Assembly (NCBI GenBank): GCA_001599915.1
Contig: BCIG01000002.1
Location: 930,001 to 994,000 of the forward strand
Direction: 5' to 3'
Length of the DNA: 64,000 nucleotides
DNA from: Symbiotaphrina buchneri
Lineage: Eukaryota; Ascomycota; Symbiotaphrinales; Symbiotaphrinaceae
This document shows, piece after piece, positions 1 through 64,000 of the stretch. The notes under the pieces are model-generated. The model was not told where the DNA came from and ran no database searches. It saw only the letters and a list, made by a program, of their open reading frames with translations. A program made the position numbers and the translations under genes. The first letter of the stretch is position 1. Each line of letters opens with the position of its first letter.

Positions 1-340
1 TTCCGTGAGGGAGAGGATTTAGGTTAGGAAAGAAGCTGTGGGGGGCGGCGAGTCTGATGGAGTAATCCGCCAAGGCTTCGCTTACTCACCAGCTCGCCAG
101 GCAACTTGTAGCTGCGTCAGTCGGGTCGGAGCTCCAGTTACAAACACCTCACCTCACCTCTTGTCGCCTTCCTGTCTTCATCTCACCTACAACCTCCTCA
201 AACCCTGCTACCTCTCCTCTCGTCTTTTCTTGACGAGTCTGTTTACGATCATCTCAGCTTGCTTGCAGCTGGGTCTTTGAGTTCTCTATCTTTTCAGTTG
301 TTTTCCGGGTACCGCGCAGACGTCATACGAACAGCTCAGC
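1..340. promoter_or_regulatory. 5' flank of CDC48
   Basis: Non-coding flank ahead of the CDC48 start. It is pyrimidine-rich from about 130 to 300, as is common near fungal transcription starts. A short open frame at 38-280 has low-complexity Ser/Leu/Cys content and no recognisable protein, so it is not called. Confidence 0.5.
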
Positions 341-3091
<2,751 letters not shown>

Positions 3092-3487
3092 ATTTACTGC
3101 TTGGTTCCACTGTTCTACGGTCTGGGGTCCAAGGTGCACCGGGGATCTTGCTCATCTTCCTAGATTGCGTGTTTCTCCACGATGAGGTTGTGGCAAGGAT
3201 TTTACACATTGTTCTTTTCACTGAGAATCTTTCTATGATTGGGCGTCAGAACAATCAAATAGGGTGGTTCGTTAGTACTGCGGCCGTCTGACGGCATCAG
3301 TCATAGAATGTCTTGTAGGAGCTGAAATAGCCTTATAGAAAGCCCCACTCGACCTCATATGCTTGTTCTAATTGCCAGTACGTGACTAAATGTCGGTTTA
3401 AAAGACCCGACGCCGTCGCTATGCGCCCAAATATCCATCGTATCTATTCACGCGCCATCAAATGCACATATAACAATTCTGGGAACT
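3092..3487. other. Intergenic, convergent 3' ends
   Basis: Short spacer between the convergent ends of CDC48 and the acidic-protein gene. It should hold both 3' untranslated regions and polyadenylation signals. Nothing else recognised. Confidence 0.5.
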
Positions 3488-4192
3488 TCACTCCACCTCA
3501 ACAATCTCCTTCAGTTCCTCCCTCACCACCCTCAGGCCCTCATCCACTACCTTCTCCGGAACTTTCAACCCGGGGGGTGCATCCGAAACGTCGACCTTCC
3601 TCCGTTTCCGCCGCCCGTCATCCTCCTGGGCATCTCGCACGCCGTCCAACTCTTCATTCGCCTCATCGTCATCCTCATCTTCCTCGTCGTCGTCATCATC
3701 GTCAACCTCGGCACCAGGCCGCTTGGGCATGACGGCTTTGAGGATGTGCTCCATCAGGTCCGGGTAGGTGGTGGCGCGGCCGGAGCGGATCAGCTCGAGA
3801 GCGTAGGCTTGCACCGTCTCGAGCCAGTTCGTCTGCGTGAGGGTAGTGAGGAGGGCGTTTTGGATCCTGTGGTGGGGAAAGAGACACCAGTGGTCAGCTG
3901 AGTTGTCTCAAAGTGTTGTAGGGAGCGAGAGCTCATGAGGGGGGAAATAAACATTGCCCCTGCTGCACCAGACAGAGCAGCGGCAGAGTGACAGGGTGGG
4001 CAAATGTCTCATTTGATTCCCGCCAGAGTGAAACAGGGCGCAAACATACCGCTCGATGCCCCCGCCAGCAAGCAAGGCGCTGTTGAGCTCGGTGCGTAGT
4101 TCGTCGGGCAGCGCGCGGCCGGGGTTTAGGCTCGTCAGCTTGCGCCGCCGGATACGCACTTTGCTGGGCCCCAGATGGATCTCCGAGGACAT
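3488..4192 (-). CDS. Conserved hypothetical protein with acidic run and basic NLS-like patch
   Basis: Two exons on the minus strand, 4192-4050 and 3866-3488, joined by a GTATGT..CAG intron, give 173 aa. The N-terminal half (about residues 1-95) looks globular and helical and starts with a basic stretch KVRIRRRK. The middle is an Asp/Glu run (about 100-120), followed by a basic RRKRRK patch typical of nuclear localisation, then a helical charged tail. This layout resembles small nuclear or chromatin-associated subunits, but no family is recognised and no function is assigned. The start ATG at 4192 is the only one compatible with both exons. It is convergent with CDC48. Confidence 0.7.
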
Positions 4193-4934
4193 GATGGCAT
4201 GGAGGAGCTATTCCAGCCCCTTTTCCAATTTCTTCTTCGAGGTTTGGGAGAAATTGTAGATGTGTGAAAAAAAGGTACGGTATAAAAGCACCTGGGTGGT
4301 TTTGGTCTGGAGAAGCTTGTGCTGAAGCCGAGGTTTAGAGGTTGGCGCCGATTGGCTATCAATGAGGTCAATCTATTGTCCCCTTTTCATTATTCGATAT
4401 TCACTTTTGTATGCGACATCCCCTATTTATCCCAAGGACTTGATATATAATGAGTCAAATCTAGCGAAATCACAGGCATTGGGCTGCTATGAAGCCTTTT
4501 TTCTTGTCTCATTATCAGATTTAGGGATTGTTGAAGAAAATACTTCATAGAAACTACCCCCTATCATCATAAATGCCTAGAAGTCACTTATGAAACCGTA
4601 TAATTTCTGCAATACATGGCCTCCTGACGACAAGGTCCGTACACGTCTTTTTGGAGATAGACGCCTGACAGGCCTCTTCTCTGCATATAAGCTTCAGCCA
4701 TATGCAGCTTGAAATCCGAGCGTTGTGGTATCCAATGCGCCAAAAAATATTGCAAGTTGGAGACACGGCATGCGACTTGCAGGACGGATCGCACCGTCTG
4801 ATAATCAAAAGGCTATGTGGTATCGGTGTGAATATATGCAACAAAACCTAGATATAACTCCACATCGTCATAACGCCCAAATATTGACCCCGATCCCGTA
4901 CAATAAAATCATCCTGTAGGCAACAGACTTGCTG
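4193..4934. other. Intergenic
   Basis: Upstream region of the acidic-protein gene and downstream region of the PLAC8 gene, both on the minus strand. Open frames here are short with no recognisable content. A TATAAAAG stretch near 4280 sits within 90 bases upstream of the minus-strand start but reads on the plus strand, so its role is doubtful. Confidence 0.4.
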
Positions 4935-6155
4935 TCAAGGGGGAGGAGAATAGGTCATGGTACCAGGGCTGGTATATGGTGTGGCGCTGGCTGGTCCTGC
5001 ATTTCTTCTAGCTTGTGTTTCCCGGTCACTGATTTCCCGCTCGTCTTGTATCAATGAGCAGCAGATGCAGCAGAAAGCCTGCACACAGTCACTACCAATG
5101 GAGCCATCTAGCTTGTACGAGTGACGTATCCGGCTGTGCTGTAAGAGTGCGAGGACTCCTATTGTGTATCAGAAGGCGTCCTTTAAGAGTCCATGGAAAG
5201 GGCAATTACCTTGAAACCCACACGCCAGGCAGAACATCCCACACATGCCGTTGACCGTCTTGTATCCTAGCATATCTGTGGGATCTCTCTTTGCTGACCG
5301 CCGGTTCAGGCGGTATTGAGTCTTGCCGTACAGGATACAGGGGCAGAACAAGCCTGTACAGCACGCCGACGCATCACCGCAGTCACAAAGCCCATGCTTC
5401 CAGTGCCTGTCGTTTAGGTGCATGTTCGGGTGCACGATCTGGCCTGGTTGATGTAACTCAGGCAGTAGCCCATTTGGACCAGTCGAGGCATCCGGATTGT
5501 ATGTAGGAACGTGCTTCAGAGGCGGAGGATCGAATGGCTGTGGCTCGACCGCAGTGTGCACTGGTGTTTCGTAATAGCTGTCTTTCCGTGGAGTAACCTG
5601 CCGGTTGGAGGCATCACTGGCGGTCATCAACGGTGGCAGCATGTCATGACTTGCATGAGCCCACTGCTTCCGGATGGCCGGCTGATGGGTTCCAATTTGG
5701 TCATCAGTGTATGGTGCGAACTGAGCCGGATGAGGCTCTGAAGGAGCCTGGAAGCCGTACGGCGATGCTGCGCCTTGCGATACCTTGTCGAGAGGGTATG
5801 AGAGAGCCCGCTGCACCGGCTCGGGCTGGATGAGAGCAGACTCCGGTCCCACATCAGGCGAGGTAGGTGATTGCGGGATTGACGGTTCTCTTTGCCGGTG
5901 GCGTGCATAGGTGGATTGTTGCATCTCAATAGGGGTCTCGAGAATCGAGCCTCGACGGTTGATATTGGAGGAATGGCTGTTCCCTAGGCTCCTTGTGTCA
6001 ATCGCAGAAACCCTTCTCGATGGTGACGTTTCCCGCTGGTCGGACGTTCCTGGCCCGACCCCCTGCTGAGGGGTCACAGGAGCCCGTTGCGGAGCATAGT
6101 CCTCGTCGATATGTGAAACCTGCAGCTGTGGGTTCTGTAATGATGGGGTAGACAT
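4935..6155 (-). CDS. PLAC8 (Cys-rich, DUF614) family protein
   Basis: Two exons, 6155-5210 and 5158-4935, with a 51-base GTAATT..TAG intron, encode 389 aa. The first about 230 residues are low complexity, rich in Ser/Pro/Gln, probably disordered. The C-terminal PLAC8 domain follows: a GLCDCG start, a CCTGLFCPCILYG block, then CGMFCLACGFQ and CCICCSLIQDERE after the intron. The Cys-rich hydrophobic segments suggest membrane association. Fungal and plant relatives are linked to cell size, metal handling or Ca2+ response (Mid1-complementing proteins), but the role here is not known. ATG 6155 is chosen because the further upstream frame lacks an ATG. Family assignment is firm; function is open. 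Confidence 0.88.
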
Positions 6156-6938
6156 CGCGACATCTATGACCCCCCTTGCGGTGGTTAATATGCCACGATT
6201 CCCACCAGGGCAATCACTGATCAAAAGTCATGTTTAAACAAGAAGATGCGCCAGAAGAAGCGTGCTCCGGAGCTGAGATCAGACATGTAAGCACTATCTA
6301 TCGGTCATTAGTTACCGTATCTAGCACGGTGGGACGACGCCCACGCACCGCAGACGCCAGAACTGTTCTCCGGTCGGCACCTGACGGCTGTTTTAGGCAT
6401 ATTCATTGGTAGCTGAGAATTACGACGCAACCAAATGCGCCGAATGTCACAAGCATCACATCCTGCTTGGCTTGCTGCAGGCTGAGATGTGGGTTTGCGC
6501 GTGGTCATTGGACGCCTTGAGCCAGGGGCTACTGCTCGGCAAGCAACCCCTGACGCTTCTTTCCGTTATACCCGCCCATGATTGATGCACGACGAGCAGT
6601 GGAGACCATATCATTCAATCGGGAAGAGAAACAAGCACATTGCGGAAAAGGTGGTTGCCTTCATTTGATGGCGTCACTTAGGGGTATCGAACTAAACGTC
6701 CTACTGAGGAAAACCGATGCGGGATAATCACACAAGCTACTTCACGATACTGTTCTTCGCCTTGATCAATGCAAGATGCTGTCAATTCTTCCGCATCGAT
6801 GTGTCTCTTTGAATATCTTACAGTCCGCCTTCCCATTATGAGACTTTAGTTGCAAGTAGCATATGCGATGCGGTCCACTATCTTCCGTCCTTCCGAGCCA
6901 TGAGTGACGCCTGTCAATGCAACCTGACTGATTGACGA
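6156..6938. other. Intergenic
   Basis: Promoter side of the PLAC8 gene and 3' side of the 460 aa gene, both minus strand. I see no coding signal, RNA gene or repeat. Confidence 0.4.
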
Positions 6939-8366
6939 CTAGACTTGAGCCATGATATTGCTCACATCTTGAGCTGCACCATCCTTCAAAGGGACACCGC
7001 CGTCATGCTCGACTTCCCGCTCGTCCGTCTGTCCAGTGGCATGAGCCGCCTTGCCTCCTGCTAGGACTGTGTCTGCAGGTTCTCGGAGGACCTGTGCATT
7101 CATCTCTTGAAGTAGGCTCATGGCTGCTTGAGAGTGGCTACCATCCAAGCTTGGAGGAAGAGGAGTGCTGGATGTGCTATTGGGTTTTGAGGATAGCCAG
7201 CTTCATCTATACGGCGGCCGTACAGATTCGGTAATTGCACGAAAACTGGAACGCAACCCTCTGCCCTTCTGTGGAGTTCCCTCATCTGCCTGTTCCCTGT
7301 GGATGACAGATTCATTCTCGCTCGTCTGGATCGAGGTGTTGTCCGTAGTGTCTTGTCTCTTGGCGAGGACGAGACTCTCCATAGACTCATTAAGCGGCTT
7401 TGGCTTTCCCTGCCCTAGCCCACGGACAAGCCTGACATCTGAAATGGGACGCCCCGCCAGCTCCCAGTCAGGGGCTGGTTTGAAATCTCCATTGAGTACA
7501 GCATCAAGTCGATGCCAGGAGCGGTCAACGTACGTGGGCCGACAGTTGGGGCACACTTTAAGCTGACATTCTGAGGGAAGTTTTGGTTTCTGAGAGCTTG
7601 TCTTCCCACCACTGGTGCCATCAAGATCAGGAACAATCGAAGCTGGTGATGGTGGAGGTGCAGGTGGGTGCTCTGGTACTAAATGGTCCAAGGAATCAGG
7701 TGAAGCCACGTCCCCGGCAGCCAAATCTGGTTTGATAATCGGCTCGGTGAACGTTATCTGAGTTCCAGACCCTGTGAGGATGACCGGAAAGTTGGGTCTC
7801 ACGCTAGACACACCAGCTGTCTCTTTGAGGGTGTTGAGTGCGGCATCCGGCAGCTCCTCTATGTTCAGAGCTTCAGCTTCTGCGATGCACTGCTTGACTC
7901 TTGCTCTCTGTGCCTTGAGGATTTCAACCTGTTCGGGCGTATAATGACCTGCTCGGATGGCCTTGACGATCCAATCGCTCAGGTCTGCCGCTTCCAAACC
8001 GTCTGGATCATCGGAGCTTTCCCGGTGTAGCTTCTTCGTTACCGCGGCGATGTCGAGGCTTTGCTTCGAATGTGCTTCGCTATCCTGACTACAACGGAAG
8101 ACATATCCAAGAGGCGGTGCTCGATTGCAGATCTGACACTTCCAAGGGCCGTACAGACGCGTCATTGTCGTATGCGTGCAAGCTGGCTGTTGGCGTGAGG
8201 CTGACCGAGTCTTGGTCATACGCCGGCCTCTGGGATTGTCTTGACCGCTTTGCCCAGAAGACATCGCTGTAGACGTTTGCAGTTTGAAAGGTCTGAGCTT
8301 GGAAGGGGTTGCTCTAGCAAGCACTTCTGAAAGTGCAGAGCGGTGACGGGAGGAATCCGCTGACAT
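6939..8366 (-). CDS. Hypothetical protein with CxxC pairs
   Basis: Exons 8366-7213 and 7167-6939, split by a 45-base GTATAG..CAG intron, encode 460 aa. The joined frame reads through RPPTPLPPSLDG without a break, supporting the junction. The N-terminus (to about residue 70) is basic and Ser/Arg rich. A WKCQICNRAPP segment with a following FRC, and a later CPNCRP, could bind zinc as split CxxC knuckles. A helical middle region and a Pro-rich linker follow. ATG 8366 is used; the frame extends upstream but without ATG. I do not recognise the family. It is likely a fungal-restricted, possibly nuclear or cytosolic protein. Confidence 0.65.
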
Positions 8367-9640
8367 TGGAGTAATGTGAGTGTAGGTAGCGGAGACTGTA
8401 AACAAACGGTGGAGATGAATGAAGTGTCTGGTCTAACGAAACGAGCGGCCTTTACTTGGAAGAGAGTGAATGAATTACGATATGAAGGAAAGACACCCAG
8501 TGAATGGTACACTTCAGGTAATTTAACATTTACACACCCCGTCCTCCACCGATTATGTTGCCATGTGAGCTATAGGCAAGCATCAAACATCTATGCTTGA
8601 TGGCAGGTGACTGCCATGGTACCTGATAGATGGTGTGCTAGGAGAGAGGCCCCTTGAGCGAAATGTCAACTTCATTTCAAGTCCCATAGGGAGAGGAGGC
8701 CTGTTAGTGTAGGAAAGCTCTGAAGATGTTAGTCTACCGTCTGCAAATTGGCTACCGTGGGTAGTAAGCTTCCATGATTACACCTGGTCAGCCCATTCGT
8801 GTAGGACGAGCTCATGCGCTGCCAATAAGGGGGACATGGAGCCGAGGTCGAATGATGCGCTTCCGGTGTACACATGGCGAAGGCCTGATCGTGTGCATGC
8901 TATCCCGGGCTCCTACGAACGGCAGCAGGACATATCAATTGGGTCAAGAATAGATGCATATTATAGCACTGCCAAGCTGTGAAGCCGTTCCGATTCTACA
9001 AAGTGGAAATTCGCAGAAATAGTTTCGTATCTGTGTGAAGGTATTCGAGCAAGGAAAGTCGGCGTCGACCAAAACTGTAAGAGACGTAGCATCTGAGGTA
9101 ATCTTTCCAGGGGAGCCAAGCCATATCACGTGAGGTTGGAGTTGGGGTCGGCCACATTAGGAACCGCCGGGCGGGGAAGTTCCGCGGCGGGCCCAGACAC
9201 CGACCGGGAAGCAGCAACGGGGCCTTCCCTAACTCCCCCCTGCTTTGGGAAGCTGCCGAGTGCGAGTGCCAACGAACGACGACCACAACAACAGCTCTAA
9301 TTCAGTCGCCCATCATCTCAAGTCATCTTACATCTCGTCTCACATTTCCGCCTCATCCGGCCATCTCCTATCCTACACCATACTTGCAAACCTTTCGGCT
9401 CCTGAAATCGTCCCCAAAACTCTACGTAAGACATCTGCCTTGTTATCTCTCAGCCCGATACCTCGACTGGGGTTGTGGCCTTGGCCCCCGGCAGTCGGCC
9501 GCGGGAAAACAAAACATTCCTCCCGGCTCGTCATCGGCTCCCCCACATTCCCATCTTCCAACTTCTACCCGATAATCTTGGACTGACATTTCCATTATCC
9601 TTAGTTTCCACTCTGGTCGTCCATCCTTTAATTCACGACC
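8367..9640. promoter_or_regulatory. Divergent promoter region
   Basis: About 1.3 kb between the minus-strand 460 aa gene and the plus-strand Mpv17-family gene. The last 300 bases before the Mpv17 start are strongly C/T-rich on the plus strand, as expected of a fungal core promoter and 5' UTR. No other gene signal seen. Confidence 0.45.
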
Positions 9641-10539
9641 ATGTCTGTCAAATTCGAGAGGGAGACGGTGCGCAATGCCCCCATCCCGGGTGGCAGCCGA
9701 CACCAGCTGGCGCATGAGATTGGGGAGAGATTGACCGGAGGAAACACTGCCAGCGGCTATCTGGCTGTAAGTTATCAAGAGTCTTGACTAGAGCCGTACC
9801 TGACAAAACCCTCGATTAGGCCTATATGCAGCAGTTGCAATCACACCCGCTTCGCACGAAGATGCTCACTTCTGGGACGCTTTCAGGTCTGCAAGAGATT
9901 CTGGCATCATGGATTGCGAAAGACAAGAGCGCGCGTGGCCACTACTTCACCTCCAGGGTCCCAAAGATGGCCCTTGTTGGTGCCTTCGTCATGGCTCCTA
10001 TGGGTCACGTCTTGATCAGTATTTTGCAGAAGCTCTTCGCGGGCAGAACCAGTGTCAAGGCCAAGGTCCTACAAATCCTCGTGAGCAACTTATTTGTAAG
10101 TCGCAGAGCACAGGAGTTCATGAGTGATGAATGATGAACGCAACGAGCTGACATTTCCTCGTAGATTGCTCCTATCCAGAATGCGGTCTATCTGGCATCA
10201 ATGGCTGTTATTGCTGGTGCACGAACTTTCCATCAAGTCCGTGCCACGGTCCGGGCTGGTTTCATGCCGGTCATGAAAGTCAGCTGGATTACATCTCCAA
10301 TCTGCCTGGCTTTTGCTCAGCAGTTCTTGCCTGAGCAGACCTGGGTTCCTTTCTTCAACTTGTGTGCATTCGTGATGGGCACATATATCAACGCCCACAC
10401 CAAGAAGAAGAGGTTGGCAGCTTTGAGGAAGAAGGTAAGCTGGATTTGTGTCTGCCCAAGCGTCTTGTTACTGACAGCTGTGCCGCAGCACTATGGTTCT
10501 TCTGGTCGCCCGGAGGACTACCCAGGCAAGGACTACTAG
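9641..10539 (+). CDS. Mpv17/PMP22 family integral membrane protein
   Basis: Four exons (9641-9766, 9820-10095, 10165-10434, 10489-10539) give 240 aa, all junctions phase 0 with GTAAG-type donors. The protein has about four hydrophobic segments and the C-terminal family signature region, with a tryptophan-centred VSWITSP, an EQTWVPFFNL block and a basic KKKR end before the tail. Mpv17/PMP22 members sit in the inner mitochondrial or peroxisomal membrane and act as small-solute channels or in organelle homeostasis; in Sordariomycetes one member sorts Woronin bodies. No clear mitochondrial presequence is seen, so a peroxisomal location (PXMP2-like) is the better guess. Confidence 0.85.
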
Positions 10540-11110
10540 ATCTAACATTCGGCGTATACACATTGCATGTGACCCTGATAAGATGTGTGAAGGGATTGTG
10601 GGAATGAGTAATTGTGGAGGGGTTGTGCAACGACTTCTGGCAAAGACGATTGGTTTGTCAAGCGTGGCTCTGTCCACGACCAATGAAACAGACATACAGT
10701 CATAAACTGCCAAGTCCGATCGGATATCATTGGTTACTTTCCGTCTTGACCCCTTTCCTATGGCGCTCTGTTGTTTCGAAGCCGCGGAGTGGAGTCGCTT
10801 CGTTGTACAAAAGGCTTAGAGAATGTTTCTACCTTACGTCTGCTAGTTTCCCGGCCACAGGTTGCCACTGTTGGCACCCCTCGTCTTGCCAATGATATTG
10901 AGCCTTGTGGTCAGGTCGGTTTCTGGGCTTCAACAGGTTTCGACAGCTCACCAGGGTCATCATGATTTGCTCATTGTAGCTCACATTCATTATGTGGTAC
11001 AGCCGTCTGCATCGTAGTCATAAGCAGCTTTCCAGCCTTGATTCTGTTCTGCTTTCGGTGGGCTTGCGGGCACTTTTTCTACAGATTGCCGGCCATACTC
11101 AATAACCACT
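10540..11110. other. Intergenic
   Basis: Downstream of the Mpv17-family gene and upstream of the 294 aa gene. No coding or structural signal recognised. Confidence 0.4.
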
Positions 11111-11995
11111 ATGATCACGATGCCTCATCCTGTCGCTTCCCCGTATGGTGCGATGTCATATGCTGGTCCGACATACCCATTCACTGCCCCTCTCTACCCC
11201 GCAAACCAGCTTGTCCCCAGCGTCTACAATCCCGAATCGCGCAGTGGAAGCCCGTATCCCGTCCCTGCCAACAACGCTCTATCAGCTTATCCTCATCAGT
11301 ATACATGCTGCCCCTTCGAGCCCGCGCCGGCACCGGCCACCACGCACCTCTACCCATCTACAATAACGCCGCCAATGCACGGCTACCATGAGGATCCCCG
11401 CCTACGAGTCGGCAGCAGGATTCTGCAGCTACCTTACACGCTATACGAGTCAGCCTCGGGCATCAAGCTCCTCTCCTCGCTGAAGGCACTCGCCAAGCAG
11501 GACAACGAAGCGGCCAAAGCCGACAAGCTGCCCAAAGAGCAGTGGATCGCGCTGATCAACTTCCTCTGGAGCGCCACCGACCCGCGCGAGCAGGCGTACG
11601 GCGACTGGCCGGCGCGCAGCAAGCACGGAGCGCCGAAGATCTGCGACGCGAGGAAAGACGTGGGCGGCGGGGGTATCAGTGCCAGCGCCGGCAAGAGCGT
11701 CACGGAGAAGGTCCGGCTGTACCAGCTGGCAGTGCGCGTCGGGTACGAGCAGTATAAGCGCTGGCTGATGGAGGAGTTGAAGGCGATGCGGCATTGCTAT
11801 GATGAGGACCCCGGCGAGGCGCTGGTGCTGATCGAGGGTATGGAGAAGGAGGATGGAGTTGAGTTGAGGGAGTGGGCGAAGTGCTGGATTGCGGTTGAGG
11901 GGAATAGGGATAGGTTCAAGAAGAGTAAGAAGCTCGCCCAGATGTTGAAGAAGAAACTGGAGGAAAGTGTGATGCAGGGGGTGTATTGTGAGTAA
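11111..11995 (+). CDS. Hypothetical protein, Pro/Tyr-rich N-terminus
   Basis: Single-exon frame of 294 aa from ATG 11111. The first about 100 residues are rich in Pro, Tyr, Ala and Ser and look disordered. From about residue 100 to the end the protein is helical and charged, with a Lys-rich stretch near the C-terminus. Codon use shifts to GC-rich third positions around 11,450-11,800, as seen in other well-coded genes here. No domain recognised; it might be a fungal-specific regulatory protein, but that is a guess. The long open frame and clean start support it being real. Confidence 0.65.
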   Translation: MITMPHPVASPYGAMSYAGPTYPFTAPLYPANQLVPSVYNPESRSGSPYPVPANNALSAYPHQYTCCPFEPAPAPATTHLYPSTITPPMHGYHEDPRLRVGSRILQLPYTLYESASGIKLLSSLKALAKQDNEAAKADKLPKEQWIALINFLWSATDPREQAYGDWPARSKHGAPKICDARKDVGGGGISASAGKSVTEKVRLYQLAVRVGYEQYKRWLMEELKAMRHCYDEDPGEALVLIEGMEKEDGVELREWAKCWIAVEGNRDRFKKSKKLAQMLKKKLEESVMQGVYCE

Positions 11996-12252
11996 GCCTT
12001 TTGAAAAGGCGTATACCAGAGGATCGATACGGTCCAACTATAAAGATGGAAGAGTAGCAACAGGACATGAGCGAAATGGTAACAAAATGTAATGCGTCGA
12101 TTTTCTTCTTCGAAGCCTATTTACATCTTCTCGCAGAATAAACCAGATGCCATCTTGGGTTGATTAAAAGTACAAACAACAGCTGAGTCGTCTGAGCAGT
12201 CTGACTGACTTCAAATTCAACCTGAAGTGGACCAGAAAAGCCCGACAGAGGT

Positions 12253-13289
12253 TTAAGCTTTGTCGACGCCCCTATCCTTCTCAGGCTACAAAGACTTAGT
12301 TCCACAGTTTCTCGTAAGATTGAAGTGGAGGCAACTCACCTGAGTGCGACCAGGACTGATGGTGCCCTTTGATTTGGACGACTCCGGGCTACCCTCACCC
12401 TTCCGGCTCTTCTCCGAGTTCTCAGTCAAGTCGACGGAAGTCTTGGTGTTAGTATTGGAGATGCCCTCTTCCTTGCCAGAGATGCTGCCTTGGTCCTGAG
12501 GTGGTTTTGAAGAGGCGGGCTTCATCTCAGGTCAGATTGCGAGTATGAGTTCAAAGATCATGGTCACTTACGGCGTCACGGCCATCCTCCTTCTCCTCCG
12601 GACCAGGACCCTGGTCCTTTCCAGCGCCACTGTCAATCCTCTTCTTGGCGCCTCCCTTGGCGTCAGGAATGTGTTTCACAGTGTCCTCGCCTTCGCCGCC
12701 TTCATCGACGGACTCTTCGCCTTGAGCCTTGAACTCGGCTGTCACATCCTCGCCGGTCTTGTCAGGGTCATCACTCTCTGCGCCTCCTTCGGCCTTTTTC
12801 TTTGCCATTGCCTCCTCGGGCTTATCCTCTCCAGTCTCTTCCATGGCTTGCTTCTGCTCTGGTTCCTCCCGCTGCGCGTTATGGGCGTCATGGGCATGCT
12901 TCTCCTTGGAGTCATGATGGGACGGAGGGCTTTGGCTCAACAGGTACAGAACGCTCGGTACAGTTACGGCCGTGGAACCAATGATCCTATAGAATAAATC
13001 AGCAAGAGATTTAACAGTCTGATAAAGGATGCTCTGATTGCATGGTAGACCCGCAATGGCCGGCAGCGGAACCAAGCCGACGTAGCATGAAAACATCCCC
13101 CGCGGAAAAAACCAATTCAACAGAAAAGACCTACCAAGGAAGGTCGGAGCTTGATTTGGCGGAGCCATGCGAGCTGGCATATCTGCGACCAACTCGCTGC
13201 CAAAGCTGGGTGCGGCTGGGCAGGCCTGACGACCTCAGAGGTTGGGCTCGTAGGAGCGCCCGCGAAGCTGCAGTTCGTGCAAACACCAT
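12253..13289 (-). CDS. Fungal mitochondrial-targeted acidic protein of unknown function
   Basis: Four exons (13289-13135, 12986-12572, 12525-12340, 12285-12253) encode 262 aa. The start reads MVFARTAASRALLRAQPLR, an Arg/Ala/Leu presequence without acidic residues that ends around GRRYASSH, a classic mitochondrial import signal. One hydrophobic segment follows (about residues 52-66, STAVTVPSVLYLLSQ). The rest is highly charged and low complexity with many Glu/Lys/Asp. A one-pass inner-membrane protein facing one aqueous side is the simplest reading. I recall near-identical N-termini in other filamentous fungi, so it is conserved, but no function is known to me. Confidence 0.8.
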
Positions 13290-13934
13290 TTTGGTTCAAT
13301 TGATTATTTAACAGATCAATTGCTCTGAGGAGCCTTGATATTGCTGTCTGCTCCTGGGATGGTGCGAGACGTCCGAATTGAGAAGGTTGTGGAAGGTTGG
13401 GGGGTGGCTGGACGAAGTTCGGAAGCAATAGGACTATGAATGACCATTTACCGTTTGCCGTTAAAAGTGGTGTGAGTTCGGGGAGTATGAGAGCTCGATG
13501 ACGTCTGGACCAATAATCGTCCACCATCAGAGCTGTCCGGACGCCTTTCCCCATTCACCCTAGCCGACGTCGAGCTTTCAGACCGAGCCACTGTCACTGC
13601 CACTGCGGGTACTCCGTACACACCAAGACAAGACTTGAAGCCGATACAGAAGCTGTCAGCCTGTGTTGTCGCCCCAATAACAGAAAATCTTAAACTCAGC
13701 CCGATCTGGAACCAGGACGCGAGCATGAGCATGGCATGAATGGATCGGCATCGTGTATCTTTCTTCTCCTGATCTTTCGTCCCTTCAGGTCAACCGTCTC
13801 GCGTGCCCTTCTCCACTTCCCGCCAAAGCTACCCCGCCAACAAGACCTCTGTCTCTACGACACCTTTTACACGTGGGGACTTAGACCACAACGACTTCCG
13901 GCTTGGTTTAGCAGTGCTCTTACCAGTTTTCAAG
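13290..13934. promoter_or_regulatory. Divergent promoter region
   Basis: 645 bases between the mitochondrial acidic protein gene (-) and CAND1 (+). It contains no supported gene and must hold both promoters. Confidence 0.45.
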
Positions 13935-16900
13935 ATGGATAGAAATCAAATACCCACTCATCCGACCTCACAGCATGTGGCGGCACTCCTGCCCAAGCTT
14001 CAGGATCCGGACGCCGACTTTCGATACATGTCTCTCAACGACTTGTACGCGACGCTGGAAAGAGGCCATGCTGGGTTTCTCGCGAACGACTATAACACAT
14101 GTGCCAGGGTTATCGAGGGGATCATGAAGACGCTCGATGATTCGAACGGCGAAGTACAGAATCTCGCTATCAAATGGTGTGTATCATTCTTCTCGGGCAA
14201 GGCATGGCTAGTGAAGGCTAACATCTTGTGAAGCCTCTCTCCACTTGTTTTACGATTGCCGCACGATATACTCGCGCCTCTCCTTGAGAAACTGACCACA
14301 CTGGAAGTCACACATTCTGTTGATAATTCCATATCTGCCACTGCTCTCCGAACGATTGTTACGACATTCCCTCGCCCATCTCCGGGTGTCCAACCCTCAA
14401 AGACTACCCAAGATGCATATTCAGCTATCAGCAAAGTCCTAATACCACGACTTGTGGGCCGTTCCGTGCTCCCTCAGTCAAAGAACCAGTCGCTGGGGCG
14501 TGGTATGCTTAGTGTGCGGAAGGACAAGAGCGTGGATAGTGACGCCATTGATGTCTTAATTGAGGTCGTGCGCTGCTTCGGGCCGATGCTCCAGGAACCA
14601 GAAGTAAAAGCTCTGCTCCAGAGTGCCATGGAGATCTTGGAAGACGACGGGACGAGCAATGTGGTGCAAAAAAAGGCAATAACAGCAACCTCATTACTTG
14701 CTGGGTATTTCACAGACGGCCAATTAAGTTCTTTTGTATCACAGCTGATCGAACATCTGCGCGACTCTCATCTCACTCTTGGGAAGCGACGTACGCTGAT
14801 CTCCTTGATTGGATCTCTGGGAAGATCGATACCATCGAGATTTGGTCCATACCTGAAAACCTTGGCTCCGTTTGTCCTCAGCGTGCTCAGCGAACAAGAA
14901 CTGGAAGAAGAGATAGAGGCTGAGGACAGTAACAATGAAGTTATCGAAGTCCGCGAGGCTGCACTGACCGCACTGGAAAGCTTGCTGACTTTTTGCGGGT
15001 CGGAGATGCGCCCTTTCACAAACGAGTCCATTGAAGCTGCTGTGCGCTTCGTCAAATACGACCCGAATGTCGCGGAAGATGACGACGAGGATATGCAAGA
15101 CGGAGAGGAAGATGAACTTGAAGGATTGGAGGATGAAGACTTCGAGGAAGAGACAGGGTTCGACGATGACGATGATACCAGTTGGAAGGTACGTCGCTGT
15201 TCTGCAAAAGTACTGTATGCGATCATTTCAGCTAGCGGGATTGGTGATCTACTCGAAGACGGAACGCTATATGAGAGAGTAGCACCGATATTAGTGGAAA
15301 GATTCAAGGAGCGCGAAGAAAATGTTCGGCTGGAAATAATAGCAACGATGAGCGCTTTGATACGGAAGTCCGGCGAAGGAATACATATTCCTAACTCCAC
15401 TGTGGTAGATGACAACTTCACCGCAATGATGGGCCCACCGCAGACACGCAAACGTCGAAGAGGTGGTAGTGATGCGAGCATGTTCGACACCCAAACTGCC
15501 ATTTCTCTCTCAGCAGGTGTCACAGCAGCTGCATCCGCACCCTCGTCGTTATCTGGTCCGCGGGCAAGCCTTGCAGAGCTGATACCGTCTTTGGTACATG
15601 CTGCAGCAAAGGCCCTGAAAGACAAATCGATTGTCACAAAGCAAGCCGCAATATGCCTATTCAAAGATCTTGTAATTGTGGAACAAGGTGGCCTTTCAGA
15701 ACAGCTCAATCAGATCATCGGTCCAGTTACTGAGGCTGTCAAGTCTAGTGGCGGCGCTGCCGCAGGAGTCACAGGAACATCAGCAGGTGGTGCGGCCAAT
15801 GCTACGGCAAGCACCCTGCGCATAGAAGCTTTGAGTCTTTTGAGCGCCATTCTCGAGTTACATCCACCTAGGGTGCTACAACCGTACCTAGACAGCATTA
15901 TTGAGGCTGCCACTAGTGCTGTTGGGGACAAGTACTACAAAGTATCTTCAGAGGCTCTTTGTACAGTTGAGCAACTGGTCAGACTCATTACTCCTCCGAG
16001 ATGGGATGTGACCGAGAGCAAACAGCAAAGCTACATCGAGAAACTATATGGCATCGTCAGCAACCGCGTTACCTCAAACGATGCTGATGCTGAAGTGCGC
16101 CAGCGGGCCATCCATGCTTTGGGCGTACTTGTGGCTCGGACATCCGGACCAGTTGGTTCTAGGTTGTTCCCCTCTTCTAAACGCTTTGAAGCTCTAGAGA
16201 TCTTGTACGATCGTCTCAAGAATGAGGTGACGAGACTTGCTGCCGTTAAAGCGATTGACACTGTTGCAGCGCTTGCTACTGACGCAAAGGATTTCAAGCC
16301 TGAATGGGTACAGAATGTGACTCGAGAGGTTGGGGCTCAACTTCGAAAGGCAAATCGTGCCTTGAGGGGCTCAAGCCTGGCAACATTGAAGAATCTCGTC
16401 GTTAATCCTGCTGGCCGCGAGAATCTCGACGAGGCCACGATCCAACACTTAGTCAATTTGCTATTGCCATTGCTTACGCCTAACGACCTCCACATGCTCG
16501 GCCCTGCCCTCATCATTCTTGCAGATCTTGTCAGAAGCAATCCCAAGGTTGTCGTGACACAGGAACTCAACAAGGCAATATGTGGTGTTGTAATGGCCCC
16601 ATCGTCAGGAGCTACACTTGATGCGTTGCTTATACTAGTTAAGACGATTGGAGAACAGGGTGCCGGGAAGCCTCTTATGGAGGGTCTGCTAAAAGATGTT
16701 GGTGTGAGCGGAGATCCGTCTGCCGTCGGTAAAGCCATTGGCACTTTGCTTGTTGCTGGTGGACCGTCTGTCGGAGTGAAACTGGATGCATTTGTCGGCG
16801 AGTTGGAAACGGCACCAGATGACCAGCGAAAGTGCCTAGCGCTTTCTGTCCTCGGAGAAGCGGGCATGCGTATGGGGACCTCCTTCCCACTGGAACCGGA

Positions 16901-18111
16901 TGTTTTCATGTCCCACTTTACATCAATGTCGGACCAAGTGCCTCTTGCTGCCGCGGTTGCCCTCGGGCGGGCTGGTGCAGGCAATGTGCCAAAATACCTA
17001 CCTGCCATACTACACAAGATGTCAAAGGCGAAGAAGCAGCAGTATCTGCTGCTTCACTCTGTCAAGGAGATATTACAGCACGCAACAGATGCCCACGCGA
17101 ACATCACTCCGTATGGGCAAGAGATCTGGAGCATGACTCTGTCTACCTCGGATGTGGAAGATAATAGAGCTGTTGCGGCGGAATGTCTTGGGAGACTGGC
17201 TATAGTAGACCCCAAGACGTACCTTCCGGAACTACAGGTACGTCAAAATGATTTGCGAGGGTATGCCATACTAAGATTCTTTGCAGTCTTATCTTAAAGA
17301 CCCGGTGCCCACGGTGCGTGGTATGGTCATCCAAGCTATCCGGTATACATTTGTCGATACCGACGAGTCCTATGATGACATTCTGAGGCCTATCATCATC
17401 GACATGCTCACAACTATGCTTACTGACCCTGAGCTGGATAATCGTCGACTAGCCCTTACTACTTTGAACTCCGCGACTCACAATAAATCTGATTTGATCA
17501 CTCCTCATCTGGCAGACCTCTTGCCCCTTGTGATGAGTGAATCAACTGTCAAGCCCGAGTTGGTACGGGAGGTACAGATGGGTCCGTTCAAGCATAAGGT
17601 TGATGATGGGCTGGAAGTCCGCAAGGTAAGTTTCCAGTACCCTTGTTCCAGTGAAAAGTTATTGATGTGGCAACCAGAGTGCTTACGAAACCCTCTACGC
17701 TCTTATGGAGACGGCGTTCCCTCGAATGTCAACCATCCAGCTTTACGACCGTATCATTGCCGGATTGGAAGATGATCACGATATTCGAGCTCTCTGCAGC
17801 CTCATGCTCGCCAAGCTTATTGTCTTGGATCCAGAGGAGACTCAGCGAAGGCTCAATGCTATTGCTGAGAAATTCCGTGCTGTGCTCTCTGTGAAGTTGA
17901 AGGAAAGCGCGGTGAAACAGGAGATCGAAAAACGGCGGAGAATTCGCAAGCGGTCCTTCGTGTTACAGTCATGCTGAACAATGCGTTTCCGGCAGCAGCA
18001 AGCGGTGGAACATCTGCTGTTATGCATCAAGCATGGAGGAGCTACTGGGAATGGGTGTCGAAAGACTATGCCAAGCAGCTCCGGGCTGCTCAGGAACAGC
18101 TTCGACAATGA
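13935..18111 (+). CDS. Cullin-associated NEDD8-dissociated protein CAND1/TIP120
   Basis: HEAT-repeat protein that binds cullin-RBX1 and exchanges substrate receptors of SCF ligases. Exons 13935-14176, 14234-17237, 17287-17625 and 17678-18111. The N-terminus reads LLPKLQDPDADFRYMSLNDL, the family opening, with an acidic DEDMQDGEEDE loop around residue 380 and a TIP120 C-terminal domain. The expected product is about 1,339 aa. The reading frame breaks near 17928-17932, an A5 run: reading on gives a short ending with stop after LQSC, while the frame one base over continues as a conserved CAND1 end (VTVMLNNAFP, WRSYWEWVSKD) to a stop at 18109-18111. One A missing would explain it. Sequencing indel or true mutation cannot be told apart here. 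Confidence 0.92.
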
Positions 18112-18594
18112 AACTTAGCAGGTGAATACGGACAAGCTACCAGGCTATTGCATTTGGACGGCATTGCGACATCCTAACAGATCTTGTAAAGTCGAGACAC
18201 GCAGCATTGGAAGGAGGGACGGGCCAAAGGAGCTGGCATTGCATGTAACTTGCCTACCCCTATCAAGTAGTACATACAAAGCATCACCTCAACCGAATAG
18301 ACGCTGCTGCAGCTTGCAGCACAGAGTTCACTCCCTGTCTTATTTGATTGTTCTTGAAGACGCCGACGCAGCTCGGTGCTCACCGTTTGGCTGTGGTCAG
18401 TCGTGCTTTTCCCCTTTTAGGCAACCTTTCCCACATGCGAGACCTCGGCTCGATAAGAGCTGAATGTTATCCGTCTCCCTCGGCCCGTCACTGTCAACAC
18501 GCCCAGAACTTCGAGTATTGATCGCAGCATGGCATGCTTCTGATTTCAACGGCGCTGTAGCATTTCGAGGGTGTTGTGACAATAATTTATCGCC
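18112..18594. other. Intergenic
   Basis: Spacer between CAND1 and the PEX11-family gene, same strand. No feature recognised. Confidence 0.4.
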
Positions 18595-19532
18595 ATGTCT
18601 GAAGGCAAGTCTCACGCCTCAGCTGCCAAAGACGGCGCGAGGTTGCGTCTCCAGCAGTTGCGCGCAGCATTACCTCTCTACGCCCGCCAGGCCGACGCCC
18701 ACATCCTCCATCTGAACAGGTGCGTTCGCTATACCCGTCATGTAGTCGACGAGCATGAGGCCAATCTAACTCATCCAGGGTCTTCTCATCGCCATCTCAC
18801 ACCGACTCCTTCCTGCTCCTGCTCAGCTACGGCGGCCTCCTTCTCAGCTCATCATTAGACTCCCTCTCGGCCTACACCCTGCGCCTGACGACCTCGCACC
18901 TCCTCCAGAAAGCGCGCGCCATACTGCTCCCCGGCGAGACGCTGATCCTCGCCCTCTCGCCTCCACAGCGGATAACCTCCCTCTCCGCCTCGGTGCGCGC
19001 CCTCGTCGCCCTCGTCTCCGACTTCCGCATCTTCGTCCGCCTGTGGGGCCTCCTGGGCATCTACGCATGGGGCAAGCATGTACGCGACAACCCGCCCGCC
19101 GACGCGGTGCTACGGCGCATCGCAATCGCGCAGGTCGCGGTCAATGCTCTGTACCAGGTCCTGGAGAATGGCGCGTACCTGGCGCAGCATGGAGTGCTCG
19201 GCTGGGACGCGAAGAAGCAGAATAAGGCCTGGGTGTGGTCGAGCCGCTTCTGGGCGGCGCATGTGGTGCTGGACTTCTGGCGCTTGGGACGGGTGAGGAG
19301 GCTGAGGAATGAGAGGGCCAGAGAGCTTAAGGAGAGGGGAGAGGCTGTGGAGGAGGTGCAGGCGAAGGAGAAGGAGCAGTGGATGAAAGAGTTGATTGTG
19401 AATGTGGCTTATGCTCCCTTGACCGTCCATTGGAGCTTGGAGAACGGCTGCGTGAGCGATGCATGGGTCGGCCTTCTTGGGACAGTAGCTGGGATCATAG
19501 GGGTGCAGAAGGCATGGAGGGCAACTGCCTAG
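18595..19532 (+). CDS. PEX11-family peroxisomal membrane protein
   Basis: Exons 18595-18719 and 18779-19532 encode 292 aa. The sequence shows the PEX11 layout: an N-terminal amphipathic region, a central region with FRIFVRLWGLLGIYAWG, the AVNALYQVLENGAYL block and a hydrophobic C-terminal segment (VGLLGTVAGIIGVQKAW). PEX11 proteins elongate and divide peroxisomes and may form pores. The central and terminal features fit the Pex11C-like fungal paralogue better than canonical Pex11, whose ends differ. Coding third positions are very GC-rich from 18,850 to 19,250. Confidence 0.85.
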
Positions 19533-19912
19533 TCCACCAGCAGAGGTGTCGAATCGGCGAGAGACGCGGAAAAGCTACAGTTGATGTAGTAGTGGGGATG
19601 GAGGATTGAATCACGCATGCAAACGGCCATGGAGCAAATATAGACTATAGTGCTAGCTTTTGGATAGATAAATTATTATCCCATGCAAACGTTAATTCAT
19701 GAGCCTGTCTGGATAGCCGGAATTGCCCCTATTGATTGCATCGCAGCTTCGCTTTGTCAAAGCCATTTTTGATCCATCTTGACGACTAGTCACTCTCGCC
19801 AATCTAGTTTTTGATAAGTGAAGATAGATCTTGATAGGCTGAGTGCAACGATGAAGCCATTCTGTCGTGCAGGCAAAAATATATACGGGGCAGCGGATCT
19901 CCAATGCTCGCC
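19533..19912. other. Intergenic, convergent 3' ends
   Basis: Spacer between the ends of the PEX11-family gene and ELG1. AT-rich around 19,620-19,700. Nothing else recognised. Confidence 0.4.
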
Positions 19913-22900
19913 TCACTCACCCTCATCCATCTTGCTATCATCTTCCTCTTCGGGCGGCATGACAGGCCTCCGCGCAGCCACGTTCTGCCATCCGCTCCCT
20001 CCTGTCTTTAGCACAAGTTGCGCGTTCGTCCCATTCGGGAGCCATTTCTCCTTGCGAGTTGTCTTTCTGTCTCCCCCTTCGAGCGCAGACCTACTGGCTC
20101 TCGTCGTACGTACACGCTTGCCGTCTCGAGCCCCTTGCGAGAGCAGGTTGCTGAGCTCCACACGGTATTGTTCGAGCTGTATATCGGAAGTAACAATTGT
20201 GCGGACGTACGGTGCAACGTCCTCGGCCACGACTGAGACAGGCCGGTCAAAGGAAGTCAAAGTTTGCTGCACGACTTGTGCAGGGAAGAGCTTGGGAGGC
20301 GAGGCGATTGGAGCAAAAGCCAGAGAGAGGTCTGCGTGAGTCAAAGGACGGGAGATGTCTGTGTCTTGCTTTGCTCCCATGACGTGTCTGATGATGTCTT
20401 CTTCCGATACTGGCCGCAATGTCGCACCACTCTTGGGTTCAACTCGCTCCAGTTGTTCACGAAGCGCAGCTTTTGCTAGTATATGGGTGCTAATCGCCAT
20501 GTGAAGACCCGTTCGACTGTAATCTACAAGCTCATCGGCTTGAATGAGAGGATCGCCTTCTGTATAGCTGATGAGAGTCTTCTCGGAAAGCTTCGGTTGC
20601 TCAGGATCCATTGGCACCTGTGATCAGTCAGAAGCAGGCCCCAGGAGAAGCAAATGTAGGATTTACCTCATCGTTTGTACGGAAACCAGGAACGGCCCAC
20701 ACATCGCTCGCACTCAAAGCATCTGAGTATGTGTCCAAAGAACTCCGTACGTTGTATCGAGCGCTGGAGGCCAAAACATCCATATCAACCTCGAGGGAAG
20801 ATAAAGTATCCGACATATCCTGCCAATCCCGAACATCTATTCCCCAGTTATCCCAAGCTTCTGTTAACAGCTCTTCTTGGTTTGAGATCGTCCATTGATG
20901 GTCAGCAGAGAGGAAATCATTCGAGACCCAACCCATGCCAGTGCGGTAAGTATCTTCACTGGTTACACGCAATTTTTCCCCATGTATATTCAAGTCCGAT
21001 CCTCGCGGCCAGCGATCAAGAATCCACTTCAAGCCACCTTTGCGATCACCAACGCCCATCTGGCACCAGAACTCTAACTCCATGATGCTAGCGCGGAGAT
21101 CTTGTTGTTTGCTTCGATACAAGGCCCGAATGGCGTCACGCTTTAGAAGATGCCCTTCTGAGGCGGCCATAGTTAGGAGGTAATCGACAACAAGTGGCTC
21201 CCTGGGCGCAGAAAAGCGAAGAATGGCATGCAAGGAGAGGTCATCTAGTGGCAGGTGTGATTCATCGTTGCATGTCATGATGACCGGACGTTTGGACTGA
21301 GCCATTAAGCTGAGGACTGTGGTCCAGAATTGCTTGTCCTCTTCGAACAGAATGTCAACTTCTTCAAGAAGGATCAGTGACTGTTTCTGCTTTGACATTG
21401 GGCGTTGTTGAGCGTGCTGGGCTGACTTTTTGGATGCAGCAGTTTGTTTGCGTCGGGTTGTTGGCTTTGACTTTCGTTGCGACGACGATTGGCTCTTGAA
21501 GAATGAGTCCATAGTGCCTTGCTTCCCACTTTCGATCTCCTCCCGAACCACTTCGGCAGCTTTAAGCATATCCTCGTCCGCGGATGTTGAACCAGAGTCC
21601 TCTCGAGATTGATGGACAAGGTGATTGCGGGTCATATGACCCACACGCTCCAAAAGATCCTTACCACTTCTTCTACTGCCAGAATTGATTTCGAAAACTT
21701 CGAAACTCAGCTCATGAGCTACTGCGTACACAGCAGCTGTTTTCCCGCACCCGGAGGGACCACTGATCACTACAGCGTTTGTCATCCTGCCAGACTCGGT
21801 GGCCATGTCGCCTGCTCGAATCACTGTCTTCTTCAAAAGAGAGTCCGTTCCTGACTGCTGAGACTCGTCTGGATCGGTGAGTACGTCCATTTCATCCGCC
21901 TCTTCATCGCTTGATATTATAAAGTCATCAAGCCCCTCCCCCCTCGCTCTCCTCTTCTTCTTGCGCTTCGAACCCCTGTCCTTGCTCGCAGAACGCTTGG
22001 AATTCGTAGTGCTGGTGTCAACAGACCGGACAGTCAGACTTTTAAGCCAGTCCCTCAGTATGAGCGGTTCCTGACCAGGCTGGAGGACTTCCACAGTAGA
22101 CTTTGGCGCATACTTCTGTAACCATATCTGCGTCTCACATTGGCCTCTATCAAAGGCTGTGAGCGACTTTGGTATATGGTTGTATATACCCACTATAGCT
22201 GGGTGTGATCTGACAGAGTACTTTTCCGTTGAATGAAGTTCATCTTCCGGGTCTAAGCCGTCTGCGCCAATTGCACTTGAAGGTAGTGAGGATTCGAGCT
22301 CTCGATGGAGATGCGCCTGAATATCAGTAGCAGTTATAAGATGACGTCGTGGGACTCTTAATGCTTGGTCTAGAGCAGAATCATTGGTTCCGTGAGGCAA
22401 GTAGGCGGCATTGGCCAAATCTGGGCTTTTGGAAGAGACTCCTAGCTCTCCTGCAAGAGTGCAAAGTATATCTTCATCTTTTGGGATTGTTATAACTGCA
22501 CCTTTGAGCTTCTTGGTAGTATCCGGCAGCTCGGAACGTTTAGTTGTATTGCAGCGTCGCTGCTTGGTGATATCCGTACCATGGTCTTCTCCTTTGACGT
22601 GCACTATGCCCTTCCACGGCCAAGCGGCGTCAACCGCGCCAGGATATCTTAGGTTAGAATTTGAGCCACCGCCAGAGAATAACTTCAGTGTCGATATATT
22701 GTGAGGTTGAGAGATCTTCTTAGGAAATGATTGAGGCTTTCTGGGACTGTGGACAGTGAGCTCCTCGGTATCGGATCCGACGACGGGCATAGCACCTCCT
22801 GACGTCCGTGCTGATTTAAATTCGCCATGAGCTGTCTCTGATGGTTGCTCCGGCTTTTTACTTAGCTTTCCCAGGAAGAACGGATGTGTTGTTTTTCGCA

Positions 22901-24102
22901 GACCTTCAGACTCTGGCTTTTCAAGTTGTGCCGTGTCAGTGGTCTCGTCCTTTGTTATTCGATCGCTCTCCTTGGAGGCACCAGCCTGTGCACCAGCCAT
23001 AATCTCCTGTATTCGTTGTCCTATGTAAAGCCTAGATTTCTCACTGGTACAGTATCGGAACACAACCTTGAGGCTTTTCTTGCTAGTCTTTCTTCGCTTT
23101 TTTGGAGAAGATTGGCTTTGGCTGTCTTTTACTTTGTCGGGTTTCATCTTCCTGGCCACTGGAGATCCGAGTGTGCCCTGGGCATTCAGCTTGAGCATCT
23201 TTATCTTGGGAGATTTGACCTCTGCCGACAGGTCCCTGGGGGCTTCCGCAATATGATCGGTCCCTTCGGCTGAGATATAATCATCCTGCATCTTAAGTTG
23301 ACTGTCCACATTCCTAGGAGCCGTTGGTTGAGGATCCTGGCTGTGGGCATCAGGTGGGATAGAGGTAGGAGCCTGGCTAGTATAGATCGACTTTTCATCC
23401 TTCTGATGTACGATGGGCATCGACAACACTGGGCTCGACGGCTCTATCGTCCCAGTCCCAGGAGAGGTATGATCGCTAGGCCAGACACTTGCATCAGCAG
23501 CAGCTTCCAGTTGTGACTTCCAGGACGAAGCCCTATCCCCGTCATTGTATGGATCTTCGCCTTCTCCGGACTGCTGAGAATACCGCTGATCGAACCCGAG
23601 AGATTGATTAGGGAGTGCATCTGTCCGCCGTCTTTTTCTCCTGTCCTCGTTCGGGTCGACCGTGAGTGACACCAGATTGTTACTCTCGACGGCCCCACTA
23701 TTGTCGACTTTCTCAGACTCCATTACGGCAGAAGCCGAGTTCTCTTGAGAGGTCGAGTTGCTTGCTGACAGCTCAATTGGTGTAGAGGTCTGAGACTTGG
23801 CATTCTCCGAGCTCGTTCTCCTTGACTGCGATTGTTTGTGATTGGTATGTCCGGATGCCCCAGTATGAGTGTCGCTCAGCTGCTGAGGTATGAAAGAAGG
23901 GTGCTCAAGCGGCGCAGAATCTTGGGAGCCATTTTGGGGAAAGCTGTGCGTTCCTAGAGCTCCGATTGTCATCCAATGCCCTGGTTGCAGACAACCTCCT
24001 CCCATCAAGAAAGCACTCACTCTGGTTAGGCCAATTCCTGCCAAAGAAAGAATGAAGAGGTTTTGTCTCTTGCGGAGCAAGATCAGAGGTATGGTCGGCC
24101 AT
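19913..24102 (-). CDS. ELG1: ELG1/ATAD5-like alternative clamp-loader large subunit
   Basis: Large subunit of the RFC-like complex that unloads PCNA from DNA after replication. Exons 24102-24021, 23980-20667 and 20617-19913 give 1,366 aa. The N-terminal about 700 residues are poorly conserved and Ser/Lys rich, with a THPFFLGK block seen in fungal relatives. The AAA+ core carries Walker A GPSGCGKT near residue 768, the FEINSGSRRSGKD motif and the ATAD5-type Walker B ILLEEVD. A near-PIP element (KPLHSFF) lies at about residues 14-20 and a full PIP-like QGTMDSFF near residue 848. The first exon is required because the long frame has no ATG of its own. It is divergent from the UTP8-like gene. Confidence 0.9.
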
Positions 24103-24589
24103 GATGAGCGCCATATCTCAACATCTAAAGCCCACCCCTCCTACCCTCCAATGGAGTTTGCTCAGGCGTTTATACATCAATCACCCCCGCCAGCATGTTC
24201 CTATAGGTGTTGGCACCTTGGATATGTCGGAGGAAGGTGGAAGAAAGAATGTCTCTGCCGACGAGGTTGAGGCGTTGCTATGCTCAGAGACCCTCACTTC
24301 ACTGTCAAATGTCAATTCACGTTTGGGAAGTAAGTGAGAAATAAGTGATATGAGTGCTCCCTCATTCACTTAACGCGTCGCGACTCGATCAGCACGTCAA
24401 TGCGGCACTAGTTACGGCAACCGGGGGACTCCACCAGTGCGAAAGCTTAGCTACTACGGCGACCGAAAATTTTGGGTTTCTATGTCAATAATTATTTTCG
24501 CTCTTCAAACATTAGCAGGCAAATATTCTCAAAAAGAGATCAAGGGACCATCGACCGAGCGCCGAGGGACTCTCGAAGGGCATTTCATA
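24103..24589. promoter_or_regulatory. Divergent promoter of ELG1 and UTP8-like gene
   Basis: 487 bases between two divergent starts. A palindromic AAAATTTT lies at 24466-24473, 117 bases ahead of the UTP8-like ATG; it matches the core of the RRPE element of yeast ribosome-biogenesis promoters. No coding signal. Confidence 0.5.
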
Positions 24590-27500
24590 ATGTCCCCTTC
24601 CCTCACGATCCAGCCTGCATTTACCCTTGCTGCAGTGCCCCGACCCGTCAATGCAGCCCAAGGAAAAATTCAAGTCGCGGAGGTTTGGAGCTCTACAGGC
24701 TCAAAGAAAAGAAAGCGGACAGAGATTGCAACCGCTATCGACGGAGAAAGTGTGAATGTCTACAATGTATGTTTGATTAGGACTTTGTCGATTCCGACTG
24801 GTGACTTACCAGAGCTAGATACAATCCCCTGGGTTGGTCACGTCGTACGCCTTCCCGCCAGACAGCACATTTTCCTGCCCGCCATGCAGTATACGACAGA
24901 AAGCTACCAAGGCATCTCCTGCGAAGAGATATACATATGCCGCAACTACTGGAAAGTCACGCCAGATCAGCTGCTTCACGGAAGTCTCTTCGGCAAGCAC
25001 AAGTTCTGTTGTGGCCCCTATTTCCCCGTCCACCTATAAGCTTGGAGCCGTTGCTTCACCGGTGGTCTATTTGGACACCACTCATTCACCCAGTGTTGTG
25101 GAGGCCGACAAGCCTCCTTTCAATATTCTGGCAGTGCATGAAAATGGAGAAATACAATGTCTAACTGGTGATCTGCTGCGGCAGCTGTGGGCAGCTGGGC
25201 CTTCCGCTCTTGCGGATCCCGATGCAGATGGTGCTGGCTTACAGGACGACGTGGTGATAGAATTTGCGACAAGTACCACTTCAGATGTCGCGAAGGAGGG
25301 GCTTCTAGCCAGTCGAGCAGCGGTTTTGTCTTTCCTCGAGGACAATATGCTTGGTAGTTCATCCGTGGCTACAGTTTTACTACTCGTTTCTCGGCCCAGA
25401 AAGGATTCACAACTGCAAAATACGGGCCGCATGGTTCATGTCCTGGCAATATACCCACATGCCGCCGTCAGTTCAGCGGGAAGCGCTAAATCCGTTCAAT
25501 GCCTTTTTGCGGCGAGGCTACCACAGCCGGAAGATGCGCTCAAGACGACAGACAACTTTCCCCAATACTCTTTGCACGCGGCTAGCGGGAGTCTGTACGA
25601 ACTACGCAATGGGAGCTTGACTGTTTATGACCTTTCTGGTACTGTTCCGAAAGTATCTTCACGACTATCCCTGTCTGCCAAAGGGCCGGCCTCGTATGTC
25701 AGAGTCTCTCCGACAACTGCAGTTGTGGCTGCGTCGAACTCGATAACATTTTACGACCTACATTATAAGTCAGCACTCACTTCTGTGCCTTTAACGAAAC
25801 CGACTACGCTGCTGTACTATTTGCACAGCCTCGACCTTGTTGTTGCTCTTTCCGGAAATGATGTCCTTGGATTCCAATTAGGTGGGGCACCTGGTCCAGC
25901 TACAACCACTAGGAAACGTAAACACGGTGTCCTCATCGACTCTATCAACAAAGGCGTAGGGAAGCCTGATAGGAAGGCTGTTCCCCCGGAGAAGCTGCCT
26001 CGCCCTTTCAGTGGATACCTACCTGGTGTAATCTCTATACCAGGCGTGAACGATGTTTTGACGAAGAAAAACAAATCGAAGCTTGATCGGTATGCGCATG
26101 AAGGCGATGTTAATGGGTTTGAAAAGACGTTGGCATCGTTGTTTCGTGTCGACCGAGACGAGGAAGAATTGAATAGATGGGAGGAGAGGAGAGACGCATG
26201 GAGAAAAGCGCATCATGCCAGCGAGCATTTGACGAACGGGACGCATACTGGAAAGGAAGAAGACGACAGTGCTGCAGCGAAAGACAACGACGGAACAGAC
26301 TTTCCGGAAGCAATGCCTCTTCCGTCATGGAAGCTACCTGATACATCAGCACGGGCGAGCGAACGTCACCGCTTCCCTCCTGTGGACCCTGCTCTTGTTC
26401 GCTATGTGCTCAGAAAGATCTTTACGTGGGCACCAACCAAAGGCCAGGATGATCAGCCCCGTCTTACCCTTGCATTTTTCCCACCAAATTGTTTTTGGTG
26501 GTTGCTTCAAAGTGGCAATTTCACTGTCAATGCCCTCGAGGCTGCGCTATGTCGAAACACTGCTGTCAGCGTCCCGCCAAAGACCACTATTGGATGTGTG
26601 ATGGAAGCGATTGCCGATTACGACCCTACACTGCAACTGCTCCTGTCTGTTTTGGCTGCCCCTATTCATCTGGGACTGACCGAGGTGGTGCGAACAGTTA
26701 AGTTTGTCCTGAGCAGTGGTCTCGAAACACGTGGCTCAAGCAGTGGGCCTCTTCGCATCACCAATGGCATCACCAATGGAGAGGAAGGAGTTAATCAATC
26801 CTCAGAAGCAATGGACCTGACCCTACAGGAAGAAGAGGCAGCAGCAGAAATGGAGCTTGACGTAGCGCTCGAGGTTCTGGAAGAAGGAGCAGCCACCAAA
26901 GAAGCTGCTTTGACTCTTGCGCTCCAACGCCTACATACTTTCCCTCCACAAGATGTGGTCAAGTCGTTGCGTCGGGAGCTTTCCACGCACGAGATTGTCT
27001 CGTTTGTGCATCTCCTTCGGATGCAGCTCGCAGCTGGCGGGTGGATATCAAGATATATCGACGCTGGATTTGATGAATCCGATGAACATGTTGGAGCATC
27101 TGATCAGAGTGTCGGTTTGATCAGCGACCTTCTCAGTTGTGCACTTGATTCCATTGGCATGTCCGGTTGGCTGTTTGGCAACCACGATCCTTTCGATGCC
27201 GAGGAGTTGGTCGGGAACTTGAAGACGGAGATATCGGCTGTGCTGGAAGGCATTGAGGAAGCTACATATCTCCAGGGGCTTTTGGGCCAGATGCTTGTGT
27301 ATGGCAAATCCGCGGCTGAGGCTCCTCAACGCACTACGACACCGGCTATCTCACAGCAAGGGCAAGGGTTCGTACAGAGAAGGCCCATCACGGTTCCTAT
27401 ACACGCCAGTGACGGGAAGTTGCTGCCACTGGGGCTGAAGGCGGAGCAGGCTATCTCAAAATTAAGGGTGGGCGCTGGCGGAGAGGTGAAGGAGAGGAGC

Positions 27501-27593
27501 GCTCGAGACATGGGTAGGCTCCGCAGTATGCGGGTGGGCAAGTACAGTCTGGATTGTGATATAGTAATTACCACCTTCAGGCAGGATGAGTAA
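24590..27593 (+). CDS. UTP8-like t-UTP/UtpA nucleolar protein
   Basis: Exons 24590-24766 and 24819-27593 encode 983 aa. The opening (FTLAAVPRPVNAAQGKIQVAEVWSS, here split for length; GSKKRKRTE; IDGESVNVYN) and the following beta-rich first half match what I recall of fungal Utp8 beta-propeller proteins. The propeller is followed by a Lys/Arg patch (RKRKHGV), a charged region and a helical C-terminal half. In yeast, UtpA components bind pre-rRNA co-transcriptionally and Utp8 also helps tRNA export. The splice acceptor used is the CTAG just before codon 60, since earlier AGs leave an in-frame stop. Family call is moderately sure; a different nucleolar propeller protein is the alternative. Confidence 0.75.
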
Positions 27594-28148
27594 TATCATG
27601 GCAAGTTCGGTTTACGATCTATCTTGAGAGAGTAATACAGTAAATGTGGCTCAATGATTATGTACAGTAAGCGTTGCATGGCATTCAAGGCGTGCACCGA
27701 GCCTTAATTAAAAATTGATAAGTCGCTACAATTCAAAGTCCGACTACTGGAATGGTCGGATTTTGCGGCATCCGATTGGCGTGAACTCGGTTCCAAGCCA
27801 ATTTAAATCATCGTCAAAGCACCCAAAGGTTACTCCGGACTCCGTAATTTTCTTATTATTTGGGCGGACGGCGCGCACAAGACCCTCTGAAATTAATTAC
27901 GCTTAGATACGGTATCTTGTCGATCGCGACCCCTAACTGCGCGGGCTACATTTGTACTTTTTGTACACTGCGCTCCGCTAACTTCTTTTCTCACTCTCAC
28001 CAGCTCGAGTATCATAGTCGACTCTCACCCGCCTTAGGTTTGTACACCTCGAGGGGGATAGATCTATCTGTGCAATCGAGAGTAGGTTTCGTGACGTTCC
28101 TGCTCTCGTGTGGGATCATTGGGTGTGGATTCAATCCCAACGTTCACA
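27594..28148. other. Intergenic
   Basis: Spacer between the UTP8-like and ceramide synthase genes, same strand. A GATTGG (inverted CCAAT) occurs near 27773. Nothing else supported. Confidence 0.4.
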
Positions 28149-29611
28149 ATGGCGCGACCCCGGCGAAAATCGAGTGGCCTGGGACAGGATATCACTGTCA
28201 ACACACGTGCTCCTGCCATGTCGACAATTTTCACGCCTGAATCCCCGTCCTCACCTTCATATCATTCCGTGAAGAGTACAGTAAGTGTCCGAAGTCATCC
28301 TTCCGAGAGGCCCGTCGCAGTGGTAGAAGCTGACATGTTCTGTCAGCAGCGTAATGGCTTCAAAGATGCGTCAAGACCACGGCCCCGGCGTCGGAAGATC
28401 CATGGCTTTCTCGGACGCTGCAAGAACATCATTTTTCGATACACATGGTTTGCGCCCCTGGTCCTCTCTCTCATCCCGATTGCGGCGTACCTTGTGAACC
28501 CGACAGAGTCCAATCCTCTTCACGCCGCACTGTTCCTCTCCTACCCTATTCCACCTCCCCCTGGGTCACCGCCAGATACTCCGATAATGTACGGGAAGGG
28601 TGCCAAGGACTTTGCCTTCGTGGCCTTCTATACCCTGGTGCTGTCCTTTGTTCGGGAGTTCGTTATGCAACAGGTCATCAGGCCATTAGCCATGCTTTCC
28701 GGTATCAAAGGACGGGGGAAGCAGGCCCGATTCATGGAGCAAACCTACACTGCTCTGTATTTTGCAGTCTTGGGACCCTATGGCTTATGGGTGATGAGGA
28801 GGACGCCGATCTGGTATTTCAACACTACGGGAATGTTCGAGGATTTCCCCCACCGAGCCCACGACCTTTACTTCAAGGCATACTATCTTCTCCAAGCTGC
28901 TTACTGGGCGCAACAATTCATTGTTTTGGTTCTTCAGCTCGAGAAACCTCGCAAAGACTTTAAAGAGCTGGTCGGGCATCATATCGTTACGTTGGCTTTG
29001 ATATGGTTGAGCTACCGCTTCCATTTCACCTACATGGGTCTCGCCGTCTATATCACGCATGATATAAGTGACTTCTTCCTAGCGGTATGCCTTACATTTT
29101 GACTATGTGCTGTCCACTTCTCGCGCCTATGCTAATGGTATTGTCTTGTCAGACGTCAAAGGTTTTGAACTACCTGGACTCGGACATTACCGGCCCCTAC
29201 TTCCTGCTCTTTGCGTGCGTTTGGACCTACTTCCGGCATTATCACAATCTGCGTATCCTATGGGCTGTGTTGACCGAGTTTGCAACGGTCGGACCCTATG
29301 AACTAGATTGGGAGACCCAGCAGTACAAATGTTGGATCAGCCAGATCATCACGTTTGCTCTGCTCGCGTCGCTTCAGGCGCTAAACATGTTCTGGATGTA
29401 TTGGGTCTTGCGGATTGCCAAGCGCTATGTCTTCGACAACATCAAGGAGGATGAACGGAGTGACAACGAGGACGAGCCAGAAGACATTCCTGAAGAACCG
29501 GCGAAAGAAACATCGCATCTGCATCACAATGGCCATGCCATCGATAACAGCATCTCAAAGGTCGAACCAGCCCCGATTGAGATTGCCCAAGAGAAGAAGA
29601 AGGCTCGTTAG
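28149..29611 (+). CDS. Ceramide synthase, Lag1/Lac1 TLC-domain
   Basis: ER enzyme joining sphingoid base to acyl-CoA. Exons 28149-29084 and 29153-29611 encode 464 aa. A 95-residue cytosolic basic leader is followed by about seven to eight hydrophobic spans. The Lag1 motif is intact: GHHIVTLAL with His277-His278, SYRFHFTYMG, then THDISDFFLA (His304, Asp305) running across the intron into TSKVLNYL. The tail after residue 410 is acidic (EDEPEDIPEEP) and ends with KKKAR, which could serve ER retention or phospho-regulation by casein kinase 2 as in yeast Lac1/Lag1. Filamentous fungi usually have two such paralogues (LagA, BarA); which one this is cannot be settled here. Confidence 0.93.
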
Positions 29612-30664
29612 CCCCATCTGACCTCAAAGGGCCGACCACTGGCTTGTTAGGAGAGGTTGAACCGCAACATCAGCCTATATGGTTGTTATGCATTTCGACA
29701 TATCGTGTAATGTCGCGATACATTCGTTTATTCCATGTGCCATTTCATGAACGGCACGAGAAGGACTTTTCAGGGAATGGCGCTGTATGGTGCGCTGTTC
29801 GGCAACAACCTGGCATGACGGAGATGGTGTCGGTGTCACCATCCAATATGAGCACCGGCGGAGTTTGATAGACATTTAGACAGCCTCGATTGCAGCGCAA
29901 ATGCTGTCACGGCAGAAGCAATCTTCGTTCGTTTGCATGCTCTGGGCAATAGGGAGAATAACATGTATGATAGAAAATGGTTCGAGGGTATCTATGCATC
30001 TGGGCATAGGGCTAGTAATAATAATAAAATAGGAAGGTCTAAATTCCTCAGATGGGAAGTTTATGTCGTGAATCGAATATCTGCTCAGGCGTAGTTAGGT
30101 GTTCGTAAGGTAGTTAAGGAACTTGAGCTTTTTAAAACCACAGCGGAAAGATGACTTGACCCTCTCAGTGCATGATTGGTTTTGTTGACGATACCTTTTT
30201 CCCCCTCCAGGAAGTGGGCAGTCTAGGGAAGGGAGTAGATACCGGTATATATCTACCTGTTATTCATGGTCCTACCTCCTCTTGAACAGTGGATGATAAT
30301 ATTGGAAGATGAAAGTGAACCAGATGGTAGCTGAACAGCTCAGCTATATTACTACTATTACCAGATCTTTTATACAACCACCTCTTGCTCTAGCCATTCG
30401 AAAATAAACTATCATGAACAGGAAATTATAAGCTGAGTGGTGGCCCATATCAAAGATTAATGAAGCCCCTATTCCGAAGTAGCGCACAGGGGGTGACAGC
30501 GTCTAGGCCCTCCCCCACATTTTGCCATCTATGTCTGGCAGGCAAATGACGTCGTCCGATCCCGACGATTCCTCTCCACCAAGCACCGTCACCAATTTCT
30601 CTCTTCAACCACCACGACTCCTCTCCCCATCAATATCACCCAATCAATTGAAAAAGCCCAGCAA
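29612..30664. other. Intergenic, AT-rich
   Basis: About 1.05 kb with no credible coding frame. There is a short ATA/AAT microsatellite-like stretch near 30010-30030 and generally high AT content to about 30,460. No tRNA-like B box or repeat element recognised. Confidence 0.4.
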
Positions 30665-31472
30665 ATGCCCTCTCTGCCATCCCCACTCCCAATCAGCGTA
30701 CTGAGAAGCACCACAACCAGCAGCACGCTCAGACAATCCGCGCCCCGCATCCTCGCGCGCTACCTCTCACCTCGCACTCTGAGCACTTCTCTGCCTTCCT
30801 CCACGCTCCCTCATCAACTACCCCTCCGTTCAAACGGGGCCGCAAGAAGAGCCTTCTCCACGACTCCAGCCGTGACAATGCCCAAATACACCGGCTCGTG
30901 CTACTGTCGCGAGATCAAATATGAGATCGAGCTCGACTCGCCGGACCAGGCGCGCATGAGCATCTGCCACTGCAAGAACTGCAAGGTACCCCTCCCTTCC
31001 CCCTATCCCACCCCTCCCTCCCATCCCCCAAAACTAACGGCATCTAGAAATTCACCGGTGGCGAGCACGGCATAACCGCAAAACTCCCCCGGAGCGCATT
31101 CACATACATCCCGTCCTCGCCGCCGTCGCTCAAGAAGCACGTCGCCGACAACGGCTCCGGCACGCTGTTGACGCGCGAGTTCTGCGGCACCTGCGGGGGC
31201 CCGATCATGGAGTACGGCGCGAACGCGGGCGATAATACGTATGTCTTTTATGGTTCCCTGGATAAACCGAGGGAGTTGCCCCCTAAGGGAGAGTTTTATT
31301 GCAAGAATCGTGATCCGTGGATGCCGGAGGTGCCGGGTGAGTGATTGGCGTTTTTATTTATTGGGATTGGGGCTCTGTGTTGGGGGCGTGGGAGACCCTT
31401 GCTGGTCAGGGCAGTTTTTGCTAATGTGCGGTGTCTGCAGGTATCTTCCACAAGCAGGAGATCAAGGAATGA
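30665..31472 (+). CDS. GFA/CENP-V (Mss4-like) zinc-binding protein
   Basis: Exons 30665-30985, 31048-31336 and 31441-31472 encode 213 aa. The core from residue 72 has GSCYCREIKYEI, ICHCKNCKKF and REFCGTCGGP, the Cys pairs of the glutathione-dependent formaldehyde-activating (GFA) fold, which binds structural and catalytic zinc. Substrates of most fungal members are unknown. The first 71 residues have no acidic residues, many Ser/Arg/Leu, and end RRAFSTTPAVT, like a cleavable mitochondrial presequence. A second ATG at 30878 begins the bare domain (MPKYTG), so cytosolic and mitochondrial forms are possible. Confidence 0.85.
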
Positions 31473-31950
31473 GTCCGTACTCTTTCCGGCTTCACAGGCT
31501 CCGCGCATCTCCGAGCCGTGCTGTGGCTTCTCGCATTCTACCAGCCATGTCTAGCTCGTGAACTGGGCGGCGGTTCGATCGAGACCATTTCTTACCGGAC
31601 CGGCCGTGTGTTATGTTAAACCTACGCCTGTTAAGGCTGGACATCTTACTCTTGAGTAACAGGAAATGAACATGATGATTACCGATTCAGGGGTCAAAAT
31701 TATACACTGGCTCATAGCTATCATGAACATATCGATATGCATGCAAATACACATTAAGCATAGATAAACCATATGCACACCCCACCTCCGTACAACATGC
31801 AAAGAAACATGCAACCATGACCCATGAACCATGAACATAAACTCAAAACGTGAAATATGCCACACCATCAATATGGCCCGCACTCCGCAAACAAGTGCCA
31901 AGCAAGCAAGCCCCTTCCCACCTCAGGGGCAATCTTCAACAACCGCCGCA
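31473..31950. other. Intergenic, convergent 3' ends
   Basis: 3' ends of the GFA-like gene and the Nha1-type antiporter. AT-rich and CATG-rich around 31,680-31,850. Nothing else recognised. Confidence 0.4.
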
Positions 31951-34900
31951 TCAAGCAAACCGAATCCGCAGATTCCCCATGCCGCTGCGCCGGCTCTGGT
32001 GCCCATCACCGCCGCCATCCCTGCGCCTCCCGGGCACGGGCTCCTCATCCTGCTGCCACCGCACGCGCTGTGGCGGCATCCGCTCCGTGCCCTCGTCCTC
32101 GCTGTCGCTATCGTTCTCTTCCTTGCGCAGTCCCAGCGCGGCTTCTCGCCGCCGCCGCTCCACCGCCGTCTCCGCCTGGTCGTCCACCTCGCCCTCTTCT
32201 TCCTCCTCCTCAGGCGCTTCCGCGTCATGTTGCGCGGTCCGCGCACGGCCACGCTCCCGCGACTCCTCAGGCGATTGCGAGGACGATGCCTGCTGCCGCC
32301 GCAACTGCGCCGCCGTCGGCCGCGCGTCCGGCTGCGCCAGCCGTGCCAGGTCCTCCGTTACAGAATGGTACGGGATCGCACGCTCCTCAGAATCGACGAG
32401 CGCAAGTCCCTCAGGGCCAGCCGGGTGTGACTCGTTGCTGCCGACCTTCTTGATCTGCGCTCCCGTCTCGGCGACTTGCTCCGGCGATCGCTCTTGGTTA
32501 AGACGCGCTGCTTCTTGGTCTTGAGGTGGTGCCTCGCGGATACGCTCCTCGCGTGCCTGGCGTTGAACTTCCCGTTTCAAGGAGCCTGGTGCGTCGGTCG
32601 CTTCGACAGCCTCGGCGCGCGCTTTCGGATCGAGCTTCTGTACTTGCTTGATGAAGTCTTCCTTGCCCAGCCGCTGCCCACCAGAGGCGATCGTGAAGCG
32701 GATGCGCGCGTCGTCGGCCGCTTCTTGTTCGGCTTTCTTCTTCCTCTTCGCGTCGCTGGCCTGCGTGCCAGACGGCCCCGCTTCCGCACCGTCCTTGCCG
32801 CCGAGCCATGTCCCCATACGTGTCAGTTGCCGGCGTGGTTGAGGGTGTGGTGCCGATTGCGCTTTCTGCTGAGCAGCTTTCTTCTGTGGTGCCGGGATGT
32901 CGTATTTCTTGACCACCTCGCCATTCTCATCTTCAACGATGATCGTATTGCCAAACTGATATGCAAGGGCAGGACCGCTTTTAGGGGCAGCGGTTTTAGC
33001 AGGTTTGGGTTTGGACGGCGACTCTTCTCCACGGTGACGCCAGGTGCCCTCGCGGACCAGCTTCTTGCGGAGGTTCCGGTAAGGATGAGCCGGATGATCG
33101 GCGGCTTCCTTTAGCCCTTCTTTGAGCTTCTCGGGATGTGACGCGCTCTCCTTCAGCTCATGGCTTAGTTCATGGCCAACCTCTTTGCCTTCTTTCTCTA
33201 AATGTTGGAATCGCTCTTGTGCTTCTGAGCCCGGTCCTTCTCCAGGTGACGTCTTCTCCTCGTCTATCACATTCCCTTCCTTATCTTCCACAATTATATT
33301 AGCACCTTCTTGATAGGCTTGGAATTCTCCTTGCTCCTCCTCGCGCTTGGCTTCAGATCGCTCTCCCTCTACCTCGCCTTTCTCCGCAAGGGTCTCTGAG
33401 CCGCTAGCGCTTGCAGCTTCTTTCTGTCGCTGTGGAGCAATAGCTGACTGACTGATTGGCCCGCCTGGTCCCATACTCTCCCACTTCTTCTTCCTAGAAT
33501 GGGAACGTACACTCGGCGAACGACTACCTGGTCTGCTCTCGTCCTCTTCCTTCTGTCTACGAAGAAATTGCCCTGGCATACCGATTGGAGGAAGCATCCC
33601 AGGTGGATATTGCTTCTCTTCACCGGATTCAGCAGTGTCTGGCCGACGGAGCGACATAGAACTCTTCGACCGAGACTGTATGCGAGGTAACCTTTCCATC
33701 CACGATGGACCTTCCTCGTTCGCCTGTGTGTAGGACATGGTAAGAGTGAGCGTGTTAATGCGCTTGCCGAGTGTGAATACGGCAATAGACGAGCCATGTA
33801 CTACAATCGAAGCTATCACCAAGAACGTGGTGATTGGCCAAATGACCTCCACAATAAGATAATTTTGCGTCCCTGGAGCCGGTAATTCAGCTAAAGGCGT
33901 CGTGCCTTCGGTCTCCAGCTCTGCCCGGGCCATAATGGCGACGAAGATAGCGCCGACACCGATCGGTCCGAAGTGTCCAGCAAAGAGAGCTTCTCTCCAC
34001 GTCTTAATACCCGGGATGAGTGGCTTCAATGCCATCATTATAGGTATTCGTCGGAATAATATGACAAATATAGCTATAACCACAAGCCTCCAAGGCGTCA
34101 GGCCAAGTGAAGGAGCGTTGTATAGCTCCCAGGGGATGATGGACCCCAGATAGACAAAGTATGCCAGATTGAGAAGCAGATCGATGACGTTGGAGACGTG
34201 GGATTCTTCGGTCTTTTGAAGAAACCATCCATCATTAGAGAACCCGACTCCTGCAGCAAAGCCCACCAGAAGATCATCAATACCTAAAATACTTCCCGAA
34301 CCGGCGCAGAAAAGGGCGAGCGTGAAATAGAATACCAAGAAGCTCTCTCTGTCTATCATGTTTCTGTTCTCTGCCCACTTTATGGCGTGACGCCCAGCAT
34401 AGCCGACAGCGACTCCATAGATGGCACCAAATATACATTCGTAAAGAATGGTCAGGCAGATCCAGTGTTCAGCAACCTTGTTCGCGTCTGGTCTATATCG
34501 AACGAGATATAGAGCCAAATATATAAAAGGAAAAGCCATGCCATCGTTGCAGCCTGATTCGGCAGAGAGCAAGTCCCTCAAATGCTTCGGGACTCGTTTG
34601 GCAAATTTGCCTTTACCGACGACCGAAGAAGCCAACACGGGATCTGTGGCCGTAACACAAGCTGCGCAGACGAGTGACTCCAGCCATGATAATGGGGGAA
34701 CCATCCACCATATGAACAGACTCGTGATGAGCCAACCGAAGGTCATGACAGGCACCAGAAGGAAGACAACCGACCTCCAATGTCTTTCCATATATGCTTT
34801 CGGTAACTCGACACCGACGGCGAAACATTGGACGACCAAAACAATACGGGAGCATTCAAGTGTAATCTGATCCACGTTTCCCCACGTGTTAGGGCTGAAC

Positions 34901-35073
34901 AGGTTCGCCGCATGTGGACCAAAAATGATACCACAGATCGTTGCAACTGTAGCTTCACCAATGTAGAGCCTCTCTTTGACGAATAGTGAGCATAACATGA
35001 ACAAGCTCGTAAACCCGCCGAGGATTATGTATGCCAGATGCGGCTTGTTTATCGCCAGTTGATCCCAAGCCAT
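31951..35073 (-). CDS. Plasma-membrane Na+(K+)/H+ antiporter, Nha1/Sod2 type
   Basis: CPA1 antiporter that exports Na+ and K+ in exchange for H+. Single exon of 1,040 aa from ATG 35073. About 12 membrane spans occupy residues 10-430. Family motifs are present: ATDPVLAS with the Asp144-Pro145 pair, and SAESGCNDG (acidic residues 172 and 177) needed for transport. The tail of about 600 residues is cytosolic, charged and low complexity, and contains two copies of an IIVED-x-x-G-x-V motif that marks the fungal Nha1 C-terminal region. Intronless, unlike most neighbours. It is divergent from palH, whose pathway controls salt and alkaline tolerance. Several long antisense frames in the GC-rich tail are shadows. 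Confidence 0.94.
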   Translation of the reverse strand: MAWDQLAINKPHLAYIILGGFTSLFMLCSLFVKERLYIGEATVATICGIIFGPHAANLFSPNTWGNVDQITLECSRIVLVVQCFAVGVELPKAYMERHWRSVVFLLVPVMTFGWLITSLFIWWMVPPLSWLESLVCAACVTATDPVLASSVVGKGKFAKRVPKHLRDLLSAESGCNDGMAFPFIYLALYLVRYRPDANKVAEHWICLTILYECIFGAIYGVAVGYAGRHAIKWAENRNMIDRESFLVFYFTLALFCAGSGSILGIDDLLVGFAAGVGFSNDGWFLQKTEESHVSNVIDLLLNLAYFVYLGSIIPWELYNAPSLGLTPWRLVVIAIFVILFRRIPIMMALKPLIPGIKTWREALFAGHFGPIGVGAIFVAIMARAELETEGTTPLAELPAPGTQNYLIVEVIWPITTFLVIASIVVHGSSIAVFTLGKRINTLTLTMSYTQANEEGPSWMERLPRIQSRSKSSMSLRRPDTAESGEEKQYPPGMLPPIGMPGQFLRRQKEEDESRPGSRSPSVRSHSRKKKWESMGPGGPISQSAIAPQRQKEAASASGSETLAEKGEVEGERSEAKREEEQGEFQAYQEGANIIVEDKEGNVIDEEKTSPGEGPGSEAQERFQHLEKEGKEVGHELSHELKESASHPEKLKEGLKEAADHPAHPYRNLRKKLVREGTWRHRGEESPSKPKPAKTAAPKSGPALAYQFGNTIIVEDENGEVVKKYDIPAPQKKAAQQKAQSAPHPQPRRQLTRMGTWLGGKDGAEAGPSGTQASDAKRKKKAEQEAADDARIRFTIASGGQRLGKEDFIKQVQKLDPKARAEAVEATDAPGSLKREVQRQAREERIREAPPQDQEAARLNQERSPEQVAETGAQIKKVGSNESHPAGPEGLALVDSEERAIPYHSVTEDLARLAQPDARPTAAQLRRQQASSSQSPEESRERGRARTAQHDAEAPEEEEEEGEVDDQAETAVERRRREAALGLRKEENDSDSEDEGTERMPPQRVRWQQDEEPVPGRRRDGGGDGHQSRRSGMGNLRIRFA

Positions 35074-35670
35074 TTTGTCTGCAGTAGAAGAGGTTCGAAG
35101 GCCGTTGCGAGTTCCAGATGGCCACGTCCCTCAAGTTGTCCAATGGGTCGTTTCAAACACCGAGCCTATGCGGCTGTTGCTGACCCTGCCGGATAGGCGG
35201 AAGTGACTCTCGAGAGTTGGTGCAAGGGGAAGACAGGTGCCCCCGGTCACTTTGCAGATCCTGGACCTTTTCTTGCGAGCCTCAAGGGCCAATTCCCCAG
35301 TCGTTAGATTCCCTCACCAATCCTCCAAACCGTGCACGGCGCAGCATACAGTATGCGGGTGCGCCCAGTCGCCGCTCCTACCCTTTGTACAAACGTCGTG
35401 TCGGTATTGAAAGGACGCGTTGGGCCGGAAGGGATCTCTTGCTGAGAGATCCTGCCGTTACGTATGGATGAAAGAAAGTCAGGCAAGAGCGGAGGGAGGA
35501 AAGAGTGTAAGGAGGAAGGAAGAAGGAAGGGCGGCCTTAATCGAAAGAATGTATTCTGGAGCTGAGGCTCTATCGCGGCAAGAGAGATACGCAATGATTT
35601 GGTAGTGGTTCTCGTGCATGAGAGCACGCACTGGCGTACCAGTACGAATACTTTGTAAGAGTAAGGCAAC

Positions 35671-35676
35671 GCCAAG
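35671..35676 (+). promoter_or_regulatory. PacC-type hexamer
   Basis: GCCAAG, matching the consensus GCCARG of the alkaline pH regulator PacC; about 600 bases ahead of the antiporter start. A single hexamer is weak evidence. Confidence 0.3.
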
Positions 35677-36596
35677 CCAGCTTAAGGTTAAAAAAGATAT
35701 GGTGGGGCTGGGCGTTTACGTTCTGGCACCTCGGAGGTACGGAGTATTATCGCCCAGGAAATCTCTAGCGACTACTACACCCTGTGCGGACGCAGAGTTT
35801 TCCGTCTCTCACCACATCGGGCTTTTCGTCTTTAAACGTGTGTCTGATACGGTAACCAAATTTCTAACAGTTGAATATGCTGGAGAAGCTGGGACTATCA
35901 ACTCTGTGGGGGTAAGGTAACTAATGCAAATAGAGGTGAGATTTCCCTAAAGGTGCGTCGATAAAGATGGAGAAATAACCCGAAGGTTCTACCACCGCTA
36001 AATCCGTGTGGAGATGCAGCGACAACGTACGGTTGCTTGTATCTGTACACCCTCGTGTCTAAGCTCCACTTGTCAACGGGATATGTGACAGCTCAAATAA
36101 TGCATTCGTGTTCCCACAAGGTATACAGCGTGGAAGCTTTGAGAAATAGAATAATACGTTCATATTCTATCCCTAAACTAAATGCTATGGCAAGAAACGA
36201 GTATGCAACAATGACAGACAAAAAAGGTACAGTACTCAATGTGACAGCCAGCATGTGAAAAAGCGACCTTGTGCAGCACCAATAACGCCTGGAGTGTTTG
36301 TACAAACACAGGTCATCGGTGGTCATGGTGCGGAGTACATCCTTGCGTTTTGCGTGCTTATGTGCACCGGTGTGTCTGCATCTGGATCCTCTTACGGAAG
36401 ATGTCGGTCGGACCCACCCGATTGGTGACTAGCACGCATTGCAAGCATCACACGGCTCGCTCACCAAGACTTTTGCCCTCTGTGCTGCCCCGTCGTAACC
36501 CAGTTCCAGTTCCAGTTCCCATCCTAACTACTGCCCTCCCCCCGATCCCACCACACAAACGAGCCCTCCCAAGAAAGGCCAATTTGCATGGCACTT

Positions 36597-36637
36597 CTTG
36601 GCTGAAAAGCGATGTTTGTAACTCTTTATCTCTTGGC
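36597..36637 (-). promoter_or_regulatory. Pair of PacC-type hexamers upstream of palH
   Basis: Two CTTGGC (GCCAAG on the minus strand) copies at 36597-36602 and 36632-36637, 35 bases apart, about 330-365 bases ahead of the palH ATG. A third copy lies at 36849-36854. Clustering makes a real site more likely than for a lone hexamer; no binding data. Confidence 0.35.
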
Positions 36638-36963
36638 ATGCCTTTCCTTGCTGCGTGACCCCGAGCATCCCGTGGACGTGTACGAGTAGAGGCTGGAGAA
36701 ATGCCATGCCGTCTGCCCAGCGGCGACAGATCTGGGCGGTACCCACTTCCACCAGCTCCTCAACCATCCAGGTACGCACTGCCAACCTGCCAATATTCAC
36801 CCCCGTCCTCCAGGTCTTTAGACCTTGCATCTTCAGACACATTCTTCTCTTGGCGTCAGTCAATTGCAAACGCCTCCTTTGCTTCTATACTTCTTGACTA
36901 TCCGAGCGACTGGGCGGGAGGCCGAAAAGGTCGCGCACTGGGTGTCATCAATCCGAGTCTCTT

Positions 36964-39171
36964 ATGCAATGGACTAACCTTACGTGGCTGATGCAGCACT
37001 GCACACCATTCACCCTTCCATCGAGCGGGGTCATCTCGATTAATGGATCGAGCGATGTCACATTGACCGCCGATGCCATATTCGTCCCAGAATGTACGGG
37101 AGCACCAGATGGTTCGTCGCTGAGCGCCGTGGACCCTACCACCATTGCCGACCTCAGAGATCCTTTCTACGCGTCGACTATTCCCCAGATCTTCGTGATC
37201 GGGGCCGTGACCGTACTGAGCTATGTCATCTTCATCATGCTGCTCATAACACCACGGTCATTCTTCGTCGGCAATGGACAGAATAGTTCTCGTGTGCTAG
37301 GTCGCAGCGCTTTCGTCGGCAGTCTACCGAGTACTACATCCGTGGTCGGTGTTGGTGGACGTCCAATCTTGCAAAAGGTTGCTGCTTTAACGGTGGTCAT
37401 ATCTTTGACCATTGCTACGGTTGATACCTTCAGGGTCGCTGGGAGGCAGTACCGCGATGGGTTTGAGGATGCCACTGCGCTGACGGCGGAAGTAGCCGGT
37501 GGTCTGGAGATACGCATCGTGCGGGTGATATCAGATACCCTACTTTGGCTCGCGCAGGTCCAGACGCTCATTCGGTTATTCCCGAGACATAAAGAAAAGG
37601 TCATCATCAAATGGGCAGGCTTCGCCCTCATTGTGCTGGACACCATTTTCAGTATAATCAATGGGTTTGTCAGTGACCAAGGCCATACAAAGCCGCGGAG
37701 TTATGTTGACGCAATACCTGCGTTGACCTACTTGTTTGAGCTGGCTCTTAGTCTCCTGTATGCTTCTATGGTCATCTATTACTCTTGTTCGAGAAGGCGT
37801 TTCGCTTTCTACCATCCACAAATGCGCAATATATGTCTTGTTGCCCTGTTATCGCTATTATCGATTTTGGTTCCTGTCGTCTTCTTTGTTCTTGATATCG
37901 CAAAGCCGGATGCGGCGGGATGGAGTGATTATGTACGATGGGTGGGGGCTGCCGCAGCAAGTGTAGTTGTATGGGAGTGGGTTGAACGTATTGAGGCGCT
38001 TGAGAGGGAAGAAAGGAAAGACGGTGTGTTGGGAAGGGAGATATTCGATGGCGATGAGATGTTGGATACTATGCCTGTGGAAGAGATCCACTGGATCCGG
38101 CATCGAAGACGGCGCGATGATCCAGATGACGATGAGAAAGGCAACTGGACGTCTTTTGCAGGTCGGCCTCCACGAAACCAACCAAGGACTGGCGGACGCA
38201 GCGATGATAGATCTTGGCAAGACAATCCGGAACGCGGCAACGGGCATCCCCCATCGACTAGTCGCATTGATTCTACTGCAACTAGTTCCAGACCTGTAGT
38301 GCCGTTTCCGACACCGCCTCCACAGGTGGCATCCCCTGTTAGTCGGACAGATACCACCAGCGCGAGCACGGTTTACGCTGTGCATTATCACCCTGTTAGC
38401 GAATAATCTCCTGCCTTGCACCGGCGGTTGTCGACCCGTACAAACAGTGCCATGGAGTTCCCGCCTTCCTCATCAAGTCAGCAGGATAACAACATACCTA
38501 CGGAGCAGGAACAAGCTCGTATTCCGGGAATGTCAGAGACCCCTGTCCGGAGTCAAAATTCTGGACTAAGGTGGCAGACTATGTCCAATCCCTTCAAAAG
38601 ACGTCGTGCTTCTCCTCCACCGGAAATAATGCTTGCTAATCCCGCGACTCCTCGTCCATCGTCTTCCATCTCACAGGTGCATCCTACGGCCAGACCAGGG
38701 ATCGCGGACGGAAGAGACCTGAAGTCAAGAATAATTGCTGCAGCAATCCCACAGAGTGGAAGGTTCAGAACCAAGGTCATGCCTACCAGTTCCGGAGCCG
38801 GGGAAACATCCAGGAGGCCAAGAGCTACTGATACAAGCGGCTTGCCAGTAACGGTCATTCCAGCGCCGCAGAGGAGGTCAATTAGACCTGCGATGGCCAG
38901 CGGCGCAGGAGGTACCGAAGGCCGGGAGGATAGACCTGCAGTTATCTTCGATGAAAGGGATCGGAATGCAAACAGTGCATCGGTGCAACTGACAAATGCC
39001 CCGAGGGATGGGAATCGCACGGAAGGCATGAGCAGCGCTACTCCTTCTGGTCCGGTGCGGAGAATTTTGTGGGAAGATCGGATTCCTCCTAGCAACGGTA
39101 GCGGAACATCCCCGGTTGCAGCAGGTCCATCGGCGTCTGGCGCAGACCGGCCTGGGAATGAGAACAACTAA
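36964..39171 (+). CDS. palH: PalH/RIM21 alkaline pH sensor, with one in-frame TAA
   Basis: Seven-transmembrane plasma-membrane sensor that recruits the arrestin PalF at alkaline pH and starts PacC activation. The frame from ATG 36964 gives the PalH opening (HCTPFTLPSSGVI, FVPECTGAP), seven spans (about residues 75-330) and a cytosolic tail with STVYAVHYHPVS. A TAA at 38404-38406 stops it at 480 aa. The very same frame stays open afterwards to 39171 and encodes typical PalH tail sequence (NPFKRRRASPPPE, LPVTVIPAP). So the gene is either cut by a nonsense codon, or the stop is removed by an intron; a GTTAGC..CAGCAG intron at 38395-38484 (90 bases, in frame) would do so. Misread base is a third option. 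Identity is firm; the tail is not. Confidence 0.88.
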
Positions 39172-39664
39172 GAGCGCGGGAACTAGCATGGGAGTGGCGT
39201 TTGTATTGGACTTTCGAGCGTTTTGGTATGGGTTATAGCTTTACATGATGGGCGAGCATTAGCGACTGGCGTCCTATTTGATTGATATGATATCCATGAG
39301 AGGGGAGATATGTCCGCTCTTAGCATTATATATTAAGGAGAACTGCGTTAGTGGCAGCAAATGATGAATGAATCGGATCTCAACATATTTTGTCGTTCTC
39401 ACTCGTCGTCTTCTTATGATGCTGAGATGTCTTCGACTCTCAATTCTGCAACCTTTTGATAGATGACTACTTAGGTAGCTGTGCTCCTTCGTATGCGCCC
39501 CCACGCTTCTTCAGCCCTGTCCGCCGTTGCGGAGCCGGAGATAGTTTGAGTGCCAAGACTTGCTTACGCCCGCTGACTCCTGAGCTCCGACTTTAACGGA
39601 TCTTGAACATATGCGCCAATGTCCCTCATGACTTTCCTTCCTTCCTCATGCCTTATACTACGAA
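39172..39664. other. Intergenic
   Basis: Spacer between palH and the F-box-like gene. No feature recognised. Confidence 0.4.
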
Positions 39665-41552
39665 ATGAACGGTGGGCGTGCGGTACAGCAGTTCCTGCCT
39701 AACGGGCATATGCCCAACGGCTCCAGCAATGGGCAGGAACCGGGCGTGGCATCTCTGCCTTTGAACATCATCATGCTCATCATACAATATGTAAGGCCTC
39801 CACTGGGATCCGGCACCAGGCGGCTTCTATTCCTCGCCTGATGGGCTATTTGAATTCGACGAGTGCTTATAATATAATATAGACGGATGATATCGCAGAC
39901 CTGGCCCGCATGGCCCGAACATGCCGGGTTATTCACTACCTCAGCCTCCCTCAACTATATCGAGATGTCCATCTGAAGTCGCATGCCGACGCGCCGAAAC
40001 ATGCCGCCGAAGACGGATATTTGCAAGCCCAGCATGGCTCGTCGGCTTTCCTGATGGGCCTCAGTGGGCTCACAAGCAGGAACTACGCGCATCTGGTCAG
40101 AAGTCTCACGCTGTCTGGCGAGTGGGACGAGGAAGACAATGGCACCCATACACAGAGAGGAGTTGACGGAGAGGACTATACACCAGCAAAGAGCATGATG
40201 TTAAGCATAATAGTGCGATCGGCGATTGACCGTATGGACAATCTGGAAAGCTTTACGTGGGTTGCCTGAATTGACGCAGAGGACATAATGCTGACTTTCG
40301 TAGTTGGAAATTGAATACAAAACCACTGCAGACGGTCTATCAGGGGCTGGCCCTTCGACCCCGCCTTACATCTTTTACACTAAAATTTCCGTCCTCGCGC
40401 TCGCCCCGGCCCATTGTCACCATTCCTGGGATACCGACTCTGCGAGCTTTGAAAATCACGGATCTTGATCCCATCTGCTACCCTGACGATATATCTCTCT
40501 TGCTTCTGCAGTCCAAGAAGCTCCAGGAATTGCGGATGCATTGGAGCCCGCGGATGCGACGAAATAATGACCATAGCACGACTTTACAAACTTACTTTGG
40601 CCGCTGCATAGTAGCTGGTTACAAGCTGCCCGTCCGACACCTCGCTTTTCAGAATATGTATGCTTTCAACAACGATGAGCTGGAACGGGTATTAGACCCA
40701 TCAAGGATCCTCTCTTTCACAAGCTTCAACACAGGCCCGGTGGCCGATCGAGCAACCGGCGAATACCACTTCGTTGGCCAAAGCTGGATTACTCGAATGC
40801 CGGACATCGTGCCCTCCATCAAACATGTGCGGGTCGACTGTATTGTCAGACAGCAGATTTCATTCTTCAAACGCTTTTCCACGCTGGAGGAAGTCTTCCT
40901 TGTGAACCCATATGAGGTTGACTTCCCGACTCCTTCGCCTTCGTCGGCCAACACACCGAACAGTGCTTCTCCGCCGGTGCGTCCACACTCGCCGTTCTAC
41001 GCACCTGCCGCCAACAGCCCCTGGCCGCCTTCTAACGCCGCTACTCCAAAAGCACAACAACAATCCGATACCCACATCTCCCCCATCGGTCGCGAATTCA
41101 TCACAGTCCTGGCGAAGAACCACGGCAAGAACCTCCGCAAAGTCCTGCTCTCACCAGCCTGGCGCTTCGGCCGCGAGGAGCTGATGCTCCTCGTCCGCTC
41201 GTGCCCGAGTCTGACCGAGCTGGCACTCGGAGTCCAGGTGGTGCACGCGGACCTGCTGCGGCTGCTCGTTCCGTTCCTACCCAAGCTGCGGGCCCTGCGG
41301 ATCTTGGACGACCCGAATAATACAGATGGAGGCATGCAACAGTGCGCGGGGACGCTGCTGGACATGGAACTCCTTCTCGCCGGAGAGGAGTACGCGAATA
41401 TCCGCTACTTGGGCTTCTCGGATCTGATCTATGAGGTGGGAAAACCGGTTCTGGATGAGACGGGATTCGGACTCCGTAGGCCTGTGAGGGCGCTGGGGAG
41501 GAAGGATGTTGAGCATGTTGATATTTGGGGGTTGGATAAGCTGGAGATCTAG
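39665..41552 (+). CDS. F-box-like / leucine-rich-repeat-like protein
   Basis: Exons 39665-39790, 39883-40256 and 40304-41552 encode 582 aa. Residues about 30-75 (SLPLNIIMLIIQYTDDIADLA, shown here to 20: SLPLNIIMLIIQY; ARMARTCRVIHYLSLPQLYRDV) fit a divergent F-box, which would dock the protein to SKP1. The rest has repeated LRALKITDLD, LQELRMH, LTELALG and LRALRILDD segments like irregular LRRs, interrupted by a Pro/Ser-rich insert near residues 375-425. A substrate adaptor of an SCF ligase is the likely role, inferred only. The exon 2/3 junction uses a GTGGGT donor so that ESFT joins WKLN in frame. CAND1 and this gene would act on the same ligase class, but proximity is probably chance. Confidence 0.75.
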
Positions 41553-41953
41553 TTGAGGACTTGGCTTGTCTCGTGGTTTGGCGTATGCAATTTTTGGGAT
41601 CTTCATTGCATGGGACGGGGTAACGGAGTTCTGTATCTGGCATGAGTTGGGGCGCTTACATGGAATTTGCTTGTGCGTTGGAGTTATAGATATTGGTCTG
41701 GGGGTTGCGAGACGGCAAGGATCTTGGAACGTGGGGATAATAGATGAGGCTAATGTATAAATGCAACCGGACGAATGTAAAGAGGGCGCCGGATGATGTT
41801 AGAACAGCTTAAGCAGTTTGCCATTGACTCTAACCGTATGAACGCCTAGAAATGCAGCACCCAAATCGATGCCCCATAGTACGGTTTATACACCGCTTTC
41901 GTCCATATCTTACATCCCATCAAAGCCCTCGCCTCTCCCTTAATCCTTTCTTC
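41553..41953. other. Intergenic, convergent 3' ends
   Basis: Between the 3' ends of the F-box-like and mL67 genes. No feature recognised. Confidence 0.4.
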
Positions 41954-42836
41954 TTAAGCTGCCACCGACTCTCCACCGGCCTTTTCCACGCCTTTTGCTG
42001 AGCCACTGCCCTTCCCCTCCACAACGCCCACGTACCGCGCTCCGCCCAGCTGCGGCGGCGCCGGCGCCCCATGCCGTGTGCGAAGGTACCGCGGCAGCTC
42101 GCCGTGCTGGACTTCCTCGGGCCAGTTCTCGGCGTACTCTGCGTCCAGGACGTTGGCCCACTCTATGCGGACCGCCGAGAGCGAGACACCCTGTTCTGAA
42201 TTGGAAGAATCCGACTTTTCCGCTGAAGAAGCTGATTCAGCGGATTCAAGCCGTGCAGCCGGCTCTCCCAAATCCCGCACCCCCGCTTCCGCCTCCGGCG
42301 TCGACTCTGTCTCCGACGCCGTCCACCGCTCCCTCATCTTCTCCTGGCGCCACAGCACCGCGGCCAGATCCGCAATACTGTTCGCCTTCTGATCCATCAG
42401 CAGGCGGCCACGGGTCTTCTTGGGCAGCAGATTTCCCGGGCGGTCCGGGTCGGCGAAGTCGGCCGGGTCCCACTGGTACTCGTGCAGCTTGCGGTACTCG
42501 CGCAGGTTGTGGTAGGCGTGCATGCCCTGCTTGGAGGTTGGGAAGGAGATGGTCAGCAGTGGCTGCCACAGGTCTTTGCGCAGGTTCGGGAGCAGCGATT
42601 TTTTGCCGGTGAAGGGGAGTTGGGGGAGGGCGTTTTTGGACTGTGGGCGTGGGTATTAGTGGGAGATTAGATGGCGGAAGGGGAGAGATGGAGATGCGCA
42701 CTCTGAGGGTTCGGCTTAGTGAGTAGATGGTCTGTCCCGTCCGGATGTTGGTGTAGACGAAAATGTGCCGACCATGCTCCGCGGCCTTTTGGGCCAGCTT
42801 GCTGGCATCTTGGGTGGCCTTGACTGCGGCCTTCAT
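41954..42836 (-). CDS. MHR1: Mitochondrial large ribosomal subunit protein mL67 / MHR1
   Basis: Fungal-specific mitoribosome protein that in yeast (Mhr1) also promotes mitochondrial DNA recombination. Exons 42836-42702 and 42640-41954 give 273 aa. The N-terminal HIFVYTNIRTGQTIYSL is the family hallmark; it is followed after the intron by LPFTGKKS, LRKDLWQPLL and YRKLHEYQWDP, then KTRGRLLMDQKANSIADLA. The C-terminal third is an acidic low-complexity insert and a variable tail. The intron uses a GTGCGC donor and CAG acceptor, in phase 0. It is divergent from the Vps38/UVRAG gene with 287 bases between starts. Confidence 0.9.
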
Positions 42837-43123
42837 CTTGAGGGCAATTGCAGCAAGTGGATTTCAGAGTGTGGAGTCTGAAGAGCAATCAGGCCAGGAA
42901 GATCGAACAGTCGAGGTGGGTATGAAATGATGAAGGGCTCTGGAGTCGCGAAACTTTTGGAGCCGCAACGGATGAGGACGGCAATAGCCGACAGCTCAGA
43001 CTTCAAGCAAACAGCTTGGAGCTTCATCCTGAAACTGACATACAAGACGCCGCTGAAGCAGCCTGGACCGTCGACTTCGATACTCGCATTCGATAGGACT
43101 GGCACGTCGGAACATGCGCTCCA

Positions 43124-45262
43124 ATGTCCGTCGAAGGTAGCCATGGCACCGCTGCCAATGGCCCCATCTCCGCTCCCGTGGTTCCCGTCCGCCGTCATGA
43201 GCAACCATGGCTGCTCCCTACCGTAAGCAGACAGCAGCCCAATGGCACCGCAGAACATGCACTGACAAGCTCTCTTTCAGAATCGCAAGCTGCGCCACCT
43301 CCAAGGCATCTCGCTGCGCAACCTGACACTCTCTCAATCCCCGCACCGCGTTCGCGGAAAGACCATCGATGATGAGTCGCTGGCGCGCACATGGAAGTCG
43401 CCCGAGAAGAGGCTGGCGCTGCAGGAGATCCGGAAGCTGGAGCATTCGCGGTCAAGCAGCGATCTGAAGCCAATGATGTCGCCGAGCAAAGCTAGTGCCC
43501 AGGCTGGAACTGCACCTAATGGTGCGCCAATGAGTCCACCGAGGCATGCTCAAGGAAGGATGCGGAGGCGCAGTACTATGACTTGGGGTGCGGCGACGCC
43601 GGAGGAAAGGGAGAAGAAGATTGAGGATTGGACGAGCAAGCTGGTGGATACATGGTTTTCGTTGCATTGTGAGGGATTTGAAGGTATGGAGGTCTACGGA
43701 GAGCCTGGGGCAGTGCTGATAATGGGCAGATCCCGTCTATATCAGCGAGGTCATGGAGAAGACGATGGTATGGCTATCCCCAACTCATGTAGCGTGGCAT
43801 AACTCCTGACGCTCAGCAGAATCCTACTTTTCGATTCTTCGATCTCAATGCGTGCGGTCCACTTGTCACGCGATTGGATCACTTGACGGTGAAGATCTGG
43901 AGCAAGAGTGAGAACATGTCGACATACCAACTACTATTGGAGCTGGGTTTGCATTTGCAGTCACTGCAGTTTATTGGTAAAACGGTATGTCAACTGACTG
44001 CTCGACCAGTGGCCGTACCATGCTGATGACTGTTGCAGCTGGATAATTTCCACCACCCTCTGCCCGTGAACTGCATAGTGTTCCATTTGGCGGATGGCGT
44101 GTATACCAGCTTTACGGATCTCGCATCGGAAGAGAACCCCATTGCAATCTTCGAGCCTCCAAAGGCAATATCACACGCAATCCAACCGACGTCCTCGTAT
44201 GATTCGCTCATGCGCCTTTCGAACCTCGACGATGTCATTCAAGATGCCCTTCTGACCCGAGAGAAACTTACTTCCCAGATCAACCATATACTAGAGACGA
44301 ACAAGGATGCCCTGAGAACAGTCGCTGAAGCCTCCGAATCTCACGACTCCCTAGCTACAACAGAGCGGTATCTTGCGAATGCTCGCAAACAACTTCGGTC
44401 AGCTGAACGGACAAGATCTACACTTCAGAATTCCCTGTCAGCCCGACGCGCAGCGATCAAATCTGGCAAGGAATCTCAGGAACGGATCAAATCGGATCTG
44501 AACACAGCTACAACAAAGCTCTCTCAGTGCCGATCTCTCCTTGTGGGAACCCGCCGCTCAATCGAGGCACAACGCCGACGGATCTGTACCGACTTGCAAG
44601 CCATCTATCCTATTGAGCCAATAGAAGGCAAATCGCTCTTGTTCACCATACGTGATCTCCCGCTTCCGAATTCAGACTTCGACACAGCGGATCCAGACGT
44701 TACAGCCGCCGCACTTGGAGCAGTCGCGCACGTTGTCTACCTCCTCTCCTTTTACCTCTTCATCCCATTGCCATATCCAGTCCAGCCGTACGCAAGTACC
44801 TCACTCATTGCGGACCCTATCTCCCTCCTCCCGAACTCGAACTCAAACAACGCTACTTCTCTTACGAGTACCAAACCTGCACATGACGGCACCAGCGAAA
44901 ACACGAACCCACACATAGCAAGACCTCCACCGCCACACAGGACATACCCGCTCTACCAGACTCGCGTGCCGCGCTACCGCTTCGACTACGCTGTGTTCCT
45001 GCTCAACAAGGACATCGAGGCTCTCATGGCGGCGAGGGATTTGCAGACGCTTGACTTGAGGCAGACGCTGCCGAATCTCAAGTATCTGCTTTATGTACTC
45101 ACCGCCGGAGAGGGCGAGGTACCGGAGAGGAAGAAGGGAGGTGTCAGGGGTCTGCTCAGGGGGAAGGTGGGCTTGGGCGCGGGGGTTTTGGGCGAGGAGG
45201 GGAGGGCAGGTGCAAACGGGACGGCGCACGCTGGAAAACGGAAGGGAAGAGCGGGTAGCTAG
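43124..45262 (+). CDS. Vps38/UVRAG-like subunit of PI3-kinase complex II
   Basis: Subunit of the Vps34-Vps15-Vps30 lipid kinase complex for endosomal sorting and autophagy. Exons 43124-43222, 43281-43683, 43730-43767, 43820-43984 and 44039-45262 give 642 aa. The N-terminal NRKLRHLQGISLRNL element opens the fungal family, followed by a Ser/Pro-rich linker and a C2-like region (TFRFFDLNACGP, LTVKIWSK). A coiled coil spans about residues 260-390 (QRIKSDLNTATTKL), then the BARA2-like C-terminal part with YPIEPIEG, LLFTIRDLPLPNSD, and VAHVVYLLSFYLFIPLPYP. The late RYRFDYAVFLLNKDIE segment is also typical. Exon 3 is only 38 bases. Confidence 0.9.
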
Positions 45263-45591
45263 GGGATGCTGAGGGAGCAGAAGGCCGCCTCCAGGTTTGC
45301 TGTAGCTTGTTGTGTGCTGATGAACATGGCATAGCATAGCGTTGCATAGCGTCGTTCTTAATGAAGCGTCGAAGATACAATTAGCATTGCATGTTGCTGT
45401 TGCATAGTTTCGCAAACGTAACGACTGCCACGAGTCCATATTGAGTCCATATTAAGTCCATATTGCTCTGAGTTACACAAGCATATAAATTACAGCTGAA
45501 ATGCCACAGGAGAATGAAGAATTCTCACACTGTTGTTTGTACAAGCTTAAGAAACATCTGGCAAGGCCTCTTCCCAACAAATGACAGCTGT
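45263..45591. other. Intergenic, convergent 3' ends with short repeats
   Basis: Between the 3' ends of the UVRAG-like and permease genes. It holds three near-tandem copies of an 11-base unit (GAGTCCATATT) at 45432-45464 and repeated CATAGC near 45,329-45,350. Confidence 0.5.
45432..45464 (+). repeat. 11-base tandem repeat, three copies
   Basis: GAGTCCATATT twice, then AAGTCCATATT, head to tail, in the spacer between two convergent genes. Probably slippage; no function suggested. Confidence 0.8.
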
Positions 45592-47572
45592 CTAGAAGAT
45601 GCCCACAACAGGCGGGCCTTCATATCTCTTCATCACCACCAACCACCAGCACCCGACGATGATAGTCAAGCCGCCCACAATCAGACAACTATAATTCATG
45701 CTGGCGGCATCGACAGGCATGGCATACGGGAAGCAGAAGATGACGACAAAGACCGCAATATACGCGCAGCTGACGGCATTGACGACGAAGCCCAGCGCGC
45801 CCTTCATGAAGAACGGGCCGGGGACGACGCTCTTGCGGCCGGACATCAGGAAGGGGAAGATGGATGCAAAGTACGAGAACGTGGTCAGGATGACGAAGGA
45901 ACCGATGAAGGCGTTGAACGCCGTCGAGCTGCCGAGATAGATGCAGCCCATGACGGTCATGAAGCACCCGACGAAGAGCGCGGCGTTGAACGGGTTGCCC
46001 CACCGGTTGCTGACGTGGCCGAAGGTGCCGGAGAAGGGCACGGCGCCGTCGCGCGCGAGCGTCCAGAAGGTCCGCGACGCGGTCAGCGTGGCGCCGATGA
46101 CGGTGCAGAAGATGGGGAAGAGGATCACGATGAGTAGTCCGAGTGAGCCGCCCCGTGAGCCCGTTGCTTGCTGGTAGATGGTCGCGAGAGGGAAGGTCGT
46201 GATGCTGCTGTTGAAGACGGAGTCGAGGTCGTTGATGCTGTAGAAGAGCGCGATCAGGTAGCAGAAGGCGGTTAGGAAGTCGATGACCATCTGCGCGCAG
46301 AGGGCCTTGGGGACGTTGATCGCGGGCCTGGAAGCGAATGTTAGTCTGATGTCCAGAAGAAGGTGGTTTGTAAAGATGGGGACAAGGGTGCGGACCGTGG
46401 GATTTCCTCTGCAAGATGCGATGTTACGTCCGGCGTGCCAATAGCGTACGCGCCATTCAACATGCCCGCAACAAACACGAATCCATTACTACCCCATCCC
46501 GTCTCATTATCCCAGTCCCTCCAGACGAAATCATCGCTTGCATATTTCGACTCGTTCTTACTCGGCATGATGGCGAGGACCAAGACAGTGACGAACCAGC
46601 CTCCCAGCACAAACAGCAGGCCCGTGTTGTTGAGCATCGGCAGCAGCCGGTTTCCGAACATGATGACCGCCGTCGCAATCCAGCACATGATCAGGTACGC
46701 CACGAAGACGTGCCAGCGCTGCGGCGAGAAGTCTGGGTGGAACAGAGAGTACATGGCCACGGTAATGTTGCCGACGATGGCGCACATGGAGCACGCTCCG
46801 AAACACCAGGCGAACATGTTCCAGTAGCCTGCGAAGAAACCGATGGGCCGGCCCCAGCGTTTGCCGGGTGTGACGGACGCCCAGTGGTAGACTATGAGCG
46901 GTTAGTCGTGGTCTGGAACTGAACCACAAGGAAGAGGGGAAATGGCAGGAGGTGAGGAAATGGTTCTGATGTAATGGGAATGGTCTTACCTCCGGCAGCG
47001 GATGGAATAGCTGATGCCAGCTCGCCGATTGAGGCAGCGACAAAGAAGTAGAAGAGAGACACGGCAATGCTGATAGAGATCAGCATGTAATCCCTAAGCT
47101 CATGGACCGGCCAGAACTCACAGCTCATATATAGCACCAGGTGGGCCACCGTTGTAGACTTGGATATCCAGTTAGTAACCTTCTCATGGAGTCCGGTGTG
47201 GAACATACCATACTTGCAACAACCTGGACACAGTTAGTGTATATCCTCGAAGGGTGACAAGATATTCCTTACAATGCTACCACCGATTGCCGCCCAGGTA
47301 TTGCCAGTCACGATGCCGACGGCACACATACTCAGCAAGCTGAATTGCTTGTCCAATTCGTGCACGTGTCCACTGGCATTGCTGTGGATCCACAAAGTCA
47401 GCTCTGTTGGCATAGTAGATGAAGAAAGATCCAAAGCTTACATGATCTGACCATTTTCCAGCACATCAAGAACATCACCGTCCTTTGATATCCTCCGACT
47501 ACCCCTCCGCTCTTGAGGAAGGCCATCCTCAGGGGGTACGGACATCGCGGTCTGTTTCTCTGGCTCTGCCAT
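45592..47572 (-). CDS. APC-superfamily permease, choline/GABA (Hnm1/Uga4) type
   Basis: Plasma-membrane proton symporter of the amino acid/choline family, 532 aa with about 12 spans. Seven exons: 47572-47442, 47381-47273, 47223-47214, 47158-47122, 47069-46990, 46891-46396, 46327-45592. Family landmarks: the hydrophilic leader with GHVHELDKQFSLLSM, IYNGGPPGAIYEL, ASIGELASAIPSAAG, VYHWASVTPGKRWG, FAGYWNMFAW, and EEIPRPAINVPKAL. Exon 3 is just 10 bases; without it the frame between GGSI and YNGGPP cannot be kept, and both flanking introns have CTAAC branch sites. Likely substrates are choline, GABA or related amines, not decided by sequence. It is divergent from the SDR-deacetylase fusion gene, suggesting possible co-regulation. 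Confidence 0.88.
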
Positions 47573-48668
47573 CTGTATGCAAATGACAAGCAGAGGGGGA
47601 TATCACGAAAGAATTCAACAAGAAATGATATGTGTACAGGGGTCTGACGACAAATAACAATATATGCACCTAGTAAACAGACAGCGGAAAAAGCATCGAT
47701 CGGTCGTTCAAGGGGTCCAGGGCTGCATTAAATAAAAGCGATGCCAAATGACAAGAACAATCTCGCCTCCATCTCACCCTCATACGATCAGCGGCGTCTG
47801 CTCCGTCTATAATAAGTTTATGTCCTTGATCGTGCTGGACCAATCTCAAAGACATCCACTTATCACCAATTCCAGACTCTGGGAACGCCGTCCCGCCATG
47901 TGCAGAGGTTCCTTCGGCCGCACCATTCCCCGAACGGCATGGGTAGGCTCTCAACCATGGCGCTGTCATCCAGGCGATAAGCGATAAGAGCAATCTCGAC
48001 CGACGCTGACCTATCACGGCTGCCAGATAGACGGAGTTCCCCTAGCTAGTTTGGGAAAGTTGAGGAGGAGACTTTTCACCCCCTTCTCGACTTCAAGCCG
48101 GCGGGAAGCCTTGGTGGACCGTGCTTCTCGTCCGGTACCGCGCACCGATCCCGCTGGCCTGTCATTGACAGCCTGGATCGGAAGTCTGCCACGCGAAATT
48201 GAAGCTGCGTCGGGGAAGGTCGATGTTGAAACATTTCAATAGGGTAACAAGAGCCGCTATACTCCACAGCTTCCAGGCGCGCGCACCCTTAGCTCGTGAT
48301 AGCTGACACCGCCCATTTATGTAATGTTGCGCAGAAGCACTACCAAGCTTCACGCGGTATGGGGTAGCATCACCGAACCGCCGAGGGCCGTGATGCTTGC
48401 CCGTAATTCGATTTAAGCATCCAAGGAAATAGTCCTATAGTCTGAAGGATATTGGTGGACTGGATATATTCCGCATTGATCGCTGTGTGACTTGGAGCAA
48501 CCCCACCGGGTCAGCAAGCAATCATTAACAGCGGATGACCCATCTGCCTGGTGTACAGGAATAGAAGAAGCTTGACCTACTAAAGTGAGCGAGAAGCTCC
48601 TTGCACTGCTCTGTATCTTCATATCACGGACACCGTTCCATTCACAGGCGATTCCTAGGGTTGCGGAC
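47573..48668. promoter_or_regulatory. Divergent promoter of permease and SDR-deacetylase fusion
   Basis: 1.1 kb between two divergent start codons. No credible coding frame, RNA or repeat seen. Both promoters must lie here. Confidence 0.45.
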
Positions 48669-50979
48669 ATGTCGTCGACGTCATTCTTAGGGTTAGAAGG
48701 TTACCATGTTTTGGTGACAGGCGCTGCGGGGGGCATCGGCAGCGAGGTAGCGAAGGAGTTTTTGAGTACGCCGAACATCAATCTCCTATTTTCCATACCG
48801 AAAGAAATTGACGCAGCACACTCCTCTGCATACACATTGTTAACAGGTTTCAGACCAGGGGTGCAAAGTTACCGGGCTTGACCTACGTTCCTCCACATCA
48901 CCGTCCCAATCTTCCTCCTCAAATTACCACTCCGTTCAAGGGGACATCTCCGACGAGTCGTCAATTGCCGCTGCAATTGCAGATGCCGTTGCCCACTTGG
49001 GCCCCATCAATATACTGTGCGCCAATGCGGGCATCACGGACGAAAGCAACGAGTACCCACTATGGGATATGCCCGCCGAGTTATGGGATCGCACTTACAA
49101 AGTCAATGTGCGGGGGACGTTCCTGACCATCAAACATTTCCTCAAAGCAGCGGAGAAGATACAGAAAGAGTCGGGCAAGGAATTAGAGAATCTGGCCGTG
49201 GTCGTCACGGGTATGTGAAGTGCTTGTAGAATGGACCGATTGCCGCAAAGCTGATCGCTGTAGGCTCCGAGTGTGGGAAGTTTGGCCAAGCCGGCCATGC
49301 GGAGTATGCTTCTGGTAAAGCCGGTCTACAGTATGGATTGGTGCGGACCGTCAAGAATGAGATTGTCAAGTTGAATGGCAGGGCCCGCGTCAATGCTGTT
49401 GCGCCAGGCTGGGTCAATACGGGGCTCATTGAGGAGAGACTAGATGATCCGAAGGAGATGTGGGCAGAAGCCCAAGCTACGTAAGTTCCTGCCTTCAGAC
49501 ACTCAGAATTCCCATAGGAGCACGTTGTGTCTTCCTGACATCTTCCTTTGACCGGAATCTCTAGTATATCGCTATTTGGATTCGTTCTGACGGAGTTTAT
49601 ATCAGTGTCCCACTCCGCAAGATCGCTGAACCCCAGGATGTCGCACGTCTTGCTGCTTTCCTTGCGTCTCATCGGGCTGCGGGTCATATTAGCGGCGAAT
49701 GTGTCAGCGTCGACGGAGGAATGGAAGGTCGTCTGATATGGAAATCTCCAGAAGAAGCCGCCTCAAGCTCCCTTACGAGTGGGTTTTCGACGCGACCAGA
49801 CAAGCCTGCATCTACGGATACTTCTGCAACCCCCGCTGCTGCTGGCTCTGCATCAGCACCCTCTTCTGGTATTGCTGTACCCAAGCCTCTCATGCATATT
49901 GCACTGTCCGTCGATTTCGACGCCGTGTCCGGCTGGCTGGGCACTGGGACACATCCGGAGAACAACATGGCGGATTATAGTACTGGTTTCTTCTCCGGTG
50001 AAGTCGGTGTGCCGCGGCTGTTGAGGCTGTTCAAGAAGCTGGGAATCCAGAAGGATGTCACATGGTTCATTCCAGGGCATAGTATGGATAGCTTCCCTGA
50101 AATGACCGAGAAGGTGGTTAAGAGTGGAGCGGAGATTGGGTTGCATGGTTACTGTCACGAGGTCAGTATTTTCTACAGTAACATATCGAAGGAGCCGAGG
50201 CTGAGTATTACCATCTGTCCAGGGCTCGGAGCAATTAACGGCGGAGCAAGAACACGATGTGATTGTGAGGTGCATTGATCTGGCACAGGGGTTCACTGGC
50301 AAGCGTCCTGTGGGATATCGTGCTCCATTGTACCATATTCGCGAGAGCACGATCTCAGTCTTGGAGAAATATGGGTTCGAGTATGGTATGTTCGCGCTCA
50401 CAATCCCTCCTCACTCGTTAAGCCTCAGCTCATACTGTGCTGATAGACTCTTCCCTAACACACCATGACTCTCTCCCCTACCATATCCCCCATCGCCCAG
50501 CCATGCAGCCCCTGGACTTCAGCCAACCCGCCGAAAGCTGGATGCGCCCCGTGCCCAAGCCAGAGTCTCACTCCTCCATCGTCGAGATCCCCGCGAATTG
50601 GTATGGCGAGGACATGACCCCGCTACAATTCTGGCCGCATACCAGCAACTCGCAAGGCTACGTGCCGACGTCCGCGGTGGAGAACATGTGGCGGGAACGC
50701 TACGATTGGGTCATGAGGGATGCACAGGAGCGGTATGAAGAGGCCGTGGAAGAAGCCGAGAGTGAGGGTAAGGCAGACGCGTTGGAGAAGTGTCAGAAGG
50801 AGGTCCTGGTATTCCCGATCATCCTCCATCCGGACACGAGCGGTATGGCGCATGTCATCCCGATGATCGAGAGGGTGGTGAGATGGCTCCTTGAGGAGGT
50901 TAAGGCGGGTAGAGCGGTGTTCATGACGTATACGGATATTACGAGGAAGTGGACGGGGCTGAACAATGGTAGTTCGTGA
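48669..50979 (+). CDS. Fusion of short-chain dehydrogenase/reductase and NodB (HpPgdA-like) deacetylase
   Basis: Six exons (48669-48765, 48854-49210, 49264-49480, 49606-50161, 50223-50385, 50447-50979) encode 640 aa. Residues 1-268 are a complete classical SDR: TGAAGGIG at 17-24, CANAG, catalytic Tyr166 and Lys170 in YASGK, PG-x-V-x-TG, and the end motif SVDGGMEGRLIW. A 45-residue Ala/Ser/Pro/Thr linker follows. Residues 318-640 are a complete carbohydrate-esterase-4 fold: Asp327 and Asp329 in SVDFD, His404 and His408 in LHGYCHE, Arg442 in GYRAP, and His591 in LHP, all metal or catalytic positions. The style matches the HpPgdA/PuuE branch, some of whose members act on ureides or cyclic imides rather than chitin. 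Both halves share exon 4, so the join is not a modelling artefact. No signal peptide, so cytosolic. Substrate unknown. Confidence 0.88.
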
Positions 50980-51606
50980 GAAGGATGGAACCGAGAGTAT
51001 GGAACTAGATAGCAATTCCCCATGAACTGCAGAGGAGGAATGAATACACCTTGTGAGGGGCCAAAAAAAGTAAACTCTATCCACTCGAGTGTTAAAGGAA
51101 CATGTTGTAAAATAAAACAAAGTTCAGCGTCTAAGCGCTGTATCATATATATGGACTAGGGGTGGAAAAGAATATCGCGGAGAAGTTGGTTCAGGCGGCC
51201 AAGGGGGGATCGGCAAAAAGGGGCACGGAGATACCTCCTGTTCCGCCTATGGCTGCTAGCCGGTCGCTGAACTTGCCTCGCATTCAACATTATGCCCATG
51301 CTCCTTAACTGTCAGTCATATCCTTCACCGACCCAATACTATCAAGGAGGTTCAAATACAGGGCGTAGACATAATCCATGTGCAATCCCCAAATTCTAGA
51401 GCAATCATGGCAAGTGAATATGGCGACGCATACATCACTACTTGTGTCACTCCCATGACGGGCACCTTGCGTCATCGTAAGAGCTCCATTGAGTTCAACC
51501 TGCTTTGACCCAAAATTCGAGCTTGCACCACCACTCTCTCAGCTGTCAACTATCTTCTCCCGCATCTTTCATCTCTACCCAAATTACCTTGACCGCTCCA
51601 GCAAAA
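50980..51606. other. Intergenic
   Basis: Spacer between the fusion gene and the dihydrodiol dehydrogenase-like gene, same strand. The last 90 bases before ATG 51607 are pyrimidine-rich. Nothing else recognised. Confidence 0.4.
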
Positions 51607-52964
51607 ATGGCGCTCGTCATTCAAGCCTACACTTTTGCCTACCAATACACCAACTCGCTCTTACATTCAGTCCCCAAGAAGAACCCAGGTGCCATCAAGC
51701 TAGGCATCCTCTCATCTGCTCAAATCAACCCAGCAGCAGGTAAGGCATTCTAGATCCCTGCCCTTTGAAATATACAGTTGACGGAAGCGCTCCCAGCAAT
51801 CCATCCCGCAGAGACACATCCTGATGTTATCCTGTACGGCGTCGCCTCCCGCGACCTCTCGACGGCACAGACCACAGCAAAGAAATATAAGATCCAAAAG
51901 GCATATGGCTCGTACCAGGACCTGCTCGACGACCCACAGATCGATATGGTGTACATCTCGACGCCGAACGGGATGCACTACGAGTGGGCTTCGAAGGCGC
52001 TGAAGGCAGGGAAGCATGTTTTGCTGGAGAAGCCGTTCACGAGCAATGCGACCGAGGCGAAGAATCTAGTTGAGGAGTCCAAACACAGTGGCAAGATTTT
52101 GATGGAGGCGGTAAGTTCTAGAGCGACCGCATGCGTGGGAGATGCTAATAAAAGTGCAGTTTCACTGGCAGTTTCATCCTGCTGCGCATTTGTGGAGAGA
52201 GATTCTCGAGTCGGGGAAATATGGCAAGATCATTCAGACGAATGCAGTAATGACGGCTAGCCCAGGAGTGCCTGATGGAGACATTCGTTGGCAATACGAT
52301 CTAGCAGGTAAGTAGAAAGTCCGAATACACTGTGAATGTTTGAGGATACCCATTGAACTCTCGAATAGGTGGCTCAGCTATGGATGCAACGTACGCTCTT
52401 TCCTTCACACGCTATGCTCTCCGTGCCGGTCTTCCAGAGAAGATTCTGTCCTCTGTGGCACGTCCCTATGACAAAGACAAGCGCGTCGACGCAGCCATGC
52501 ACAGCATCATGCTGTTCAAGACCGCCAGCGGCGACATTGTGCATAGCCGTGTATACACCGACCTTGCACGCAGCTGGGTCGGGTACGTCATTCCACGTGT
52601 CTGGGAACTGCCTCAGATCGAAGTCGAGACCGAAAAGGCCGTCATCTACTTCTACAACGCCATGATGCCGCACCTGTACCACTACATCTCCATCACCGAC
52701 AAAGCGACCGGCAAGACTGAGTACAAGAAACAATACTCTGGCGGCCCGGTCTGGGGCAACGTCATGACCACCGGAGGAAAAGGCGGCCAGAGCTACTGGA
52801 GCACGTATCGGTACCAGCTGGAGGCTTTCGTCAAGAAGATCAAGGGCGAGGAACCGCCCTGCTGGGTCGAGGGACAAGAGAGTATCTGGCAGATGGAGAC
52901 GATTGATGCCATGTATGAGGCTGCGGGGCTGCCGGTGAGGCCCACCAGTCAGTACGCTAAGTGA
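51607..52964 (+). CDS. Gfo/Idh/MocA oxidoreductase, dihydrodiol/D-xylose dehydrogenase-like
   Basis: NAD(P)-dependent dehydrogenase of sugars or trans-dihydrodiols. Exons 51607-51739, 51797-52110, 52160-52307 and 52369-52964 encode 396 aa. The Rossmann part has LGILSSAQINPAA, VASRD and YISTPNGMHYEWA; the family LLEKPFTSN motif with the catalytic Lys is intact, and FHWQFHPAAH follows. A C-terminal alpha/beta domain completes the fold. The second exon starts at the CAG acceptor before IHPAETHPD, because an earlier possible AG gives a wrong frame. The fungal group is annotated as D-xylose 1-dehydrogenase or trans-1,2-dihydrobenzene-1,2-diol dehydrogenase. It lies between the fusion gene and a P450. 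Confidence 0.9.
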
Positions 52965-53209
52965 GTCCTTGAGCTATGAGTGATGAACGGTGGGAAAAGA
53001 AACAAGTTAGCCTAGCAACAATGATGGTATATGGTCATGACCTCTTAACGGTCGTGAGCATTCGGCGTTTTCAACTCAAGCCAAAGAAATGATTCAAGTT
53101 ATATCACTTCTTGTAAATAAATCCGACTGTTTAAGTAGGTTTTTTTTTCTCCTATTGGAATATGCCAGTGATCGACCGCTATAATCAAGGTAGCAATCCA
53201 ATGAAGACA

Positions 53210-54857
53210 TTACTTTGAAATGACAGCTCGCTTCTTGATCCGGATCGGCAGCGGACCAGGATTAGAATTGAAGCGCTCATGGATCTCCAGTTCCTGATCC
53301 GGGCGCTCCAGTTCCATATCGTACTTGCGAACAAGAGTGGAGATGAGGATGTGTAACTCCACAACAGCAATGTGTCTTCCCAAACACGTCCTTGCCCCCT
53401 GACTGAAAGGGATGTTGTACGCCTTCAGGTTGTGAATCTGATCAGGATCGTCCTGATTCAGCCAACGATCAGGATTGAAGCGGTCCGGTTCGGGATACAG
53501 ACTCTCTTTGCGGTGGATCGCGAACGTTGGCACGGCCACGACGGTCCCTTGTCGAAGATGATGGCCGGCAACTACTGCTCCTTCTGGTGCGTAGACCACA
53601 CGCTGTAGTGGATATGCGATTGGTGGTCTTAGCCGCAAGGTCTCGTTGATACATGCTCCAAGGTATGGAAGATTATTGACGAGATCGTACGGGACGATTT
53701 CCGGATCATCTGGCGATACGTGCGATTCCACCTCACGGCGTAGCTTCTCGAGACATTCTTTGTTAGCCATCAGATGATAGACTGTGCTTGAAAGTGCCGC
53801 GGCAGTGGTGTCGCTACCTGCGTTCATGAATACGATCGAATCGGCGACCATCTCCATGAACGGAAGGTTTCGACCCTCCCCATTTCGGTCAGCGAGGATG
53901 TTATTGACGAAGTCTTTCGATTGTCTCTCAGGTGCAGCCTTGGCCATGCGCCGCCGAAGCTGGTGTATACAAATATTCTCAAAATCGTCTGCATATCTCG
54001 CTTTCGTCAATCGCTGCAGCTGAGACGTGCACTTGGTGACTATCTTCAACCAGTCCATCGTCTGCAGAGATACGACTTGAGCAAGAGTAATGGTGTATCT
54101 CACTCCTTGTTGTAGAGCATAGATCGTGCTGGGCACCGTATAAACAGTGCCTGACTTCGTCTCGGCTGTTTTCATGTCATTTCCGTTGTCGAGAAAGCCC
54201 ATCGGGAGGCCAAATGCCATATCACCGATAACGTCGAGAGTGAAGTAATTAAGCCTGGAATGGAGATATATCAGTCTCTAGCACTAGCATTCGGCGTCTC
54301 CAACCTTACCATTGTCGGATGTTGAACGAGGATGGCTCTCTTTCAGAGGTGGATTCCCTGTCACACCACTCATCTACTCGAGCCAGAAACTTCGCAGCAT
54401 TCCGTCTGATCACAGGCTCCATGTCCACCACAGTCTTCAACGCAAATGAGTTTGCAAGATACTTTCTCTTCCGAGAATGATCTGCACGATCACGAGTGTT
54501 GACGATATCATGGAAGTCGCCTGCAACCTTATCATAGAACCTATCCTTCATAATCTTCGAGGCAGCTTGGTGGCTGTAAATGTCGGCGACTGCTCGAGGA
54601 TCGTTGAACAGGAGAAGATTCGGACCAAAGCGGACGACATCTCCTAGTTCTTTGTGGACTTGATGGATTGTGGCGGATCGCCGTTCGTTCCATGTCTCCC
54701 ACATCAACCACAGCGGGGTGATTGCTGCCAATTTACTAGGGGTTGGGTATTTTCGCAGGTCGAGCGGATCATAGAAGTACCAGAGAATGGGCCATAAAAC
54801 AAAGTAACCCAAGAGGACGACGACGACAGCGAGAATGGCCGCTCCTATCGATAACAT
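53210..54857 (-). CDS. Cytochrome P450 monooxygenase
   Basis: Exons 54857-54310 and 54254-53210 encode 530 aa. A single N-terminal membrane anchor (about residues 5-30) is followed by a Pro-containing hinge (KYPTPSKLAA). The I-helix AGSDTT, the K-helix ETLR and the heme loop FSQGARTCLGRH, with Cys473 as axial ligand, are all intact. The WLNYFTLDVIGDMAFG block is common to fungal P450s of the benzoate 4-hydroxylase and pisatin demethylase-like groups, so an aromatic or polyketide-like substrate is plausible but not shown. ATG 54857 is used; the frame runs a few codons further without ATG. Convergent with the dehydrogenase gene and divergent from a decayed regulator. Confidence 0.93.
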
Positions 54858-55341
54858 GATAGTTGCTTCTGGACAATCAATCACGATATTCTTCTGGTAG
54901 AGTATAGATCAGTTTTACCACCGGGTAGCACCAGGTGTAAACGTCGGACATCCTGATTGCCTTATAATCCGACTGAACCAGTCTAGAACAACCTCTTCGC
55001 AAGCTGATATCGTCCGTAGCAGCAGGCCTTACTCCGCGATTCTCATAGAGCGCAAAACTACCTGTTCAAGCTCAACCAAGACTTCGACCACCAAGTCTCA
55101 AACCTAGAAACAGGTCGGTTCGATCGGGGTGCCTTGCAGTCCGCGCAAATTTCCCTCTTCGAGCTAAGCGTGGAGATCTTCCCCGGACGGTCTGTGAACG
55201 GACTTCTGCTAGCAAGAAAGGCAAACTAGCAACCCCGCATGTCTCGCGCTCTTTAATGCGGAGTGATGTTTGCAAAACATCTTCCACACTCACTGATTGT
55301 CTCGCGCGGAATTGCTGAGATAGGCAATCGCGTTTCTGCGG
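54858..55341. promoter_or_regulatory. Divergent promoter of P450 and Zn2Cys6 remnant
   Basis: 484 bases between the P450 start and the regulator's probable start at 55342. No gene or clear motif recognised. Confidence 0.4.
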
Positions 55342-57643
55342 ATGGGTCATTACAAGGGTGAAGCGTCATGGTTGGTCGATCCGCTTTGAATCATGAGCTC
55401 AATCGTTGGAATGGTGGCTGACTAGCGTAGTCGAACCTGTCGTCGACGACATATGAAATGTGATGAAAGAGTTCCTGTGTGTGGCAATTGCGAGAAATCT
55501 GATCGAGATTGCGTACGACGCCCCCGTATCCGCTTTCGTCCAGTGAAGAACTCTTTCGCCGTTGCTTCTCCCACTGAAGAGGGTGATCGGGCTCCTACGG
55601 GTAGAAGAAGCCCTGGAAGTGTAGTGGAAAGTGCTCGGGGTATTACGTCCTCTCCAGGTCTGAGAAGTCGGAACCGTCTTGGTTTAAAATGCATTGTCCG
55701 ATTGCTAACACATGAATAGTCGTAGGGCCATATCTATCACCAGCTTCCACGGCCCTGAGCATTCACTTGGCCAGTAATGGAAGGGAATCACTACCTTTAC
55801 CTATCCAGGAACACAGAATCAAACCTCATCCCCGAAATATCCCTATCCAGGGACATTCGGTTTAGGACAACCTCCTAGCCAAGGCAGTTTATCCAGCATA
55901 TCAGCAGATATATTATCCGATACCCACCCTGAACCACATCAAACAAATGCAGAATATTCAGCACTGGACATAGGCCACGTCGATCCAGTATTTGGCACTT
56001 TCATCACCAGTCCACCAGAGCTTGATGCTTTTAACACTCGCTTGGTCGACGATATAATATCCGATCCAGCCTTCTACAGGATCAACGACATACAAGAAAC
56101 CCACCCCTAGATTGAATGATGTCCCGACGAGCATCAAACTACGTAAGCCTGAAGCGGGGCTTCTCAAGTACTTTGTCCAGATGCTCGCACCGCTTTTTGA
56201 TTGCACCGACGCTCGGCGGCACTTCTCTACCGCTGTTCCAGACCTGGCGCTTTCCCGCTCGCCATGTTTACTCTACGCCATGCTGACCATAGCGGCCCTA
56301 TTCTTCGGTCGCGTATGCAATCAGCCTTCATCTGCCGCAGAGCAGTACCGAAGAGAATGCGTCAAGGCCTTGATTTTCCTGCTTGCCGAAGATGGGAATA
56401 ATGCTCACGAAGCAGCCATTTTCACGACTTATGTCCTGCTTCGGCTCTATGATCATTATACTGGTACGAGCTCCACTTAATTATCTGGGCCCCCAAATGC
56501 TTACCTAGGGATAGTGACAATCCTGGAACAGAAGCCGGAAAGCTTATTCTCGGCGTCACTGGCCCTGTCCACTCGCCCATGGAGCGCATATTCCCGCGAC
56601 ACAGCTCTGAAGCAAGCGGCATTCTGGGTCCACGTCCGTCAAGACCTGCACGTAGCTTTTCTGCTGCAGTGTCCGGTGAACATCGATGGAGCTCTATACA
56701 CTCACACGCTAGAGGTGGCAACAGCGATGACCGAGCAGGATGCACTGACAAGATGAAGATGAGTTGCCCGAGATCACAATTCTGTACCTGCTAAGATGTT
56801 GTTTGAATTACCTACTTATATAGGGGATGAACGCATTAATAAGTAAACACCTGCAGTAACCATTGGCTCGAGCAGTGGCCCGATTTCGCGCGAAGGGGTT
56901 GGCCTTGAAGAACACATGTCTCCCGATATTGATTGTGCCTGGAGCAACCGAATGGTGGCGCTGACATGCGATGTGGTCAATTACTGCTTTAGACAAGCTG
57001 GTAGGACGGAGGATGAGTGGACATCGCTCCTTTTGGAAGTGATGAGATGGAACCTGAGGAAACCTTCGTCCTTCGAGCCTTATTGAGCTGGAGCCGGGGC
57101 ACAAAGATGGAAGTGTCTTTCCAGAACCATGGTTGAGGCATGATTGGCACGGTAAGGGTCCGCAGTCCGATGTCTATGGAGAGGTATGCTGATCATCAAA
57201 GCTCTGGGGCTCATCTATTATCACATGGCGTTCGTACATCTGAAGAGCCACAAGCCAGGCCAGGTAGCGGCACAAGACCGGTTGAAATCGTTGCCTTATG
57301 ATTGTAGAGTAAGTTGCTCATTGGGCAGGCCGTGACACATTCTATATTTTTCTGACGTCTATACAGGAAGAGATCTTCTTCCACGTCCGCAGTCTGTGTG
57401 GGATTGTACTGGCCAACCCTGGGATGCAAGTCTTGATGATTGTCCCGGCCATGGTATGTCCGGCTATCCTTAGGAATAACAAGCTGACGATTATAGCTTC
57501 ACTTTGCGGGTATGTTCTTAACAGATACAAATTCCCAGGAGAAAACCGTGCAATTGTTACACATGGCGAGAGAACGTACTGGTGCTCCAGTACAACACGT
57601 TTTGGATCGACTTCATAAGACATGGGAAAGACCACTCTCATAG
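55342..57643 (+). pseudogene. Decayed Zn2Cys6 fungal transcription factor
   Basis: A fungal C6 regulator is spread across several frames. The DNA-binding cluster is whole if exon 1 (55342-55370) is joined to 55431: C-x2-C-x6-C-x6-C-x2-C-x6-C (CRTC, RRRHMKC, VPVC, GNC, RDC). After an intron at 55658-55719 the frame shifts at least twice before 56112: one lies near 55,790-55,860 and one at a C4 run about 56,104-56,107. The regulatory domain is then clear (LLKYFVQMLAPLFD, KQAAFWVHVRQDL, CAWSNRMVALTCDVV, FPEPWLRHDWH, FFHVRSLCGI, TVQLLHMARERTGA), but another shift falls near 57,075-57,095. Introns explain some joins, not all. Either a true pseudogene or a low-quality stretch. Confidence 0.75.
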
Positions 57644-58636
57644 CAATAATTTTCCCATGCAATACATATCAGCAACGGCAACCGTCGACTGGTCAATGGG
57701 CCATTGTAACATCATTCTGCCTGATAGACCATTGCCCATCAACACTTGCTACGGTCTCAACACCAGTCTGCCTTCTTCAGAGAGTTTCTCCATCACAGGA
57801 TCCTAGTCAAATTCCTGTCCCAAACCGGCTTTCAAGACGATATTCTTGAGCTTCTGTGATAATCCTGTACAAATGAAGAAGTGAGTGAGAGTTCATTCAA
57901 CAATTGAGCCACGAAGCCAGAATTAGAGATTTTAGAGCTGTCAATCGAATTGAAGTTCATGGACTAGTTTGATCATTGGTTGAAGTTGACATTGCTCGAA
58001 ACACCTGAGCCATCATCCATCGCTCGAGAAATCAGTGGGAGTTCAGTGATATCTAGCATTAAGGGAATCCTAGTCGGATAGCGCCATGCCAAGAAGATGA
58101 TTGTGTCCTCGTGAGCACCGTAAGATCGCAACTCCTCGCTGATTGCCTTCGCCACAGAACGTTGCGGCTTAAAGCAAGGAATAGGTTCCGAACTAGCTGT
58201 CAACCCCGCAGCTCTCGGCCAAAAACGCTTATGTTGGAGAAGTGAACTCCATTGGACGTAGCATTTGTCGTCCAGGGACCGCCAACCTCCTAACCGCCCC
58301 TAGTAAATCCGCGCTGCCGAGATCCGGCCGGCGACAATCCTTCCCCTTTTCATACCCCTTATGCTACTCCCGATCCAGCAATTTTGCACGCGAAGCTTGG
58401 ACTAAACCCCGCAAATGCCCCCGGGTGCGCGCTCTCTTGGCCTAACCAGAGACATCATCTCACGTAGGCTAGAATCCGGGGTTTGAGCGCCGGGGTAAGA
58501 ACTATAAAGTGGACGTGTGTGGCCGGGGTTGTCACGATGGAAGATCCACATCAAACGGTCTTTGGCCATCGCAACTCTTTACAACGGAGTAAAACAAGGC
58601 GAGATAAGGGCAAATTGTACCTCCGTTCAAATCAAG
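57644..58636. other. Intergenic
   Basis: About 1 kb between the regulator remnant and the sugar transporter. A minus-strand open stretch at 57973-58203 lacks an ATG and is not recognised. The 150 bases before 58637 are the transporter's 5' region. No repeat element seen. Confidence 0.4.
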
Positions 58637-60484
58637 ATGGGCAAGAAGTTCTACTGGGGCCGCGGCAAGACGCTGCAGGTGTGCATCACGATTACTTGTT
58701 TGATGGGTGAGTGTTGTCACATGCAGATGCTGATAACATATACTGACGCAGCTTGTCTAGCTTTCACCCTGATGGGTAATTGTTTTCTAGACTCCTCTAT
58801 ATAGAAGAAGCTGAGAGTCGTATAGGTTATGATCAAGGCGTCTTCAGTTCGGTCGTCACCAACCAGGACTTCCTTGATAAGATCGGCAACCCGAACGATG
58901 TGTTGCTCGGTATTGTCGTCGCATCTTATAACCTGGGATGCTTCTCAGGCTCCATCTTCTCCTTTGCGTTCGCGGAAAAGCTAGGTCGGCGTAAGAGTAT
59001 GTGGGTTGCAATGGTTTTCATCAATGTAAGCACATATTCCAGCCCGTCGAAGAATACCCTGTTGACCTCCCATCAGATCCGTGCCGCACTCCAAGCTTCG
59101 GCATATACCCGCGCGCACCTCGTCGTTGGGCGGTACATATGTGGAATCGGCACCGGGATCGAGACATCTACCGTTCCCGTTTACCAATCAGAGCTGTCCT
59201 ATGCCAAATCTCGCGGGCGCCTAGTCAGCACCGAGGCGTTCTTCTCGGGCGTGGGAATAGCTATTGCGTACTGGTTCGACTATGGCATGACCTACGCCCA
59301 CGGCCCGGTGTCATGGCGACTGCCCATTGCGTGCCAAATCATCCTTGCAATGGTGAGCGATCCGCATCCCCTGCCCAGGGCCATCCACTAACTGTCTAGT
59401 TCACTGTCGTCATGGTCTTTGGCGTGCCCGAGTCCCCCCGATATCTGTACAAAGAGGGCCGTAACCAGCAAGCCCTCGAAGTCCTCTGCGCCGTCTGGGA
59501 CAAGGAGCCCGATGACCTAGAGATCCTCAAAGAGCAGGCCGAGATCCTGGAGGCGCTGCGGCTGGAGATGGAGCATGGCGAGTACAAGTGGCGGAACGTG
59601 CTGCAGCCGGACCGTGTACATACACGCAAACGCCTGCTGCTCTCGTGGCTAATAAACAGCATGAACCAACTTGTGGGCATCAATCTGGTTGTGTACTATG
59701 TGCCAACTGTGCTGCACACGAATGTGGGCTTGTCTTCGAGTCTGTCGCAGCGCTTGGGAGGAATGTAGGCTGCTTCCTTCCGGCAGGAGTATTTGGATAC
59801 TGACTTTTGGCTCGCAGCATTCAGTGTATGTTCGTGCTAGGGGCGGTATTGCCATGCTTTCTGGCGGATAAGTACGGTCGACGAAACCCGATGATGTGGG
59901 GATGTGCGGGCATGAGCTTCTCGATGATGATGATCACCATTCTCCTGAGTCTCAAGGACAAACTTGCAAACCCGAAGCCTACATCAACAGCATGCATAGC
60001 GTTCTTCTTCATCGTGCGTCGCCTATTCCCCCGTGTCAAACCACAAACACTAACCCCCCTCAAGTTCATGCTCGTCTTCGGCGCCTCCGCCAGCTGCATA
60101 ACTTGGGTTTACGGGCCAGAGATCCTGCCCCTGCACGCACGCGCCAAGGGCAACGCGTTGGGCGTATCTGGCGTGTGGATCTGGAACCTTTTCATTGTCA
60201 TGATCACACCGGTGCTGATCAATCGGCTGCAGTGGAAGACGTATGTCATATTCACGCTGCTGAACTTCGTCTTCGTCCCGACCATCTATTTCTGGTTCCC
60301 GGAAACGACGAACTTGTCGTTGGAGGAGATTGATTGGATCTTCACGCAGGGGAAGAGTACCGTACGTGCTGCTAGGGAGCTGCAGAAGATTAGGAAGGAG
60401 AAGGGAACTGTTATCGGGGTTGGAGAGAGGTCGCCTAGGGTTAGTGTCTTGGAGGTGGATGCGGAGGAGAAGACGTCTAGGTAA
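58637..60484 (+). CDS. MFS sugar-porter family transporter
   Basis: Twelve-span proton-coupled sugar or polyol transporter, 516 aa. Seven exons: 58637-58706, 58752-58775, 58826-59025, 59077-59352, 59400-59764, 59818-60013, 60065-60484. Family signatures are all present: GYDQGVFSSVV, KLGRRKSMW, VGRYICGIGTG, PESPRYLYKEGR, the INSMNQLVGINLVVYYVP block of span 7, DKYGRRNPM, YGPEILP-x-x-x-RAKG and PETTNLSLEEID. Exon 2 is only 24 bases, needed to link MACLAFTLM to GYDQG. ATG 58637 opens the usual short cytosolic leader. Specificity (hexose, xylose, quinate or other) cannot be read off. It sits in the metabolic stretch beside oxidoreductase genes. Confidence 0.92.
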
Positions 60485-60503
60485 AGGTGGGAAAGTTTGT
60501 AAA

Positions 60504-60543
60504 AGCACTTGGAGCTTTAAATCAGCACTTGGAGCTTTAAATC
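60504..60543 (+). repeat. 20-base perfect tandem duplication
   Basis: The unit starting AGCACTTGGAGC occurs twice head to tail, 20 bases after the transporter stop codon. Exact identity implies a recent event or slippage. Confidence 0.85.
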
Positions 60544-61168
60544 ACGAGTTGTGGATCATGGCTGGAGTCACGAAAGATAAGGTGCCGCCATGGAACGAGG
60601 ATATCCAATCTGTGGCCCCTGTAATGCCTCAAGAACGCTGCATATGTGTATACTGGATTATTCAACCTGCTTGAGAAGGGGCTAAAAACCTTCCAAAGTT
60701 CTACAGCCGAAGAACCTGTCTTTCGGAGATTTTACACAGGGGTCCGATGCTACGTTCCATATAGCCCCTTGGTTTCATGGCGCGAGCAGCCACTAATATG
60801 TCCGCCACTGAATGTAATCTTGTAGAAACACTCCTAAACAACATATGCTAAGGAAATCCTAGAAGAAACCTGGTAGTCTAGGCAAGACAGAGTGGGTTTC
60901 CCGCCCGCTGAATTTGCCAGAATGACTTAAGGCTATGCTGACAGGCCACCTAGTGCTGACGGTCAACGTTCCACCTGGTGGAACCCTCCCGTTTCGTGCT
61001 TACGCTGACATGTACTTCCCCGTCGCGTGCGTAGAATTGAATTAATTGGCCGAGATACCTGGAAATGGACCTTTCGGGCTTTGAACGTTCTGTAGACATG
61101 GGTAGGCGAGGCCAGCCTCATGCTACCGGCTTATGAGGCTCTCGATGGGGGCTATCAGAGCTGAAACC

Positions 61169-61192
61169 GTAACAAAGGGAGTAACAAAGGGA
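61169..61192 (+). repeat. 12-base perfect tandem duplication
   Basis: GTAACAAAGGGA twice, followed by a partial third start GTAA, about 135 bases ahead of the GS-like ATG. Confidence 0.8.
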
Positions 61193-61325
61193 GTAAGCGG
61201 TAGGGATCAGAGCAAGATATATAATCAGAAAGCGCCCTTCTTCTAGGAAAGTGGACAAGTCCATAGCTTTGCACCATTGAACCTCCGTCACATCGTGCAG
61301 CCAGAAAGGGGCCAAAACCCACACC

Positions 61326-62633
61326 ATGGCCGATCCTGTTCCCTCCAACAACCTCGCCCTCCTCAAAACTTTCCTGTCCGCCAACCCCGACATCCACTAC
61401 GTCCGCTACCAATGGCTGGACCTAGCCGGGAACCTGCGGGCGCGTGTCACGACGCGGAAGCACATGCTGAACGTCGTGCAGATGGGAAAAAGCTTCGACA
61501 CACCTTCACCCATGATGGCGTTCATGTTCGACGACAACGGGCCCTTCGATCTAGTCACGAACCACAGGGACGGTTTCGTCCCAGACATGTCTTCCCTGCG
61601 CGCCTGCACCTACCAGCCTGGCAGCGCCACCGTCATGTGCCACTACCGCTTCGAGAAGACGACATGGGACTGCTGCCCACGGGCGCTGCTGAAGCGCACC
61701 CTCGAGCGCGCCAAACGCGCGCATGGCATCGACATGCTCGTCGGCTTCGAAATCGAGTTCCTATTCCTCGATCCGGCGCAGGACGCGCCGTCGCCGCTGA
61801 AGCTCCCGCATAACGGCACGTCGACGACGCATCTGCTGCGCGGGCCGCGCTACGACGTCGTCGAGGAGACGGTGCGCCAGATCGAGGAGGCTGGCATTGA
61901 GGTCCGCCAGTTCCACGCCGAGATGACCGGCGCCGGGTATGAGATCTCGCTGGCGCCCATGCCGCTGCTGGAGGGTGTGGATGCGCTGCTCTATGCGCTC
62001 GAGACGCTACGGAGTGTGTCCGAGGCCAGGGGACAGCGCGTGACGCTGCATCCGGCGGCCATCAAGGCGGGGCCGGCGATCGGGCAGCATGCACATCTGT
62101 CGATTGCCCCCGCTGACAAGTCAGATGCGTTCCTGTCGGGCATGTTGAAGCGGTTGCCGGCGCTGATGGCGTTGAGCATGCCCATCTATGACAGCTACAC
62201 GCGGGTCGGCAAGGGGTTTGGTGAGTGGTTGTGCTGGGGCCTGGAGAATAAGTTTGCTCCAATTAGGAAGATCAAAACGGGCCATTGGGAGGTGCGGACT
62301 ATCGATGCGGCCGCGAATATGTATCTTGCGTTAAGCGGCTTCATTCATGCGGGGCTGATGGGGGTTGAGGAAGACATGGAGTTGAAGATCAAGGACACCC
62401 CTTTCAACTATACGGGATTGACGGAGGAGCAGCGGAAGGACAGTAATGTGGACACGAAATTGCCAAAGGCTATGAAGGAGACGTTGGCGGCACTAAAGGA
62501 TGACAAGCCCTTGACGGATCGGTTGGGAGAGAAGATGATGGAGTTCCTCTTGGGAATCAAGAAGAGAGAAGAAGAGAGATGGGCGGCCATGGAACCCGAT
62601 GAGCGCAGAAATGTCGGCATACAGGTGTGGTAG
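61326..62633 (+). CDS. Glutamine-synthetase-like (GS I/FluG-C-like) ligase
   Basis: Single-exon 435 aa protein of the glutamine synthetase superfamily. The beta-Grasp N-terminal part (HYVRYQWLDLAGNLRARV) precedes the catalytic domain with metal-binding GFEIEFLF, the HAEMTGAGYEISLAP loop, GQHAHLS with the ATP/metal His, and HWEVRTIDAAANMYLALSG, which fits the R-x-D/N-A-N-x-YL end motif. It is shorter than GS III and lacks the amidohydrolase half of FluG. Such fungal GS-like enzymes probably ligate amines other than ammonia, for example gamma-glutamylation of polyamines or anilines, but this is unproven. A TATA-like box lies upstream. Third positions are strongly GC-rich to about 62,200. Confidence 0.9.
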   Translation: MADPVPSNNLALLKTFLSANPDIHYVRYQWLDLAGNLRARVTTRKHMLNVVQMGKSFDTPSPMMAFMFDDNGPFDLVTNHRDGFVPDMSSLRACTYQPGSATVMCHYRFEKTTWDCCPRALLKRTLERAKRAHGIDMLVGFEIEFLFLDPAQDAPSPLKLPHNGTSTTHLLRGPRYDVVEETVRQIEEAGIEVRQFHAEMTGAGYEISLAPMPLLEGVDALLYALETLRSVSEARGQRVTLHPAAIKAGPAIGQHAHLSIAPADKSDAFLSGMLKRLPALMALSMPIYDSYTRVGKGFGEWLCWGLENKFAPIRKIKTGHWEVRTIDAAANMYLALSGFIHAGLMGVEEDMELKIKDTPFNYTGLTEEQRKDSNVDTKLPKAMKETLAALKDDKPLTDRLGEKMMEFLLGIKKREEERWAAMEPDERRNVGIQVW

Positions 62634-63144
62634 ACGCCTATGATATTACTAATTATTAGCATAATTCGAATTCAAATCCCTTCTTTCAAAGTCCTTTCTG
62701 CTCAATGGGTCACCCATTTGTACTGTTGGCTGTTTGAATTTCTTCCTGCTCTCGCGGGAAGCACAATCGTATCGGCCTCCATTGGTTTCTTGACCCTTGG
62801 ACAACCCACTCAGCGATCTTGCCGCCAGCAGAGCGTGATGTTAGGAAATTTCGATGTTCAGTAACAATGCTCAGCCTTATGAGCATTTGACATGCAACCC
62901 GACAGCCTAGCGGCTCCAACGCTCCGAGCCCGACGGGCCAACGCCGCCCGATAGTGGGGTAAGTAAACCTCCGACGGACACCACTACCACTCATCGTCCG
63001 TATGTAAACTACATGCCCAATACATACAGGGCTAGTAGCACTAAATGCAGGAGCTTGTGAAAAAGGTCAACCTACATGCAAATGCCCCAGGTATCGTGAC
63101 ATTATACGCGCCACACCCTGAAGGATAAGCCTCACAGCACTCCA
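62634..63144. other. Intergenic
   Basis: Spacer between the GS-like gene and the GMC oxidoreductase gene. No feature recognised. Confidence 0.4.
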
Positions 63145-64000
63145 ATGGCTTCCCGCTCCCTCGCGGCCTTCGGCGCCCTCGACAACAGCAGCTTCGACAT
63201 CATCATCATCGGCGGTGGCACCGCCGGGTGCCTTCTCGCGTCCCGCCTCGCCACCAGCACCACCCTCCACATCCTCCTGATCGAAGCCGGGCGGGACACG
63301 CCCGAAGCCGAGCCCGACGTAGCCATCCCAGGCAAGTACATCAGCCAGCTTTCCAGCTCGGAGGGCAACTGGAAGTACGAGACGGTGCCGCAGAAGGCGC
63401 TCAAGGGCCGGCGGCTGGTGTATCATCGCGGCCGCGGGCTGGGCGGGAGTACGTTGAATAATTTCATGGGCTGGGTTAGAGGCCCCAAGGCGGATTATGA
63501 TGATTGGGAACGCATGGCGGGCGATGAGAGATGGGGGTGGGAGAAAGTCTTGTCGGTGTTTCAGGATGTAGGGAGCCTCCCTGTTGCCGGCTTTTTCTTT
63601 GCCTGTGTGAGGCCGGGGCTGACCTGCGACGGGAGTAGCTGGAGAGTTTTGAGCCGGCGGTCCCAACGGGCATGGAGCAGTATGCAAAGGCCACTGAAGG
63701 CGCCCATGGGAAACAGGGGTGAGTAGACTCAACTTCGTCAAAAGCACAGACTTTGCAGGGATTGACGGCTGTAGCCCGATCACGGTACAGTACGGCAGCT
63801 CTTGGATTCCGGGCATCGAGACATTCGTAGCCGCATGCGAAGAAGCCGGCATCAAAAGAAACCTGGACATGAACGACGGCCAACCAGTCGGTGTGTCCGT
63901 GGCTCAGTTCTGCATCGCCAAGGGCGAGCGCGTATCAAGTGCAAGAGCCTTTCTGTCAGATGCACTGAGACAAAGATCGGAAAGACTGAAGATTGTTACT
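63145..64000 (+). CDS. GMC oxidoreductase (FAD-dependent), partial at window end
   Basis: FAD alcohol/glucose/aryl-alcohol oxidase family, truncated by the window edge. Exons 63145-63567, 63639 to about 63718, then 63759 onward. The FAD motif IIIIGGGTAGCLLASRL is near residue 18, LLIEAGRD binds the ribose, and the GMC signature GRGLGGSTLNNFMGWVRG is intact. Exon 2 encodes ESFEPAVPTG; exon 3 reads PITVQYGSSWIPG and LSDALRQRSERL. The second junction is one base off: GT follows CAG GG, giving an out-of-frame join, whereas one G fewer in the G4 run at 63716-63719 would restore it. No signal peptide is visible, so intracellular. Substrate not predictable. Confidence 0.88.

Follow-up and report, generated by a model that had tools for sequence, protein, structure and literature searches.

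The closest described systems are the HxnW/HxnM enzyme pair of Aspergillus nidulans and the structurally characterized hydrolase HpPgdA (HP0310). In the nicotinate pathway of this fungus (PMC9304392), the short-chain dehydrogenase (SDR) HxnW acts on 5,6-dihydroxypiperidine-2-one, and its oxidation product, the cyclic imide 3-hydroxypiperidine-2,6-dione, builds up in an hxnM deletion. From the deletion and metabolite data it was proposed that HxnM, which resembles HpPgdA, opens this ring, with HxnN salvaging the nitrogen thereafter. According to a further study (PMC8478523), hxnW and hxnM form a divergent couple that is kept across several classes of the Pezizomycotina but not in Aspergillus, and HxnM paralogues, presumably unrelated to nicotinate, occur in all dikarya investigated. 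HpPgdA is a stand-alone homotetramer with metal ligands D14, H86 and H90 and with D12 and H247 near water; it lacks an accessible polysaccharide groove and showed no activity on typical polysaccharides, and a small-molecule substrate was proposed for it (PMC3084791).

The window, by which we mean the whole stretch of 64 000 nucleotides of Symbiotaphrina buchneri DNA that was analysed, comes from an assembly of 23.4 Mb and includes a gene that likewise specifies an SDR and then an HpPgdA-like hydrolase of the NodB type. In A. nidulans these are two separate proteins, acting on a small nitrogen ring, whereas in the window they form one fused chain.

Gene structure and domain layout

The features discussed below are as follows.

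45595-46901, opposite strand: amino-acid permease, upstream of the fusion
48669..50979, + strand: whole SDR-NodB gene, six exons, 640 aa (GT...AG splice model; fused full-length relatives)
48669..48765, + strand: exon 1, SDR start with the nucleotide motif TGAAGGIG (splice model)
48854..49210, + strand: exon 2, SDR middle with N117 (splice model)
49264..49480, + strand: exon 3, SDR active site with S153, Y166 and K170 (splice model)
49606..50161, + strand: exon 4, from the end of the SDR across the linker into the NodB domain as far as H404 and H408 (splice model)
49742..49897, + strand: Ser/Ala/Pro-rich linker, residues about 270-321 (alignment with 113 relatives; low pLDDT in the P0001 model)
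50223..50385, + strand: exon 5, NodB motif GYRAPLY with R442 (splice model)
50447..50979, + strand: exon 6, NodB C-terminus with H591 and stop (splice model)

Joining the six exons at GT...AG sites gives a single frame of 640 aa, in which Pfam recognized adh_short_C2 at residues 18-263 (E 7e-41) and Polysacc_deac_1 at residues 359-463 (E 4e-13). A classical SDR occupies residues 1-268 and the NodB domain extends from about residue 321 to 640. Exon 4 is open without a stop from the C-terminus of the SDR through the linker to H408 and this, together with the fused relatives found in many genomes, rules out that the two domains belong to different genes or were joined by a frame error. Chance or a local annotation error is also ruled out, as the best 120 of 931 matches share 52-62 % identity over 88-99 % of the query. 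Hence, the initial annotation, which had placed both domains in one frame with the linker inside a single exon, was borne out by the splice model, the Pfam matches and the fused relatives.

Across 113 relatives, the linker varies from 20 to 73 residues (median 40) and is poorly kept, with a mean majority-residue fraction of 0.42. The corresponding fraction in the domain blocks is at least 0.69, with the exception of a short variable stretch at residues 561-585 (0.46), and the best-conserved block of the entire protein is formed by residues 181-268 of the SDR. In a structure model of the relative P0001 (mean pLDDT 75.7, pTM 0.51), pLDDT falls below 50 in linker residues 280-319 and in other stretches, one of which (residues 150-176) surrounds the active site of the SDR, and the model says nothing firm about the mutual arrangement of the two halves. 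The SDR begins directly at the N-terminus, with no targeting or signal sequence apparent on inspection or from a crude hydrophobicity score, and we presume the protein to be cytosolic.

The SDR half

The TGxxxGxG nucleotide motif of classical SDRs is present as TGAAGGIG (residues 17-24), and the Asn-Ser-Tyr-Lys tetrad is complete (N117, S153, Y166 and K170). As this half resembles many SDRs about equally, FabG-type enzymes among them, and as all 25 NCBIfam models listed for it fell short of their cut-offs, its substrate cannot be read from the sequence. Gox2181 (3awd), listed in PMC8478523 among the closest structural homologues of HxnW, was found at rank 50 of the fold matches to the P0001 model, behind many other SDRs. 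The same genome also includes a standalone SDR (contig C2:293118-296876) that shares 43 % identity with the SDR half of the fusion and is adjoined by a frame that, by inspection, was labelled 2-oxoglutarate-dioxygenase-like.

The NodB half and its relationship to HpPgdA and HxnM

All six NodB residues, D327, D329, H404, H408, R442 and H591, are present and, like Y166 and K170 in the SDR half, were found where the initial annotation had put them. By motif, D14, H86, H90, D12 and H247 of HpPgdA correspond to D329, H404, H408, D327 and H591, respectively, so the Asp, Asp, His, His, His set is common to both proteins, and the fused NodB would be expected to hold a metal. HpPgdA (3qbu) was the first match among solved structures (E 2.8e-64), followed by 3rxz (2e-22) and PuuE (1e-10), and a Foldseek search with the P0001 model again placed 3qbu first, with a TM score of 0.85 over the target, ahead of 3rxz and PuuE-type chains. 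PuuE was, therefore, discarded as the closest relative of this half (1e-10 versus 3e-64 for HpPgdA). The earlier suggestion that such proteins act on small molecules rather than sugar polymers gained support from the finding that HpPgdA is the nearest structure and from the assignment of HxnM, based on deletion and metabolite data (PMC9304392), as a cyclic imidase acting right after an SDR. Klebsiella plasmids also carry NodB homologues (H24-H28) that share 39 % identity with the NodB half of the fusion.

A second NodB gene in this genome, on contig C10, encodes an HxnM-like protein with a far stronger match to HpPgdA (E 9e-117). An amidase adjoins it and frames matching FAD_binding_3 lie on both sides, and the locus (L053:368-8769) probably belongs to an hxn cluster for nicotinate breakdown; no SDR was recognized in the interval separating the HxnM-like gene from the following gene, either by eye or in a search of this genome for SDRs. 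The fused NodB shares 41 % identity with this C10 protein, which was used as a stand-in for HxnM. Motif 3, which reads GYRAPLY in the window protein and GYVAPWW in the aligned HpPgdA, has the Val form in both HpPgdA and the C10 protein, though the use of this Val as a marker for HxnM is our own choice and was derived from these two sequences. In a tree of 41 NodB rows, 23 fungal fused-type rows, made up of 14 fused to an SDR, eight standalone and one fused to DUF1989, fall into one clade (support 100/99); three of the eight standalone rows (P0154, P0186 and P0209) have no NCBI source and may be cut models. The C10 protein lies on the prokaryote side of this tree in a weakly supported group (88/34). 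Given the separate clade, the low identity and the different motif 3, the possibility that the fused NodB is HxnM itself was rejected.

Distribution of the fusion

Three homology searches returned 931, 1416 and 7138 matches, the best 120 of each being considered; the search with 1416 matches was limited to proteins of up to about 577 aa, which favours short forms with a dead SDR. Both PF01522 and PF13561 are present in 120/120 of the best of the 931 matches. Names among the listed matches span fungi that we take to belong to the Dothideomycetes, Eurotiomycetes, Leotiomycetes and Lecanoromycetes, as well as Geoglossum, and the architecture is widespread among ascomycetes.

The same architecture is found in entries that the database calls 'SDR family oxidoreductase/polysaccharide deacetylase family protein' (P0071, P0077 and others), which are 56-58 % identical over 95 %; the names of such fungal entries look automatic. 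Other names among the listed matches are polysaccharide or peptidoglycan deacetylase and glucose 1-dehydrogenase, and the sole listed row with 'bifunctional' in its name, P0220, does not have the SDR Tyr. A literature search on the SDR-NodB architecture, the gene set, its function and DUF1989, covering mainly open-access papers, brought up no description of the fusion among the papers listed, and neither 'fusion' nor 'fused' appears in the main text of PMC8478523. Hence, the statement of the initial annotation that no described enzyme of this architecture was known stands in so far as no characterizing paper was found, but many ascomycetes have the architecture, and it has already been named automatically. 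The fusion is real and well conserved and, as far as the literature search reached, uncharacterized. Many of the fungal entries may be misnamed, as the evidence favours small-molecule nitrogen catabolism over a role with polysaccharides.

Loss of the SDR tyrosine and exchange of partners

A set of 151 two-domain rows was assembled from the window protein and those of 356 returned proteins that covered >70 % of both halves, near-identical copies from A. fumigatus included. The six NodB residues are invariant (151/151), whereas the SDR Tyr, kept in 129 rows including the window protein, is absent in 22, and the Lys is also absent in 10. Eleven of the 22 Tyr-less rows have a gap at the aligned column, and most of them have a shorter active-site stretch, making calls from a single column uncertain there; the Rossmann glycine motif is still present in many. 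An NCBI source is available for 19 of the 22 but not for P0180, P0204 and P0208, and the gene models may be cut. Rows with a Tyr-less SDR and an intact NodB include P0178, P0181, P0189, P0190, P0195, P0196, P0198, P0201, P0210, P0216, P0218, P0223 and others, and the hosts of such fusions are Penicillium, Aspergillus, Malbranchea and a lichen fungus. When the rows were thinned to 134 (107 with an intact SDR, 26 with a dead one and one with DUF1989) and placed in a tree, loss of the Tyr required eight changes by parsimony, and at least three of these are forced by well-supported branches; for the 26 dead rows a laxer coverage cut-off was used and P0192 was admitted by name, and support is SH-aLRT only. 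Judged by their residues, both halves of the window protein look active. Forms in which the SDR is dead pose directly the question of which half bears the function.

The NodB domain has also been joined to other partners. On contig C29 of this genome (L052:4448-6203), a NodB that belongs to the clade of the window NodB and is 53 % identical to it is fused to DUF1989, two parts of which match in two frames and resemble urea amidolyase-associated protein models, below the cut-offs of those models. Just upstream of this fusion is a gene that matches TRI12 and MFS_1 and resembles a transporter. In Cercospora kikuchii, the SDR and NodB halves are encoded by two genes whose locus tags follow one another and whose contigs have the same length; as both the NodB tree and the SDR tree place them beside the fused relative P0118, gene fission is suggested.

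Prokaryotic gene clusters

A tblastn search of plasmid records found 328 with a match, and a single-sequence scan of genome contigs yielded only six distant loci. Sixteen prokaryotic regions, neither random nor independent, were chosen from the top matches for spread, with two SDR-centred regions left uncounted. One or two SDR genes lie near the NodB gene in 12 of the 16, as a raw count; the regions without one are L028, L029, L035 and L049, and in the unannotated region L048 the SDR genes were found by phmmer. Among the 15 annotated regions, an amidase or asparaginase was present in 10 and a CobW-type or other GTP-binding protein in 11. A Variovorax region (L028) has DUF1989, NodB and amidase genes in place of the SDR arrangement. 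Identity between the cluster NodBs and the C10 HxnM-like protein is 58-67 % (46 % for the archaeal one), and motif 3 has Val in 14 of the 16, Asn in L028 and Arg in L050. These SDR/NodB/CobW-type GTPase/amidase clusters, many with an amidase and a transporter, show the same enzyme pairing as the fusion but, unlike it, have the SDR and NodB as separate genes.

The SDR tree, which covers part of SDR diversity and has weak deep branches and many long ones, places the cluster SDRs in two clades (99/98 and 100/99) with the fungal SDR half outside both. The fungal half instead pairs with a Paracoccus SDR (100/99), and no NodB gene was found within 7 kb on either side of the latter. Inheritance of the pair from prokaryotic clusters was rejected on this basis, and the pairing of an SDR with an HpPgdA-type NodB probably arose more than once, as judged from the trees. 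Because their SDRs belong to other clades, the prokaryotic clusters back the chemistry considered below by analogy only.

Possible function of the fused protein

By analogy with HxnW and HxnM, we tentatively favour the possibility that the protein is a bifunctional cytosolic enzyme that carries out two successive steps on a small nitrogen ring. The N-terminal SDR would use NAD(P)+ to form a carbonyl by oxidizing a hydroxyl beside the ring nitrogen (as in a carbinol-lactam or similar compound), the metal-dependent C-terminal NodB would open the cyclic imide or amide so made, and an amidase encoded elsewhere would then free ammonia; the substrate would be a nitrogen-containing small molecule other than that of HxnW/HxnM. 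This two-step reading is favoured by the complete residue sets of both active sites, by the proximity of the NodB half to HpPgdA with its proposed small-molecule substrate, by the HxnW to HxnM precedent and the conservation of the hxnW/hxnM couple in the Pezizomycotina, by the SDR and amidase or asparaginase genes in the prokaryotic regions, and by the adjacent locus tags of the two halves in C. kikuchii. Against it are the limited identity to the C10 HxnM-like protein and the differing motif 3, the operon SDRs being of other clades and so offering an analogy rather than an inherited pair, the failure of any listed NCBIfam model to reach its cut-off for the SDR, the poor P0001 model at the SDR active site, and the finding of no amidase among the 18 window frames scanned. 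The initial annotation had proposed that one metabolite undergoes a redox step and the hydrolysis of a ring or amide and, though HxnW/HxnM provide a two-protein precedent, the strict coupling that it implied is doubtful in species where the SDR Tyr has been lost and the NodB residues kept.

The loss of Tyr and the existence of standalone and DUF1989-fused members in the window's NodB clade, which argue against tight coupling, are also what would be expected if the NodB were the working enzyme and the SDR a replaceable accessory, whether dehydrogenase, NAD-binding regulator or assembly scaffold. This is the main rival and is further favoured by the number of changes that the Tyr loss requires on the thinned tree, but the retention of Tyr in the window protein and in most of its relatives, and the position of SDR residues 181-268 as the most conserved block, make it rather unlikely. 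The DUF1989 fusion in this genome, together with the DUF1989 gene adjoining NodB and amidase genes in Variovorax, the resemblance to urea amidolyase-associated proteins and the weaker relationship to the allantoinase PuuE, could instead point to a ureide or guanidino pathway (allantoin-, hydantoin- or carboxyguanidine-like) in which DUF1989 and SDR are alternative partners for different inputs. We consider this improbable, as the similarity to PuuE is far weaker than that to HpPgdA and no ureide gene was recognized in the 18 window frames scanned. An amino-sugar enzyme, in which the SDR oxidizes an N-acetylated sugar that the NodB half deacetylates, is quite improbable. De-N-acetylases are numerous among NodB-fold enzymes, N-acylmannosamine dehydrogenase (4cr6-4cr8) is among the many SDR matches, and R442 is kept in motif 3, where an Arg is typical of CE4 sugar deacetylases; but HpPgdA, 3rxz and PuuE rank ahead of sugar deacetylases among the closest structures, the match of the SDR to that dehydrogenase is no better than its match to FabG-type enzymes, and HpPgdA showed no activity on typical polysaccharides (PMC3084791).

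Returning to the two-step nitrogen-ring enzyme, a broader version, which we regard as unlikely, is that the fusion represents a widespread ascomycete route of nitrogen-ring salvage, in which one protein oxidizes the carbinol and its own hydrolase takes the imide, and that in some moulds the SDR is now a dead NAD-binding, perhaps regulatory, module. If a natural SDR-imidase fusion is indeed involved, the substrate of this orphan NodB clade could be found via a single intermediate piling up after deletion of one gene.

Genes around the fusion

Upstream of the fusion, seven GATA sites are found at 47000-48668, where 3.5 are expected, but only one is within 500 bases of the start, making this a weak signal. 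Downstream of the fusion are a GFO/IDH/MocA oxidoreductase, a P450, a transcription-factor fragment, a sugar transporter and a glutamine-synthetase-like frame. The genes around the fusion, from the permease onwards (45595-62630), are possibly catabolic neighbours.
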